From assembly GCA_022601195.1 (NCBI GenBank), contig JAHZIX010000052.1, positions 1 to 64,000 on the forward strand: 64,000 nucleotides of DNA, written 5' to 3'. The translations under genes were made by a program, and so were the position numbers. Below the pieces are notes generated by a model. It ran no database searches. It saw only the letters and a list, made by a program, of their open reading frames with translations, and had not been told where the DNA came from. Below, piece after piece: positions 1 through 64,000 of this stretch. How positions within the stretch are numbered: position 1 is the stretch's first letter; each line of letters begins with the position of its first letter. This stretch comes from Deltaproteobacteria bacterium. GTDB taxonomy: Bacteria > Acidobacteriota > Thermoanaerobaculia > Multivoradales > JAHZIX01.

Positions 1-108
1 CGGCGCCATTACAATGAAGTCCGCCCTCACTCAAGCCTTGGGTATCGGACCCCGAATGAGTACAAAGCAGATCTAGATCGAGCAAATCTGGGAGCCGTTC
101 TCAAGTAA
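1..108 (+). mobile_element. C-terminal fragment of an IS3-family (rve integrase core) transposase, truncated by window edge
   Basis: Frame 1 reads RRHYNEVRPHSSLGYRTPNEYKADLDRANLGAVLK*, with the typical 'YNxxRPHSSLGYxTPxEY' C-terminus of IS3-type transposases. Missing from the ORF track because it has no start. Confidence 0.88.
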
Positions 109-799
109 CTGGTGGTCCAGAGAAATCAGGCAAGCCAGGCCAAGAAATAAGTTCCATTGTTCAAGCATTGATTGAAGGAATTGTTCGCTGCCTGTTCACA
201 TTGCTACCTTGCATTGTCACAGTCACCAAGGCAGGTTGCTTCTGCCGATATGAAAGGTAAAGCCAATAGAATGGTACCGAAGACCATCACCATCACTCTG
301 ATTTTCCCAACTCTCATTTCATCTTCCCTTTCGAGTGTAAAGGCTGTCCTCTCGGTAGCCGGTTTTCGGAGCCACCGCGAGTCTCTCCAGCTTGTTCAAA
401 GTACTATCTCGAGGCCGGAACTTGCTGAATTCTTGCAAGTTCGAGAAACCTATGACAGGTCGTTCTTGAGATCTTCAAGGTCCGACACAGATGTTCGGCC
501 AACCCCATACACAGTTAGGTGAAAAAGCGCCATCTACTGGATCAACAAAGCTAATATTTCTCCAGAAATCTCAGATGCAGGTAGCAGGCTATATTCGTGA
601 ACCCCTGACCCTAAGGGCAGATTCTCACGCTACCCGTCCAGCAGCCTGTGGTGAAAATCGCTTGGCGACGAAAACGAGGACTCTATTGATGGATCGAGGC
701 GAAGAACCGGAGGCAAACCCGAGGTTTCTCGAAGATTCTCAAACGAAGAGCCGTCACTTGAGAACCGACTAGAGCCAGGGAGGTTTTCGCCACAGGCTG

Positions 800-1375
800 C
801 TAGAGGTCGGAAGGCACATAGACCTGTAGCTCTTCCACTCTTTGGAAGTCTCGATCTCCCGTCGCCAAGGTGGAGATTCCATGGTGCAGAGCGGTCGCGG
901 CGAGCAGAGAATCGTTGGTGAGCACACCGTATTTCTGGCGTAGCCAGGAGGAGCGCAGGAGAAGCTGTAGATCTAACTCCAAAATTCTGATCCCCATGAG
1001 GGGAATCCGCTCCACCTGTTCCTGATAACGATGAAGCTGCATCACCTCCGCGGGCTTGCGAGCCAATTTCCGCGACAAGTTGCCGGTGCTCACCAAGCCC
1101 TTGTTGGCAGCTTCGATCATCATTAGCCGATGGGAAGCCTCCACTAATCCAAGAACCGAAGTCGAGCCTCGTAGCTCACCGGCCTGGCAGCGCTGCAACA
1201 ATCTTTGGCATTGGCGGGAGGCTTGGCTGGAGTAGAAAATGAAAATGGAGGAATCGATGAACACCGCAGCACCGGCGGGGATATCATCCAGGCTCTGGCT
1301 AGTGGCTTTTTCCTGGTGATCTTCCCGCTTCTTCCCTGCGCCTCTTCCTTTGGCCCTGGAGGGATTCTCAGCCAT
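800..1375 (-). CDS. PIN-domain protein (VapC-like toxin)
   Basis: AAVFIDSSIFIFY ... ASHRLMM ... LTNDSLLAATALHHGISTLATGDRDFQRV: PIN acidic residues (D, E, ND, D). Confidence 0.8.
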   Translation of the reverse strand: MAENPSRAKGRGAGKKREDHQEKATSQSLDDIPAGAAVFIDSSIFIFYSSQASRQCQRLLQRCQAGELRGSTSVLGLVEASHRLMMIEAANKGLVSTGNLSRKLARKPAEVMQLHRYQEQVERIPLMGIRILELDLQLLLRSSWLRQKYGVLTNDSLLAATALHHGISTLATGDRDFQRVEELQVYVPSDL

Positions 1376-1814
1376 CGCGCAGGAAATCCTCTTGGAGGAC
1401 GGCGCTCAGAGTTTCTGAATCCGTGCTCAAGGCGCCCCACCCGGAAGCCACGGGGTCTTCTTCGACTCGCCTTCCTTGGGACTCGAGGTAGTTGGTCACG
1501 GCCTCGCTGACTAAGTCTCCCAAGCCTCTACCCTGTCGGAAGGCTTCCAACTGGGCTTGGCGAAACGCACCTTCCGCTCCCGATGGCAGCACCGAGCCGT
1601 GCTCTCCTTCTCCAAGGTTTGTGGGCTCTCGAAGCTCCGAGGTCAACCTCGAACCTATGGACCGGGTGCTCAGGTCGTAAACATCGTCGTTGCCGGCCAA
1701 GAAGGAAGCGATGGCTCTGCGTACCCAGGCCGACCGGCTCGAGCCTTCCTGGCGCGAGGCTTCATCCACCCTGCGGGCCGTAGTTTCATCGAGGTAAAGG
1801 GCAAGTTGAGGCAT
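1368..1814 (-). CDS. Ribbon-helix-helix (CopG/VapB-like) antitoxin
   Basis: N-term MPQLALYLDETTARRVDEASRQEGSSRSAWVRRAIASFL is RHH-like; 8-bp overlap with the downstream PIN toxin. Confidence 0.72.
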   Translation of the reverse strand: MPQLALYLDETTARRVDEASRQEGSSRSAWVRRAIASFLAGNDDVYDLSTRSIGSRLTSELREPTNLGEGEHGSVLPSGAEGAFRQAQLEAFRQGRGLGDLVSEAVTNYLESQGRRVEEDPVASGWGALSTDSETLSAVLQEDFLRDG

Positions 1815-1834
1815 AGCATCGCCTTTCCGTAGAA

Positions 1835-1848
1835 TATATCCAAATATA
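1835..1848. promoter_or_regulatory. Candidate vapBC operator, TATAT-CCAA-ATATA inverted repeat
   Basis: Perfect 5-bp arms in an AT-rich stretch 21 bp upstream of the antitoxin start. Confidence 0.5.
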
Positions 1849-1959
1849 CTTGGTAATAATCACAACGGCAAGCGAACACACCCAAGCCTCCTCACCGGAG
1901 CCTTGGTATTCACCCAGGATTTCCGTGAATCCGGAAATGAGGCCGAGCTTCTGCGGTCG

Positions 1960-2322
1960 TCAGCTGGAGCTCGATCGAGGCCGACGCTGGGAGGCCCCAT
2001 CTAGACTCTGCCGCATTCCCAGATGGCCTGCCTGGGCGGCTCGGTGAAAGGCCTCGAAAGGCCCTTTGGCGCTGAGCAAGGACTCATTGGATCGGCGAAG
2101 TTGGCAGAAGAAGCCGCTCCGACTGGTCGCTCTCTCCTCGATCTCTTTGGCACCACAGATCGGGCAGGAGGCTCCCTGGCGAGAGTATTCTGCTGGGATC
2201 TCTCGATAAAAGCCGCAGTTGGTGCAAGTGAAGCAGGTCACTTGAGACAGCCAGACCCGGATCGGTCTCGTTGTCTCCACCCTCTCGTCAGACCCTTGGT
2301 GCCCCCAGAGCAAAACCGTCAC
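1960..2322 (-). CDS. Hypothetical protein with zinc-ribbon-like CxxC...CxxC motif
   Basis: CFTCTNCGFYREIPAEYSRQGASCPICG; no further family recognised. Confidence 0.42.
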   Translation of the reverse strand: MTVLLWGHQGSDERVETTRPIRVWLSQVTCFTCTNCGFYREIPAEYSRQGASCPICGAKEIEERATSRSGFFCQLRRSNESLLSAKGPFEAFHRAAQAGHLGMRQSLDGASQRRPRSSSS

Positions 2323-2652
2323 GTTACCTCCCCCTCCCCTTCCAGTTTCTCAGGTGGGACTCGCTCTCCTGATGACCACAGCTCTGCTCAGACTGATTTG
2401 GACCCACTGCAACCGGAATAATGTCGAACAATGTTTTAATATTGTACTCCTAGAGAACAACCAATACAAGTAGCGGGCCGGCTTCCTCACCTAGGCCTCC
2501 CCCTGCCCGTATACCGAATGCCAGTCGGCCCAATCAGGGCAAGCTCCCCAAAGATCTCCCCAGCCCAGTCGAGTAGAATCACCACTTCCCAGCTGTCCGG
2601 GAGTCGCCGGATTGGCTAGCCATCGAACCGGCGAGAAGAGGCGAATTTACCG

Positions 2653-3801
2653 ATGAAACGAAACCAAACCCTGCTCCTCTCGGTTCTCGCAACCGCTTGC
2701 CACCTCCCAGCGGTAACCACACCGCGCAGCCCAGGCTTGCCCAACTTCGACCGAGTCCTCTTTCTCGAGTCCACCGCGGAGACCTCCGCCAACGTCAGCC
2801 TTGGGGATCTCAATGGAGATGGTCACCTGGACATCGTGCTCGCCAAGGGGCGACATTGGCCGCTGGTGAATCGGGTGTTCTTGGGAGATGGCGAGGGGGA
2901 GTTTTCGAGCGGGCAGAATCTTGATGAGATAGCAGACCGGTCCTATTCCGGATCCCTGGTCGATCTAGACCGAGACGGGGACCTGGATGTCGTCATCAGC
3001 AACGATGCTCCGGACCTGAAACAGGTGTATCTGAACGATGGCGACGGGCAGTTCCATCCCGGGTCGACCTACGGTCATGGGGAATGGAAGACGAGGAATG
3101 CTGACGTTGCCGATGTCGATGGCGACGGGCGGCCGGACATCATCGTCGCCAATCGCACCGGTCGTCAGCCTGGAGCTAGCTATATCTGTCTGAACCGGGG
3201 CCAGGGAGAATTCGATGGCGACTGCGTCGCTTTCACTCACCAAACGGCCACCACCATCACTCCAGCCGATTTTGATAGCGATGGCCTTGTCGACCTAGCG
3301 GTCCCGTACCGGGATGGAGGCCAGAGTTTCGTCTATCTGAACGCTCCCGGGGCGGACCTGGCGAAGTTGGAGCGAGTCCCCTTCGGTCCTCCCGATGCCG
3401 CCATTCGAATGGCAAAAGCAGCGGACCTCGATGGTGACGGCCTCCTCGATCTCGTCACCGTCGAACGACATCGGGGAGTGACGGCCTACTTCAACCAAGG
3501 CCATCGGGATTTCTCCCCAGGCCAGGAGATAGCCGGCCCGGCTGTCGTTCCCTATGCCCTCTCGGTAGGAGACCTCAACCTCGACGGCGCCATGGATCTT
3601 ATCGTCGGGCATGTCGAAGCGCTGTCGGTCCTCTATCTCAACGACGGCTCCGGCCAAGGCTTTACCCCGGTGCCTTTCGGGAATGCCCAAGGCACGGTTT
3701 ACGGCTTTGCCGTCGGCGACCTCGACCAGGACGGCCTACCGGACATTGCGGTCGCCAAGTCCGGCGGACGCAACGCCGTGTACTTCGGCTCGGTTCGATG
3801 A
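2653..3801 (+). CDS. FG-GAP/VCBS repeat protein (secreted beta-propeller)
   Basis: N-terminal signal-like segment and seven DxDxDGxxDx repeats (LNGDGHLDIV, LDRDGDLDVV, VDGDGRPDII, FDSDGLVDLA, LDGDGLLDLV, LNLDGAMDLI, LDQDGLPDIA). Confidence 0.85.
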   Translation: MKRNQTLLLSVLATACHLPAVTTPRSPGLPNFDRVLFLESTAETSANVSLGDLNGDGHLDIVLAKGRHWPLVNRVFLGDGEGEFSSGQNLDEIADRSYSGSLVDLDRDGDLDVVISNDAPDLKQVYLNDGDGQFHPGSTYGHGEWKTRNADVADVDGDGRPDIIVANRTGRQPGASYICLNRGQGEFDGDCVAFTHQTATTITPADFDSDGLVDLAVPYRDGGQSFVYLNAPGADLAKLERVPFGPPDAAIRMAKAADLDGDGLLDLVTVERHRGVTAYFNQGHRDFSPGQEIAGPAVVPYALSVGDLNLDGAMDLIVGHVEALSVLYLNDGSGQGFTPVPFGNAQGTVYGFAVGDLDQDGLPDIAVAKSGGRNAVYFGSVR

Positions 3802-3911
3802 CTTCCTCAAATCGGTAGTTTTCTCCCTATTTGGGGATCGCTACAAATGCCCTCTCGGGGTTCTGGGAGACCGGAAGAAAGAGAGGGAAATGGCTGCTGC
3901 CAACCTCTCTC

Positions 3912-4517
3912 CTACTTCGTGCCTCGTCCAGCCCACCGGTGCAAAGAAAGATGCGCCGGCCAGAGAAGCAAAAGTGGGTAGGCGACCATGCAAACCCCCA
4001 AGTATAGGAGAGGAGGCAGCCAAACCTGCTCCAGCCCGAAGGGCCGAAAGACCCAGTTGATGTTACGGGAAGGATCCGTTAGGAAGTAGGAGAGAGGCAA
4101 CAACACCGCCGCTAGGACCCCCTGAAAACGTAGAGCCCGACGGTCGTAGCCGAGACGATGAACGCCCCACAAAAGAACTACCGGTACGAAGATATGGAAT
4201 AGGGAATGGGATCGAACCACCATGGGCTTGGCAGCATCGAACATGTATTCAGTGCCTCCCACGGGGTGAAAACCCAAGGCGAGACGCCCCACAAAGTCCA
4301 CGTTCCAAACCAGCTGAATCAACAACACTCCGATGGCCTGGGAAGACAATAGCAAACGACTTTCCTTCCACAGCCCGACGAGGACGATGAAATTCGCCAG
4401 GTCGCAGAACCAGAGGAAATTCTGCCATCCATTGTGCCGCCAGTAGGTCGGCACCCAGGTGACAAACCAAAGGGTGTAGAGCACCTTGACGAGAAGTGAG
4501 ATATGTTTGGCACGCAC
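3912..4517 (-). CDS. Multi-pass membrane protein, unknown function
   Basis: 201 aa, several hydrophobic helices, coding-like composition. Confidence 0.65.
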   Translation of the reverse strand: MRAKHISLLVKVLYTLWFVTWVPTYWRHNGWQNFLWFCDLANFIVLVGLWKESRLLLSSQAIGVLLIQLVWNVDFVGRLALGFHPVGGTEYMFDAAKPMVVRSHSLFHIFVPVVLLWGVHRLGYDRRALRFQGVLAAVLLPLSYFLTDPSRNINWVFRPFGLEQVWLPPLLYLGVCMVAYPLLLLWPAHLSLHRWAGRGTK

Positions 4518-4597
4518 CTTGCCTATTATCGCCCAGTCAGAGTGGCTCGGAGCCGCTTTGACGCGATCTAAGGACGTTCATTGGCCCTTAGAGGGTG

Positions 4598-4637
4598 TCA
4601 ATTTGACGCCCACGAGGTCGATTTGACGACCGAAGCT
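4598..4637. repeat. 20-bp degenerate tandem repeat (2 copies plus a partial one downstream)
   Basis: gtcaatttgacgcccacgag / gtcgatttgacgaccgaagc; related ggcttgaccgcc near 4651. Confidence 0.45.
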
Positions 4638-4686
4638 TGGATTTCGATCGGCTTGACCGCCAAAACCTGGAGAGCACGAAACGCCC

Positions 4687-6135
4687 GTGGCCAGTAACCG
4701 AGAAACCAACAACCGAAGACTTAGCAACCGAGGCACCAGTCACCGAGCACTGCTTCGCCCCATCGGCATCCCCGGTAAGAAGGCTCTTGCCCCGCTGGCT
4801 GTGTTGTTGGTAGCTGCGTCCCAGGTACTGGCCCAACAACCGGATGTCGGCGAGATCGTGAGTCGATACGGTCTGCGCCCGGTCTCTCCACCCTCCCCTG
4901 CTGCAAATTTCAGTCTTCCAGACCTGTCCGGGGGCCAAGGTGCGCTTTCGGACTACCAAGGCAATTGGGTGCTGCTCACCTTCTGGGCTACCTGGTGTGG
5001 CCCTTGCCGCACCGAGATGCCGAGCCTCGAAGAAGTCCACCGACAACGCGCTGACTCTGGCCTGACGGTGCTCGGGGTGTCCATCGATTCGGACCGAGCT
5101 CCCGTAGCGCCCTTCGTCGATAATATGGGCCTCACTTTTCCGATGCTGTGGGACTCCAAAGGACAGATGGCGAGCGCCTACCGGGCTACCAGCATTCCAT
5201 TGAGTTACTTGATCGATCCCCAAGGCCGCATTGTCGGCGTCTCCAGGGGGGCTCGCAATTGGACCGCCCTGCTGCCGATGATCGACGCCATGATCGCCAC
5301 CCAACCCGTAGACGGCAGCACCCCTCCCCCGGAGCCCGTCTATGCCCAGGACGACGGCCCCGTGGATCTGCCCTCGGTGCTCGACCCGCCTACCGCGGAG
5401 ATCGTCCTCTCGGAACCTCATCCCCAACCCGGCAAAGGCTTTTTTCTCGAAGTTCAACTGCAGTGGGCCGGCAACTTTGAGGAGTACCTACCTCATCCTC
5501 CAGAGGTCTTTCTCCCCGAGGGCATCACCCCGGGCAGGATGACCGCCGCTAGCAGTAGCCGAGATGGCAGCAATCTGGTGACCTACCGGCTCGCCCTGGA
5601 GGCGAGCTCTCCAGGCTCCTATGCTCTGGACCCGGTGGAATTGCGCTACACCCCCCGCTTCGAGTCGGTCCCGGTGGCCAGTCGATTGACCGGTCCGACG
5701 GTAGAAGTGCGCCCTCTCCGAGTGATGGGGGCCAAGGCCCTTGCCTTGACCCTCGGCGGCGGGGGATTGGGAGCCATCGCTCTGCTCGCTCTACTTTGGT
5801 TTCGCCGCCGGCGAGCCATCCCATCCGGTTCCAGCGACGACCCTCATTATGAGAATCTCAGGAGCCGATTCGAACAAGCCAGGGCCCATCGTCTCAAAGG
5901 GGAAGGTCCTGCCTATGCAACGGCTCTAGGATTGTTGGAGCTAGAGTTGGGGCCAGAGAGTGAATCCCAGGGCGCAGCCCTTCAACAGATGGTCGAACAG
6001 GCCCGCTACGGAGGGCGCGTTCCACCCAACGAAGAAATGACCCGTCTGGAGCGCCGTATCGAACGCCGCCTAGCGGAGCTTCGGCCAGACCCCAGGAAAA
6101 CAGAACGCCAAGCGTTGCGGCTGCGCGACGAATAG
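4687..6135 (+). CDS. TlpA-like thioredoxin-domain protein fused to a C-terminal BatD-like membrane-anchored region
   Basis: VLLTFWATWCGPCRTEMPSLEEV (thioredoxin CxxC), then a beta-rich segment, TM helix ALALTLGGGGLGAIALLALLWFRRRR and a cytosolic helical tail; next to Bat genes. Start codon uncertain. Confidence 0.75.
   Translation: MASNRETNNRRLSNRGTSHRALLRPIGIPGKKALAPLAVLLVAASQVLAQQPDVGEIVSRYGLRPVSPPSPAANFSLPDLSGGQGALSDYQGNWVLLTFWATWCGPCRTEMPSLEEVHRQRADSGLTVLGVSIDSDRAPVAPFVDNMGLTFPMLWDSKGQMASAYRATSIPLSYLIDPQGRIVGVSRGARNWTALLPMIDAMIATQPVDGSTPPPEPVYAQDDGPVDLPSVLDPPTAEIVLSEPHPQPGKGFFLEVQLQWAGNFEEYLPHPPEVFLPEGITPGRMTAASSSRDGSNLVTYRLALEASSPGSYALDPVELRYTPRFESVPVASRLTGPTVEVRPLRVMGAKALALTLGGGGLGAIALLALLWFRRRRAIPSGSSDDPHYENLRSRFEQARAHRLKGEGPAYATALGLLELELGPESESQGAALQQMVEQARYGGRVPPNEEMTRLERRIERRLAELRPDPRKTERQALRLRDE
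4691..4750. repeat. 15-bp degenerate tandem repeat, 4 copies
   Basis: ccagtaaccgagaaa / ccaacaaccgaagac / ttagcaaccgaggca / ccagtcaccgagcac. Confidence 0.7.
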
Positions 6136-6187
6136 ATCTAGAAACGAGTCGGGATCGTCGGACGAGATTCTGAAGTAAGGAGGAGAG

Positions 6188-7177
<990 letters not shown>

Positions 7178-7253
7178 AGACCATGTCCAAGTTGTCGTTC
7201 AATGAAGCTGCTTTTCCTGGAAGGCCGCTCGGAGCTAGCTCGAGGTCTACCCT

Positions 7254-8177
7254 ATGAAACCGGTGGAAACAGGTCATCATGAGGTAGACCTGGATGCGGC
7301 CCTCTCCCCGGAGCTGTTCCAGAAAATCAAGGCGATTCAGATCCGTACCCAACGGGTCGTCAACGAGGTCTTCGCTGGCGAATACGAGAGTGCCTTCAAG
7401 GGTAGAGGTATGGAGTTCGAGGAGGTACGAGAGTACCAACCCGGAGACGATATTCGCCACATCGACTGGAACGTCACTGCTCGCATGAGCGCTCCCTTCG
7501 TCAAAGTTCACCGGGAAGAACGTGAGCTCACCGTCATGCTGTTGGTCGACGTTTCGTCCTCCGGCGCCTTCGGCAGTGGCACCAAGCTCAAGAACGAAGT
7601 CGCCGCAGAGGTGGCAGCGCTCTTGGCCTACACCGCGATCAAGAGCAATGACCGAGTCGGCCTGATCATCTTTTCTGATCGCATCGAGCACTATATTCCG
7701 CCCAAGAAAGGCCGCGCCCATGTTTGGCGGGTCATCCGGGACATCCTGACTTTCCGCCCCAGCCGGCGAGCCACGGATCTGGAAGGGGCTCTCGAATATA
7801 TGAGCAAAGTCACTCGCCGCCGGGCAGTGGCTTTTATCATTTCGGATTTCCTCGACGAGGGCTTCTCGGACCGCTTGCGAGTCGTTTCTCGCCGCCATGA
7901 CGTCACCGCGGTCACCATCGGAGATCAGCGGGAGATGGAGATGCCTCGTATCGGTATCCTCGAGTTGGAGGACGCCGAGACCGGTGAGACCATTCTGATC
8001 GACACCTACGACAAGAATGTCACCGACGGATTCCGCCTCTTGAGCCACGACCAGCGCACCAACCGCAACGATTTCTTTCGCTCCGCAGGTGCCGGTGAAG
8101 TGGCGGTGAGAGCTGACGACCCCGACTACGTGGAGTCCTTGGTGCGGTATTTCCATTCAAGGGAGCGAAGGAGATGA
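7254..8177 (+). CDS. DUF58 domain protein (VWA-like)
   Basis: GRGMEFEEVREYQPGDDIRHIDWNVTARMSAPFVKVHREERELTVMLLVDVSSSG. Confidence 0.95.
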   Translation: MKPVETGHHEVDLDAALSPELFQKIKAIQIRTQRVVNEVFAGEYESAFKGRGMEFEEVREYQPGDDIRHIDWNVTARMSAPFVKVHREERELTVMLLVDVSSSGAFGSGTKLKNEVAAEVAALLAYTAIKSNDRVGLIIFSDRIEHYIPPKKGRAHVWRVIRDILTFRPSRRATDLEGALEYMSKVTRRRAVAFIISDFLDEGFSDRLRVVSRRHDVTAVTIGDQREMEMPRIGILELEDAETGETILIDTYDKNVTDGFRLLSHDQRTNRNDFFRSAGAGEVAVRADDPDYVESLVRYFHSRERRR

Positions 8178-8238
8178 CCCTCTCTCGCTCAGTGCCCCCG
8201 GCCTCCCCCAGGCTCACGCTACCGACTCTTCGAAGGAA

Positions 8239-9291
8239 TTGCTTGCCGTGATGGAGCTTAGACGTCCACCCCATACCGACGAGGGCCCCCGGCCCGACCG
8301 CACCGTACGGATTCTCCTGGTGCTCAACCTTCTCCTGCTCTTGGGGCTCGGTGCCTGGTTGTACTCGCGCTCCGAGGGCGGGACGTCCCCTGCGGAAGCG
8401 GAGAGAGATCGTCAAGTAGCCAGCAAGCTCAAGGCGGCCGGCGCCTTTGATGAAGCGGCGAGCCTCTTCGAGAAATACTTGGGATCCGGCCAATCGTCCG
8501 GCGAAGCCCGCGCCAAGATCGCCTATTCCCTAGGGACCACCTACCTCGATCGGGGCCAGTACGAAAGGGCTCTGAGGTGGTATTACGAAGCGGAAGCCCT
8601 CGGCGCCGGGAGTCTCGCCGGAGAAGTTGGACAGAAGATTGTCCACTGCCTGGAGCGACTCGGTCGCCACCACGCCGCCAAGGCGGCCTTGAGCTCCCGG
8701 GTTCAACTCGCCGCGGATCCGGTCCAACGCTCTGAAGCAGACCCCATCGTGGCCCGCATCGGTGAAAATGAGATTCGCCGCTCCGAGGTCGAGAGGACTC
8801 TCGATGACCTGCCTCCGGAAGCGGCCCGGGCCTTTGCTGACCCAGCCCGGCGTGGCGAGTTACTCAAGAAATATGTTGCCGATGAGCTGATCTGGCGGAA
8901 GGCGACCCGACTCCAATACGACGATGACCCGGAAGTGCGTCAACGTCATGCGGCCTTGCTCAAACAATTAGCGGTGAGTCGCTTCGTAGAACGAGAAGTC
9001 CTGGGCAAGATCGAAGTGGATGAGGCGGACCTCAAGACTTATTTCGAAGCCAATGCGGCCCGCTACCAAGAGAGCTCCGGAGGACCTGATGGGCCTAACC
9101 AAGCGGGCCAAGGGGCCGGTGATCGGCCTCCCCTGAGCTTTGAGCAAATGCGCTCGGCAGTGGAACGGGATTACCGGATCTTCAAAATGCAGGCCGCCTA
9201 CAACTCAATGATCGAAGCGGAGCTGGCCACCGACGACGTAGAGCTCTTCCCGGAACGCATGACGAGCCCGGAGGGCAAAGATGCTCCCTAA
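8239..9291 (+). CDS. Membrane-anchored TPR-like/SurA-N-like protein lacking a parvulin domain
   Basis: N-terminal TM; VARIGENEIRRSEVERTL...GELLKKYVADELIWRKA...VDEADLKTYFEANAARYQ; Gly/Pro linker where the PPIase domain would be. Confidence 0.7.
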   Translation: MLAVMELRRPPHTDEGPRPDRTVRILLVLNLLLLLGLGAWLYSRSEGGTSPAEAERDRQVASKLKAAGAFDEAASLFEKYLGSGQSSGEARAKIAYSLGTTYLDRGQYERALRWYYEAEALGAGSLAGEVGQKIVHCLERLGRHHAAKAALSSRVQLAADPVQRSEADPIVARIGENEIRRSEVERTLDDLPPEAARAFADPARRGELLKKYVADELIWRKATRLQYDDDPEVRQRHAALLKQLAVSRFVEREVLGKIEVDEADLKTYFEANAARYQESSGGPDGPNQAGQGAGDRPPLSFEQMRSAVERDYRIFKMQAAYNSMIEAELATDDVELFPERMTSPEGKDAP

Positions 9292-10405
9292 GACCAGAGG
9301 ATTTCAAAACCTCCTGGTGGTGGCTCTCGCCATGGTCGTCGCCTGCGCGGAGGCCCCAGCCCCCGTCGCCGTCGAGGAACCCAAGGCTCCCGTGGAGACC
9401 CAGGCTGCTGTGGATCGGGCCGTAGCCACCACGGGGGACATCATCACCTACACCGTGACGGTCGACTACGACGCTTCTTTGGAGGTCGACATACCGGAGC
9501 CTGGAGCCGAAATTGCCGGGTTTCGTATCACCGACCTGGGCAAGGAAGACACTAGGGAGGCGGAAGGACGGATCGTGGAGGAACGCTGGTACAAGCTGCG
9601 AGCGGACCTGGTTGGCTCCTATGTCTTGCCTCCAGTAGCCGTGAGCTACTCCCCGATCGTCGCAGCAGCGCCCCTGGAAGAGCAGCAGGCAGCTGAGACT
9701 GAGGCAGCTGAGACTGAGGCAGAAGAGGAGGTCACAATGAGACCTCGAACCGTGGAAACGGTGGAGACCTCGGCCATCTTCGTAGAAGTAGAATCCGTGC
9801 TTCCGGAAGACGGCGTCGAGTCGGCCGACATCCGCGACGTCAAACCCTTACGCCAGGTGAAGGACCAGCAGCCTTGGGGCTGGATCGGCGCTGGCATTCT
9901 CGCTCTATCAGCAGCCATAGCCCTCTTCCTCTGGTGGCGGCGACGCCCCGCTAAGGTCGTGCCTCCGGTACCGGCTCACGAGCTGGCCTTTCGGGCCCTC
10001 GATGAGCTGAGAGACACCAACTTCGAAGATGCCGAGGCCGTTCGTAGGTTCTATTTTCAGATTTCGGAGGTGGTTCGCAACTACGTGGAGGGGCGCTTCG
10101 GACTCAATGCCACCGACCTCACCACCGAAGAAATTCTTCCTGCTCTCGAGCTCCTGCCACAGCTTTCCCAACAGCCGGCAGAGGATCTCCGCAGCTTCCT
10201 GCTTCACACGGATCAGGTCAAATTTGCCGACCAGACCCCGACCGAAGAAGACATCAAGAACACCTACGAGAGCGCCCTCGGCTTTGTCGAAGCGACTCGG
10301 CCGACGGAGAGCGAGCTCGAGATGGCTGCAGAAGATTCGTCGGGCACCACCGAGTCCGAGCCACCGACCAAAGACGACAACTCCTCCCGGGAACAGGCGG
10401 CATGA
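9281..10405 (+). CDS. BatD-like/DUF4381-like lipoprotein with TM segment
   Basis: Lipobox-like VVAC; beta-sandwich segment; TM WGWIGAGILALSAAIALFLWW; helical tail with FYFQISEVVRNYVEGRFGLNATDLTTEEIL. Confidence 0.75.
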   Translation: MLPKTRGFQNLLVVALAMVVACAEAPAPVAVEEPKAPVETQAAVDRAVATTGDIITYTVTVDYDASLEVDIPEPGAEIAGFRITDLGKEDTREAEGRIVEERWYKLRADLVGSYVLPPVAVSYSPIVAAAPLEEQQAAETEAAETEAEEEVTMRPRTVETVETSAIFVEVESVLPEDGVESADIRDVKPLRQVKDQQPWGWIGAGILALSAAIALFLWWRRRPAKVVPPVPAHELAFRALDELRDTNFEDAEAVRRFYFQISEVVRNYVEGRFGLNATDLTTEEILPALELLPQLSQQPAEDLRSFLLHTDQVKFADQTPTEEDIKNTYESALGFVEATRPTESELEMAAEDSSGTTESEPPTKDDNSSREQAA

Positions 10406-11436
10406 GCGACCTTTTCTTCTCCGATTTCGGGCTCCTGTGGTTTCTCGTTCCGGCTTATTTGCTGTGGGTTGCTGCCTGGTTGGTCCTTCCTTGGCTGGCC
10501 ACAAAACGGCGGCGGGCTGCTGCCGTTCGCTTCTCCAATATTCAGCCTCTGCAGCGGCTGAAACCATCTCGTTCCCTCCTACTGCGGCGACTGGTCATGG
10601 GACTGCGCTTGGTCACTGTGGCCCTATTGGTCCTGGCCATTGCTCGCCCTCAAACGGGCCGCAAGCAAACTCACGTGCGCACCGAGGGCATCGATATCGT
10701 TCTGGTGCTGGACACCTCCGAGAGCATGCTGGCTCTCGATTTGGATGCGGAGAGAGCCATCGCTCAGAGACGCAACCGATTGGAAGTCGCCAAATCGGTG
10801 GTCGTCGACTTCGTCAAGAAGCGGGAGAATGATCAAGTCGGTCTCGTGGTGTTCGGCAACGAAGCCTTCACTCAATGTCCCCTGACGCTAGATCACGGCA
10901 TCGTCGCTACCTTCTTGGAGCGGGTCGAGATCGCCATGGCAGGTGCGGGAACAGCCATCGGCTCCGCTCTGGGCACGGCGGTCAAACGCCTGAAGGACTC
11001 CGAAGCCAAATCGAAGGTCATCATTCTGCTGACCGATGGACGCAACAACGCCGGTTCCCTCAGCCCCCTCAAAGCGGCGGAAGTCGCCAAGACTTTCGGT
11101 ATCAAGATCTACGCCATCGCCGCGGGCACCCGAGGCAAAGCGCCATTCCTGGTGGACTCCTTCTTCGGCAAACAGGTGGTCTACGAACACGTGGAGATCG
11201 ACGAGGAAACTCTGACCAAGGTGGCGGAAACCACCGGAGGCTTGTACCAACGGGCCGAGGACAAGAACGCCTTGGCAGCCATCTACGACCAGATCGATGA
11301 GTTGGAGAAGACCGAGATCACCATGGACACCTACATGGAGTACAACGAGCGCTTTCGCTGGTTCGTGATTCCGGCCCTAGTACTCCTCCTACTGGAGGTG
11401 CTGCTCTTGGGAACCCGCTTCAGGAAGCTGCCATGA
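10402..11436 (+). CDS. batA: BatA-like VWA protein
   Basis: DIVLVLDTSESMLALD (MIDAS), VILLTDGRNNAGSLSP, N- and C-terminal TM helices. Confidence 0.88.
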   Translation: MSDLFFSDFGLLWFLVPAYLLWVAAWLVLPWLATKRRRAAAVRFSNIQPLQRLKPSRSLLLRRLVMGLRLVTVALLVLAIARPQTGRKQTHVRTEGIDIVLVLDTSESMLALDLDAERAIAQRRNRLEVAKSVVVDFVKKRENDQVGLVVFGNEAFTQCPLTLDHGIVATFLERVEIAMAGAGTAIGSALGTAVKRLKDSEAKSKVIILLTDGRNNAGSLSPLKAAEVAKTFGIKIYAIAAGTRGKAPFLVDSFFGKQVVYEHVEIDEETLTKVAETTGGLYQRAEDKNALAAIYDQIDELEKTEITMDTYMEYNERFRWFVIPALVLLLLEVLLLGTRFRKLP

Positions 11437-12575
11437 TGAGAACGGAAAAGATCGAGCCGATCGAAAAAGGCCGGCAACAGGGTCGCGGAAGGGCTGTGCT
11501 ACGAGCTGGACAGAAGGCTCTTCCAATGCTCCTCCTAACTGGCTGCTCGGAAGTTCAGGTAGGAGACCCACCGTCTTTGTGGGCTCTGTGGTTGGTGCCG
11601 GCATTATTGGCCTTCTACATCTATTCCTTTCGCACCAAGACTCGGCTGCTGCGCCGATTTGCTTCGGCGGAAATGTTGGCTCGGCTGACCTCGGGCGTGA
11701 GCCGGCCGCGGCAGTATTTCAAGGCTGCCCTCGTGCTCCTCGGCCTCACCGCAGGCATTCTCGCCTTGGCCGGACTGCGCTATGGATTCACCTGGGAAGA
11801 GGTGAAACGAGAAGGGGTAGACATCGTCGTAGCACTAGATGTCTCGGACAGTATGCTGGTGGAGGACGCGGAGTCCGGCGGCAAATTGAGCCGTCTCGAG
11901 AGAGCCAAACGAGAGATCACCGACCTGCTGCGCCTCATGGAGGGCGACCGCATCGGATTGATTGCCTTTGCCGGCACCGCCTTCATCGAGTGCCCTTTGA
12001 CCCTCGATTACAGCGCCGCAGAGATTTTCCTCGACGCCATTTCCACGGACCTCATCCCGGTCAAGGGTACGAATTTGGGCGATGCCATCGACTCGTCTCT
12101 GGAAGCCTTCGAAGGAGCTTCGCATCCGTCTCGCGCGGTGGTGTTGATCACCGACGGCGAAGATCACACGAATAGCGCCCTGACTGCCGCCAAGAAGGCG
12201 AAGGTCGCTGGAGTCCGCATCTTCACCATTGGCATCGGTCGTGACGAAGGAGCCCCCATTCCTGCTCCAGGCGGTGGATTTCGCCGCGATCGGCAAGGCA
12301 ACATCGTGCTCTCCAGACTCGATGAGACAACCCTGCAAAAGGTCGCCTTGGAAACCGGCGGTAGCTATGTCCGGTCGGTCACCGGGGATGTCGACCTGGA
12401 ACAGATCTATTCCCAAGGCATCAAGGCGACCTTGGAAGATCAGGAGCTTGGCTCCAAACGCCGGCAACGTTGGGAAGAAAGATTCCAGTGGGTCCTAGCA
12501 CTCGCTTTGATGGCTCTCATGCTGGAACCGCTGATTTCCGAAAGGTGGCGCCGTGGAGGAACGACCCGTGCTTGA
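11433..12575 (+). CDS. batB: BatB-like VWA protein
   Basis: DIVVALDVSDSMLVED (MIDAS), AVVLITDGEDH; overlaps the upstream stop (ATGA). Confidence 0.88.
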   Translation: MMRTEKIEPIEKGRQQGRGRAVLRAGQKALPMLLLTGCSEVQVGDPPSLWALWLVPALLAFYIYSFRTKTRLLRRFASAEMLARLTSGVSRPRQYFKAALVLLGLTAGILALAGLRYGFTWEEVKREGVDIVVALDVSDSMLVEDAESGGKLSRLERAKREITDLLRLMEGDRIGLIAFAGTAFIECPLTLDYSAAEIFLDAISTDLIPVKGTNLGDAIDSSLEAFEGASHPSRAVVLITDGEDHTNSALTAAKKAKVAGVRIFTIGIGRDEGAPIPAPGGGFRRDRQGNIVLSRLDETTLQKVALETGGSYVRSVTGDVDLEQIYSQGIKATLEDQELGSKRRQRWEERFQWVLALALMALMLEPLISERWRRGGTTRA

Positions 12576-13686
12576 GATTCTTCACCACCGTGCAGGGCCC
12601 TCGCCAGGAACTCGCCGCCGAATCGGCAAGCCAACTAGAGGCCTAGCGCTGATCGTGATGGCGGCGGTCTGCTCTTCTCTCGGGGCGCCGATCTGGGCTC
12701 AGACCGCTCCCCCGGAGCCGGCCTCAGCAGATCAAGGAGCCCCGCCGGAAGCTTCCAGCGATCCGGCGCCAGCAATCACCAATACGTCTCCCCAGCAATT
12801 CGACAGTCCCTATGAAGCTTACGAAGCGGCGATCTACGACCAGGCTCTGCAAGGTTTTATCGACGACCAGGTGGAACGGCCAGAAGACCCCGAGCTGGCT
12901 CTCAACATCGGCAATAGCCACTACAAGATGAAAAACTACCCGGAGGCCGAGAAGGCCTTTGGTAGCGCAGCCTTGGCTGGAGACCCGGTCGTTCGAGAGC
13001 AAGCCCTTTACAGCCTCGGTAATTGTGCCTTCCGTCAAGGGAAGCTAGAAGACGCCGTAGAGCTCTACAAAGGAGCTCTCGATCTCGACCCGGATGATGA
13101 GGATGCCAAGTTCAACCTGGAATTCGTCCGCAACGAAATCCGCCGCCGCCACGAAGAGAACCAGAAACGCCAGGAAGAGCAACAGCAGCAACAGCAGGAC
13201 GGCGAGCAGCAGCAGGACCAGCAGGGGGAACAAGGGGAACAGGGAGACCAACCCCAAGACCAGAATCAACAGGGCGAGCAGCAACAGCAAGGCGGTCAAG
13301 ATAGCGATCAGGATGGACTTCCAGACCAAGTCGAAAAAGACGCCGAGAATCCGACGGATCCTCAGAACCCTGATACCGATGGAGACGGCCTACCTGACGG
13401 TCAGGAGGACGAGAATCGCAACGGGAGAGTCGACGAAGGCGAGACCGACCCCAACCAGCAGGATACCGACGGTGATGGAGTTCCCGATGCCCAAGACCAG
13501 CAGCCTACCGATGGTCAGCAGCCACCACAGCCCCAGGAGGGAGAAGAGGCTCAGGCCCAGGAAGCTCCCGAGGGGCTGACTCCGGAAGAGGCGGAGCGCT
13601 ATCTCCAGGGGCTGGAAGAAGGTCGTCCTGAAAAAGGAAAACCGGATCAGCGAGGCCGTCGCAGCCGGCCGGCGAAGGATTGGTAG
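12553..13686 (+). CDS. batC: BatC-like TPR protein with polyQ region and thrombospondin type-3 repeats
   Basis: TPR (ALNIGNSHYKMKNYPEAEKAFGSA), QQQQQQ-rich tract, DSDQDGLPDQVE...DTDGDGLPDGQED...DTDGDGVPDAQD. Confidence 0.82.
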   Translation: MEERPVLEILHHRAGPSPGTRRRIGKPTRGLALIVMAAVCSSLGAPIWAQTAPPEPASADQGAPPEASSDPAPAITNTSPQQFDSPYEAYEAAIYDQALQGFIDDQVERPEDPELALNIGNSHYKMKNYPEAEKAFGSAALAGDPVVREQALYSLGNCAFRQGKLEDAVELYKGALDLDPDDEDAKFNLEFVRNEIRRRHEENQKRQEEQQQQQQDGEQQQDQQGEQGEQGDQPQDQNQQGEQQQQGGQDSDQDGLPDQVEKDAENPTDPQNPDTDGDGLPDGQEDENRNGRVDEGETDPNQQDTDGDGVPDAQDQQPTDGQQPPQPQEGEEAQAQEAPEGLTPEEAERYLQGLEEGRPEKGKPDQRGRRSRPAKDW

Positions 13687-15518
13687 AGATGAGCCCAGGG
13701 CAAAAACACCCGTCAGGAGCGGCATACCTTAACCGCAGCCTTGTTCGCCTCGCACTTCCTCGTCTCACCGGAGCAGCCGGTCACGGTCACAGGACCCAGG
13801 TCTGGTGGCAGCCTTGGGTCGTGCTCGCTTTCGCCTTGGCTGTCCTCGCCCCTGCCGCCGAAGGGCAAGGGCTGAAGGCAAATATCAGCCGGACCCAAGC
13901 GACGACCCAAGACCAGCTTCTTCTAACCCTCACCGTTTCTGAATCCAGTGGCTCCGTACCCGTTCTACCGGAACTGCCGGACTTTTCCGTCATCCCTCGT
14001 AGATCCTCCAGCCAGGTGAGTATCACCAACGGAAGGAGAAGCTCGAGCATCTCCCACAACTACATCCTGGTTCCCAAAAGAACCGGCACCTTCACCATTG
14101 GACCCGCCACCGTAGAGATCAGCGGCAAGACCTACCAGAGCAACACCATCCGAGTGAGAATTCTGGACGCTGCTGCTCAACCGCAGGATAGCCGCGACGT
14201 CTTCGTCACCGCAAAGGTGTCCGACGACAAACCCTATGTGGGTCAGCAGATCCTTTACACCTGGCGCTTCTACCGGAAGGTGCAAGTTGGAGATGCTCAA
14301 CTAGGGCCGCAGGACTTCAGTGGCTTTCTCAGCGAAGACTTAGGCGAGGCCAAGCAGTATCAAACCACCGTCAACGGCCAACAATATGTCGTCCACGAGA
14401 TTCGTAAGGCCCTTTTCCCCCAAGAAGCGGGCCAGCTGACAATTCCCGCTTCCGAGCTCACTTGTCAGGTCATGGTACGCAGCCGAAGGCGCTCCCGAAG
14501 CCTGTTCGACGACTTCTTCGGGGCCACAAATGCCCAGACGAAGGTGCTGCGCACCAAGCCCATTGGCATCGAAGTCCGTCCCTTACCCGCAGCAGCTTCC
14601 GGTTTCTCCGGCTTGGTAGGCCAGTTTCAAGTCTCCACGAAAATCAACAAGAACCAGCTTCGGGTGGGAGAATCCGCGACCTTGAGTCTCACCGTTTCTG
14701 GACGTGGCAATGTTCAAATGATCGGTGAGCCTTCCCTCGGAGAGCTGTCCGGTTTCAAAATCTACGATGACAAACCCACGAGCTCGACGAGCCGCACCGA
14801 CTCTGGCCTCTCCGGGCGAAGGCTGTTCAGCAAGGCGATGGTGCCCCTCGAGGTCGGAGAGCTCACTATTCCCAGCGCTCGCCTGGTCTATTTCGATCCG
14901 GAGGCCGGCTCCTACCGCACCGCTGCTTCCTCCGCCATCACCCTTCAAGTCAGCCCAGCGGAAGGCGAGGAAGACCTTCGCCTTACCGAATCGGTAGCCC
15001 CGACCACGGGAAAGGTCGCAGTGAAGATCTTGGCGGACGATATTCTGCCGCTGCACAAGGGTCTCGATGCAGTCGCTCGCCCGCCCTTCGGAGCCACTAC
15101 CCCCACCCTCACGGTGGGCCTCGCAGTCCCCATGGTGGCCTTTCTAGGCTTGTTCGCCGCGCAGAGGCAACGACGCAAGTTTGCGCTGGATAGTGGCCTG
15201 AAACGCCGCAAACGAGCCCTAAAAACCGCTCAGAAAAACCTCGGTGAGATGGACGCGGGAACGGCTTCAGCTCCGCAAGCATCCCTCATCCTGAGGACCT
15301 ACATCGGCGACAAACTCAATATTGAGGGCAGCGCTCTGACTCCCCAGGAAGCCCAGAACCACCTCACTGCAAAAGGAGTGAACGAGGAGCTCGCTACGCA
15401 AACCCGTCAGCTTCTGGAAGGGTTCGAAGCGTCTCAATATGGCGCCGGTGATGTAGAAACCGGTACTCTCCGGGAGCGCATCGAAAGCCTCGTCAAGCAG
15501 CTGGAAGGACATCTATGA
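13680..15518 (+). CDS. batD: BatD (oxygen tolerance) family protein
   Basis: QLLLTLTVSESSGSVPVLPELPDFSVIPRRSSSQVSITNG...; GLVGQFQVSTKINKNQLRVGESATLSLTVSGRGN; C-terminal TM. Confidence 0.88.
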   Translation: MVEMSPGQKHPSGAAYLNRSLVRLALPRLTGAAGHGHRTQVWWQPWVVLAFALAVLAPAAEGQGLKANISRTQATTQDQLLLTLTVSESSGSVPVLPELPDFSVIPRRSSSQVSITNGRRSSSISHNYILVPKRTGTFTIGPATVEISGKTYQSNTIRVRILDAAAQPQDSRDVFVTAKVSDDKPYVGQQILYTWRFYRKVQVGDAQLGPQDFSGFLSEDLGEAKQYQTTVNGQQYVVHEIRKALFPQEAGQLTIPASELTCQVMVRSRRRSRSLFDDFFGATNAQTKVLRTKPIGIEVRPLPAAASGFSGLVGQFQVSTKINKNQLRVGESATLSLTVSGRGNVQMIGEPSLGELSGFKIYDDKPTSSTSRTDSGLSGRRLFSKAMVPLEVGELTIPSARLVYFDPEAGSYRTAASSAITLQVSPAEGEEDLRLTESVAPTTGKVAVKILADDILPLHKGLDAVARPPFGATTPTLTVGLAVPMVAFLGLFAAQRQRRKFALDSGLKRRKRALKTAQKNLGEMDAGTASAPQASLILRTYIGDKLNIEGSALTPQEAQNHLTAKGVNEELATQTRQLLEGFEASQYGAGDVETGTLRERIESLVKQLEGHL

Positions 15519-16411
15519 TGAACCGAGTGTTGCTCCTCGCAGCCCTGATCGTCTCGGCCAGCTGCTGGGGTCTGTTCCCTCTCCAAGCCTCCTCCTTCGA
15601 CTCCGATGCTTCCTCCTTGCAGGAAGAGTCGCCCCCTATCGAGGCGAGGGAAGAGATGGAAGAAACACCTCTCCTCTCCATAGACGATTCCGAAGAATCG
15701 AAGGTTCGGACCGAGCCAACGCAGGAATCGGGGGAAATTTTCATCAACGCCAATGCTGCCTATGAAGCGGGAAACCCTGCGGAAGCCATCGCTGGGTACA
15801 ACGAGCTCCTCAGTCGGGACTCACAGGCCGGACACCTCCTCTACAATTTGGGGAACGCCTACCTACGCAACGGTGAATTGGGCCGGGCAGTCGCCTCTTA
15901 CCGCCGAAGTCTGGCGGTCCTGCCTCGAGACCAAGATGTCAAAGCGAATCTCTCCTTCGCCCGCAAGAGCAGCCGCGACGCCATCGCCCCCCCGGAGCCC
16001 TCTGCTGTGCAGTCGACCTTGCTCTTCTGGCACTACGGGCTCAGTCGAGGGGAGCTAGCTCGGGTTGTCTTGTTGATCAACCTGCTTTTCTGGACGGCAC
16101 TGGCCTTCAGGCTCACCCGATCCGAATCCGAGATTCTGCGCTGGCTGGTGATTTCGCTACTGATCGTGCTTCTTGTCACGGGTAGCTCCTTGCTAATACG
16201 TCAATTCCTTCCGCGGCAAATTGCCGTCATCGTGCCTCAACAAGTCGATGTCTTCAACGGTCCAAACCTCGAAGAGGCGGTCCGCTTCAAACTACATGCA
16301 GGCACCGAAGTTCGACTCGAAGACCAGCGCCCCGAGTGGCTGCGGATCTCCCTTCCCGATGGTCAGCAGGGCTGGATACAGAAATCGTGGGCTGAGCTGA
16401 TCGACCTTTGA
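15515..16411 (+). CDS. batE: BatE-like TPR/SH3 membrane protein
   Basis: FINANAAYEAGNPAEAIAGYNELL...HLLYNLGNAYLRNGELGRAVASYRRSL; TM helices; SH3-like C-terminus VFNGPNLEEAVRFKLHAGTEV. Confidence 0.85.
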   Translation: MMNRVLLLAALIVSASCWGLFPLQASSFDSDASSLQEESPPIEAREEMEETPLLSIDDSEESKVRTEPTQESGEIFINANAAYEAGNPAEAIAGYNELLSRDSQAGHLLYNLGNAYLRNGELGRAVASYRRSLAVLPRDQDVKANLSFARKSSRDAIAPPEPSAVQSTLLFWHYGLSRGELARVVLLINLLFWTALAFRLTRSESEILRWLVISLLIVLLVTGSSLLIRQFLPRQIAVIVPQQVDVFNGPNLEEAVRFKLHAGTEVRLEDQRPEWLRISLPDGQQGWIQKSWAELIDL

Positions 16412-16454
16412 GGGCTCGAACTTCCCCCCTTGCCTGCCAGATCCTGATCGAATC

Positions 16455-16493
16455 AGAAAAAAGCCGTGGGCCGCAACAACACGGAACCACGGC
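16455..16493 (-). terminator. Rho-independent terminator for the minus-strand Cys-rich gene
   Basis: Stem GCCGTGG/CCACGGC (16463-16469 with 16487-16493) followed on the minus strand by TTTTTT. Confidence 0.7.
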
Positions 16494-16528
16494 CTAAACT
16501 GAAATAGATTCCCAAAAAAACGGATTCG

Positions 16529-16903
16529 TCAGCAGTTGACGTCGTTGTAGCAAGCGTTTTCCGTTGCGTGCTGTGTGCCACCATCGGCAGCGCACTCGAC
16601 GGGATCAACCTTCGAACAGTTCCCGGTGGGCTTGCAGCACCACTCGATTTGCACACATCTCGAGGCTCCTTCTCGCCCTTCTTCACAAGGAACCCGCCCA
16701 GGGTCGCCATGCTGTTCGAGGGCACCCAGAAAATCTTGGTGCAACCACGGTAAGTCGACAGACTCGCCTTGCGCTGGCTCCAATTGGGTTTCAGCCGGCT
16801 CGATCGCGGCTTCTGCCGGTGCCTCGGCACCGGCGTGCCCAGCAGAGGTCATCACAAAGACGGCCCACAAGACTGCGATCAATACCTTTGTTCTCATGCC
16901 CAT
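16529..16903 (-). CDS. Small secreted cysteine-rich protein
   Basis: Signal peptide MGMRTKVLIAVLWAVFVMTSAGHAGA; C-terminal domain with 8 Cys ending in ...NACYNDVNC; followed by a terminator. Confidence 0.72.
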   Translation of the reverse strand: MGMRTKVLIAVLWAVFVMTSAGHAGAEAPAEAAIEPAETQLEPAQGESVDLPWLHQDFLGALEQHGDPGRVPCEEGREGASRCVQIEWCCKPTGNCSKVDPVECAADGGTQHATENACYNDVNC

Positions 16904-17209
16904 TCTCCCATTGAGTACCTCTTCAAGAGGTCTTGCAATCAGTTCCGGGCCAGAGGTCGAATAACCCGAGATCACCCCAGGGACAACACCGCTACTCAGC
17001 GACCTCGCCCCTGTCGACAGGTTCCATCTATCTGGTCTCCTGGGAGTACCTTCAGACGGAACTTGCCCTCACTTAGGAGAAGATCGCTCCATCCAGTCTT
17101 TAAATAAGGAAGTGTCTGGCACCAACCATGTACAGGTCAAAGGCGAGCGGGGAGACTCGAGCCATCGAAAGCTCCTCCCCTGCCAATCTTCCCTGAGCTA
17201 CCGGTAGGG

Positions 17210-18586
17210 CTAGCTGCTGGCCAAGAAACGCTCGATGCCATCGAAAGCTTGTTCCAAAACATCGACTTGAGGCAGAAAAACAAGGCGCACGAAGCCCGTA
17301 CCATATTGCTGGCTGAAGCCGGAGCCATGGACCAACAGGACCTTCTCTTGGTGGAGGAGATCGAGGACGAAGGTCTTGTCGTCGGTAGCCCAGCGGGGAT
17401 GCGTGAGCCTGGGGAACATATAGAAAGATCCGCCGGGCTCCTCGACTTCCATCCCGTCCAGGGCGGCGATGCGCTCCATGCAATAGTCCCGCTGCTGCAG
17501 CAACCGGTGCCGGTATTCCAGCATCCAATCCTTCGGCCCCGTCAAACCAGCCAGGTACCCCAGTTGGGCAGGCGTGGAAGCACACAAACGGCTTCTCAGG
17601 AGCTTCTCGAGGGCGTCCCGCACCTTTTCGAGGCGTCCGCGGGGATCGTGCAACGCGAGATAGCCAATGCGCCAACCCGGGGCATAGTAGACCTTTGAAA
17701 CCCCATTGCATGTAATCACCGGTACATCAGGAGATAGAGACGCCAGGGAGACATGAGAGTCGGAGTAGTTGAGACCGTCGTAGATTTCGTCCGAGATGAT
17801 GGTGCACTGGGGCCATTGACGAACGATTTCCAACAACTCCATCAAGGTCTCGCGGCTGGCTATGCCGCCGGTCGGGTTGTTGGGATTGATCACCACCAAC
17901 AACTTGACCTTTTCGTCCATCTTGGCCCGCACATCCTCGAGATCCAGCCGCCAACCGTGGTCTGGGTCCAAACGATACTCGACGGTCGAACCTTGAAACA
18001 TCTGCGGATAAGCCATATACGGAGGGTAGTGGGGCCCTGGTGCCAAGACCTTGTCTCCTGGATGGAGAAACGCAGAAAACAGCAGCTGCAACCCTTCCGT
18101 GACACCCGTGGTCACATAAACATCCTCTTCCCTGCAGCTCCAGCCACCATTCGCCTTGTTCTGCTCGTCTGCAGCGATCGCCTGCCTCAGGGCCGGCAGA
18201 CCGTAGGAAGGAGAATAACCATTCTCTTGGTGCCGCAAAGCTGCTGCATAGGCTTCGATCATAGGCTCGGGGGTGGGTAGCCCTGGGTAAGCGAGGGGAT
18301 CACCGATATTGAGTTTGAGGATGCGGTGCCCCTTCGCCTCGAGCTCGGTCGCTGGCACGACCACATCACGAATAGCGTATTCAATACAGGCAGCTCGCTC
18401 GGCCGGTTCGATCACTGCGTTCTGTGCGGCAGTGTTTCTACCAGCATTGTTATCAGCGGCGGTGCCGCTAGAGGCCTTGGCTTGGGCCGGCAGGGATTCG
18501 CTGGACGGCGCAGGAACCGATGCCCCTGCAGGCGCTGGCACTTCATCGTCAGCCGAGCGAGGAGAGGATTTCGTAGCGTTGATCAT
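17210..18586 (-). CDS. Class I/II PLP aminotransferase (alanine/aspartate aminotransferase-like)
   Basis: LNIGDPLAYPGLPTPEPM, VVINPNNPTGGIASRETL, SDEIYDGLNY, CNGVSKVYYAPGWRIGYL. Start exact position uncertain. Confidence 0.9.
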   Translation of the reverse strand: MINATKSSPRSADDEVPAPAGASVPAPSSESLPAQAKASSGTAADNNAGRNTAAQNAVIEPAERAACIEYAIRDVVVPATELEAKGHRILKLNIGDPLAYPGLPTPEPMIEAYAAALRHQENGYSPSYGLPALRQAIAADEQNKANGGWSCREEDVYVTTGVTEGLQLLFSAFLHPGDKVLAPGPHYPPYMAYPQMFQGSTVEYRLDPDHGWRLDLEDVRAKMDEKVKLLVVINPNNPTGGIASRETLMELLEIVRQWPQCTIISDEIYDGLNYSDSHVSLASLSPDVPVITCNGVSKVYYAPGWRIGYLALHDPRGRLEKVRDALEKLLRSRLCASTPAQLGYLAGLTGPKDWMLEYRHRLLQQRDYCMERIAALDGMEVEEPGGSFYMFPRLTHPRWATDDKTFVLDLLHQEKVLLVHGSGFSQQYGTGFVRLVFLPQVDVLEQAFDGIERFLASS

Positions 18587-18648
18587 GGGCGTTCTCCGGT
18601 GTCTATGAGCGAAGCAGAATACCACGGCGCACAGCCCAGCAGAGCTTC

Positions 18649-19428
18649 CTACCCTGCCAGCCCTCGCTCTTTCCGAACCGCTTGGTGAAGTCGTAGGAAA
18701 TCAGCCAGGTCGAGCTCTTCGGCCCTGACTTTTGGCGGCAGGTTCGCAGTGACAGCAGCTGCCAAAGGTTTCCCCAAGCCTGCCGCCAGGGAATTCCGCA
18801 GGACTTTGCGACGCTGGCCAAAGGCGAAGCGAACCAGGCGAGCCAACTCGGGCATCTCCTCTTCCGGAAGAGGCGGAGAGCGAAGAGTCAATCCAACGAA
18901 GGCACTGTCGACCTTGGGCGGAGGCCGAAAGCTCCCCGGCTTGAGGTGTCCGAGAATTCTCACCTCCGCACGCGCCTGAACCAGGATCGACAAGGCGCCA
19001 TAGTCACTGCTGCGGGGGGTCGCGGCGAGTCTCTCTGCGACCTCTCTCTGCACCAAAAAACCGGCTCGAGGCACCCGGAGATGCTGCTCAATGACCCGCT
19101 GAATAATCGCGGTACTCACCTGGTAGGGAAGATTTCCAGCAACGAGGGTGCCTTCGGGCAGGAATTCCCAGGGTAACGCCAGCGCATCTCCGATCACCAC
19201 GGGCACCGCTGCGCCCAACCTCCGCCTCAACTCGAAGGCCCAGGCCGGATCCAGCTCCCAGGCCCAGGTCTTAGCACCTGATTCCTGCAAGACCTCTGTC
19301 AAGACTCCTCCGCCCGGACCAATTTCCAACACGGAAGAATTCGCTGGCTGTAGAAATCTGACCAGAGGAGCGCACAAACCGCCGTGAATCAGATGGTGTT
19401 GGCCTAAAGCCTTGAGAAGACGTGGCAT
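18649..19428 (-). CDS. rsmA: 16S rRNA dimethyladenosine transferase (RsmA/KsgA)
   Basis: LKALGQHHLIHGG, VLEIGPGGGVLTEVL, VAGNLPYQVSTAIIQRV, FRPPPKVDSAFV. Confidence 0.92.
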   Translation of the reverse strand: MPRLLKALGQHHLIHGGLCAPLVRFLQPANSSVLEIGPGGGVLTEVLQESGAKTWAWELDPAWAFELRRRLGAAVPVVIGDALALPWEFLPEGTLVAGNLPYQVSTAIIQRVIEQHLRVPRAGFLVQREVAERLAATPRSSDYGALSILVQARAEVRILGHLKPGSFRPPPKVDSAFVGLTLRSPPLPEEEMPELARLVRFAFGQRRKVLRNSLAAGLGKPLAAAVTANLPPKVRAEELDLADFLRLHQAVRKERGLAG

Positions 19429-19804
19429 AGCGCGGCAAACGGTATCAGGAATCAAGACCCAACAGAAAATATTCGCCGCAGGCGAAGGCATCGCCCCCCC
19501 CAAGAAGATTTACCAGCCGTTGCTCTCTAGGGAGTTTCTACCCGACTTTCTACCCAACTGACTATTCAAGCCACGGATCTACTGGTATCTGTGGCGTCCT
19601 TCTCCTCGAATCCATCTCTCGTCGTACTGAGACACCTCTTCGTCGGTCTCAGAGCGAAGTCCTCGAATCCACAGGCAGCTACGCCGTCTCGTAACGATTC
19701 CGGTAGCGAATCCGGTGAGAAACCAAGGCCAAGTTACCGACGCCCTTGGCCGTCACCACTTCCTTCTGATATCTTGAAGCTTAATCAGTATTGGTGAATT
19801 TCCT

Positions 19805-20998
19805 TTGGCTCAGCGAACTTCTGAATTGCCGCCTTCTTTGTCTACCGAGGCTTCGGCTCGGGCACAAGGAAACTCGGACACGTTTCATTGCTTGGAACCC
19901 GAGCAATTGGAGAGCTTTCTCAAGCGACTCCGTGTGCGGCCCTACTTCCCCTTAGAACTGAATCTTGTGGAGAATCTCATTGAGGTTCTTCGCAAAGCCA
20001 ACGAATTCGTTCCCTCTGCAGCGGGCTCGATCCTTCTCGACGACCCGATGGTCAAAGCCGTCGATCGGCGAAAGGGCCGCCTTACTTTCATCGCGGCCTT
20101 CGGCGACAAGTCCTCTGGCCTGGTGGGCACCCGTATCCCTGCGGCCCAGGGCATTGCCGGCCATGTGTACCTCACTGGCAATACCTACTGCACGCCGGAT
20201 GTCCGCAGCGACCGATTTTTCTATTCGCGCATCGATGAGACCACCCAGTACACCACCGAGTCACTGATCGCCATTCCAATTCGCATCGAAAAGGAAGTCT
20301 GTGGCGTTCTGGAGCTCATCAATCGCAAGGGAGCGACCGGCTACGGTGAAGCGGATCGGAACCTGCTGGAGATTTTTGCTGGGTATATCTCCATATCCAT
20401 CCAGAACGTCCTCGACGGACGACAAGCCCAAGAGATCGCCAAACGGGATAATCTAACCGGCCTCCACAATGACCGGTTTCTCCACATAGCCCTCTCTCAA
20501 GCCATCAAGTCCTGCGTCGCCAGCGGCGATGATCTCTCCGTCCTTTTCATCGATCTGGACTATTTCAAGAGGGTCAACGACACCCATGGCCACCTCGCCG
20601 GAAGCCAGGTTCTGCAGGAAGTCGGCGAGCTGTTGAGGAGGTTGATCTCCGGGCAAAACAAGATTGCTGCCCGCTATGGGGGCGACGAGTTCGTTCTCGT
20701 CCTTCAGGGTACCGATCTCGATGAAGCGGTCGACGTTGCCGAGAAGCTCCGACGGGAGATGCCGGAGACTCTCTTTTGCACAGCACCGGGAGAGATCCAA
20801 CCAGAGACCCTCAATCTATCTGGTCTGACCTGTTCTGTGGGCGTCGCTACCTTGCATCGGCACATCGATGACGCCATGACTCCAGACCAGACCAAGAGTA
20901 CCCTCTTGCGTCTGGCCGATGCTGCAATGTATGTTGCCAAAGAAACGGGAAGAAACCGAACGGCCATCGCTGGCGAGCCCGTTAGGCGCCGCGACTAG
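19805..20998 (+). CDS. GAF-GGDEF diguanylate cyclase
   Basis: GAF segment then RDNLTGLHNDRFLHIALSQ...FIDLDYFKRVNDTHGHLAGSQVL...ARYGGDEFVLVL; TTG start. Confidence 0.92.
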   Translation: MAQRTSELPPSLSTEASARAQGNSDTFHCLEPEQLESFLKRLRVRPYFPLELNLVENLIEVLRKANEFVPSAAGSILLDDPMVKAVDRRKGRLTFIAAFGDKSSGLVGTRIPAAQGIAGHVYLTGNTYCTPDVRSDRFFYSRIDETTQYTTESLIAIPIRIEKEVCGVLELINRKGATGYGEADRNLLEIFAGYISISIQNVLDGRQAQEIAKRDNLTGLHNDRFLHIALSQAIKSCVASGDDLSVLFIDLDYFKRVNDTHGHLAGSQVLQEVGELLRRLISGQNKIAARYGGDEFVLVLQGTDLDEAVDVAEKLRREMPETLFCTAPGEIQPETLNLSGLTCSVGVATLHRHIDDAMTPDQTKSTLLRLADAAMYVAKETGRNRTAIAGEPVRRRD

Positions 20999-21010
20999 GG
21001 TCGCGTTTCT
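20990..21010 (+). terminator. Candidate Rho-independent terminator of the GGDEF gene
   Basis: CGCGAC-TAGG-GTCGCG followed by TTTCTT; the stop codon lies in the loop. Confidence 0.55.
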
Positions 21011-21104
21011 TCACGATGCCGAAAGGTTCTCACAACGAGTAGAATTGAGAGACTCTGAGTCTTCAGCAGCCTTTCCTTCCTAGCGAAGATCACTCCGAGT
21101 TCCC

Positions 21105-21179
21105 AGCAATCGGATTCTTAGCAACCGGATTCGCAGTCACCGAACCCGCAGCCACCGAATCCGCAGTAACGCTATCCCT
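21105..21179. repeat. 15-bp degenerate tandem repeat, 5 copies
   Basis: agcaatcggattctt / agcaaccggattcgc / agtcaccgaacccgc / agccaccgaatccgc / agtaacgctatccct. Confidence 0.75.
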
Positions 21180-21321
21180 CGGAGAGCTTCGCGATGGAAA
21201 AGGCAGAAGACCCTCGAGATATCAAACAAATAACCCTGTGGAGTGGATGGTCCAGCATGAATTCCGGACTGCTTCCGCTGCACGGGTCAAAGCGACGAGA
21301 ATAGGACCAGGAGAGATTCCA

Positions 21322-22857
21322 ATGAATCAACGCACCAACGACGAAGTACTCCAGTTGCTACAAGCTTTTCAGCTAACCTCCGATAACCACGGCGCCTACG
21401 CCGGCGAGTGGATCGAAACCACCGGGCCCCGCATCGAATCCATCAACCCGACCACCGGAGAAGCCATCGCCTCTGTCCGAATGGCCTCCGCCGATGAATA
21501 CGAACGAGTCGCCCAGGTGACCATAGAGGCCTTCGAGGCGTGGCGTACCTGGCCGGCCCCTCAGCGAGGAGAGGTCGTTCGCCAGTTGGGAGACGCCCTG
21601 AGGAAGCAAAAGGATGAGCTCGGTCGTCTAGTGACTCTCGAGGTTGGCAAGACACTGAGCGAGGGCTTGGGGGAAGTCCAAGAGATGATCGATATGGCGG
21701 ACCTCGCCGTGGGGATGTCTCGCCAGCTGTTCGGCAAGAGCATGCACTCGGAAAGGCCGCAGCACCGCATGTACGAGCAATGGCACCCCATGGGACCGAC
21801 GGGGATCATTACCGCCTTCAACTTTCCAGTGGCTGTTTGGGCCTGGAATGCCATGGTGGCCGCGGTTTGCGGAAACTCCATGATCTGGAAACCCTCACCA
21901 GAAGCTCCCCTGACTTCCCTTGCGGTGACCCGCATCGCTCAGAGGGTACTCGAAGAGAACGACGCTCCGGCAATTTTCAATCTAGCCATCGGCGGTGTGG
22001 AGCAGGTGGGAGAGGCCTTGGTGGCCGACACCCGCTTCCCGCTCATCTCGGCCACCGGGTCGGTGCGTATGGGCAAACAGGTCGGCGCCGCGGTGGCAGC
22101 TCGAATGGGTCGCTCCCTCCTGGAGCTTGGCGGCAACAACGGCCTCTTGGTGATGGATGATGCAGATCTCGACCTGGCCCTTCGTGGAGTGCTTTTTGGA
22201 GCTGCCGGCACTGCTGGTCAGCGCTGCACGACCACCCGCCGCCTCTTTCTACAGAAGGGCATCGCTCAGGAAATGAAAGAGCGCTTGGTGCAGGCCTATG
22301 GTTCTGTCCGGATCGGAGATCCCCTCGAGGACAACGTCCTCATGGGCCCACTGATCAATCAAAAAGCAGTGGACGGCATGCTAGAGGCCTTGGAGCGGGT
22401 TCAGGAGCAGGGAGGCCGAATTCTCTGCGGTGGCAAAAGCCTCGATGGCCCCGGGTTCTTCGTGGAGCCAACTCTGGTCGAGATCGACCAACAAACTCCC
22501 ATGGTCTGCGATGAAACCTTCGCTCCCATTCTTTACATCATGGAGTTCGATGACCTCGATGAGGCCATCGCCATCCACAACGCGGTCCCCCAGGGGTTGT
22601 CGTCGGCAATTTTCACGCTAAATATGCGTTCCGCCGAGAGGTTCCTAGCAGCGACTGGTAGCGACTGCGGCATCGCCAACGTCAACATCGGCACCTCCGG
22701 AGCCGAAATCGGTGGAGCTTTTGGAGGCGAGAAAGACACCGGCGGTGGCCGAGAAGCCGGATCCGACTCGTGGAAGGCGTATATGCGCCGCCAGACCTGC
22801 ACCCTCAACTGGGGAACGGAGCTTCCCCTAGCTCAGGGAGTCGAGTTCGAGGTCTGA
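21322..22857 (+). CDS. Aldehyde dehydrogenase, ALDH7/antiquitin-like (alpha-aminoadipic semialdehyde dehydrogenase family)
   Basis: MGPTGIITAFNFPVAVWAWNAMVAAVCGNSMIWKPSPEAPL, LLELGGNNG, GTAGQRCTTTRRL, IGGAFGGEKDTGGGREAGSDSWKAYMRRQT. Confidence 0.9.
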   Translation: MNQRTNDEVLQLLQAFQLTSDNHGAYAGEWIETTGPRIESINPTTGEAIASVRMASADEYERVAQVTIEAFEAWRTWPAPQRGEVVRQLGDALRKQKDELGRLVTLEVGKTLSEGLGEVQEMIDMADLAVGMSRQLFGKSMHSERPQHRMYEQWHPMGPTGIITAFNFPVAVWAWNAMVAAVCGNSMIWKPSPEAPLTSLAVTRIAQRVLEENDAPAIFNLAIGGVEQVGEALVADTRFPLISATGSVRMGKQVGAAVAARMGRSLLELGGNNGLLVMDDADLDLALRGVLFGAAGTAGQRCTTTRRLFLQKGIAQEMKERLVQAYGSVRIGDPLEDNVLMGPLINQKAVDGMLEALERVQEQGGRILCGGKSLDGPGFFVEPTLVEIDQQTPMVCDETFAPILYIMEFDDLDEAIAIHNAVPQGLSSAIFTLNMRSAERFLAATGSDCGIANVNIGTSGAEIGGAFGGEKDTGGGREAGSDSWKAYMRRQTCTLNWGTELPLAQGVEFEV

Positions 22858-22896
22858 CTCGGAGAGCAGTCCCGACTCTATCCGCCTCGAGGCGGT

Positions 22897-24423
22897 TCAC
22901 ATTTCCATCACTTCTCGAACGGCGGGGTCCTGGACCTCGCCGTTTTCCGTTCCCTGCCACCAGCTCACAGCCAGGAGAACCGTGAAAGAGGCCGCCAAGG
23001 AGACCGCGGTGGGCAAGACTCCGGGAGCGAAGGGAATCGCCGGAAGGGAAGGAAATAACGACTGGCGCTGCAGGAGCTCGAGAGCGATATTGAGACTCAT
23101 GCCGGTAAGAATCGATGCAGAAGCAGCGCCCGCCGTCACCCTTTTCCAATTTAGGCCAATCGCCAAGGCAGGCCCCAGGGCAGCCCCAAAAGTCCCAAAG
23201 GCGAACGTCCCCAACAAGGCGATGAGGTCGCCGTAGAAGTAGGCCACCACAGCGGCGAGACCCGCCGTACCGATCGTCGCCACGCGCCCCCAAGCGAGTT
23301 CGTTGGCGATTGGCCGACCCAAGGCACGAGGTAAATCCCGCACCCAGGCAGCCGAGGCTATATTGACGAAAGAATCGGCGCTCGACATGATGGCTGCTAA
23401 CACGCCGGCGAATACTAGACCCGCCAGCATTTCGGGAACAAAATTCAGTAGAAAGGCTGGTGCTGCGTCATCCGGACGCTCTAGAGGCGCCAAACGACCT
23501 CCCACGACTAGCGCCGGTACCGCCAGGCCGATGCCGAGCCAAATCAGCACGCAGGCGGATTGGGTGAAACCCAGTAGCAGAGGAAACCACTTCAGCTTGC
23601 GAGGGTCGTCCAGCATATAGAACTTGTGCAACATATGAGGTTGACCGAGGTTTCCCAGTCCGAAGACAAAGAAAAAGCCGAGAGCGGTAAAAATCGGTAC
23701 GCTACCGAGAGGGTCTAAGAACTCGGGGCCGAACCGATCTGATCCGGCGATGGTCTCGGCGATCGAGCCCAGACCTCCCCCCGCCTTCATGGCGTAGTAG
23801 AAAACCCCTCCCGCCGCCACGACCATCAGGGCTCCTTGAAAGAGGTCCGTATAGACTCCCGCGACCATGCCTCCGGCAACCGAATAGGTCAAGACAACCA
23901 CCAGGCCTAGGGTCATGGCGATAGCTAGACTCCAGTGCCCAAAAAGCTCCCGTGTCCCAAAGATCGCCTCGATCAGCCGCCCCATGGCCAGCAGCTGAGC
24001 TCCCAAGTAGGCCACCGTGCCAAAGACAATGGCGACTGCCGCCAGACCACTGGTACGCCGACACTGGAACCGATAGAAGAAGGCATCCGGGATCGTGAAG
24101 ACCTCCCGAACGCCGGCTAGGAGCCGCAGCCGCTTGGCAACCGACCAACAGAGGAGACCCGCGGTGAAACTGACCGGAATACAGATAAAGAGGGAAGCCA
24201 CGCCCATTCGGTAAGTGAGGCCAGGGCCCCCGATAAAAACAAAGCCGCTGAAGGCAGCGGACATGGTGGCGAGCCCGGTGACTAGCAGACCGACTCGCTG
24301 CCCAGCAATGAAAAAATCTTTTGCGCTTTGGGTCCGCCGGGCAGCCCAGAACCCAATCAAGAGAACCGCTGCCAAATACAGCGACGCCCACAACACGATA
24401 AAGGGCTTTTCTAGAATCGGCAT
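22897..24423 (-). CDS. Sodium:solute symporter (SSS) family transporter
   Basis: Multi-TM; FFIAGQRVGLLVTGLATMSAAFSGFVFIGGPGLTYRMG, YSVAGGMVAGVYTDLFQGALM, ADSFVNIASAAWVRDL. Confidence 0.9.
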   Translation of the reverse strand: MPILEKPFIVLWASLYLAAVLLIGFWAARRTQSAKDFFIAGQRVGLLVTGLATMSAAFSGFVFIGGPGLTYRMGVASLFICIPVSFTAGLLCWSVAKRLRLLAGVREVFTIPDAFFYRFQCRRTSGLAAVAIVFGTVAYLGAQLLAMGRLIEAIFGTRELFGHWSLAIAMTLGLVVVLTYSVAGGMVAGVYTDLFQGALMVVAAGGVFYYAMKAGGGLGSIAETIAGSDRFGPEFLDPLGSVPIFTALGFFFVFGLGNLGQPHMLHKFYMLDDPRKLKWFPLLLGFTQSACVLIWLGIGLAVPALVVGGRLAPLERPDDAAPAFLLNFVPEMLAGLVFAGVLAAIMSSADSFVNIASAAWVRDLPRALGRPIANELAWGRVATIGTAGLAAVVAYFYGDLIALLGTFAFGTFGAALGPALAIGLNWKRVTAGAASASILTGMSLNIALELLQRQSLFPSLPAIPFAPGVLPTAVSLAASFTVLLAVSWWQGTENGEVQDPAVREVMEM

Positions 24424-24427
24424 GGAG

Positions 24428-24856
24428 CTAAGGGTCCTGACACTGCTCTCGGCGCAGCTCTTCGTAACGCTCCAGATCCTTCTCAGTGAGAGTGAAACTC
24501 TCGAAGGTAGCAGCATAGGCCCAGCCCACCAGAACCAGCGGTGCTAGCCAAAGAAGCCCCAGCATGACGGCGGTGGCGGGGGGTAGGCCACCGAGAAATC
24601 CAACTTGCCTACCGGACCCTGAGAGCACCAACATCGCCGTAGCACTACCCAGAAGCAGTAGCCATAGAGCGGCCAAGGGAGCTCTCAGAGGACCAAGGTG
24701 CCCCTGTCTCTGACCTCCCAGGGCGATGAGGGCAATCGGAAAGGTCATCGAGACGAGAGTAAAGATCCAAAAAGAAGCACGATGCTCGATAAAAAAGCAG
24801 CCCAGGACCATCGGCGAAGCCAGGGTCAGGAACACGAGGGCGACACGTTTGCTCAT
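24428..24856 (-). CDS. Small membrane protein adjacent to the symporter
   Basis: Four hydrophobic helices; stop 4 bp from the symporter start. Confidence 0.7.
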   Translation of the reverse strand: MSKRVALVFLTLASPMVLGCFFIEHRASFWIFTLVSMTFPIALIALGGQRQGHLGPLRAPLAALWLLLLGSATAMLVLSGSGRQVGFLGGLPPATAVMLGLLWLAPLVLVGWAYAATFESFTLTEKDLERYEELRREQCQDP

Positions 24857-25012
24857 GACGAAAACTCCCACTACAACTTGGACGGCACCGTTCTATGGCT
24901 ACTGCTTCTGGGACTTGTTCGGCACCTCGAGATTCGTACGGCAAATTTGCACGGTATCCGCGGCTCGGCGAGCCGGTGTCGAATGGCGAATGCAGATAGA
25001 ATAGCGAACAAC

Positions 25013-25339
25013 ATGGCGAAACCGGAGTTTCAAGTTCTCGTCTGCCTCAATGAGCGTGGAGAAGGTGCCCGCAAACCGAGCTGTGGCCACCGGAACGCCT
25101 TGGCCGTCTATCACCGGTTCAAGGACCACGTCCGCAGCCAAGGCCTTCGGGACCGGGTCATGGTCAACCGAACCGGGTGCCTCAAGCACTGTAGCCAAGG
25201 CGTCGTGGTCGCCATTTGGCCTCACAACCTTTGGCTTCGGGGAGTGGAAGAGGCGGATGTCGAAGAGATCCTCTCGACCAGCGTGTTAGGAGGGAAAGAG
25301 CTTCAGCGCCTCGAGATGCCTGATATTCCCTGGGAATAG
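25013..25339 (+). CDS. Thioredoxin-like [2Fe-2S] ferredoxin
   Basis: FQVLVCLNERGEGARKPSCGHRNA...VMVNRTGCLKHCSQGVVVAIWPHNLWLRGV. Confidence 0.85.
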   Translation: MAKPEFQVLVCLNERGEGARKPSCGHRNALAVYHRFKDHVRSQGLRDRVMVNRTGCLKHCSQGVVVAIWPHNLWLRGVEEADVEEILSTSVLGGKELQRLEMPDIPWE

Positions 25340-25354
25340 GAACGCACTAGGAAA

Positions 25355-26149
25355 CTAGGAAATGTACCGGAGTGGTTGGACCGTCGTCATCAATCCTAGC
25401 CGATTCGCCCTCCGGTAAAATTCTTCCAGGCCCGCAAGCTCTCCTGCCCGCAGTAAATAGCGAACGCTTTTTTCCAAAGAATCTTTCACGTCGGCAACCT
25501 CCACATCGATCTGGGCGGCATACTCCCGCACGAGGCTATCCATGGCGGCAAGGCCGAATCGCAGGCTGCTCTTGAAATAGAAGGTGACATCGTTGAGGGC
25601 CACCTCTTCCCGGCAGGCCCAAAAAGACGCCACCCAGGGGTGGCCGGTCAGCTGGGACCAGCGCTGAGCTAGGTCGAGAGTTTGAACTTTTGGATCGTCG
25701 AGCCTTAGAGCCGCATCGCCGGTCACCAAGGCGGCATCGTGGCTCTCAAGCATGCGGCTCGCTATGGGTTGGTGAGGAACGAGGGGCGGCACCTGCCCAA
25801 GATCCTCCAAGAGGACTATTCGGAGTAAGGCTTCGGTAGCTCCACCGTTCGGCTCGACAGCGATGCTCTCGACTTCCTCTAATGGCCGATTCATCGCCAG
25901 CACCACGGAACGACTGGGTCCAGCCAAGGCAACGCAAAGGTTAGGAATGACCTTCAGGTGTTCCAGCTCTTGGTAATCCAGAGGGGAAACCAAGCCAACA
26001 TCCAGGTTTCTCTGACGCAGTAGTTGAGCGATCACCGCTGGAGGGTGCAGACTGGGTGTAATTAGCCCTTCGTAGTGACCCTTGAGAAAGCCCCAGGCCA
26101 GAGGTCGGCTGTAGAGCTCGCCGGGAATACCGACCCGCAGCTTGCCCAA
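25355..26149 (-). CDS. mqnA: Menaquinone biosynthesis protein MqnA-like (chorismate dehydratase)
   Basis: LRVGIPGELYSRPLAWGF...VGLVSPLDYQELEHLKVIPNLCVALAGPSRSVVLAMNRPLEEVESIAVEPNGGATEALLRIVL. Confidence 0.8.
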   Translation of the reverse strand: MGKLRVGIPGELYSRPLAWGFLKGHYEGLITPSLHPPAVIAQLLRQRNLDVGLVSPLDYQELEHLKVIPNLCVALAGPSRSVVLAMNRPLEEVESIAVEPNGGATEALLRIVLLEDLGQVPPLVPHQPIASRMLESHDAALVTGDAALRLDDPKVQTLDLAQRWSQLTGHPWVASFWACREEVALNDVTFYFKSSLRFGLAAMDSLVREYAAQIDVEVADVKDSLEKSVRYLLRAGELAGLEEFYRRANRLGLMTTVQPLRYIS

Positions 26150-26157
26150 GGTATCGA

Positions 26158-27462
<1,305 letters not shown>

Positions 27463-27484
27463 TTAGGCCATCCGTTTCCTTAAC

Positions 27485-28084
27485 TCACCGGAGATAGCGA
27501 TCGATCTCTCTCCAGAGCTCATTCATGCCATTCCCTGTTTTTGCCGAGACCGCGATTGCCTTTTCATCTTCTTGCAGGCTCAATCTGAGATTGATGCCTT
27601 TCAACGCGGTCAAGACTTTCCCTCGTGACAGACGATCCGATTTCGTAGCAACGACCACGATACGCGGGTCGAAGCTTGCCAGATACTCGAAAGCTTCTAC
27701 ATCCAGGTCAGTGGCCCCGACTTTCGTATCGACGAGGTGAACCACCATCGCGGAAGAAAGGGCTGCCTGACAATAGTCGTCAACCAGTTCAGCCCAGGCT
27801 TGCCGATCCTTCTTCCCAGCCTTGGCGTAACCGTAGCCGGGCAAATCTACGAAGTAGCAGTTCCGGTTGACCTGAAACAGATTCACGGCCCGCGTCCGAC
27901 CCGGTGTCGAACTGATTCTGGCCAAGCCTTTTCGCCCCAAGAGACGGTTGAGCAAGCTCGACTTTCCGACGTTGGACCGGCCGACAAATGCGACCTGCGG
28001 CAGCCCATCCCGGGGAAAGTCCCGCGGCGACATGGCCGAGCGCATGAATTCCACTGCCTCGATCTTCAAGAGGTTCGCTCTCAA
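27485..28084 (-). CDS. engB: Ribosome biogenesis GTPase EngB/YsxC
   Basis: VAFVGRSNVGKSSLLNRLLGRKGLARISSTPGRTRAVNLFQVN...FVDLPGYGYAK. Confidence 0.96.
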   Translation of the reverse strand: MRANLLKIEAVEFMRSAMSPRDFPRDGLPQVAFVGRSNVGKSSLLNRLLGRKGLARISSTPGRTRAVNLFQVNRNCYFVDLPGYGYAKAGKKDRQAWAELVDDYCQAALSSAMVVHLVDTKVGATDLDVEAFEYLASFDPRIVVVATKSDRLSRGKVLTALKGINLRLSLQEDEKAIAVSAKTGNGMNELWREIDRYLR

Positions 28085-28244
28085 GCCACTACCTCCCTAG
28101 GAAAGCAGCGGCAGCTGGTTGCCAATGATCTAGGGTGTCTGGGTAAGGTTCCGAGAGGACAAAGTCTCCCGGTCTTGCCGGACCCGATGGGTCACCACCT
28201 GGATGTTCATTGATCGCATTTACTGCCCAGGCCCCGCGAGTTCA

Positions 28245-28295
28245 AGGATTCCAAGAAGTCTAGGATTCCAGGAATTCGAGGATTCCAACTCGGTT
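28245..28295. repeat. 17-bp tandem repeat, 3 copies
   Basis: aggattccaagaagtct / aggattccaggaattcg / aggattccaactcggtt. Confidence 0.75.
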
Positions 28296-28301
28296 ACGAG
28301 G

Positions 28302-30722
28302 TCAATGGGCCAGGGAATCTGATGCTACCGGCGGTTTTGCGGGAGATTCTTCAAATCCCCCTTCCCCCTTCGCTGACAACGGGGATAGCTCCCCATCCAG
28401 CGCGACGCGTAGTACTTCGTCCATCGACTCTACGAGATGGGGGACTAGAAGTTCCCTGACTTCCTCAGGAATGTCGTCCAAGTCCTTCTCATTCTCGCTC
28501 GGAAGAATGATTTCGGTGATTCCTGCGCGATGCGCTGCGAGTACCTTATCCTTGATTCCGCCTACGGGCAAGACTTTCCCACGTAGGGTAATCTCGCCGG
28601 TCATGGCAACATCCTTCCGCACGGGCACCTGGGTCAGTGCGGACACCAAGGCTGTAGCCATAGTGATCCCCGCGGAAGGACCGTCCTTCGGTATGGCGCC
28701 CTCCGGTACGTGGATGTGCAAATCCGTCGTCTCCGAGAAGTCTGGGTCCACACCCAAAATCTCCGTCCGGCTGCGCAGGTAAGACACGGCTGCCCGCGCC
28801 GACTCCTGCATCACATCGCCGAGCTTTCCGGTCAGGGTCAGCTTCCCCTTACCTTTCATGAGGCCGACTTCCGTTTCGAGAATCTCGCCACCGGTCTGGG
28901 TCCACGCCAAGCCGATACTGACTCCTACTTCGGGCTTTTCATTCTGGCGCCAGGGGCGATACTTAGGCTTGCCGAGGGAGTCGATCACCAAATCGGGGGT
29001 AATCTCGACCTCCAACTCCGGCCCTTCAGCGACGACTCTGCGGGCCACTTTGCGGCACATGGAGGCAATCTCTCGCTCCAAATTCCGAACTCCCGCTTCG
29101 CGAGTGTATTTCTCGACCAGCGTCCGCAGGGCCTCATCTTCGAAGGTGACCTTCTCCGCTTCCAAACCGTGATTGCCGAGTTGCTTTTCGACCAGGAAGT
29201 GTCTCGCAATGTTCAACTTCTCGTTGAGCGTATAGCCCGTCAGCTGAATGACTTCCATACGATCCCGGAGAGCCGGAGGAATCGTATGGGAAACGTTCGC
29301 TGTGGCGATAAACATCACCTTGGATAGGTCGAACTCTACATCCAGGTAGTGATCCACGAAGGCGCTGTTCTGCTCGGGATCCAAGACTTCCAAGAGCGCT
29401 GAAGAAGGATCACCGCGAAAGTCCGTAGACATCTTGTCCACTTCGTCCAGGAGAAACACCGGGTTCACGGAGCCAGCTTTCTTCATCTGCTGGATGATCT
29501 GCCCCGGGAAGGCGCCAATATAGGTACGTCGGTGGCCACGGATTTCTGCCTCGTCTCGAACTCCGCCAAGAGAGAGCCGGGCGAATTTCCGTCCTGTCGC
29601 CCTGGCAATGGACTTGGCGAGAGAAGATTTCCCCACTCCTGGAGGTCCGACAAAGCAAATGATGGAACTCTTCGTCTGACCGACCAGTTGGCGGACTGCC
29701 AGGAACTCCAGAATCCGGTCTTTTATCTTCTCCAAGCCGTAGTGATCCTCGTTGAGAACCGACTCTGCCTGTTGAAGATCTTTCTGTTCCCGAGTCTTTT
29801 TCTTCCAGGGAACACTCACCAGCCAGTCGATGTAATTCCTGGAAACGGTAGCCTCAGCGGACACCGGTGGCATGGATTCCAGGCGTTTGAGCTCCTGCTC
29901 CGCCTTCTCCTTTGCCTCCTTCGGCATACCCGCCTTCTCTACCTTCTCCTTGAGCTCAGCGACTTCATCGGAGCGATCGTCTTTCCGTCCCAACTCCTGG
30001 TGAATGGCCTTCACCTTCTCGTTGAGGTAATACTCCTTCTGCGCCTTCTCCATCTGCTTTTTGACTTTGACGTTGATCCGCTTGTCGATGTTGATTTTTT
30101 CGACCTCGACATCTAACAGATCGTGCAAACTCTGGAGTCGCTCGTAGGGATTGATGAGCTCCAGCAGGCGTTGTTTGTCGGCTGTATTGACCACCAGATG
30201 GGCCGACAGGGTATCGGCAAAGCGATCGGGATCGTCCAATTTGAGGGTCGACATCAACCCTTCGAAAGCAAGGTGGTGAGACATCTTCGCGTATTGTTCG
30301 AAGATGCCGAGCACTTTGGCCATGTACTGCTTCAGCTCATCGCTGACCGGATATTCGACCTCGTAAGTCTCCACCTCCGCATTGAGGGCGCTATCGACCT
30401 CTTCCACGGAGATAACTCGAGCCCGCTTGACCCCCTCCACCATCACCTTGACGTTGCCGTTGGGCAGCTTCAGGTTCTGAATGATGGTAGCGATGACACC
30501 CATATCGTGAGTGTCTCCCAGGTCCGGCTCATCTACTTTCGGATCTTTCTGGGCGACCAGGAAAATCCGCTTCGATGAGGAGGAAAGGGTCTGTTCCAGA
30601 GCCCGTACTGAACTTTCCCGGCCGACGATAAAGGGGGCCATCATGTGGGGAAAGACCACCATATCCCTCAATGGGACGACTGGAACGGTCTCTCGGCTTG
30701 ATTTAACGAAGGTAGATCCCAT
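28302..30722 (-). CDS. lon: ATP-dependent protease Lon
   Basis: [67 protein letters not shown]. Confidence 0.98.
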
Positions 30723-30761
30723 GACTCGGTACTCTCTCCCCCAGCTCTCTAACTTTCGGCG

Positions 30762-32003
30762 CTAGCCGGCTTTCTTGAACAGCTCGACTGGCTGCATTCG
30801 CTTAGCCACCAGCTCTTCATCGACAACCAACTGCTCGATTTCATGGTCTGACGGCACGGTGTACATCAGATCCAACATCATCTCTTCCAGAATGATCCGC
30901 AGGCCCCGAGCCCCGACTCCCCGCTTGATGGCCTCTGTGGCAATGGCCGTGATGGCCTCGGGGGTGAAGGAGAGCTCCACGCCCTCGAATTCAAAAATGG
31001 TCTGGTATTGACGGATCAGGCTGTTCTTCGGCTCCTGGAGAATGCGCTCGAGGGCATGGGCATCCAGGGTCTCGAGAGTTGCCATCACCGGCAAACGCCC
31101 AACAAACTCCGGGATCAGACCGTACTTGATCAGATCTTCCGGGAGAGCATGCTCCAAGAGGACGTTGCCTTCCCGCTCCTTCTTACTCCTCACCTCTGCA
31201 CCAAACCCGAGACTCTTTTCGTTCAAGCGTCGGCCGATTGCCTCTTCCAAGCCCACAAAGGCCCCACCACAGATGAACAGAATGTTGGTGGTGTCGATCT
31301 GCAGGAACTCCTGATGCGGATGCTTTCTTCCCCCTTGAGGAGGCACATTGCATTGGGTTCCCTCGAGAATTTTCAGCAGAGCTTGCTGAACGCCTTCCCC
31401 GGAAACATCGCGAGTGATCGATGGATTGTCGCCTTTACGACAGATCTTGTCGACCTCATCGATATACACGATTCCCCGTTGAGTCTTCTCTTTGTCATTC
31501 CCAGAAGCCTGGTAGAGCTTGAGGATGATGTTCTCCACATCTTCCCCTACGTAACCCGCTTCCGTGAGGGTCGTGGCATCGGCGATGGTGAAGGGTACGG
31601 AGAGAAGCTTGGCGAGAGTCTGAGCTAGCAAAGTCTTGCCGGTTCCTGTTGGACCGATCAACATGATGTTCGACTTGTGCAACTCGATATCGTCGCCGTG
31701 AGCCTTCTCTGCATAGTCGATCCGCTTGTAGTGGTTGTAGACCGCCACAGCAAGCTTCTTTTTGGCTTGTTCCTGCCCAATTACATACTCGTCGAGCAGA
31801 GCCTTGATTTCCATCGGCTTCGGCAGCGTCGTGTCCTGCTGCTGCTCGAGCATGCGGTCCTCAGCGATGATGTCGAGACAGATGTCTACACATTCGTCGC
31901 AAATGAAGACCGTTGGTCCAGCGATGAGTTTTTTCACCTCCCGCTGGCTCTTGTTGCAAAAAGAGCACCTCAGGACTTCATCGCCGCTATCTTTCTTGGG
32001 CAT
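30762..32003 (-). CDS. clpX: ATP-dependent Clp protease ATP-binding subunit ClpX
   Basis: [30 protein letters not shown] zinc finger; [46 protein letters not shown]. Confidence 0.98.
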
Positions 32004-32119
32004 TTTTCCTCCCTGGCTGGTCGGGACGGGCTAAAGCGATCGTAGGTGTGATCCCAGCCCGTGTCAACCTTCCCTTTCGTGAAACGGTCGCAGCTACCGG
32101 AGTATTCCTTATCGGGGCC

Positions 32120-32713
32120 TTAGGCTGCCCCTCGGCGCTCCATTAGGCGATCCGCCAAGCCGTATTCTACGGCCTCTTGAGCTGTCAAGATCTTATCGCG
32201 TTCCGTGTCCTGATGAATCTCTTCCTTTGTTTTGCCGGTATGAGAGGCGAGTAATTCGTCCAAAACATCCCGCATCGCCAGCATGTCACGAGCATGGATC
32301 TCAATATCCGTCTGCTGTCCGCCGATACTGCGAATAGACGGCTGGTGGATGAGGACGCGACTGTTTGGGAGCACGATTCGCTTGCCCTTCGCCCCGGCCG
32401 CCAATAGGACAGCAGCCATGGAGGCGGCCTGGCCGACGCAGTAGGTCGCGATATCCGGCTTGATGTACTGCATGGTGTCGTAAATCGCCAGACCTGCGGT
32501 TACGGAACCACCGGGAGAGTTGATGTAGAGCGCGATGTCTCTCTCTGGGTTCTCCGCTTCGAGAAATAGCAACTGGGCGATAATCAGTGTCGCTACATCA
32601 TCGTCCACGGGTCGAGCCAGGAAGATGATGTTGTCTTTGAGCAGCCTGGAATAAATATCGTAGGGGCGCTCACCGCGACTAGTTTGATCGATTACCGTAG
32701 GGAAAAAATTCAT
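32120..32713 (-). CDS. clpP: ATP-dependent Clp protease proteolytic subunit ClpP
   Basis: [45 protein letters not shown]...VLIHQPS. Confidence 0.98.
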
Positions 32714-32784
32714 ATCTTGCTCTCCTCCTTGGGAGGGAGAGCACGGCAGAAGCAGAAACCGCCGCGCTCCATTCTTGGCGAAGC

Positions 32785-34074
32785 CTAGTCCTCGCCGGAG
32801 TCTTCACCCATAAGGTGCTTCAGAGCCTTATCCCGAGACAACTGACCCCGAAGTTGTGCCAGCCGCCCCGAACGGTCCAAAGCCTGCCGAACCGCCATGG
32901 TCGAACTTTTTTGGGCCCGAGCGATCTCGCTCAAGGCGGTCTCGAACTCCTGCTCGCTCACCTCGATCTCGCGATCCTTGGCTACCGCATCTAGAAGGAG
33001 ACGAGCGTGAACCCGCTTTTCCGCCTGCGGCTTGGCCTGATCCATCAGAGCGGCCCAATCGATGTCCGCCTTGTCGAGATCTAGGCCCTGCTGGGCCAGA
33101 CGTTCAGCCTGCTGAGTTACCAGCTCCTCGACGTCTTTCTGAACAACTCTTTCGGGCAAATCCAGAGGAAAACGCTCCCGCAATTGATCGAGAAGGCTGG
33201 TCTCTCGCTCCCGACTCCGGGTCGTCGCTTTGCCGCCGGAAATCTGTTTGCCAATTTCCTGGCGCAATTCTTCCAGGGTCTCGAACTCTCCTACGGATTT
33301 GGCAAAGTCATCGTCTAGAGACCGAAGCTCTTTTTCCTTGACAGCCTTGACCCGTACTTCGAATTTCTGTGGCTCGGCCTCGTCGCCTTCTCCTAGGGTC
33401 TTGGTGAAGTCAGACCGTTGACCTTCAGCAAGGCCCGTTACGGCCATGGAAAGTTCTTCCCAGACTCTCTCATCCCCGACCTCGATGGAAAGATCTTGAG
33501 GCTCTTTGGGCCCTTCCTCGTCGGCCGCCTCACCTTCGGCAGGCGGGGCACCGGAAGTGCGGAGAATCTCGAGATCGACAAGATCTCCCACCGCGGCGGA
33601 GCGTTCCACTGGAACCCAATCCCCTCCCCGGCGGCGCAGGTCATCCAGCGCTTCGGTAATTTCGTCGTCCGTCGCTTCGACGGGAGGGTCCGGCAGCTGA
33701 AACTCTCCGAGGCCAGACAGCTCGACCTCTGGGCGAATTTCGACTGTGGCGCGAAAGGTAAAGGGTTCGCCCGGCTTGAGCTCTACTTCGTCCACCTGAG
33801 GGGGTAGGAGAGGCTCGAGGCCGGATTCCGCTTCTGCCTGGCGCCAATAGCGCGGTAGCAGGCGCTCCACGACCTCTTTTTCGATCTCATCCTTGAAGCG
33901 TCTTTGGACGACCCCCTTAGGTACCTTCCCTTTACGAAATCCCGGTAGGTGAACTTCCTTACCAAACTCTTGGAGGACACGTTGATGCTCTGCATCGACG
34001 GCTGGAGCGGGAATTTCGATGACGAGCTGTTTCTGGCAGGGGCCAGTATCTTCGGTTGAAACGACAACGCTCAT
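32785..34074 (-). CDS. tig: Trigger factor
   Basis: [41 protein letters not shown]; upstream of clpP-clpX. Confidence 0.95.
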
Positions 34075-34202
34075 GGGAGATTTGTCCTAGGAATGAAGGC
34101 GATTGGCGGTGCCGAATCCGTTAGATACCTGCTGCTCAAAGCAACGGTCCTCGGTCTTCGGCGGCAAAAATCTACACCTCTCAGCTTGAACCTCGGGCCT
34201 GG

Positions 34203-34286
34203 TGCGAAAGGGGGGACTCGAACCCCCAACCCGTTTCCGAGACTAGATCCTAAATCTAGCGCGTATACCAATTCCGCCACTTTCGC
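34203..34286 (-). tRNA. tRNA-Leu (UAG anticodon), 3' CCA encoded at 34200-34202
   Basis: Minus strand GCGAAAGTGGCGGAATTGG...CTAGATTTAGGATCTAG...GGGGGTTCGAGTCCCCCCTTTCGCA; 7-bp acceptor stem, long variable arm. Confidence 0.95.
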
Positions 34287-34348
34287 TGGGAGGCCTCACC
34301 TGCCCGGGAACCACCGAGGCGTTCCAGGAGGGGAGAGCAGAGAAGTGG

Positions 34349-34421
34349 TGAGCCGCCTAGGAATCGAACCTAGAACCCACAGATTAAGAGTCTGTTGCTC
34401 TGCCAATTGAGCTAGCGGCCC
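34349..34421 (-). tRNA. tRNA-Lys (CUU anticodon), 3' CCA encoded at 34346-34348
   Basis: Minus strand GGGCCGCTAGCTCAATTGGCAGAGCAACAGACTCTTAATCTGTGGGTTCTAGGTTCGATTCCTAGGCGGCTCA. Confidence 0.95.
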
Positions 34422-34558
34422 AACTCAGAACGCGCATGATACCCAAAGCAACCTAAAAATGACAAGCCTCGCCTTCTTGTGAAGGAGACTCGCCCTCTGA
34501 TTGCGAGAGACCTAGGGAGCCCCTCATCCATCCGGAAGAGCTTGGCCGCCCGTCCCCC

Positions 34559-34780
34559 TTACCCCCCCTGGACGAAGTGAACCACTTCGACCCGGTCGTC
34601 GGATCGCAGGATCGTCTCGGAGTAGCGAGGCCGCCGGACGATCTCTCCGTTGACCTCGATGGCGACCATGCGGGCATCCTTGCCGAGGCTTTCGAGGAGG
34701 CCAAATAAATCTGCCCCGGAAGGGAGAGTACGGCGTTCTCCATTGAGCTGAATATCAATCTCTGACTCGGAACGAGACAT
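34559..34780 (-). CDS. thiS: ThiS/MoaD-like sulfur carrier protein
   Basis: IDIQLNGERRTLPSGADLFGLLESLG...VAIEVNGEIVRR...DDRVEVVHFVQGG (C-terminal GG). Confidence 0.85.
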   Translation of the reverse strand: MSRSESEIDIQLNGERRTLPSGADLFGLLESLGKDARMVAIEVNGEIVRRPRYSETILRSDDRVEVVHFVQGG

Positions 34781-34819
34781 TCGTATTCCTTTGGTTGGCT
34801 TATCGAGACAAAGCGAGAA

Positions 34820-35536
34820 TCAAAGCAGGTGCTTGATCTCCGCCGTGCCGATTTCGCTATCAGCAACGACGATCAAGGCTGCGGTCCCGCGTTCGAGTTG
34901 CGGAATCGTGAAAGACAGCTGTAGGAAGCCTTCTTCGTCGGTCCTCCCGGAAACGAGAGTGCGAGGTTCAGCGACCGTCGAGATCATTTTGACAGCCACT
35001 TGAGCTTGAGGGACGGCAGCGCCATCCTTACTGGAGCTGGTTCGCACTCCCAGCACGGCTTGCCTACCCAGACCCAGCTGGGCTTCCCCATCGACCATCA
35101 AAACCAGTTGTTCTTGATCGGCCTCGCAAGTGAGGTAGTCGAGAATGACCTGATCCAGTGAACGATCCGAGTTCCCGATCGGCACTTCCGCTGGCGGTCT
35201 AACCTCAGTAGATGCGCCCTTCGCAGCCTTCGGGACCACCGGCACAGGTTGAGAACCCGTGGTGGCTCCCCCACTCTGGCGAAATTTCTCGTCCAGCTTG
35301 CCGCTTCGAATGGCAGCAATGGTCTTCCGGTGCTGGACCTCCATCAAGGCGACAATTTCTTTTTCGCCATGACCCTCGGCAAGCAGATCCGCATATCCGG
35401 AACGGCGGGCAGCCAACACTCGACCGCCGACGTAGACCAACGTCTCGATCTGGGGATTGGAAAGTCCCTTGTCTTCTGTTTGGACATGAAAGACGACATC
35501 ATCGTGTCGTATGTCCGTGTTATAGCCGGTAATCAT
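34820..35536 (-). CDS. Hypothetical protein
   Basis: Coding-like 238 aa: MITGYNTDIRHDDVVFHVQTEDKGLSNPQIETLVYVGGRVLAARRSGYADLL... Confidence 0.72.
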   Translation of the reverse strand: MITGYNTDIRHDDVVFHVQTEDKGLSNPQIETLVYVGGRVLAARRSGYADLLAEGHGEKEIVALMEVQHRKTIAAIRSGKLDEKFRQSGGATTGSQPVPVVPKAAKGASTEVRPPAEVPIGNSDRSLDQVILDYLTCEADQEQLVLMVDGEAQLGLGRQAVLGVRTSSSKDGAAVPQAQVAVKMISTVAEPRTLVSGRTDEEGFLQLSFTIPQLERGTAALIVVADSEIGTAEIKHLL

Positions 35537-35750
35537 CCGCCGTGCCGCAATTCTCTTAGATTCAAATCTGGAAACCCAAGTGCTGGATTCTATGGAGACG
35601 TGTCCTCAGGGGTCAAGGTGGGGACTACACACCGTACCAGCCTTGCCGCCCCAATCGGCTCATGCGACAATGAATTCCTGCCGCCCCGTCGGGGCCGGCA
35701 CCCGAAGCCAATGCCAGAATCCAACAAGACACTCGTTGGGAGGAGACAGA

Positions 35751-36569
35751 ATGTCTGCTGAAGATACCGCCGCCCAAAACACGCTCGTCCACTATGAAAG
35801 CCGCGAAGGCGTCGCTTACCTGATCCTAGACGACCCACCGGCCAATACCTACACCCACGAGATGATGCGACAACTCGATGAGGCGATCCTGAAAGCGCGC
35901 TTCGATGCTGAGGTCCACGTTATCGTGCTGACCGGTCGAGGTGAGAAATTTTTCTGCGCCGGAGCAGATATCTCCATGCTGCAAGGAGCCGACCCCACTT
36001 TCAAGTACTACTTTTGCCTCCATGCCAACGAAACCCTCAATCGCCTCGAGCACACCCCAAAGCTCGTGATTGCGGCCCTCAACGGCCACACTGTTGGCGG
36101 TGGTCTTGAGATCGCAATGGCTGCTGACTTGCGCATTGCCAAGAAATCCGGTGGCAAAGTTGGGCTCCCGGAGATCAACCTAGGCGTGCTGCCCGGTACC
36201 GGCGGGACACAGCGCTTCGCTCGAGTGGTCGGCAAGAGCAAGGCCATCGAGCTGATGGTCACGGGCTCCAATTTCGGTTTCGAAGAAGCGATGGCCTTGG
36301 GCCTCGTCAACCAAATCATCGACGCCGATGACCATGCCTCCTTCCTGGGGAAGGTGCATGAGTATGCTCGCCAGTTCTGTCCCCCGAACCGTGCTTCCAA
36401 GGCTGCCGGGCGCATCAAGCGGTCCGTCCAGTCGGGCATGGAAGTACCCTTCGAGTGCGGCCTCACCCTGGAACGGGAGCTACAGCAGCAACTGTTTGAG
36501 AGCTCCGATGCCCGGGAAGGCCTCGACGCCTACATCGAGAAGCGGAGACCGGTCTTCAAGGGCGCCTAA
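35751..36569 (+). CDS. Enoyl-CoA hydratase/isomerase (crotonase family)
   Basis: GEKFFCAGADISML, GHTVGGGLEIAMAADLRIA, GLPEINLGVLPGTGGTQRFARVVG; RBS GGAGGA before the ATG. Confidence 0.92.
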   Translation: MSAEDTAAQNTLVHYESREGVAYLILDDPPANTYTHEMMRQLDEAILKARFDAEVHVIVLTGRGEKFFCAGADISMLQGADPTFKYYFCLHANETLNRLEHTPKLVIAALNGHTVGGGLEIAMAADLRIAKKSGGKVGLPEINLGVLPGTGGTQRFARVVGKSKAIELMVTGSNFGFEEAMALGLVNQIIDADDHASFLGKVHEYARQFCPPNRASKAAGRIKRSVQSGMEVPFECGLTLERELQQQLFESSDAREGLDAYIEKRRPVFKGA

Positions 36570-36593
36570 CGGCAGCTAGAGGGTCTATCTCCT

Positions 36594-37808
36594 ATGCCTT
36601 CCCCTACGCCCAAACGTTTCGACAAGAGGAGCTCCCAGGGCATTGTCTTGGTCGCTCCGACGAGGACGCCCATTGGGAAGTTCGGCGGTGGCCTGGCTTC
36701 GCTGACCGCAGCGCAGCTCGGCACCGCCGCAGCCCGCGCCTGCTTGGAGCGATCCGGTTGCCCGCCGGACCGAGTCGACCAAGCGGTATTCGGGCATGGC
36801 AGGCAGGCCGGTGGAGGCCCCAACACGGCGCGTCAGATCTCGGTGAAGGCAGGAATCCCAGAGGATCGTCCTGCCTTCACCATCAATCAAGCTTGCGCCT
36901 CCGGGCTTCAAGCCGTCTTTTGTGCGGCTCGATCCATCCTGCTCGGAGAAGCCCAAGTCGTCTTGGCCGGCGGTACGGAAAGCATGTCGAACACTCCCTA
37001 CCTTTTGCCTCGAGCCCGGTGGGGCCACCGCCTCGGCCACGGCGAGCTCACCGATGGAATGTATCGGGACGGGTTCGACGACCCCCTTTCTGAACGAGTC
37101 ATGGGAGAGACGGCAGAGGAATTAGCAGACCAGGAAGATATCTCCAGGAGCGAGGCGGACGCATGGGCTGTCGAGAGCCAACACCGGTGCCAGAAGGCCC
37201 GTCAGGCCCATCTCTTTGAGGCGGAGATTAGCCCTGTCACGGTCCCCCATCGCCGAGGAGACAAGATCGTCAGCCTAGACGAGCACCCGCGGGAAGGAGT
37301 CACTGCGGAATCCCTAGGTCGACTAAAGCCAGTATTTCGCCAGCAGGGTACCGTTACTGCAGGAAATGCCTCCGGGATCACCGATGGAGCGGCAGCCCTT
37401 CTGGTGGCCAGCGAAGAAGCTGCGACGGAGCTAGGCCTGGAACCCATTGCCCGGTTGATCGATTGGTCGGTCGTCGGGGTCGAGCCTCGAATCATGGGCA
37501 TTGGCCCGGTTCCAGCCGTTGAAGCTCTACGGGAGAGGCATTCCCTCACTTGGGATGATGTCGATCAAATCGAGCTCAACGAAGCCTTTGCTAGCCAAGT
37601 CCTGGCCTGCCTGAAACATTGGGACTGCGACTCCAAGAAGGTGAACCCCGACGGCGGAGCGATCGCGTTGGGCCACCCCATCGGATGTACGGGAGCCCGC
37701 TTACTGGTCACCCTGACGCATGCCCTGGCCCGGCGAGGAGGGGGCAGAGGCCTCGCCACCCTATGCGTTTCCGGCGGCATGGGCGTTGCGGCCCTCGTGG
37801 AGACTTGA
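36594..37808 (+). CDS. Acetyl-CoA acetyltransferase (thiolase)
   Basis: RTPIGKFGGGLASL, INQACASGLQAVF, NPDGGAIALGHPIGCTGARLLVTL, LCVSGGMGVA. Confidence 0.95.
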   Translation: MPSPTPKRFDKRSSQGIVLVAPTRTPIGKFGGGLASLTAAQLGTAAARACLERSGCPPDRVDQAVFGHGRQAGGGPNTARQISVKAGIPEDRPAFTINQACASGLQAVFCAARSILLGEAQVVLAGGTESMSNTPYLLPRARWGHRLGHGELTDGMYRDGFDDPLSERVMGETAEELADQEDISRSEADAWAVESQHRCQKARQAHLFEAEISPVTVPHRRGDKIVSLDEHPREGVTAESLGRLKPVFRQQGTVTAGNASGITDGAAALLVASEEAATELGLEPIARLIDWSVVGVEPRIMGIGPVPAVEALRERHSLTWDDVDQIELNEAFASQVLACLKHWDCDSKKVNPDGGAIALGHPIGCTGARLLVTLTHALARRGGGRGLATLCVSGGMGVAALVET

Positions 37809-37810
37809 AC

Positions 37811-38572
37811 ATGCCGGTGCGCCTGACACGAAGCGGCCGCACCGCGACGCTCACCCTCGACCGACCCCCTTTGAATATTCTCGACATCCCGATGCTCGAG
37901 GAGCTGGCTACCCAGCTAGAGGGGCTGCGCCAAGATCCCAGTCTCCACATTTTGATTCTCGAAGGAGCGGGGACACGGGCATTCTCTGCTGGAGTCGCTA
38001 TCGAAGACCATGTCCCAGAAAAGCTCCAAGCGATGCTCGAGACCTTTCATCGGGCTCTTCGCACCCTCCGGGAGTTGCCGGCGATTAGCCTGGCGGTCGT
38101 CCAGGGCCATTGCCTAGGTGGCGGCATGGAATTGGCGACCTGTTGCGATCTTCTACTGGCCTCGGAAGACGCCGGATTTGGCCTACCGGAAGTCGAGCTC
38201 GGCTGCTTTCCTCCCGCCGCTGCTGCCCTTTACCCCCGCCGCCTAGGAGTTGGCCGGAGTCTCGACCTCCTCTTGACCGGACGGCGCCTGGGCGGCCGAG
38301 AAGCCCATGAACTTGGTCTCGCCACTTGGATAGCAGCCAGCGAAGACTTGCAGGAGAGGCGGCGCACCCTACTCGCCAACTTGAACACCCGCAGTGCAGC
38401 CGTTGCTCGCTTGATCAAAGAAGCCGTCCGCCAAGGAGAACAACTCCCCTTCGACGAAGCCCTGAGGGCCAATGAAGATATCTATCTAGAAAAGCTCGCA
38501 AGCACTGCCGACATGCAAGAAGGCCTGGACGCCTTTGAGCAACGACGCCCTGCGGAATGGAAACATCGATAG
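37811..38572 (+). CDS. Crotonase-family hydratase, similar in motif to cyclohexa-1,5-dienecarbonyl-CoA hydratases
   Basis: RAFSAGVAIEDHVPEKLQAMLETFH, GHCLGGGMELATCCDLLLAS, GLPEVELGCFPPAAAALYPRRLG. Confidence 0.82.
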   Translation: MPVRLTRSGRTATLTLDRPPLNILDIPMLEELATQLEGLRQDPSLHILILEGAGTRAFSAGVAIEDHVPEKLQAMLETFHRALRTLRELPAISLAVVQGHCLGGGMELATCCDLLLASEDAGFGLPEVELGCFPPAAAALYPRRLGVGRSLDLLLTGRRLGGREAHELGLATWIAASEDLQERRRTLLANLNTRSAAVARLIKEAVRQGEQLPFDEALRANEDIYLEKLASTADMQEGLDAFEQRRPAEWKHR

Positions 38573-38614
38573 ACCGCCATCCTTAGAAAAACACTGACGA
38601 CTGGAGATACCAAC

Positions 38615-39391
38615 ATGACCGAGACCATTCTCAAGGCCCGCGAGGGAGCGGTTGCCATCCTCACGATCAATCGCCCGGACAAGCTCAACGCCCTGAACGA
38701 CCAGGTGCGCGACGACATGCTCGCCCACCTCAACGCGATCGAGAGCGATGATGAAATCCGAGTCGTTGTGATTACTGGAGCAGGTGACAAGTCTTTCATC
38801 GCTGGAGCCGATATCGGCGAATTTGCCGGCCGCAGCCCCTTCGACCAACGGCAGGCCATGCGGTTCCCCCGGATCTTCGATGTCATGGGTCAATTCCCCA
38901 AGCCCGTCATCGCCATGATCAACGGTTTCTGTCTTGGCGGAGGCTGTGAGCTGGCGATGTCCTGCGACATTCGAATCGCCTCAGAAAAAGCCCGCTTCGG
39001 CCAGCCGGAAATCAAATTGGGCCTCATCCCCGGAGGAGGGGGCACCCAGAGGATGCCTCGCTTAGTGGGACTTGGGAACGCTCTGCGCATGATGCTGACT
39101 GGCGACATGATCGGCGCTGACGAAGCTCAGAGAATGGGATTGGTGGAACAGGTCGTTCCCCATGATGAGCTCCGTAGCCAAACCCTCGAGCTCGCCAACC
39201 GCATGGCCGCATGGAGCCCGCTGACTCTGAAAATCGCTAAAGAAGCCGTTAGAGCCAGCCAGCGCTTGCCCATCGAGGAGGGAATTCTCTACGAGCGGGA
39301 CCTGTTCTGCCTAGCCTTTTCGACCGAGGACAAAGCCGAAGGAGTCGCCGCCTTCTTAGAGAAACGAAAAGCCTCCTGGCAAGGAAAATAG
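38615..39391 (+). CDS. Enoyl-CoA hydratase (crotonase family)
   Basis: KSFIAGADIGEFAG, GFCLGGGCELAMSCDIRIASEKARFGQPEIKLGLIPGGGGTQRMPRLVG. Confidence 0.94.
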   Translation: MTETILKAREGAVAILTINRPDKLNALNDQVRDDMLAHLNAIESDDEIRVVVITGAGDKSFIAGADIGEFAGRSPFDQRQAMRFPRIFDVMGQFPKPVIAMINGFCLGGGCELAMSCDIRIASEKARFGQPEIKLGLIPGGGGTQRMPRLVGLGNALRMMLTGDMIGADEAQRMGLVEQVVPHDELRSQTLELANRMAAWSPLTLKIAKEAVRASQRLPIEEGILYERDLFCLAFSTEDKAEGVAAFLEKRKASWQGK

Positions 39392-39426
39392 ACGCTGGCT
39401 CTGAAATCTGTGGCGATACAGCTTGA

Positions 39427-39834
39427 CTAACGCCGCGGACCACGCTCGACAACTTTGATCCGGGGCGGCTGGGGAGGAGCACCTTCCGGCTCCTCGAGCC
39501 AATGCTCCCAGGAGAGCACCGCCTCGAGGAGGCTCCCCAAAGCGATTCCTTCGGAAGTCGGCAGCAGAGACTCTAGGCGCCGACGGCCCTTGCTCAGGAG
39601 ACGGGCTGCCGGAGCGGCGTTGCCGCGCACGGAATAGTGATGCATGCCAGCCGCCAGCTGAACCAGCCCTTGGTAGAGCTCGCGAGGCTCTGGCGTCGTC
39701 GAACGCCAAATTTCCTCCCATGGCTCATGGGCGGCAAAGAACTCCTGGTCATTGAAGAGCTCAATGCCCTTCAGAAAAAGGCTTTGGCGGTGCTGGGGCA
39801 CCAATTCTGGTCTTAGTGGTTTCTTTTTCTTCAT
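39427..39834 (-). CDS. DUF309 domain protein
   Basis: KGIELFNDQEFFAAHEPWEEIWRSTTPEPRELYQGLVQLAAGMHHY. Confidence 0.85.
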   Translation of the reverse strand: MKKKKPLRPELVPQHRQSLFLKGIELFNDQEFFAAHEPWEEIWRSTTPEPRELYQGLVQLAAGMHHYSVRGNAAPAARLLSKGRRRLESLLPTSEGIALGSLLEAVLSWEHWLEEPEGAPPQPPRIKVVERGPRR

Positions 39835-39842
39835 CTCAAGGC

Positions 39843-40757
39843 TCAGGGAATCCCTAATCGACGCCGCTTTTGCCAAAGGGCCTTGCGACTGATGCCCAGG
39901 AGAGAGGCAGCTCTCCCTTGGTGCCCTCGGGTAAAAGCGAGGGTTGTACGAATCTGTTCTTCTTCGACCTCCGCCAAAGATCGCGGGGCACCTTGGGAGA
40001 CCTCAGAAGGGCGAGGCGGATCGAGAATTCCCTCGCCCTGTAAAACGATCTCCCGCTCCAAAAGATTGCGGAGCTGGCGAAGATTTCCAGGCCAAGAGTA
40101 CTCGACCATCCATGACTTCGCCTGCGGCGACAGCTGCAAATGAGGTCGATTCAGTCGCGCTCCCAAGTCCTCGAGGACCCTAGCTGCCAGCCTCGGCAGC
40201 TCTTCGAGACGTTCTCTCAAAGGCGGTAGACGAAAGGCTAGCACCTCGAGACGATAGAACAGATCGGCTCGAAAAGCCCCCCTTTCAGCCCGCCACGCTA
40301 GATCCGGAGAAGCGACGGCCAAGAAACGAAGATCCGCCGAGACTTCTGTTCCTCCAAGAGGAGAATACTTCTTCTCTGCGATTAATCGTAGCAGCTTGGA
40401 CTGGGTTGTCAGAGGAAGCTCTTCGACATGGTCGAAGAGTAAGGCGCCTCCCTCGGCACGGCCTAACCTTCCGGGACTATCCTCGGTAGCACCAGTAAAG
40501 GCCCCCCGCTTGAAGCCAAAGAGGTCTCCTTCGAAAAGATCCGCTGGCACTACACCGGGGTCTACCTCCACCAGAGGACCCGAGGAGCGAGGCGAAACTG
40601 AATGCAGAGAGCGAGCTAGAGTTGAGCGCCCTGTTCCACTCTCTCCGAGAATCAGTACCGGCGCATCCGAAACCGCTGCCCGATCGATGCCAAAAAGGTA
40701 TTGCGGAAAGGAGCCATCGGAGTCGAGCCACCGATCGAGAGCTCCTCCCTCGGTCAC
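39843..40757 (-). CDS. Sigma54-type AAA+ regulator without receiver domain; Fis-type HTH; altered Walker motifs
   Basis: LILGESGTGRSTLARSLH, GFKRGAFTGATEDSPGRLGRAEGGALLFDHVEELPL, C-terminal HTH GRAASLLGISRKALWQKRRRLGI. Confidence 0.9.
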   Translation of the reverse strand: MTEGGALDRWLDSDGSFPQYLFGIDRAAVSDAPVLILGESGTGRSTLARSLHSVSPRSSGPLVEVDPGVVPADLFEGDLFGFKRGAFTGATEDSPGRLGRAEGGALLFDHVEELPLTTQSKLLRLIAEKKYSPLGGTEVSADLRFLAVASPDLAWRAERGAFRADLFYRLEVLAFRLPPLRERLEELPRLAARVLEDLGARLNRPHLQLSPQAKSWMVEYSWPGNLRQLRNLLEREIVLQGEGILDPPRPSEVSQGAPRSLAEVEEEQIRTTLAFTRGHQGRAASLLGISRKALWQKRRRLGIP

Positions 40758-41128
40758 TGGCAGAGCTCGTCCGTCACATCAGCGGCATCCGCCCAGAGGC
40801 GCTCGAGGCCGTAGAACTTCCTTCGTTCGTGGTCAAAAATGTGGACCAAGAAAGTGCCGTAGTCCAGCAGTACCCATTGAGCGTTCTTCAAGCCTTCGAT
40901 GTGCATGGGCCGCACCTTCAAGGGACGTAGAACCTTTTCGATACTCGAGGCGATGGCCTGCACTTGGCGATCATTCGTAGCGCTACACACCATGAAATAG
41001 TCGGTGAAGTCGCTAACGGGTTCCAGGTCCAGGATCCGAAGATCGACCGCCTTACGATCGAGAGCAGCCTTAGCCGCGAGACGAACGCACTCTTGGGTCT
41101 CTGGGGCAGTTGTAGTCGTAGAAGTCAT
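40754..41128 (-). CDS. rsfS: Ribosome silencing factor RsfS/Iojap
   Basis: LDLEPVSDFTDYFMVCSATNDRQVQAIASSIEKVL...WVLLDYGTFLVHIFDHERRKFYGLERLW. Confidence 0.95.
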   Translation of the reverse strand: MTSTTTTAPETQECVRLAAKAALDRKAVDLRILDLEPVSDFTDYFMVCSATNDRQVQAIASSIEKVLRPLKVRPMHIEGLKNAQWVLLDYGTFLVHIFDHERRKFYGLERLWADAADVTDELCQ

Positions 41129-41135
41129 CATTCTT

Positions 41136-41741
41136 TCAACGGTAGAGAGCATACTTGGAGATGTACCTTTGCACCAAATCTGAAAAATAGCCCACGGGCA
41201 TTTGTCCACGAGCCAATAAGCCTCGAAGCTCTGTCGAGGAAGTGTCCACCAACCGATTCTCGACTCGCCGCACCCGGTTGCTCATCGCCAACTCGCGAAG
41301 CTGCGGAGGGGTCCCGGACGGCAGGTCATCCACCCGCCAGCCAGGACGAGCCAGAACGATAATCTCTACCAGCTCGCCAATTTCCTGCCATCGTTTCCAA
41401 GTGTGAAGAGTGGCCAGGGAGTCCATGCCGATAAGAAGAAAGAATTCATCCTCTGGCTGAGCTTTGCGAAAAAATTCGATCGTCTCGACCGTGTAGGCCC
41501 TAAGCCCCAGGGTCAGCTCGTGATCACAGGTGAAACAGCCCTCTTCTTCGAGTAACGCCAACTCCACCATGGCGAAGCGCGTCAGGGCCGGAGCAAAGCT
41601 CTGCCCGGGCTTATGAGGAGGCTGAGCCGTCGGGAGAAAGAGCACCCGATCGAGATCGAGCTGACGGCGCGCCTCCTGAACTGGCTCTACGTGCCCCCGG
41701 TGAATGGGGTCAAAGCTGCCCCCGAAGAGACCTATCCTCAC
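41136..41741 (-). CDS. nadD: Nicotinate-nucleotide adenylyltransferase NadD
   Basis: MRIGLFGGSFDPIHRGHVEPVQEARRQLDLDRVLFLPTAQPPHK. Confidence 0.95.
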   Translation of the reverse strand: MRIGLFGGSFDPIHRGHVEPVQEARRQLDLDRVLFLPTAQPPHKPGQSFAPALTRFAMVELALLEEEGCFTCDHELTLGLRAYTVETIEFFRKAQPEDEFFLLIGMDSLATLHTWKRWQEIGELVEIIVLARPGWRVDDLPSGTPPQLRELAMSNRVRRVENRLVDTSSTELRGLLARGQMPVGYFSDLVQRYISKYALYR

Positions 41742-42760
41742 GGATCGACCACCGCTGGAGCCGCCTCCAGCTCCCGCTGTACCCGACGCACCAACTCATC
41801 GACACCTTGCCCCGTCACCGCGCTGATCTCAAAGTAGGGCAACCCTCTTTCCAGTGCGGCTTGCCGGAGACCCTCTTGACGTTCCGGCCGAACCGAGTCC
41901 AATTTGCTGCCGACCAGAATCCGCGGCCGAGTCAGCAAACTTTCACTAAAATCACCTAGTTCCTTCTCGATGGTGATCAGGTCGGCCAGAGCATCACTCT
42001 GATCGTCAAAAGCAGAAAGATCCACCAGGTGAAGCAACACCCGGCACCTCTCCGTATGCCTCAGGAAGCGGATCCCTAGCCCAGCTCCATGGGCTGCACC
42101 GGAGATCAAGCCGGGAAGGTCGGCAATCACAAATGGATGGCTAGAGAGGTCCGGAGCAACTACGCCGAGCTGGGGAACCAAAGTGGTAAAAGGATAGTCC
42201 GCAACCTTGGGGCGAGCCGCCGAGATACGGCTGATCAGGGTGGATTTTCCAGCATTGGGTAGCCCCACCACCCCGACGTCGGCCAGCAGCTTCAATTCCA
42301 AACGGAGCTTGCGAACCTGCCCTTCCCAACCCTTCTCACAGCGCCGAGGAGCTCGATTGGTAGCGGTCATGAAGCGGGCATTTCCCCGGCCTCCGTCCCC
42401 GCCTGCAGCAACCAGGAGTCGCTGACCATCAGCGAGAAGCTCGCCGATCAACTCTCCCGAATCACTATCGATGACCTGCGTCCCCAAAGGGACGGGAATC
42501 TCCAGACCTGCGCCTCGGGCTCCGGTCTTATTAGAACCTTCGCCATGATGACCACGCTTTCCGGCGAACTGGGAGGGGAATTTCAGGTGATAGAGAGTGT
42601 TGCGCCCCTTTTCTCCAATGAGAAAGACCGATCCACCCTTGCCGCCATCGCCACCGGCTGGCCCCCCTTTGGGGACAAATTTCTCTCGCCGAAAGGCAAT
42701 GCAACCATCACCCCCACGGCCGCCCTCGACCGGGATGACCGCCTCGTCAATAAAGGTCAC
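41738..42760 (-). CDS. obgE: GTPase ObgE/CgtA
   Basis: MTFIDEAVIPVEGGRGGDGCIAFRREKFVPKGGPAGGDGGKGGSV; GLPNAGKSTLISRISAARPKVADYPFTTLVPQLGVV. Confidence 0.97.
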   Translation of the reverse strand: MTFIDEAVIPVEGGRGGDGCIAFRREKFVPKGGPAGGDGGKGGSVFLIGEKGRNTLYHLKFPSQFAGKRGHHGEGSNKTGARGAGLEIPVPLGTQVIDSDSGELIGELLADGQRLLVAAGGDGGRGNARFMTATNRAPRRCEKGWEGQVRKLRLELKLLADVGVVGLPNAGKSTLISRISAARPKVADYPFTTLVPQLGVVAPDLSSHPFVIADLPGLISGAAHGAGLGIRFLRHTERCRVLLHLVDLSAFDDQSDALADLITIEKELGDFSESLLTRPRILVGSKLDSVRPERQEGLRQAALERGLPYFEISAVTGQGVDELVRRVQRELEAAPAVVDP

Positions 42761-42862
42761 GGTGGCTCTTCGATTTCGAAAGGGGAATTGTGAGCCGGCA
42801 GGAAAGCTCGAAGCCTACACCCGCCGCCACGTAGACCGTCGCGACGGGCATCTGTACGAAGA

Positions 42863-43120
42863 CTACTCGACCGGCAGAACGTTGATGAATTTGCCACGCC
42901 GGCCACGGTCCTGGAATTGAACCACGCCGTCGATCCTGGAATAGAGGGTGTCGTCCTTGCCTCGTCCAACATTGTGCCCGGGAAAGAACTTCGTTCCACG
43001 CTGCCGAATGAGAATCGAACCGCCGGTGACTTTCTCGCCACCGAAACGCTTGACACCCAGGCGCTGGGCATTGGAGTCTCTGCCATTGCGACTCGACCCC
43101 TGTCCTTTCTTATGTGCCAT
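42863..43120 (-). CDS. rpmA: 50S ribosomal protein L27
   Basis: [60 protein letters not shown]. Confidence 0.98.
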
Positions 43121-43269
43121 GAGCTTGTTGCCTCCCTGATCTTGACTTGAATCTTGAAATTTCTCGCCGCCCCAGCGCGACCTTCTGGGAATCCTTCACC
43201 TTGGAACCGCTGCCATCTCGGGACTGTTGCGAGAAAAAGTTCTCACCACCGTCGAAACTTGACCGAGGC

Positions 43270-43587
43270 TCAGGCCTCGATTCCTTGAATGCGGACTCGC
43301 ATCAAGTCCTGACGATGCCCACGAGTCCGGCGATACTGCTTACGGCGCTTTTTCTTGAAAACGATCACCTTGGGGCCACGCACTCGGTTGAGTAGAACTC
43401 CGTTGACTCGAGCTCCTTCTACGACCGGAGCGCCCACCTTGGCGCCGTCTTCTCCGCCAACCATGAGAACTCGGTCGAAAGCGATATCGCTACCCCGATG
43501 TCCGACCTCGGAGAGCAACTCGATATCGATAACATCGCCGGCCTGCACCCGGTATTGCTTCCCGCCGGTCTCTATAACTGCGTACAT
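43270..43587 (-). CDS. rplU: 50S ribosomal protein L21
   Basis: MYAVIETGGKQYRVQAGDVIDIELL...VIVFKKKRRKQYRRTRGHRQDLMRVRI. Confidence 0.97.
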   Translation of the reverse strand: MYAVIETGGKQYRVQAGDVIDIELLSEVGHRGSDIAFDRVLMVGGEDGAKVGAPVVEGARVNGVLLNRVRGPKVIVFKKKRRKQYRRTRGHRQDLMRVRIQGIEA

Positions 43588-43806
43588 ACGACACACTCCT
43601 ACTTTCAACCCACGTTATCGTGGGCAGGCGAACCTATCACGACGGATTCCTCTCGGTCAATGAAGTCGCCCACTGGATCTCTCTTTAGAAATTGGCTGCC
43701 AGAGGAGGGGATAGCTCGAGAGCCAAAACCTCGTCCCTCGAGAAGCCTGTCCCCGTAGAATACCCTAGACTTGAAGACATGCGCCTGACGAAACGAGGAA
43801 ACGACG

Positions 43807-43974
43807 ATGGCAGCCCCTGAGTATCTGATTTGCCTGGAATGTGAGTCCCCCAGCTACACCTTTGAGTGGGAGGATGGGAAGCTGAAAGAGATCCTTTGCG
43901 AGACCTGCGGCAACGAGGAAATGGAGACTTTCTTATCCCAAGAAGACCTCGACGTGCTCGAGGGCGGGGAGTAG
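43807..43974 (+). CDS. 55-aa zinc-ribbon-like small protein (absent from ORF track)
   Basis: MAAPEYLICLECESPSYTFEWEDGKLKEILCETCGNEEMETFLSQEDLDVLEGGE*; two CxxC motifs. Confidence 0.72.
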   Translation: MAAPEYLICLECESPSYTFEWEDGKLKEILCETCGNEEMETFLSQEDLDVLEGGE

Positions 43975-43993
43975 AGACAGAAGATCTGCCGGC

Positions 43994-45385
43994 TTAGGCG
44001 GGAGCTGTCAAAGGAGTGCTTTGACGGCCCAGCTGCTTGTTGCGCTGCCAAGGCAGAAGCAGCCGCACCCGAGCTCCGGCTCCTGGTTCGCTTTCTACCT
44101 CCAACTCGCCATCATGATTCTGGGCGATTCGCTGCACAATGGAAAGGCCAAGGCCAGTTCCCCCTCTTCGAGTGGAGAAAAAGAGGTCGAACATCTTCTC
44201 TCGAGCCTCTCTCTCCATCCCCACTCCATTATCGGCGACTTCGAGAAAGACTTGATTGGCCCGCCGGCCCGCCGTCAACTGGATAGAAGCAGGTATAGAG
44301 AGATCTGCAGTAGCCGCCATCGCGTTCTTCATCAGATTCAGCAGCAACTGCTTAATCTGATCAGGATCCACAGCGACAACCGCCCCTTCGCTCAAATCGA
44401 TAACTTCTAGCTGCCCTCCCCAAAGCTCCAGCTCCCCAGCCAGGACCTCAGCGGCTTCCTGAAAAAGGTCCACCGCCAGCATATCTTTTCTCTCTAGAGG
44501 CCGACTTTTCGCGTAGGAGAGAAAATCTGTTGCCAAATGCTCTAGACGCAAAATCTCATTGCGAGTAATAGCCAGCAGCCGCTGGCTCGACCCGGACTTT
44601 GTGGGCGACTCATTCAACTCCTCCTCGAGCATCTGCATATTTAGACTGAGGGAGTTGAGGGGATTGCGAATCTCGTGAGCTAGTCCTGCCGCCAGGGTAC
44701 CGATGTAGGCCATTCTCTCCGAGTCGGCAGCTGCCTTCTCCAGGCGACGAGCTCGCCGAAAAAGGAGCCACACCCCCAGATAGGCCGACAGCAACATGAC
44801 GAGGGTGACCCCAGCGATGAGAGCAGATCGCTTGATCAGATCTGTCCTCAACTCAGCAACCCGCTTCTCCAACTCGATGCGATCGATGCGAATTCGGAGA
44901 AAGCCTAGGTCTCCGATCTGTTCCTCCACCTCCCAGGTGGTCGTACTCTCTACAACCTCCCGCTTCAATTCACCGCCAAATTCCGGCCCTCCCTGGCCAA
45001 GGTGAAACCCACTCTCAGCCTCAGGAATGGTCGTCTGAGTCTGGCTCTTGAAGACGACGATCCCGTCGCGGTCGGTGACTTCCACCTGCTCAACGATGTC
45101 TCTTTGAGCCAAAACCGAATCGATGAGGGTACGCGTCTCCTTGGAGGAGATCGCGACCGCCGTGTATAGGTTCCGATCCTGACTCTCCGCAGTCCGAGCC
45201 AATATGTCCGCCAGATCACTCGCTTCTTCCCGGGCGCTCAGAAGAATCCGATCCACCTCTCTCTGAGACAGCGAGCGGAGGATCAACCAAGAAAAAAGCC
45301 CTAGTTGAAAAACGACAAAAACGGCAAAAGCAACGGAAGCGATGAGAAACCAGCGCTGAAAGCGTGAAGAGTTAGGACGAGTCAC
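43994..45385 (-). CDS. Membrane sensor histidine kinase
   Basis: Two TM helices; LAAGLAHEIRNPLNSLSLNMQML; VFLEVADNGVGMEREAREKMFDLFFSTRRGGTGLGLSIVQRI. GTG start proposed; ORF track extends to 45487. Confidence 0.9.
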   Translation of the reverse strand: MTRPNSSRFQRWFLIASVAFAVFVVFQLGLFSWLILRSLSQREVDRILLSAREEASDLADILARTAESQDRNLYTAVAISSKETRTLIDSVLAQRDIVEQVEVTDRDGIVVFKSQTQTTIPEAESGFHLGQGGPEFGGELKREVVESTTTWEVEEQIGDLGFLRIRIDRIELEKRVAELRTDLIKRSALIAGVTLVMLLSAYLGVWLLFRRARRLEKAAADSERMAYIGTLAAGLAHEIRNPLNSLSLNMQMLEEELNESPTKSGSSQRLLAITRNEILRLEHLATDFLSYAKSRPLERKDMLAVDLFQEAAEVLAGELELWGGQLEVIDLSEGAVVAVDPDQIKQLLLNLMKNAMAATADLSIPASIQLTAGRRANQVFLEVADNGVGMEREAREKMFDLFFSTRRGGTGLGLSIVQRIAQNHDGELEVESEPGAGARVRLLLPWQRNKQLGRQSTPLTAPA

Positions 45386-45436
45386 AGGGGAAGAATACCA
45401 CCCAGGCCCATCGCAAAGCCGCAAAGCTCTAGCCCC

Positions 45437-45466
45437 TTGACAAATCTTAGTAAGTAAAACTAAGAT
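45437..45466 (+). promoter_or_regulatory. Candidate sigma70-type promoter of hsp20 with overlapping inverted repeat
   Basis: TTGACA (45437-45442), 18-bp spacer, TAAGAT (45461-45466); ATCTTAGT-N7-ACTAAGAT perfect inverted repeat 45444-45466. Confidence 0.6.
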
Positions 45467-45621
45467 CTCGACATGACTTGGAGACACTCAAATCATAAAC
45501 AATCAAGCCTTAGTCGACAAGAATCAAACTTCGCTTGCGATGGCAGGACAACGCACTCAGAACTCATTTACCAGGAATTCCTACAGCTGGAATTCCCCGA
45601 CCCTCTTGGAGGAAAAACACT

Positions 45622-46074
45622 ATGACCTTAGGACTCACCCGCTGGACCCCAACCTCTGATCTGTTTCGGGATCGCTTCAGTCGGCTCCTGGAACACGCCA
45701 TGGACGACTCCATCGCCACCAGCGACCCAACCAAGGCCCTCGGTTCTCGCCATTGGATGCCCGCTGTGGACATCAAGGAGTCCGACGAAGCCCTCACCCT
45801 GAGCGCTGAGCTTCCCGGCTTGGGGAAGGGTGACATCTCGCTGACGGTCGAGGACAACGTCCTGACCCTGACTGGGGAACGCGTCTTCGAGAAGGACGCT
45901 GAGAAGGAGAGCTACCACCGCATCGAGCGGGCATACGGCGCTTTCTCCCGGTCCTTCACTCTTCCAAGCAACGTCAGAACCGACTCGGTGGAAGCCACAT
46001 TCATCGACGGTGTTGTCACCATAGTGATCCCGAAGGCTGACGAGGCAAAGGCGAGAAACATCGAGATTCAGTAG
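45622..46074 (+). CDS. Hsp20/alpha-crystallin small heat shock protein
   Basis: WMPAVDIKESDEALTLSAELPGLGKGDISLTVEDNVLTLTGERVFEKDAEKESYHRIERAYGAFSRSFTLP; SD GGAGG. Confidence 0.96.
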   Translation: MTLGLTRWTPTSDLFRDRFSRLLEHAMDDSIATSDPTKALGSRHWMPAVDIKESDEALTLSAELPGLGKGDISLTVEDNVLTLTGERVFEKDAEKESYHRIERAYGAFSRSFTLPSNVRTDSVEATFIDGVVTIVIPKADEAKARNIEIQ

Positions 46075-46123
46075 AGCAAGTGCTGAAAAACACGGGTTTC
46101 CGCACGAGTTTCACCCAATCTGC

Positions 46124-46161
46124 AAATCCCCATCTCTTGTGAGGTGGGGATTTCGTCTTTT
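46124..46161 (+). terminator. Rho-independent terminator downstream of hsp20
   Basis: AAATCCCCATCTC...GAGGTGGGGATTT hairpin followed by CGTCTTTT. Confidence 0.8.
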
Positions 46162-46225
46162 CTGGCTTCATTGACCCCTGGCCGAGGCTCAGATACGATC
46201 AGGCACATTGCCTGGCTGTTGTATG

Positions 46226-47884
46226 ATGCCCTATTCAAGCTACCGAATATCCATCGCCCTAACTCTCATCCTGTTAGGAACTGGGACCTACCTGGTTTTT
46301 CGGGGAAATCCGGTCTCCGTGGGACAACCCCAGGAGGTCGCTCTGCCTTCGGAGCCAGAACCGGGGGGCACCCTCGTACTGGGATTCACGAGCGACCTCT
46401 CGAACCTCAACGAAATCGCCGCGAGTAGCTCCCAGGCCACTTCAGAGATATTGCAGCGCCTCTTTGTTCGTCTCCTCGACGAACAACCGGACTTTCAGGA
46501 CCATCCTCCGACCTTCAAACCCAGGCTGGCTGAGTCCTACGAATGGTCCGACGATCACAAAAAGGTGACTTTTCACCTGAGAAAAGATGCCGTCTGGAGC
46601 GATGGAGTCCCCATTACGGCGGCTGACGTCCGGTGGACCTGGCAGGCTCAAACCGACCCGCTGGTGGCGTGGGACAACGCCGCCATGAAGGAGTCCATCA
46701 CTGAGGTTGAAGTGATCGACCCGCACACGGTGCGGTTTCATTTCACCCATGCTTATCCGGGCCAGATGGTCCATGCCAACGAAGGCGTGATCCTGCCGAA
46801 GCATGCTTGGAGCGAGCTACCTTTCTCCGACTGGGTCAAGAACGCCCAATGGTTTCAAGACAACCTGGTGGTCAGCGGTCCTTTCCAGCTGGAGTCCTGG
46901 AAACCACAGGAACAGATCGTCCTGAGCCGCAACGAGCGGTACTTCGAAGCAGGGCTTCCCCTGGTGGATCGAGTGGTGATCAAGGTCGTCCCAGACCTGG
47001 CGGCCCAACTCACTCTCTTCCAGGGGGGTACCCTCGACTACCTCCGGCAAGTTCCAGCCTCCTTGGCAGATCAGGTAGCCCAAAGCCCCCAAACTCGCCT
47101 CGTCACCTACTGGCCGGCCCAGTTCACGACTCTGATGTGGAACCTGCGTCGAGATCTCTTTAACACCGCCCAAGTGCGCCGAGCCTTGACCTTGGCTATC
47201 GACCGAAAAACAATCGTCGACACCATTTGGCATGGCTACGCGCGCACCGCTAATTCTCCTATCATCTCTTCGGTTTGGGGCCACAACAGAGACCTCGAAC
47301 ACTACCCCTATTCACCGGAGCAAGCCAGGAACCTCTTGGCTGCGGAAGGCTGGCAGGATACGGACGGAAACGGTATCTTGGACCGGGGCGGAGTCGATTT
47401 CTCCTTCGAGATTCTGGTCAATTCGGGAAATCAGGAGCGCATTGACACGGCGGTGATGATTCAAAACCAACTGCAAAAAGTCGGCATTGCAGTCCAACCG
47501 AGAGTCCTTGAGTGGAGCACTATCGACGCCCGCATGAGCAGCGGCGAGTTCGGGGCCCTCATCATGGGTCTCAGCGTAGAAACGAGCCTGGACGTGAGCT
47601 CCTATTTTCACTCTAAGAAAATGACTTCCGGCCTCAACTCCGGTGGATACTCAAATCCTGACGCGGACCAGCTGATGACCGACATTCGCAATCAGATTGA
47701 CCAGCAGACAGCTCAGCCACTCCTGAACCGCCTCCAAGAGATCTTGCACGAAGACCAGCCACAGACTTTTCTCTGGGAACCTCAGCGCCTTGTAGGCCTC
47801 AGTAACCGGGTGCAAGACGCATCGCCAAATGTCATGGGAACACTCGACAACCTGAGACACTGGTGGATCTTCCCGAAAAACTGA
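46226..47884 (+). CDS. ABC transporter peptide-binding protein (SBP family 5)
   Basis: GGTLVLGFTSDLSNLNEIAA...LAESYEWSDDHKKVTFHLRKDAVWSDGVPITAADVRWTW...VRRALTLAIDRKTIVDTIW. Confidence 0.93.
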   Translation: MPYSSYRISIALTLILLGTGTYLVFRGNPVSVGQPQEVALPSEPEPGGTLVLGFTSDLSNLNEIAASSSQATSEILQRLFVRLLDEQPDFQDHPPTFKPRLAESYEWSDDHKKVTFHLRKDAVWSDGVPITAADVRWTWQAQTDPLVAWDNAAMKESITEVEVIDPHTVRFHFTHAYPGQMVHANEGVILPKHAWSELPFSDWVKNAQWFQDNLVVSGPFQLESWKPQEQIVLSRNERYFEAGLPLVDRVVIKVVPDLAAQLTLFQGGTLDYLRQVPASLADQVAQSPQTRLVTYWPAQFTTLMWNLRRDLFNTAQVRRALTLAIDRKTIVDTIWHGYARTANSPIISSVWGHNRDLEHYPYSPEQARNLLAAEGWQDTDGNGILDRGGVDFSFEILVNSGNQERIDTAVMIQNQLQKVGIAVQPRVLEWSTIDARMSSGEFGALIMGLSVETSLDVSSYFHSKKMTSGLNSGGYSNPDADQLMTDIRNQIDQQTAQPLLNRLQEILHEDQPQTFLWEPQRLVGLSNRVQDASPNVMGTLDNLRHWWIFPKN

Positions 47885-47897
47885 CTCGGCCCGGTCG

Positions 47898-48869
47898 ATG
47901 ACCCACTTCTTGTTGCGTCGCCTGGTAGCGGCGCTCTTCCTACTCCTTATCGTTCTCTCGCTCACTTTCTTTATTCTTCAGCTCGCACCCGGCGACCCCA
48001 TCTCGCGCTTCAACAACCCTCGATTGACCGTCGAGCAGGTCGAGCACATGCGCCGTGCTTGGGGGCTCGATCGCCCGATACACATCCAATATCTCTCCTG
48101 GATGAAACGGGTGATCTTCCATTGGGATTGGGGAATCTCATTTATCCATCGCCGGCCAGCAGCCTCGGTCATTGCTCAGGCTCTCCCCCTAACCCTTCTT
48201 CTGGGAACGACCGCCCTCGTTCTTCAGTACTGCTTCGGCCTGCTACTGGGAGCCTTTTCGGCCCGTCGCGCAGGAAGCCCAGAGGATGCCGTCGTTCGGC
48301 TCAGCTCATTGGTGGTCTATTCGATTCCGAACTTCTGGCTGGCTTTGATGGCGATCCTTGTATTCCACATCCGATGGAATATTTTCCCTGGGAGTGGTTC
48401 GGGATCCATCGGTGCGGAGACCCTGGACTTTCTACCCAGAACGCTGGATCGGCTGCATCACTTAGCCTTGCCCGCGTTGGTCTTGGCTATCTCCAGCGCC
48501 GCTGGTATCTCGCGATTTGTTCGCAACAGCCTGTTGGACGTACTCAAACAGGACTACATTCAGACAGCTCGATCTACTGGCGCTTCTCAAGATCGAGTTC
48601 TCTGGGTCCATGCGCTACGCAACACAGTTGTTCCCCTAGCCCAACTCGTTGGCCTGTCCTTGCCGACCATGCTCAATGGCGTCCTCATGATCGAGGTCGT
48701 CTTTGGTTGGCCGGGGTTAGGTTTCGCCATCTTCCAGGCATGCCTTTCGCGAGACTATCCAATGATCCTGGCGGGAACCGCCTACGGAGCCGTCTTGGTC
48801 ATCTGCGGCAGCCTCCTAGCGGACTTACTACATCGCTGGGCAGACCCCCGCCTTCGAGTGGAGGCTTGA
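47898..48869 (+). CDS. ABC transporter permease (DppB/OppB-like)
   Basis: LLRRLVAALFLLLIVLSLTFFILQLAPGDP; DYIQTARSTGASQDRVLWVHALRNTVVPL. Confidence 0.94.
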   Translation: MTHFLLRRLVAALFLLLIVLSLTFFILQLAPGDPISRFNNPRLTVEQVEHMRRAWGLDRPIHIQYLSWMKRVIFHWDWGISFIHRRPAASVIAQALPLTLLLGTTALVLQYCFGLLLGAFSARRAGSPEDAVVRLSSLVVYSIPNFWLALMAILVFHIRWNIFPGSGSGSIGAETLDFLPRTLDRLHHLALPALVLAISSAAGISRFVRNSLLDVLKQDYIQTARSTGASQDRVLWVHALRNTVVPLAQLVGLSLPTMLNGVLMIEVVFGWPGLGFAIFQACLSRDYPMILAGTAYGAVLVICGSLLADLLHRWADPRLRVEA

Positions 48870-48875
48870 GGGGGA

Positions 48876-49880
48876 ATGGATTGGAACCTCAAGATCGGCC
48901 TTGCTCTCCTCGCCTTCCTCACAGCCTTGGCGTTCACCCCACCGCCATTTGATCCCACAGCTCAGGTAGACCCGGTGAGCAGCCGTAACTTGCCTCCGGC
49001 AACTCGCCTTCTCGAAGTCGAGCTGAACAACGGAGACCTTTTGTTGGCAGCAGCCTTGGATCACGACTCCCAGGACCTCGTGCTCACGGGCCAAGGGCCC
49101 CAACGTACCGTCCCCCTGAAAAACATCGCCAATCTCACTGCTCATGGCATCGAAGACAGTCGCCTCTTTCTAATGGGTACCGACAAATTCGGCCGCGACA
49201 TCTGGTCTCGAGTGATCGCCGGCGCCCGCATCTCGTTGTCCATCGGCCTACTCTCCGTCATGCTAGCTATGACCCTGGGAGTCCTCATTGGCACCTTAGC
49301 CGCCGTTGGACCTTCGTGGCTCGACAGCGTTCTCATGCGCCTCGTGGACGGCCTCCTCGCCTTCCCCGCTTTCTTCTTGGTGCTAGCGCTGTCCGCTCTC
49401 TTAGAGCCGACTCTTGGCCAGGTCATTCTGATCCTCGGTAGCACCAGCTGGATGACCATCACGCGACTTTGCCGGGCGGAGATCTTGAGCATCAAACACA
49501 GAGATTTCATCATCGCCAGCCGAAGCCTGGGAATCCCCACCTGGCGAATCGCCCTGCGCCACATGCTCCCCAACGCACTCACCCCTCTGGTGGTCCAAGC
49601 CACACTTTTGGTAGGTGACCTGATTCTGGCGGAAGCGGCTCTGTCCTACTTTGGGCTCGGAGTTCAGCCACCAACTCCCAGCTGGGGCAATATGATCTCG
49701 GACAGTCAAGAAGCCCTCGGAACCACCTGGTGGATAGCCCTCTTCCCGGGCATTGCTGTCGCCATTACCGTCATCGCCTTCAATCTCCTCGGAGACGGCC
49801 TTCGAACCGCTCTCGATCCCAAACGGCGCACCGCCGACCCCAAGACCATCCTCCCTTCGAGCACCGCTTCTCCCCTTTAG
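48876..49880 (+). CDS. ABC transporter permease (DppC/OppC-like) with inserted segment before the GTDxxGRD motif
   Basis: LMGTDKFGRDIWSRVIAGARISLSIGLLSVMLAMTLGVLIGTLA; DFIIASRSLGIPTWRIALRHMLPN. Confidence 0.92.
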   Translation: MDWNLKIGLALLAFLTALAFTPPPFDPTAQVDPVSSRNLPPATRLLEVELNNGDLLLAAALDHDSQDLVLTGQGPQRTVPLKNIANLTAHGIEDSRLFLMGTDKFGRDIWSRVIAGARISLSIGLLSVMLAMTLGVLIGTLAAVGPSWLDSVLMRLVDGLLAFPAFFLVLALSALLEPTLGQVILILGSTSWMTITRLCRAEILSIKHRDFIIASRSLGIPTWRIALRHMLPNALTPLVVQATLLVGDLILAEAALSYFGLGVQPPTPSWGNMISDSQEALGTTWWIALFPGIAVAITVIAFNLLGDGLRTALDPKRRTADPKTILPSSTASPL

Positions 49881-50031
49881 CTTCTTCATCCGAACCCAAG
49901 CTCCAAACTCACCGCCCCAACTCAGGGTCTTAGATCAGAGCACTCAGCAAGGGAAGTTCTTCAGGCCACGAGCTCGAAGCGCTGGCCTCCGGCCCTGGGG
50001 CACGACTCGCGGGTTGCCTGTTAGAATGGCG

Positions 50032-50049
50032 CCGGCTCAGCTGAGCCGG
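50032..50049. promoter_or_regulatory. 18-bp perfect palindrome upstream of queA, overlapping a probable transcription start region
   Basis: CCGGCTCAGCTGAGCCGG just downstream of TAGAAT (-10-like). Confidence 0.5.
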
Positions 50050-50107
50050 TTCGCGATCTCCCTTGCCTGACCAAATCCAATTTCTTGAACCCACTCCCTA
50101 GCCCTCC

Positions 50108-51154
50108 ATGCTGACCCGTCATTTCGACTTTCATCTCCCTCAGGAATCGATCGCCCAGGAACCTTCTCCTCGGGGACAAAGTCGCCTGCTTCACCTCGAT
50201 GCTGAGGGCCCGCAGCGGCATCGTCGGGTATCGGATCTCCCGTTCCTACTCCGCGCCGGAGATCTGGTCGTCGTCAACGACACTCGGGTCATTCCCGCCC
50301 GCCTCTTTGCCAAGCGCGAGGACACCGGTGGCCGGATCGAAGTCCTCCTCGTAGAGCGGGAAGACGATCTTCATTGGCAGGCGCTCCTCAAGCCGGGAAA
50401 GAAGGCCAGGCAGGGCCGCCGCTTCGTCCTGGAAGGAGGAGACGCTCCGGGAACGACCTCCGTGTCCTTCCAAGCCGAGGAGTCCCTGGAGGATGGACGT
50501 TACCGCCTTCGGTTTAGCACCCCGGTGGACCCGCACCTGGATCGTCTCGGCCATATTCCTCTCCCCCCGTACATCAAGCGACCGGACGACGAACGGGATC
50601 GACAGCGCTATCAGACCGTCTTTGCGAATCAGCCTGGAGCCATCGCCGCTCCCACCGCAGGCCTCCATTTCACCGAAGAGATTCTCGACCGACTAGTGAT
50701 AGAGGGAGTCGGCCTCACGACCGTCACTCTCCATGTAGGGATCGGAACCTTCAAACCGGTCACCGCAGAGCTCGCTCACGAGCACCGTATGGACCGAGAG
50801 CGGTTCCACATCTCTGCCGAGGCAGCCGAGAAGATTCGCTCCACCCGAGCCAAAAGAGGACGTATCGTCGCCATTGGTACGACCGTCGTGAGGACTCTCG
50901 AGACAGCTGCCCTGGAAGGAGATGGAGAGGTCCGATGTGGCCCGGGTTCCTCGGAGCTGTTCATCCGGCCCGGTTTCTCTTTTCGAGCGGTCGACCTGCT
51001 GGTGACCAACTTTCACCTGCCCCGGTCGACCCTCCTGATGCTGGTAAGTGCCTTTGCCGGTAGAGAGCGGACACTGGCCGCCTACCGAGAAGCGGTCGAC
51101 AAGGGCTACCGCTTCTACTCCTATGGCGACGCGATGCTGGTGGAGAGAACTTGA
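50108..51154 (+). CDS. queA: S-adenosylmethionine:tRNA ribosyltransferase-isomerase QueA
   Basis: FDFHLPQESIAQEPSPRGQSRLLHL...GDLVVVNDTRVIPARLFAKR...AAPTAGLHFTEEIL. Confidence 0.97.
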   Translation: MLTRHFDFHLPQESIAQEPSPRGQSRLLHLDAEGPQRHRRVSDLPFLLRAGDLVVVNDTRVIPARLFAKREDTGGRIEVLLVEREDDLHWQALLKPGKKARQGRRFVLEGGDAPGTTSVSFQAEESLEDGRYRLRFSTPVDPHLDRLGHIPLPPYIKRPDDERDRQRYQTVFANQPGAIAAPTAGLHFTEEILDRLVIEGVGLTTVTLHVGIGTFKPVTAELAHEHRMDRERFHISAEAAEKIRSTRAKRGRIVAIGTTVVRTLETAALEGDGEVRCGPGSSELFIRPGFSFRAVDLLVTNFHLPRSTLLMLVSAFAGRERTLAAYREAVDKGYRFYSYGDAMLVERT

Positions 51155-51227
51155 CCCAGCTCACCCCTGAACCGCTAGCTAGCGGTCCGAGGAGGTAGGA
51201 GCGAGGTGCCCCGAGACCCGTGCGTCA

Positions 51228-51599
51228 CTAGCCCGGCCAGCGGCGTAGGACAATAGGCACCAGAAAAAGAATCGAAGAGACCCCAACGGCGTAAAGGGGA
51301 ACTAGAGGCGCCTGAGCTTGAGTGATCTCCGGCCCCATGGCCCACAGGAGAAAAAACAGTCCCGGGGGACCGAGTAGATAAGCGACGAGGAAACGCCATC
51401 TCAAGGTCTGGGGAACCTGCTGCCGACGACGCAAATATAGGTTGCCCGAGAGCCAACCGGTCGCGACAGCGATCATGTACAGGGAGCGGGGCTCGAGAAA
51501 GAGACTCCCGGACAACGGGCTGAGCCCCAGGACAGGAAGCAGGACCGCCAACCAACAGGCGAAGAAAAATGCCAGCAGTACGGGTTCCAGGCGGTTCAC
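51228..51599 (-). CDS. Small membrane protein, unknown
   Basis: 123 aa, about four hydrophobic segments. Confidence 0.6.
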   Translation of the reverse strand: MNRLEPVLLAFFFACWLAVLLPVLGLSPLSGSLFLEPRSLYMIAVATGWLSGNLYLRRRQQVPQTLRWRFLVAYLLGPPGLFFLLWAMGPEITQAQAPLVPLYAVGVSSILFLVPIVLRRWPG

Positions 51600-51630
51600 A
51601 GAACCTACTTAGCCCTTGCTTCCCACCGGG

Positions 51631-53145
51631 TCAGACTGCCTCAGGAGTCCATCGAAGCCGCGGCTGACGAGCTGCTCGAGCCTCATCGCAACGTAAGACC
51701 GGCGTCGAGTAGGGAGCCCCCCGGACCATTTCTGGATCGGTCTCAGCCTCTTCCGCAATGGCCAACATCGCTTCGATGAAAGCATCCATGTCCTCTCGAG
51801 CAACCGTTTCCGTAGGCTCGATCATCAACGCTCCCGATACGATCGTCGGGAAGTAGATGGTCGGGGGATGGAAGCCGTAATCCATGAGGCGCTTGGCGAT
51901 ATCCAGGGTCGTTACTCCATGCTTGGCTTGGTTCTTGTCGGAAAAAACCACCTCATGCATGCTGTCGCTGACATAGGGGAGGTGATATTTCCCCTCCAGT
52001 GCCTTGCGCAAGTAGTTGGCGTTGAGCACGGCATTCTCGCTCACCTGCCTGATCCCCTTGCCTCCCATGGCCAAGATATAGGCCAGGGCCCGAATCAGCA
52101 TTCCGAATTGACCATTGAAGGTTCTCACCCGTCCAATGGAAAGAGGGCGATCCATATCCAAGCGATACCCGTGAGCGGTCTTCTCCACCATGGGAGCCGG
52201 TAGAAAGGGCACCAACTCACTGCAGACACCAACCGGCCCAGACCCCGGACCACCACCTCCGTGGGGAGTGGTGAAAGTCTTGTGAAGGTTCATGTGGAGG
52301 ACATCGACGCCCATCGCTCCCGGTGAGGCTTTGCCCACGAAAGCATTGAAGTTGGCACCATCGCAGTACAGAAATCCGCCCTTGCTATGGACGATTCGCG
52401 CGATGTCGAGAATTTGATTCTCAAAGACTCCGAGGGTGTTGGGAACGGTCAGCATCAAAGCCGCCACATCCTCGGTCATTTCTCGTTCGAGATCTGCGAG
52501 ATCGAGGGTACCTCGGTCATTGGAGAGAAGCTCTTTGACATCGAAGCCGGCAAAACGGGCAGAGGCGGGGTTGGTTCCATGAGCCGAGTCCGGAATCAGG
52601 ATGTACTTGCGCTTCTCCCCCCGGTGGTTCAGGGCAGCCTTGGCCATGAGGATACCGGCGAACTCTCCCTGTGCCCCTGCAGCCGGCTGAAGACTAACCC
52701 GTTCGAGTCCGGTCAGCCGAATCAGAATCTGCTCCAAGGCCCAGCACAACTCTAGATTCCCCTGCACGGTGGATTCTGGTTGCAAAGGGTGACTGTGGGC
52801 CAGACCGGGCAGACGGGCGAGCTCCTCATTGACCCGGGGGTTGTACTTCATCGTGCAGCTACCCAAGGGGTAGAGACCCAAGTCCGGAGCGAAGTTGCGC
52901 CGCGATAGGCGAGAAAAATGCCTCAGGACGTCGACTTCCGAGACCTCCGGCATCCCTTCCACTTCTCCCCTGCGAACCTCCTCCGGCAGGAGATCCTCCA
53001 AGGAGGCATCCTCGACCCCGACCGGCGGCAGCTCGACGCCGATACGGCCAGGCTTGCTCAACTCGAACAAGAGAGACGGGTTTCTCCAACTAACCTTTGG
53101 GGTTCTACGATCTTGCTGCTCTTCGGCCATTCCTTGAGCCTCCAT
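51631..53145 (-). CDS. gcvPB: Glycine dehydrogenase (decarboxylating) subunit 2
   Basis: LYPLGSCTMKYNPRVNEELARLPGLAHSHPLQPESTVQGNLEL; DVLHMNLHKTFTTPHGGGGPGSGPVGV. Confidence 0.96.
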   Translation of the reverse strand: MEAQGMAEEQQDRRTPKVSWRNPSLLFELSKPGRIGVELPPVGVEDASLEDLLPEEVRRGEVEGMPEVSEVDVLRHFSRLSRRNFAPDLGLYPLGSCTMKYNPRVNEELARLPGLAHSHPLQPESTVQGNLELCWALEQILIRLTGLERVSLQPAAGAQGEFAGILMAKAALNHRGEKRKYILIPDSAHGTNPASARFAGFDVKELLSNDRGTLDLADLEREMTEDVAALMLTVPNTLGVFENQILDIARIVHSKGGFLYCDGANFNAFVGKASPGAMGVDVLHMNLHKTFTTPHGGGGPGSGPVGVCSELVPFLPAPMVEKTAHGYRLDMDRPLSIGRVRTFNGQFGMLIRALAYILAMGGKGIRQVSENAVLNANYLRKALEGKYHLPYVSDSMHEVVFSDKNQAKHGVTTLDIAKRLMDYGFHPPTIYFPTIVSGALMIEPTETVAREDMDAFIEAMLAIAEEAETDPEMVRGAPYSTPVLRCDEARAARQPRLRWTPEAV

Positions 53146-53183
53146 CTGAACCGAGACGATAGCCCCGGAGTCCTGCGAATCTG

Positions 53184-54593
53184 CTAAAGCGTGATGGGAA
53201 GGGTGTCGTCTTTGACGGACCGTCGCTGTAGAAGATCTACCAGACGATCCAACTCTTCCGGTGGGTTGCACTCCGTGGTTGTTACCAGGAAGGAATCTTC
53301 CAATTCAGGATAGTCCGGTCCGAGGGGCACTCCTGCTAGCACCCCATCTTCCTCGAGGCTTTTCAACAACACCGACACGGACCCTTTCGAGCGAAGGGCA
53401 AACTCATTGAAACAAGGAGCGTCAAAACGCGAATCGAAGCCTTCGATGGCGGCCAAGCGGCGACGCAAGGAAGCCGCTCTCTTGAGATTGATCTCTGCTA
53501 GTCGGCGTAAGCCCTTCTTGCCATGAAGGCTCAAATACACCGTAGCTGCCAGAGCGCAAAGGGCTTGATTTGTACAGATATTCGAAGTGGCTTTCTCTCG
53601 GCGAATATGCTGCTCACGGGTAGCCAGGGTCAGCACGAAAGCTCGGTCCCCGTTTCGGTCCACCGTCTCCCCTGCCAAGCGACCTGGCAGAGAACGCTTG
53701 TGGCGATCCGTTGCCGCCATGAAGCCGAGCAGAGGTCCCCCGAAAGAGACGGGTAACCCGAAGGAATGAGCCTCTCCCACGGCGATGTCGCACCCACCAG
53801 CCCCTGGGCTTTTCAGCAAGGCCAAGCTGAGAGCTTCGGTCACCACCCCCAAGGTCAAGGCTCCGCAGCTCTTGGCGAGCCCCGAGACCGGAGCCCAATC
53901 CTCGACGACGCCAAAGTAGTTCGGGCTCTGTAGGCCGATGCAGATCGTGTCCTCTCCGACCTCTTGCTCCAACTGAGCCAGATCCACTGTGCCGTCTTCC
54001 TGCCAACCCACTTCGACGACCTCGAGGTCCAGATTCTGGGCATAGGTCATGAGGGTGGCCCGATACTGAGGATGAATGGAGCGGGCCACGACGACTTTTC
54101 GCCGCTTGCGCTGAATCCGCGAGGCCATCAGCACTCCTTCAGCGAAGGCGGAAGCCCCCTCATACATAGAAGCATTGGCCACCGGTAGCCCGGTCAGCAA
54201 GGAGATGAAGGTCTGAAATTCGAAAATACTCTGCAGAGTCCCCTGACTGACTTCAGGCTGATAAGGGGTGTAGACGGTAAGAAATTCAGAACGAGTCAGG
54301 AACGAATCGATCAGGGCAGGCGTTTCGTGCCGATAGGCTCCCCCACCCAGAAAGCACGCAAGATCTCGCCCCCCAACCTTGTTCTTGCGATCCAGCTCGC
54401 CAAAATACCGTCGCAGCTGTTGATCGGAAAGAGGGCCGCCTATCTCAGGATCGGAGGGAAGAAGGATTTGTTCCGGCAGCGCCCGAAACAAATCGTCGAC
54501 GGATTCGATGCCGATCATTTCGAGCATCTCTCGACGATCTTCAGTACCGGTGGGCAAATAGCGGTGCCCGTCCTGCTGCCCCGATTCAGTCAC
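53184..54593 (-). CDS. gcvPA: Glycine dehydrogenase (decarboxylating) subunit 1
   Basis: FLGGGAYRHETPALIDSFLTRSEFLTVYTPYQPEVSQGTLQSIFEFQTFISLLTGLPVANASMYEGASAFAE. Confidence 0.96.
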   Translation of the reverse strand: MTESGQQDGHRYLPTGTEDRREMLEMIGIESVDDLFRALPEQILLPSDPEIGGPLSDQQLRRYFGELDRKNKVGGRDLACFLGGGAYRHETPALIDSFLTRSEFLTVYTPYQPEVSQGTLQSIFEFQTFISLLTGLPVANASMYEGASAFAEGVLMASRIQRKRRKVVVARSIHPQYRATLMTYAQNLDLEVVEVGWQEDGTVDLAQLEQEVGEDTICIGLQSPNYFGVVEDWAPVSGLAKSCGALTLGVVTEALSLALLKSPGAGGCDIAVGEAHSFGLPVSFGGPLLGFMAATDRHKRSLPGRLAGETVDRNGDRAFVLTLATREQHIRREKATSNICTNQALCALAATVYLSLHGKKGLRRLAEINLKRAASLRRRLAAIEGFDSRFDAPCFNEFALRSKGSVSVLLKSLEEDGVLAGVPLGPDYPELEDSFLVTTTECNPPEELDRLVDLLQRRSVKDDTLPITL

Positions 54594-54981
54594 TGGCTTC
54601 GTCCACGTATTGCGTGTATTGCTCGGCGGACATCAACTCCTGGAGGTCCTCTTTGTTGGCCACTTGGATGCGCAGCAACCAGCCATCGGTGTGGGGGTCA
54701 TCATTCAAGACGGCGGGATCATCGATCAATGCCTCGTTGATCTCGAGTATCTCCCCGGAGACGGGAGTGTAGAGCTCCGCGACAGCTTTCACCGATTCGA
54801 TGGTTCCTATCTCGTCGTGGGATTCGAACTTCTGACCGACCTCTGGCAACTCGACAAAGACCACGTCACCAAGCTCGTGCTGCGCGAACTGGGTGATTCC
54901 CAATACGCCGCTGTCGCCTTCTACCCGGATCCATTCGTGCTCTTTGGTATAAAGGTACTCACTCGGATACATCGAACTCAC
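54586..54981 (-). CDS. gcvH: Glycine cleavage system H protein
   Basis: LGDVVFVELPEVGQKFESHDEIGTIESVKAVAELYTPVSGEILEIN (lipoylation site ESVKA). Confidence 0.97.
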   Translation of the reverse strand: MSSMYPSEYLYTKEHEWIRVEGDSGVLGITQFAQHELGDVVFVELPEVGQKFESHDEIGTIESVKAVAELYTPVSGEILEINEALIDDPAVLNDDPHTDGWLLRIQVANKEDLQELMSAEQYTQYVDEASD

Positions 54982-55020
54982 CCTCCAAGGTTCCCAACGC
55001 CGACGACTCCTCGCCGGTCG

Positions 55021-56124
55021 CTATTTCTCACGTCGATAGAAAGGAGTCTCAGCCACTTTGGCCTCTAGTCGCTTGCCCCGGACATCCAGGACCAAAGGCT
55101 GCCCTGGCTCGGACAGATTCAAGGGCACGTAGGCCATGCCCAACGCTTTCTTGAAAGTTGGGCTATAGGTCCCACTGGTCACCCGACCAACCTCCTGGTC
55201 CCCGAGCAGGACCAGGTGGCCCTCCCGAGCGATTCCTCGCCCTTCGATTTCGAAGCCAACGAGACGTCGATCCGCTCCTCGTTGCTGTTGCTCCAGAAGA
55301 GCGTCTCTCCCCAGAAAATCGCCAGAAGCCATCTTGACCGTCCAATCAAGGCCAGCCTCCCAAGGGGTGGTGGTGTCGTCGATCTCGTGACCATAGAGAG
55401 CCATAGAAGCTTCCAAACGAAGGGTATCGCGGGCGCCGAGACCTGCCGGTTGAAGTCCCAAGGGAGCCCCCACCTCCATCAGACTCCGCCAGACATTGGG
55501 GCTCTGAGACGGAGGCACATAGAGCTCGAAACCATCTTCTCCGGTATACCCAGTGCGGGAAATCAGCGCATGCACGCCAGCTACATCCCCCCACTTGAAG
55601 CGGTAGTAGCGGATCGGATTCAGGTCGACATCCGTAAGTTTGGCCAGGATCTCCGGAGCCTTGGGGCCTTGCAGTGCGATCAGGGCAAAGTCGTCTGACT
55701 GATTCTCCAGCTGACAATCTTCCGTGAGGTGAGAGCTCAGCCAGTCGAAGTCTTTATCGATATTGGCAGCGTTGACCACCACCAGGAACTCTTCTTGCCC
55801 AAGCCGATAGATGAGCAGATCATCCACATAAGTCCCCCGCTGGGTGAGGAGCGCGCTGTAGTGAGCCCTGCCGATCTTCAACTTGGCAACGTTGTTCGGT
55901 GTCATCCGCTGCAGAAAAGCCTCGGCACCCGGCCCGGATACCCGAAACTCGCCCATGTGGGAGACATCGAAAAGACCGGCTGCGGTGCGAACCGCTTCGT
56001 GTTCGGCCATCAGACCGGCATACTGCACGGGCATCTCCCAGCCGGCGAAATCTACCAGTCGGGCACCCGCTTCTTGATGACAGGGGAATAGGGGACTCCG
56101 TCGGAGTCCTTCTTCTTGTTTCAT
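55021..56124 (-). CDS. gcvT: Aminomethyltransferase (glycine cleavage T protein)
   Basis: [60 protein letters not shown]. Confidence 0.97.
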
Positions 56125-56354
56125 GATCGCCTCATCGCGGTCGGTATTAGCTCTGTCGGGCAAGGCCAGATTGAGCCGGAACGGTATCACAATCCTCAGC
56201 AAGACCTAGCTCCACCGGGACGACCTCAGGTCCCCAGCAAAGAAAAAGAGGTTGCCCCAGTGAACCCTCGACCTCGAAGAGACCCTTGAGCAAGCGGAGT
56301 ATAGAATCAGTCGCCGGAAATGATTCAGGCCGCTTGGCTGAGGGGAGCAAGACG

Positions 56355-57428
56355 ATGAGACTGACGAGAGCGAAGCGCGCCGGGCTTGTTTGGTGGGGCC
56401 TTTGTGGCTTCGCCACTGCCATAGTTTGTGGGGACCGGTCGAACGCGCAGCCGAACCCCAAACCGGAAGCCACGCCCTTCGAGGTGGCCAGCAATCGTTT
56501 ACAGGAGGCGATCGACCAGGGCCTTGCGCCAGGGGCAGCTCTATGGTTTTCCGAGCCAGGCACCGACGCGAAGGCAGCTTATTTCGGGCAATACCACGCC
56601 GAGACAAGAATCTCCATTGGCTCTTCTTCCCAATGGTTGGTGGCTGCGACGTTGATGACCTTGGTCGACGACGAGAAAATCTCTCTGGACGAGCCGATAA
56701 GTCAGTTCTTCCCTGATCTGGAATCAGCGACAGCAGCCCTCACTCTTCGTCAACTCCTCGCCCACAGTTCCGGCTTGCCAGCCCATCATCCCTGTATTGC
56801 CAATAACACCTCTCTCCTCGCCCAATGTGCCCAACAGATACTCGAGACATCTCCCAGCAACAAACCCGGTACCGAGGTACGGTTCGGCTTTGGCTCCTTT
56901 CAGATCGCCGGTCGCATCGCAGAAATTCTCACCGAGTCCAGTTGGGAAGATACTTTTCAAGCCCGCCTAGCGAAACCTCTGGAGATGGCTTCGACGAGCT
57001 TCGGAGACCACTCCAATCCCAGCGTTGGGACTGGGGCCTCCTCGACTCTAGAGGACTATGGGAAATTCCTTACCGAGCTGCTAGCTGCCCGAGCGGGGCG
57101 CGGCAAGGTCTTGTCCGCCCGATCTGCAGGAGAGATGCTCTCTAACCAGATGGGGGACGCCGTGCTGATTCCGGAATCGAGGCTCGCTGCCGGCCACCCT
57201 GCTATAGGAAGCTGGATCTACGCTTCCCCTCAACCCGTCGAAGGAGAGCGATTCTCCAGCCCAGCCATCTTTGGCTTTACCCCGTGGCTCGAAGTCTCCG
57301 AAAAGACGGCGGGGATCGTTCTTCTCCTCGCCGAACCGGACGAGGCCCGCGTCTTGGCCGAGCAAATTCACGCCGACTTGACCCTACCGGCTCCTTCGGA
57401 AGCGGATTCCGAATCTGCAAACCCATAG
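56355..57428 (+). CDS. Serine beta-lactamase-like (S12/class C fold) protein with altered active-site motifs
   Basis: ISIGSSSQWLVAATLMTLVDDEKISLDEPISQFFPDL...LTLRQLLAHSSGLPAHHP...VRFGFGSFQIAGRIAEILTESSWEDTFQARLAKPLEMASTSFGD. Confidence 0.85.
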   Translation: MRLTRAKRAGLVWWGLCGFATAIVCGDRSNAQPNPKPEATPFEVASNRLQEAIDQGLAPGAALWFSEPGTDAKAAYFGQYHAETRISIGSSSQWLVAATLMTLVDDEKISLDEPISQFFPDLESATAALTLRQLLAHSSGLPAHHPCIANNTSLLAQCAQQILETSPSNKPGTEVRFGFGSFQIAGRIAEILTESSWEDTFQARLAKPLEMASTSFGDHSNPSVGTGASSTLEDYGKFLTELLAARAGRGKVLSARSAGEMLSNQMGDAVLIPESRLAAGHPAIGSWIYASPQPVEGERFSSPAIFGFTPWLEVSEKTAGIVLLLAEPDEARVLAEQIHADLTLPAPSEADSESANP

Positions 57429-57450
57429 GAGAGGTGGCCAGGAGAAAGGC

Positions 57451-59784
57451 CTAAACTTCGAGGGTGGATTGCTGGAGTGGAGGAGCATCCACCTCGATGG
57501 GCTTCAAGCCAACCGCTTCCAGGAGTCTTTGAAATCTTGGATTCGAACGTAGAGGATCGAAAGCCGGTTTGACAGCCAACCAGATGAGATCCGTACTTCG
57601 GCCAGCCAAGCCCTCGTCCAAAGCCTCCAACGCTTGCCGGGTGCGCCCCATCCCGACCTGCACCAATGCCATCAAGACCGGCGACACATAACGAAACTGA
57701 GCTAGTTCCCGCAGCTCCGCCAAAGCCCCTTCCGCCTTATCCCCTCGCCCAGCTTTGGCCGATAGGTAACCGAGTACCGCCGTCATCTCTGGGCTCCCAC
57801 CGGAAAGCTGAATCGCCAGCTCCACTTCCCGGAGGGCATCTTCATGCTGCCCCAACTCACCGAGAGCCTGCCCGAGAAAGAGGTGGGCAATCGCGAAGCC
57901 CCCCTCCATCTCCAAGGCTTGCTCAAATTCCTTGACCGCCCGCTGGTAAGCCCGAGAGTAAAAAAAGCAAAGCCCAACGCTGACATTGATGGCCAGGGAC
58001 AATGGGTCGAGACGCAAGGCTCTGCGCAGCTGGGTCAGCGCTTCGTCGAAGCGCCCAGCGGGAATGAGACAGTGGTTGGCGTACCAGTGGTAGGCCGTCG
58101 GATAGCTGGGCCGAAGTCGAATTGCATGGCGAAAGAGCTCTGCGGCGCCAAGATAGTCCCAGTCGTAGGCCGCCCGCACACTGGCTTGCGCCGCGTACAC
58201 TTCCGCCAAACTGGCGTCGAGTTGTAGTGCCTGCTCCGCCGCCGCCGAGGACTTCGGCATGACTTCCCCCGGCGACTTCGCACCATAGACCCCTAGCACG
58301 GCGAAAGAATCGGCCAAACCAGCCAGTGCCCGAGCGTAGGTCGGATCTTCGTCGAGAGCTGCCTGAAAAAAGCCGATCCCCTTTTCGAGCTGACTCTCGG
58401 TTCTCTTGCTCCAGTGGTATCTCCCTTTGAGATAGAGGTGATAGGCATTCAGATTTCCCGGTTTGTCCACCTCGAGAACCAGCGATCGCTCTCCGCTCAG
58501 AGTCACTTCCAACGACTCCACGACCATGCGAGCGATATCGTCCTGAACTTCGAAGAGATCCTTGGCCTCCCGGTCATATCGCTCCGACCAGAGGTGATAG
58601 CCATCCGAAACCTTGGAGAGCTTGACCGTAATCCTGAGTCGCTCTACGGCCTTTCGAACACTCCCTTCGAGAACCGTATCGACATTGAGCTCCCGGCCAA
58701 TCTTTCGGATATCCACCGCTTTGCCCAAGAACTGGGCTGCTGAGGTTCGGGAGACCACCCGCAGACCTGGAACTCGGGTCAGAAGATGAATGAGCTCTTC
58801 CGCCAAGCCACAACAAAAATAGTCCTGATCCTGGTCAGCGCTGAGGTCCGAAAACGGCAACACTGCGATGGAGGTCGGTTGACTGACAACCTCGGGGACA
58901 CCTCGTAAGGAAAGAGTCTCGGAAGCCGGCCTCCAGGCAGGAGACTGAAGCTGGCCCGCCATCTCGGGGATCGTCTGGTACCTCGCCGCGGGATCTTTCT
59001 GTAGAGCTCTCTCCAGGACCGCCTCGATGTGATTCGATTCCGGTCTCCGATGCTCTCTCATGGGTGACGGCGTGTCGGTGAGAATGGAGAGAATCATCTC
59101 TCCCTGGCTCTCACCGGAAAACGGCAGGGAGCCGTTGATCATCTCGTAGAGCACAACACCCAACGACCAAATATCCCCACGCAGGTCAATACCTTGCCCC
59201 CGCAGGGCCTCCGGAGGCATGTAGCTGGTCGTCCCGAGGGCCTTCCCCGCCTGAGTCAGCCCCTTGGTCCCCGCTGCCTTGGCGACTCCGAAATCCAGGA
59301 TCTTGACCACCCCGTCGGGGGTAAGCATGAGATTTTCCGGCTTGATATCCCGATGAATGATCCCTTGTCGGTGAGCTTCCTCCAGACCCCGAGCCACTTG
59401 CAGTGAAATCTCGATGGCTTCTTGGATGGTCAGCGGTAGACGATCGATCCGCTCTCGAAGAGTTTCCCCCTCGTAGTACCCCATGGCAAAGAAAGGCCGC
59501 CCGGAGGGCAACTCGTCAACGGCAAAAATCGTGCAGATATTGGGGTGATCGAGCACGGAAGCGGATTGTGCTTCCTGAAGGAAACGCTCGCGAGCGGACT
59601 CATCGTCGAGACGTTCGATGGGAAGAAATTTGAGGGCCACCCAGCGTTTGAGACGCAAATCCTCAGCTCGGTAGACGACCCCCATGCCTCCGTGGCCGAT
59701 TTTCTCGACGACCTTGAAATGTGAAACCGTCTCGCCGATCAAAAGGTACGCCCTCCGAGCATCCTCCGGTTTACCCACTGCCAA
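57451..59784 (-). CDS. Serine/threonine protein kinase with TolB-like and TPR regions
   Basis: VVEKIGHGGMGVVYRAEDLRLKRWVALKFLP, IIHRDIKPENLMLTPDGVVKILDFGVAK; SIAVLPFSDLSADQDQDYFCCGLAEELIHLL; TPRs. Confidence 0.94.
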   Translation of the reverse strand: MAVGKPEDARRAYLLIGETVSHFKVVEKIGHGGMGVVYRAEDLRLKRWVALKFLPIERLDDESARERFLQEAQSASVLDHPNICTIFAVDELPSGRPFFAMGYYEGETLRERIDRLPLTIQEAIEISLQVARGLEEAHRQGIIHRDIKPENLMLTPDGVVKILDFGVAKAAGTKGLTQAGKALGTTSYMPPEALRGQGIDLRGDIWSLGVVLYEMINGSLPFSGESQGEMILSILTDTPSPMREHRRPESNHIEAVLERALQKDPAARYQTIPEMAGQLQSPAWRPASETLSLRGVPEVVSQPTSIAVLPFSDLSADQDQDYFCCGLAEELIHLLTRVPGLRVVSRTSAAQFLGKAVDIRKIGRELNVDTVLEGSVRKAVERLRITVKLSKVSDGYHLWSERYDREAKDLFEVQDDIARMVVESLEVTLSGERSLVLEVDKPGNLNAYHLYLKGRYHWSKRTESQLEKGIGFFQAALDEDPTYARALAGLADSFAVLGVYGAKSPGEVMPKSSAAAEQALQLDASLAEVYAAQASVRAAYDWDYLGAAELFRHAIRLRPSYPTAYHWYANHCLIPAGRFDEALTQLRRALRLDPLSLAINVSVGLCFFYSRAYQRAVKEFEQALEMEGGFAIAHLFLGQALGELGQHEDALREVELAIQLSGGSPEMTAVLGYLSAKAGRGDKAEGALAELRELAQFRYVSPVLMALVQVGMGRTRQALEALDEGLAGRSTDLIWLAVKPAFDPLRSNPRFQRLLEAVGLKPIEVDAPPLQQSTLEV

Positions 59785-60285
59785 CAGCCTGGAGAGGAGC
59801 CTCCCAAGGCTCCGGGCAAGGCTTTGACGGCGGCTTTTCGTCGAAAAGTGCTAGACAAACCTAGTTGTGTATCTGGCCTAGGTGTGCTTCTGGATCTTCG
59901 CCTAGACTCACCGCCGGACGCATCGCCCTCGTCGCCGAGGGACTCTCGTTACTGGCTGCTGAAATTCCCGAAGTCAACAAAGAGTATACCGTCACCGTGT
60001 CGGAGCCTCTTGGAACTGAGAATTTTCCTGCCACAATAACCGAAGCCAAGGGCATAGCGCCGACTTCCTCTGGCAACTGATTTCCAAGGCCGAGCCGCAA
60101 CCGCCCCTGGGACTCTGCAACCCGTCGTCTCTCTGGCAGTGAGGTAGTTTCAACTCGGCTTAGAAATTCCAGATCCAAGGGACGGATAGGCCTTCCCTCA
60201 GACCCTATTGGGCCGAAGCTATTCTCGGTAACTCAAGGCTGAGTAAGCGTTTAACGGTCTCACGGGTGGTTTCGCCCAGCAGCTT

Positions 60286-60510
60286 TGTGGAAATCTAGGT
60301 TCTCGTCCCTCGTCCATTTCTCTCAAAGCTAGACACCGTCAAGCTAAACAACTGAAAACAAAACACTTACAACAATGCACAATTTACAGGTCAAAACGCA
60401 AAAAGTCCCATAAAGAAGCAGGTTTATGGGACTATGGCACCCCTTTTCCACAAAGTTTTCCACAATCTCTGTGGAGAACTGGAAAGTGGTCGAAACTACC
60501 CTTCTTCACA
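60286..60510. promoter_or_regulatory. Cluster of DnaA-box-like 9-mers (candidate oriC or DnaA-binding regulatory region)
   Basis: TTTTCCACA at 60444-60452 and 60456-60464, TGTGGAGAA (reverse TTCTCCACA) at 60470-60478: each one mismatch from TTATCCACA. Weaker TGTGGAAAT at 60286-60294. AT-richer tract 60341-60420 alongside. Confidence 0.5.
60396..60433 (-). terminator. Perfect hairpin with minus-strand T-tract (candidate terminator or structural element)
   Basis: AGTCCCATAAA (60404-60414), 8-nt loop, TTTATGGGACT (60423-60433); minus-strand continuation TTTTGCG. Confidence 0.5.
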
Positions 60511-60700
60511 GCGAGATCCCGAGCCCAGCACATGGTAGAATCTGTGCCGTCCCGCTGCCCATCGGAGGAGGCTCCGGCTCTTGGCAATGGCTCCCAATGA
60601 TTCTCAGCGAGTGTGTCGCGGGAGGCGAGTTCAAGGCCATTGGATCGATCCGTGACGGAGTCAACATCTTCAGAGACGTTCGACTAGTACAGGAAACTGC

Positions 60701-61876
60701 ATGCGAATCTCGATCATCACCCTAGTCTTCGCACTGTTCGCACCGCTCGTTGCGACTGCAGCTTCTCCCCAGCTCGACGCCATCCGCGAGCAAGCTGAGA
60801 ACGGTCAACCCAGACAAGCGCTACAGCGTCTCAATACCTATCTGTCTCAACATCCCGGGGAATTTGACGGCTTGCTGCTCAAGGGAAACCTATTGATCGA
60901 AGCCAAGGCTCCCAACAAAGCTGAGGAGATCTACCAGCGCTTGATCCGCGACTTCCCTCAACAGCCGGAGCCCTACAACAACCTGGCGGTGCTCCATGCC
61001 ACCGAGGGTCGTTACGAGGACGCAGCGGAGGTCCTTCAGCAAGCCCTGTTCACCCACCCTAGCTATCGAGCCGCCTATGAGAATTTGGGCAAGGTCTATG
61101 GCCGCTTTGCCAGTCAGGCCTACACCGAAGCGTTAGGAGTCAGGCCGCCGGAGGACACCGAGCCCATTAACCTGGTCCTACTGGCAAAGGCGGAACCATC
61201 GGGACCGACGAGTCCCCAGGGAACGAGTCCCCAGATGGCTAGGGCACAGGTCGCGAGGCCACAGGCAGCTTCCAACTCTAGGCTCCCGCAACCGGGCCAA
61301 CCCCCTGCCAGACCCACCGTCTCTCGACCTAGCGAAACCTCTCGGCCAAGTGAAAGCCAGCGCCCGAAACCCGCCGGCCCGCAGGCAACCCAAGAGACCC
61401 CCACAACCCACTCTCGGAGCAGTGGGGCAGCCGAACCGGCAGCAGCAGTCCCGAGCACCTCGGAAGAAGCGACGATGGAAGCCACCCGGCCCGCCAGCAG
61501 TCCCGAGATCGCCTCCTCCACCGACCCAGATTTCGATTCCAATGCCATCACTCAAATGGTCAGAGCCTGGGCCCGGGCTTGGTCGGAGCAGCGAGTTTCC
61601 GACTACCTAGACTTCTACTCCAGGTCGTTTCGGCCGGAGTCAGGAGCTTCTCGGGAGGCCTGGGCGGCGCTGCGGCGCAGAAGAGTTCAGGGACCCAAAT
61701 CGATTCGAGTGGTCGTGAACGAATTTACTCCACCGGTGCTGCGGGAGGAGACTGCATCCATTACCTTCACTCAGATCTACAGCTCTGACAACTTCTCCGA
61801 CACGATGAGAAAAAGTCTAGTACTAGGCTGGGAAGAGGGTGCCTGGAGGATCCTCGCTGAAGGGGAGCAGCCTTGA
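60701..61876 (+). CDS. Secreted TPR protein with Ser/Pro-rich linker and C-terminal NTF2/Cds6-like domain
   Basis: Signal peptide; LLLKGNLLIEAKAPNKAEEIYQRLIRDFPQQPEPYNNLAVLHATEGRYEDAAEVL; C-term MVRAWARAWSEQRVSDYLDFYSRSFRP...WRILAEGEQ. Confidence 0.85.
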   Translation: MRISIITLVFALFAPLVATAASPQLDAIREQAENGQPRQALQRLNTYLSQHPGEFDGLLLKGNLLIEAKAPNKAEEIYQRLIRDFPQQPEPYNNLAVLHATEGRYEDAAEVLQQALFTHPSYRAAYENLGKVYGRFASQAYTEALGVRPPEDTEPINLVLLAKAEPSGPTSPQGTSPQMARAQVARPQAASNSRLPQPGQPPARPTVSRPSETSRPSESQRPKPAGPQATQETPTTHSRSSGAAEPAAAVPSTSEEATMEATRPASSPEIASSTDPDFDSNAITQMVRAWARAWSEQRVSDYLDFYSRSFRPESGASREAWAALRRRRVQGPKSIRVVVNEFTPPVLREETASITFTQIYSSDNFSDTMRKSLVLGWEEGAWRILAEGEQP

Positions 61877-63087
61877 GCATTCGACCCACCGAGCTCATCG
61901 CTTGGGGTTGCCTCGCGTTCTCGGTTCTGGGAGCCTCGCAGACCTCTGGATTGGATGTCGCTGAGCCCCTTCCAAAGGACGAGTATCTACCCCCTTCCAT
62001 ACAAGAACGCAGCTTGGTCACGGGACTTCTAGAGATCCGGCGAGGCCGCCTCGATACCGCTATGACGAACCTGGCTTCTCTGGTCAAGGAGCAGCCGGAC
62101 TTTCGATTGGCCAAACTGGTGTATGCCGACCTTCTCATGGTCAAGGCAGGGCGCTTTCATGGCTTTGGCAACGGCGGCCCCCGGGAGCTCGTCAGTGACC
62201 TTCGCCACGAAGCACAGGTCCGCCTACAGCGGTACATGGAGACTCCTCCGCCTGCCTCCATGCCCTCCAACATCATTCGACTACCAGAAGATATCGAGGC
62301 GGCTCTGGTTTTCGATGTGGACGGCCACCGCCTCTATATCGTTGGTCAGCAGCAAGGATCTCTGGTGCGAAGTGACGACTTCTACACCTCCATCGGCAAG
62401 GGAGGCATCGAGAAACAGGTAGAGGGAGACGAGAAGACCCCCCTGGGGGTCTACCACGTCGCCTCCTACCGATCTGCAAACAGTCTTCCGGATCTCTACG
62501 GAGCGGGAGCTTTTCCCATCAGCTACCCCAATAATTGGGATCGCCAGATGGGGCGAACCGGTAGCGGTATTTGGATACACGGCACGGAGTCCAACACCTT
62601 CAGTCGCCCCCCTCTCTCGAGCCGGGGATGTCTGACCCTCAGCAACCAGGACTTCGTAGAGCTACGAGAGGATGTCCGGGTAGGGCGCACTCCGGTCATC
62701 GTCAGCAGCGGCCTCCAGTGGTCCTCCAGCGAAGAGTTAGAGAACGCCAGACTTTCCATTACCTCTGCCCTGGAGTCCTGGAGACTCGACTGGGAAAGCC
62801 TCGACACGGAGCGATACCTTTCTCACTACTCCCGGACCTTTCGCAGTCGAAGCAGCAGGTTCCCTCAATTTGCTGCCCACAAGAGGAGAGTCAACCGGAG
62901 CAAGACCTTTGTTCAAGTTGACTTGAGCCAAGTTGGGATCTATCGCTATCCCGGGGAAGAAGAGACGATCCTGGTGGAGTTTCTTCAGGACTATAAGAGC
63001 TCAAACTTGAACGCGCAGCGCCGCAAGCATCAGTACTGGCGGCAAGAGGAAGGGGTCTGGAAAATCATCTTTGAGGGTGGCGCCTAG
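61873..63087 (+). CDS. L,D-transpeptidase (YkuD) with C-terminal NTF2/Cds6-like domain
   Basis: GIWIHGTESNTFSRPPLSSRGCLTLSNQDF catalytic motif; C-term ALESWRLDWESLDTERYLSHYSRTFRS...WKIIFEGGA. Confidence 0.92.
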   Translation: MSIRPTELIAWGCLAFSVLGASQTSGLDVAEPLPKDEYLPPSIQERSLVTGLLEIRRGRLDTAMTNLASLVKEQPDFRLAKLVYADLLMVKAGRFHGFGNGGPRELVSDLRHEAQVRLQRYMETPPPASMPSNIIRLPEDIEAALVFDVDGHRLYIVGQQQGSLVRSDDFYTSIGKGGIEKQVEGDEKTPLGVYHVASYRSANSLPDLYGAGAFPISYPNNWDRQMGRTGSGIWIHGTESNTFSRPPLSSRGCLTLSNQDFVELREDVRVGRTPVIVSSGLQWSSSEELENARLSITSALESWRLDWESLDTERYLSHYSRTFRSRSSRFPQFAAHKRRVNRSKTFVQVDLSQVGIYRYPGEEETILVEFLQDYKSSNLNAQRRKHQYWRQEEGVWKIIFEGGA

Positions 63088-63093
63088 AAAACG

Positions 63094-63978
63094 TCACCTA
63101 GCGAGTCTTTCCGGTTGGCGCAGCTCTGAGAGATGCTTCCTGATCCACCTCACCAGATCGACCCAAATCGCACTGCTTTCCTCACGACTTGGTAGCGAAA
63201 CCGCACTGGGTAATTCGAGAGTCACCACCGGAAGTCCGTTGTGAACACCCGCGTAGCGGCCCAAAGATCCGGGGTAGGTCCCTAGGAGCTTCAAATGGAG
63301 AGATCCCAACCGGTGTGGTGGGTCCTGGGGATCATCGAAATCCAAGATGTTGTGAGGAGCGTGAACGGAAACGATGACATCTGGACGAAAGCGGTCGATT
63401 TCCTCAGCGAGCCAGCGACTCTCGGGCTCACTCAAAGGGTCTGGACCTGGGTATCGGCGAGGATTGCGGCTGGTGCGCCGGACCCAATAGTCCCGGGTAG
63501 CTTCATGCCAGTCCGGACTCGGAAAGTTCCGGTTCAAATCGACACCGTTCTCGTTCATTCGTCGAGAAACGCCGCGCAATAGTCCGTCCGGGTTCAAGAC
63601 CGGGACGATCCGCCAGTGGAAGAGGCCCGAATGATGACGATCTAGGGTCGACATCCACCGAAAGACAATGCTGGTCGAAGAGTACTCATCTCCATGAATC
63701 CCTCCTACCAGAAGGACTCGCCCCATGGGCTCCCGAGTTGCCAGCGGTGGGAATTCCCGCACCAGAATCGGTATCCCTTTGACGGATGTAGCCTCGGATA
63801 GGTGCAGCCCGGAGCTAGTGCAATCCCGTTCCGAAACGCTATCTAGTTTCTCGGCCAACCGGGAACAAGTATTTTGGAAGCTCTGGACCGACTCCTCCGA
63901 GAGACGAAGAAGGGGAGCACGAAAGGCCGCAGCTTCCCAGGCGGGGACCAGGGTCAAACCCACCAAGATGACTCCCAC
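63094..63978 (-). CDS. M14-family zinc carboxypeptidase (murein peptide amidase-like)
   Basis: LLVGGIHGDEYSSTSIVFRWM (HxxE), LNPDGLLRGVSRRMNENGVDLNRNFPSPDW, VIVSVHAPHNILDFDDP, PVVTLELP. Confidence 0.9.
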   Translation of the reverse strand: MGVILVGLTLVPAWEAAAFRAPLLRLSEESVQSFQNTCSRLAEKLDSVSERDCTSSGLHLSEATSVKGIPILVREFPPLATREPMGRVLLVGGIHGDEYSSTSIVFRWMSTLDRHHSGLFHWRIVPVLNPDGLLRGVSRRMNENGVDLNRNFPSPDWHEATRDYWVRRTSRNPRRYPGPDPLSEPESRWLAEEIDRFRPDVIVSVHAPHNILDFDDPQDPPHRLGSLHLKLLGTYPGSLGRYAGVHNGLPVVTLELPSAVSLPSREESSAIWVDLVRWIRKHLSELRQPERLAR

Positions 63979-64000
63979 GGAACACCCCCGAACACACCTC

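Follow-up and report, generated by a model that had tools for sequence, protein, structure and literature searches.

A TlpA-type thioredoxin domain fused to a BatD-like membrane anchor at the head of a Bat operon

Introduction

Thiol:disulfide reductases of the ResA/TlpA class are fed by CcdA/DsbD, and ResA and TlpA are held in place by an N-terminal anchor. MoxR ATPases act together with VWA partners, and NorQ/NorD and RavA/ViaA are cytosolic pairs of this kind. The Bat (Bacteroides aerotolerance) operon comprises MoxR, DUF58, BatA, BatB, BatC, BatD and BatE, and we know of no Bat component that carries out redox chemistry. It has been reported that TlpA reduces ScoI and COX II (PMC6696091). 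MoxR/VWA pairs remodel client proteins and, in the case of NorQD, drive metal insertion in NOR (PMC13036017); the abstracts on NorQ/NorD and RavA/ViaA mention no thioredoxin component.

The function of the Bat operon, which is widespread, is unsettled. Its name comes from an aerotolerance mutant that was partly rescued by reducing agents, and later phenotypes are absent or conflicting. The partial rescue is described in PMC3557215 for a B. fragilis bat mutant, as is a proposed role of Bat in reducing periplasmic proteins or exporting reducing power. Leptospira biflexa bat mutants showed no oxidative-stress phenotype (PMC3557215), which counts against a universal redox role of Bat. The oxidative-stress literature is mixed, with the L. 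biflexa result standing against those for B. fragilis and Riemerella (PMC11834572).

Here we describe a Bat operon from a genome assembly of a Deltaproteobacteria bacterium, which GTDB places in the Acidobacteriota. The analysed stretch of 64,000 nucleotides (contig JAHZIX010000052.1 of GCA_022601195.1, positions 1 to 64,000 of the forward strand) is referred to as the window. Its operon holds the complete Bat set (MoxR, DUF58, BatA-E) plus two extra genes: relative to related Bat operons it adds a TlpA fusion and a TPR/SurA-like gene, here called gene 4. Both halves of the fusion are known families and Bat is a known operon; their fusion is the new part. No earlier description of a TlpA-BatD-like fusion was found in the literature searched, most subscription papers being outside its scope.

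Results

Features of the operon and of the fusion protein are listed in Table 1.

Table 1. Genes of the window's Bat operon and segments of the fusion protein (nucleotide positions refer to the window, residues to the fusion protein)
Feature	Position	Strand	Details
TlpA-BatD-like fusion protein	4687..6135	+	482 aa, GTG start, 0 internal stops
Fusion: export signal	residues ~31-49		Signal helix 34-48 in AlphaFold model
Fusion: ResA/TlpA thioredoxin domain	residues ~64-204		W103-C104-G-P-C107, E110, cis-Pro P171
Fusion: linker	residues 205-235		Flexible, pLDDT ~70
Fusion: BatD/DUF4381-type beta-sandwich	residues 236-341		AlphaFold model
Fusion: TM helix	residues ~361-375		Followed by RRRR; model and sequence
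Fusion: cytosolic alpha-helical tail	residues 386-481		AlphaFold model
MoxR AAA+ ATPase	6188..7177	+	PF07726, 217.8 bits
DUF58 protein, VWA fold	7254..8177	+	PF01882, 271.8 bits
Gene 4: N-terminal TM, TPR repeats, SurA-N-like segment	8239..9291	+	
DUF4381/BatD-like single-pass protein	9281..10405	+	PF14316, E 0.0011, below cut-off
BatA, membrane-anchored VWA	10402..11436	+	
BatB, membrane-anchored VWA	11433..12575	+	
BatC, TPR, acidic/Gln-rich tail	12553..13686	+	
BatD, three DUF11-like domains, TM, helical tail	13680..15518	+	PF13584, 143.8 bits, 3 stretches
BatE, TPR + SH3, last operon gene	15515..16411	+	

The initial annotation had proposed that an intact WCGPC domain is followed by a beta-rich segment, a TM helix and a cytosolic helical tail, and this layout was recovered in an AlphaFold model built from a 24-row alignment (mean pLDDT 83.8). 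With its signal helix and its TM helix followed by RRRR, the protein is predicted to be periplasmic and membrane-tethered. Its first ~30 residues were non-conserved (pLDDT < 50), which leaves the start codon uncertain, and the true start may differ from the annotated one. The DNA around the annotated GTG (4640-4760) is repetitive and rich in ACCGAG/ACCAAC, and a scan upstream of the fusion found no sigma-70 promoter.

The redox domain matched PF00578 (AhpC-TSA) with 101.9 bits over residues 71-183 (cut-off 26) and PF08534 (Redoxin) with 71.6 bits. The top Foldseek match for the model was B. subtilis ResA (E 1.4e-12, TMt 0.90), and the matches further included mixed-disulfide complexes of TlpA with CoxB and ScoI. 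The active-site Cys pair was kept in 23 of 23 fusion proteins, while W103, E110 and P171 were invariant in a 16-member alignment and at least 90% conserved in a wider one. Judging by spacing, E110, three residues after the second Cys, presumably occupies the position of ResA Glu80. The protein thus carries every feature tested for the ResA/TlpA class: the fold with the AhpC-TSA/Redoxin insert, WCxxC, Glu at Cys2+3 and the cis-Pro loop. It shares these features, and export, with ResA, TlpA and CcmG (DsbE), but its anchor is C-terminal, with a BatD-like beta-sandwich and a cytosolic tail added. The CGPC motif alone leaves the direction of the reaction unfixed (reductase, isomerase or oxidase). 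A tree keeping the TlpA domains of the fusions together outscored a free quick tree (p-AU 0.73), which is compatible with a single origin.

The window protein's own C-terminal half gave no match to BatD, DUF4381 or any other Pfam family beyond the redox domain; its kinship to both emerges through family profiles. Using hhalign, the profile of the C-terminal half aligned with the DUF4381-like family at 97.6% (E 3.3e-12, 231 columns) and with BatD at 97.2% (E 2.9e-11, 239 columns), the latter alignment spanning the last beta domain, TM helix and tail of BatD, and controls from the same operons were null (BatA 0.2%, gene 4 0.7%). The Pfam BatD model (PF13584) matched this half in 18 of 24 members at E <= 0.5 (best E 5.2e-8), and its curated cut-off of 24.1 bits was exceeded by one fusion (L091, 28.0 bits) and by the head protein of locus L159, which is unfused (33.5 bits). 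These profile matches and controls support the relationship to BatD/DUF4381 suggested in the initial annotation and rule out an unrelated origin of this half. With BatD (PF13584) and DUF4381 (PF14316) proteins the fusion shares the beta-sandwich, the single TM helix, the helical cytosolic tail and the operon; we call it BatD-like, not BatD, because the model has one beta domain where BatD has three, and it further differs in its extra catalytic-type N-terminal domain and its location at the operon head. A search of solved structures with the C-terminal profile gave no convincing match, its best result being unrelated membrane proteins at E 0.039, and a fold search with a model of the DUF4381-like protein gave weak Ig-like/TRAP-type matches only and no BatD structure.

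The fusion heads a ten-gene operon with all genes on the + strand. MoxR starts 53 bp downstream and is followed by DUF58 and later by BatA and BatB, and the fusion does directly precede the MoxR-DUF58-VWA genes, as originally described. Gaps of 53-77 bp at the beginning of the operon give way to overlaps, and the next long genes after BatE lie on the opposite strand. The VWA proteins of the window are predicted to be periplasmic, in contrast to the cytosolic NorQ/NorD and RavA/ViaA pairs. Within the operon, the DUF4381-like family was closest to the C-terminal half of the fusion, and a matching layout is predicted for the DUF4381-like protein (export helix, beta-sandwich, TM helix and helical tail). 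Neither the gene-4 protein of the window nor the other Acidobacteriota members that were examined had a PPIase domain, which suggests that in this phylum it serves as a chaperone and not as an isomerase. This domain was clear in three Bdellovibrionota orthologues (L015, L155 and L158) and missing in several others.

One cysteine stood out. BatA C159, in the motif QCPLT, was kept in all 20 operons of the window's subtype examined (13 of 13 with the fusion and 7 of 7 related ones without it) and in 1 of 7 other operons, and it was the only conserved cysteine in the remaining operon proteins of this subtype. As the Bat proteins are otherwise almost without conserved cysteines, there is no obvious Bat-internal substrate. 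C159 is a candidate for trapping, not evidence, because the related fusion-less operons also keep it.

Within the window's order, 16 of 72 genomes carried the fusion; it was also present in 8 of the 235 Bdellovibrionota genomes and in one Schekmanbacteria-labelled MAG (L014). The first count leaves out G589, whose match was rejected as the DUF4381-like gene of a Bat operon. The initial annotation had called for a survey of the fusion beside MoxR and had allowed for a frameshift or an assembly artefact. In Acidobacteriota and Bdellovibrionota the fusion recurs in that position. Among all copies with adequate flanking sequence, it precedes MoxR except in L014 and L016. Independently assembled genomes from several phyla yielded the fusion, intact and conserved (23 fusions from Acidobacteriota, Bdellovibrionota and the Schekmanbacteria-labelled MAG), so a frameshift, chimera or assembly artefact can be dismissed. 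Eight Bdellovibrionota loci, L015 among them, have the whole operon collinear with that of the window; in L152, BatB and BatC form one frame and BatE is joined to BatD. Besides, L016 (9878-11209) is a second, orphan copy with WCGTC, away from any MoxR or Bat gene; the Bacteriovoracaceae genome that bears it has the operon copy L015 as well. Matches of the C-terminal profile in family f4 (G014, G027, G039, G043 and G051; E 1e-5 to 5e-4) were rejected; the three f4 loci that were read (L121, L123 and L124) were frames antisense to a conserved gene, outside the Bat operon.

Fusion and gene 4 occurred together. Among 235 Bdellovibrionota genomes, where the full-length gene-4 type was defined by a score above 250 bits, 8 had both, 227 had neither and none had one alone. 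Of 59 genomes of the window's order, 12 had both and 45 neither; one (G050, 81% complete) had the fusion only, and one (G038, 89% complete) had gene 4 only, its operon contig beginning inside the DUF4381-like gene. Fisher p-values were 5e-15 for Bdellovibrionota, 1.5e-10 for the order and 1e-6 for operons of the same Bat subtype; these values are descriptive, since they ignore relatedness and the tree needs few independent events. The initial annotation had missed this co-occurrence. In genus g5 of family f4, the Bat operons of G036 and G042 had all other genes and were without fusion and gene 4. At locus L159 (5236-7547), an otherwise similar Bat operon that carries gene 4 is headed by a BatD-like protein lacking the redox domain, with a double-PPIase gene upstream of this head; no separate TlpA gene was found within 17 kb. 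This arrangement suggests that the pair of head protein and gene 4 may be older than the fusion.

With regard to descent, a BatA-like protein was present in 208 of 235 Bdellovibrionota, and the window's subtype was confined to the 8 that bear the fusion (BatA scores of 549-580 bits, the runner-up scoring 314). No TlpA head was present in four standard Bat operons of Bdellovibrionota that were retrieved and annotated. In a tree of MoxR, DUF58, BatA, BatB and BatD, the Bdellovibrionota fusion operons were sister to the Acidobacteriota ones, and fusion-less Acidobacteriota operons were placed beside fusion-bearing ones with support of 78-100. The latter placement fits a joint loss of fusion and gene 4; another f4 genus (G587) retains a fusion. 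The presence of the fusion-bearing subtype in both phyla could reflect horizontal transfer or ancient duplication. Most Bat operons, among them related f4 operons from the window's order, are without the TlpA domain, which therefore belongs to one subtype as an accessory and is no part of a general Bat mechanism.

Discussion

The reading that we favour, at a probability of roughly 55%, is that the fusion is a Bat-tethered periplasmic thiol:disulfide reductase, a ResA/TlpA-class enzyme on a BatD/DUF4381-type anchor that holds the redox site at the Bat complex. Its redox direction, its client and its physical contact with Bat are what we infer. The signal peptide would export the N-terminal half and the C-terminal helix would anchor the protein, both according to predicted topology, with the BatD-like tail in the cytosol, probably beside MoxR/DUF58. 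The CGPC pair would be held reduced by a DsbD-type transporter, the gene for which is present: it was detected in 12 of 12 genomes tested, and because these included genomes without the fusion, its presence does not discriminate. Homology to BatD and the structure of the operon suggest that the beta-sandwich docks the enzyme to the periplasmic proteins BatA, BatB and BatD. By analogy with NorQD, ATP-driven remodelling by MoxR/VWA might expose or load an envelope client, the TPR/SurA-like chaperone encoded by gene 4 might hold it, and the TlpA domain might reduce its cysteines much as TlpA acts on CoxB/ScoI. Its targets could include metal-ligand thiols that await a cofactor, or thiols damaged by oxidation. 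Such a reductase agrees with the rescue of the B. fragilis mutant and with the proposal on reducing power described in PMC3557215.

The initial annotation had seen a covalent link between periplasmic thiol redox and a MoxR/VWA system as a handle on the term 'aerotolerance'. At the level of gene architecture this link holds; that it accounts for aerotolerance is an interpretation. The fusion gives Bat a defined redox active site, open to mutation, trapping and assay, and makes the old idea of Bat handling periplasmic thiols directly testable. The co-occurring SurA-like gene 4 is a second testable partner and points to envelope client proteins. A tentative extension, which we hold to be possible though somewhat unlikely, is that in this subtype the Bat MoxR/VWA proteins form a machine that uses ATP for thiol repair or metallation in the envelope, with the fusion as its electron-delivery arm and gene 4 as its client-holding chaperone. 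If true, this would put in molecular terms the suggestion, made in 1999, that Bat supplies periplasmic proteins with reducing power, and in other Bat systems the corresponding step would fall to separate thioredoxins.

The strict co-occurrence with a TPR/SurA-N/PPIase gene is also what would be expected of a folding hub, in which the TlpA domain, alongside the SurA/PpiC-like product of gene 4, isomerises or oxidatively forms disulfides, and MoxR/VWA supplies secreted or outer-membrane proteins as clients. The clear PPIase domains of L015, L155, L158 and the gene upstream of the L159 head are in line with this, as is H. pylori HP0377, a CcmG-class relative that is reported to be both reductase and isomerase (PMC5909903). 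However, Acidobacteriota orthologues and several others have no PPIase part, and the invariant Glu at Cys2+3 and ResA as the best fold match favour the reductase class; we rate this reading as fairly improbable.

We consider it unlikely that the protein is instead a redox sensor, in which oxidation of CGPC would change the periplasmic domain and be passed on through the TM helix and the tail to MoxR/DUF58, so that oxidative stress activates the ATPase. The single-pass layout and the conserved cytosolic tail would suit such a role, Bat has been tied to oxidative-stress responses in Riemerella (PMC11834572), and a sensing role was left possible in PMC3557215; but the full catalytic set (W, C, C, E and cis-Pro) is kept, which is enzyme-like rather than sensor-like, and the flexible linker argues against rigid signal transfer. 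Very doubtful is the view that an ordinary TlpA for cytochrome c or CuA maturation merely borrowed a BatD-like anchor and has no working link to Bat, for although orphan copies away from MoxR exist (L014 and L016) and these genomes encode many other TlpA-like proteins, the position at the operon head is kept across phyla, the cytosolic tail is kept though an anchor needs none, and the fusion is absent from the 227 of 235 Bdellovibrionota without this Bat subtype.

Some minor features of these loci were also observed. In genus g16 (L011, L012, L013 and L186), a separate small TlpA-like gene lies ~1.7-1.9 kb upstream of the fusion on the opposite strand, and on contig C42 of G503 (L154) a DsbD-type gene lies ~4 kb past the end of the TlpA-headed Bat operon. 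Lipobox-like N-terminal cysteines were seen in the DUF4381-like protein (LVVAC, residue 22) and in BatB (LLTGC, residue 38), making lipidation of both proteins possible; these cysteines were present in 5 of 13 fusion operons and in 7 of 7 related operons without the fusion.
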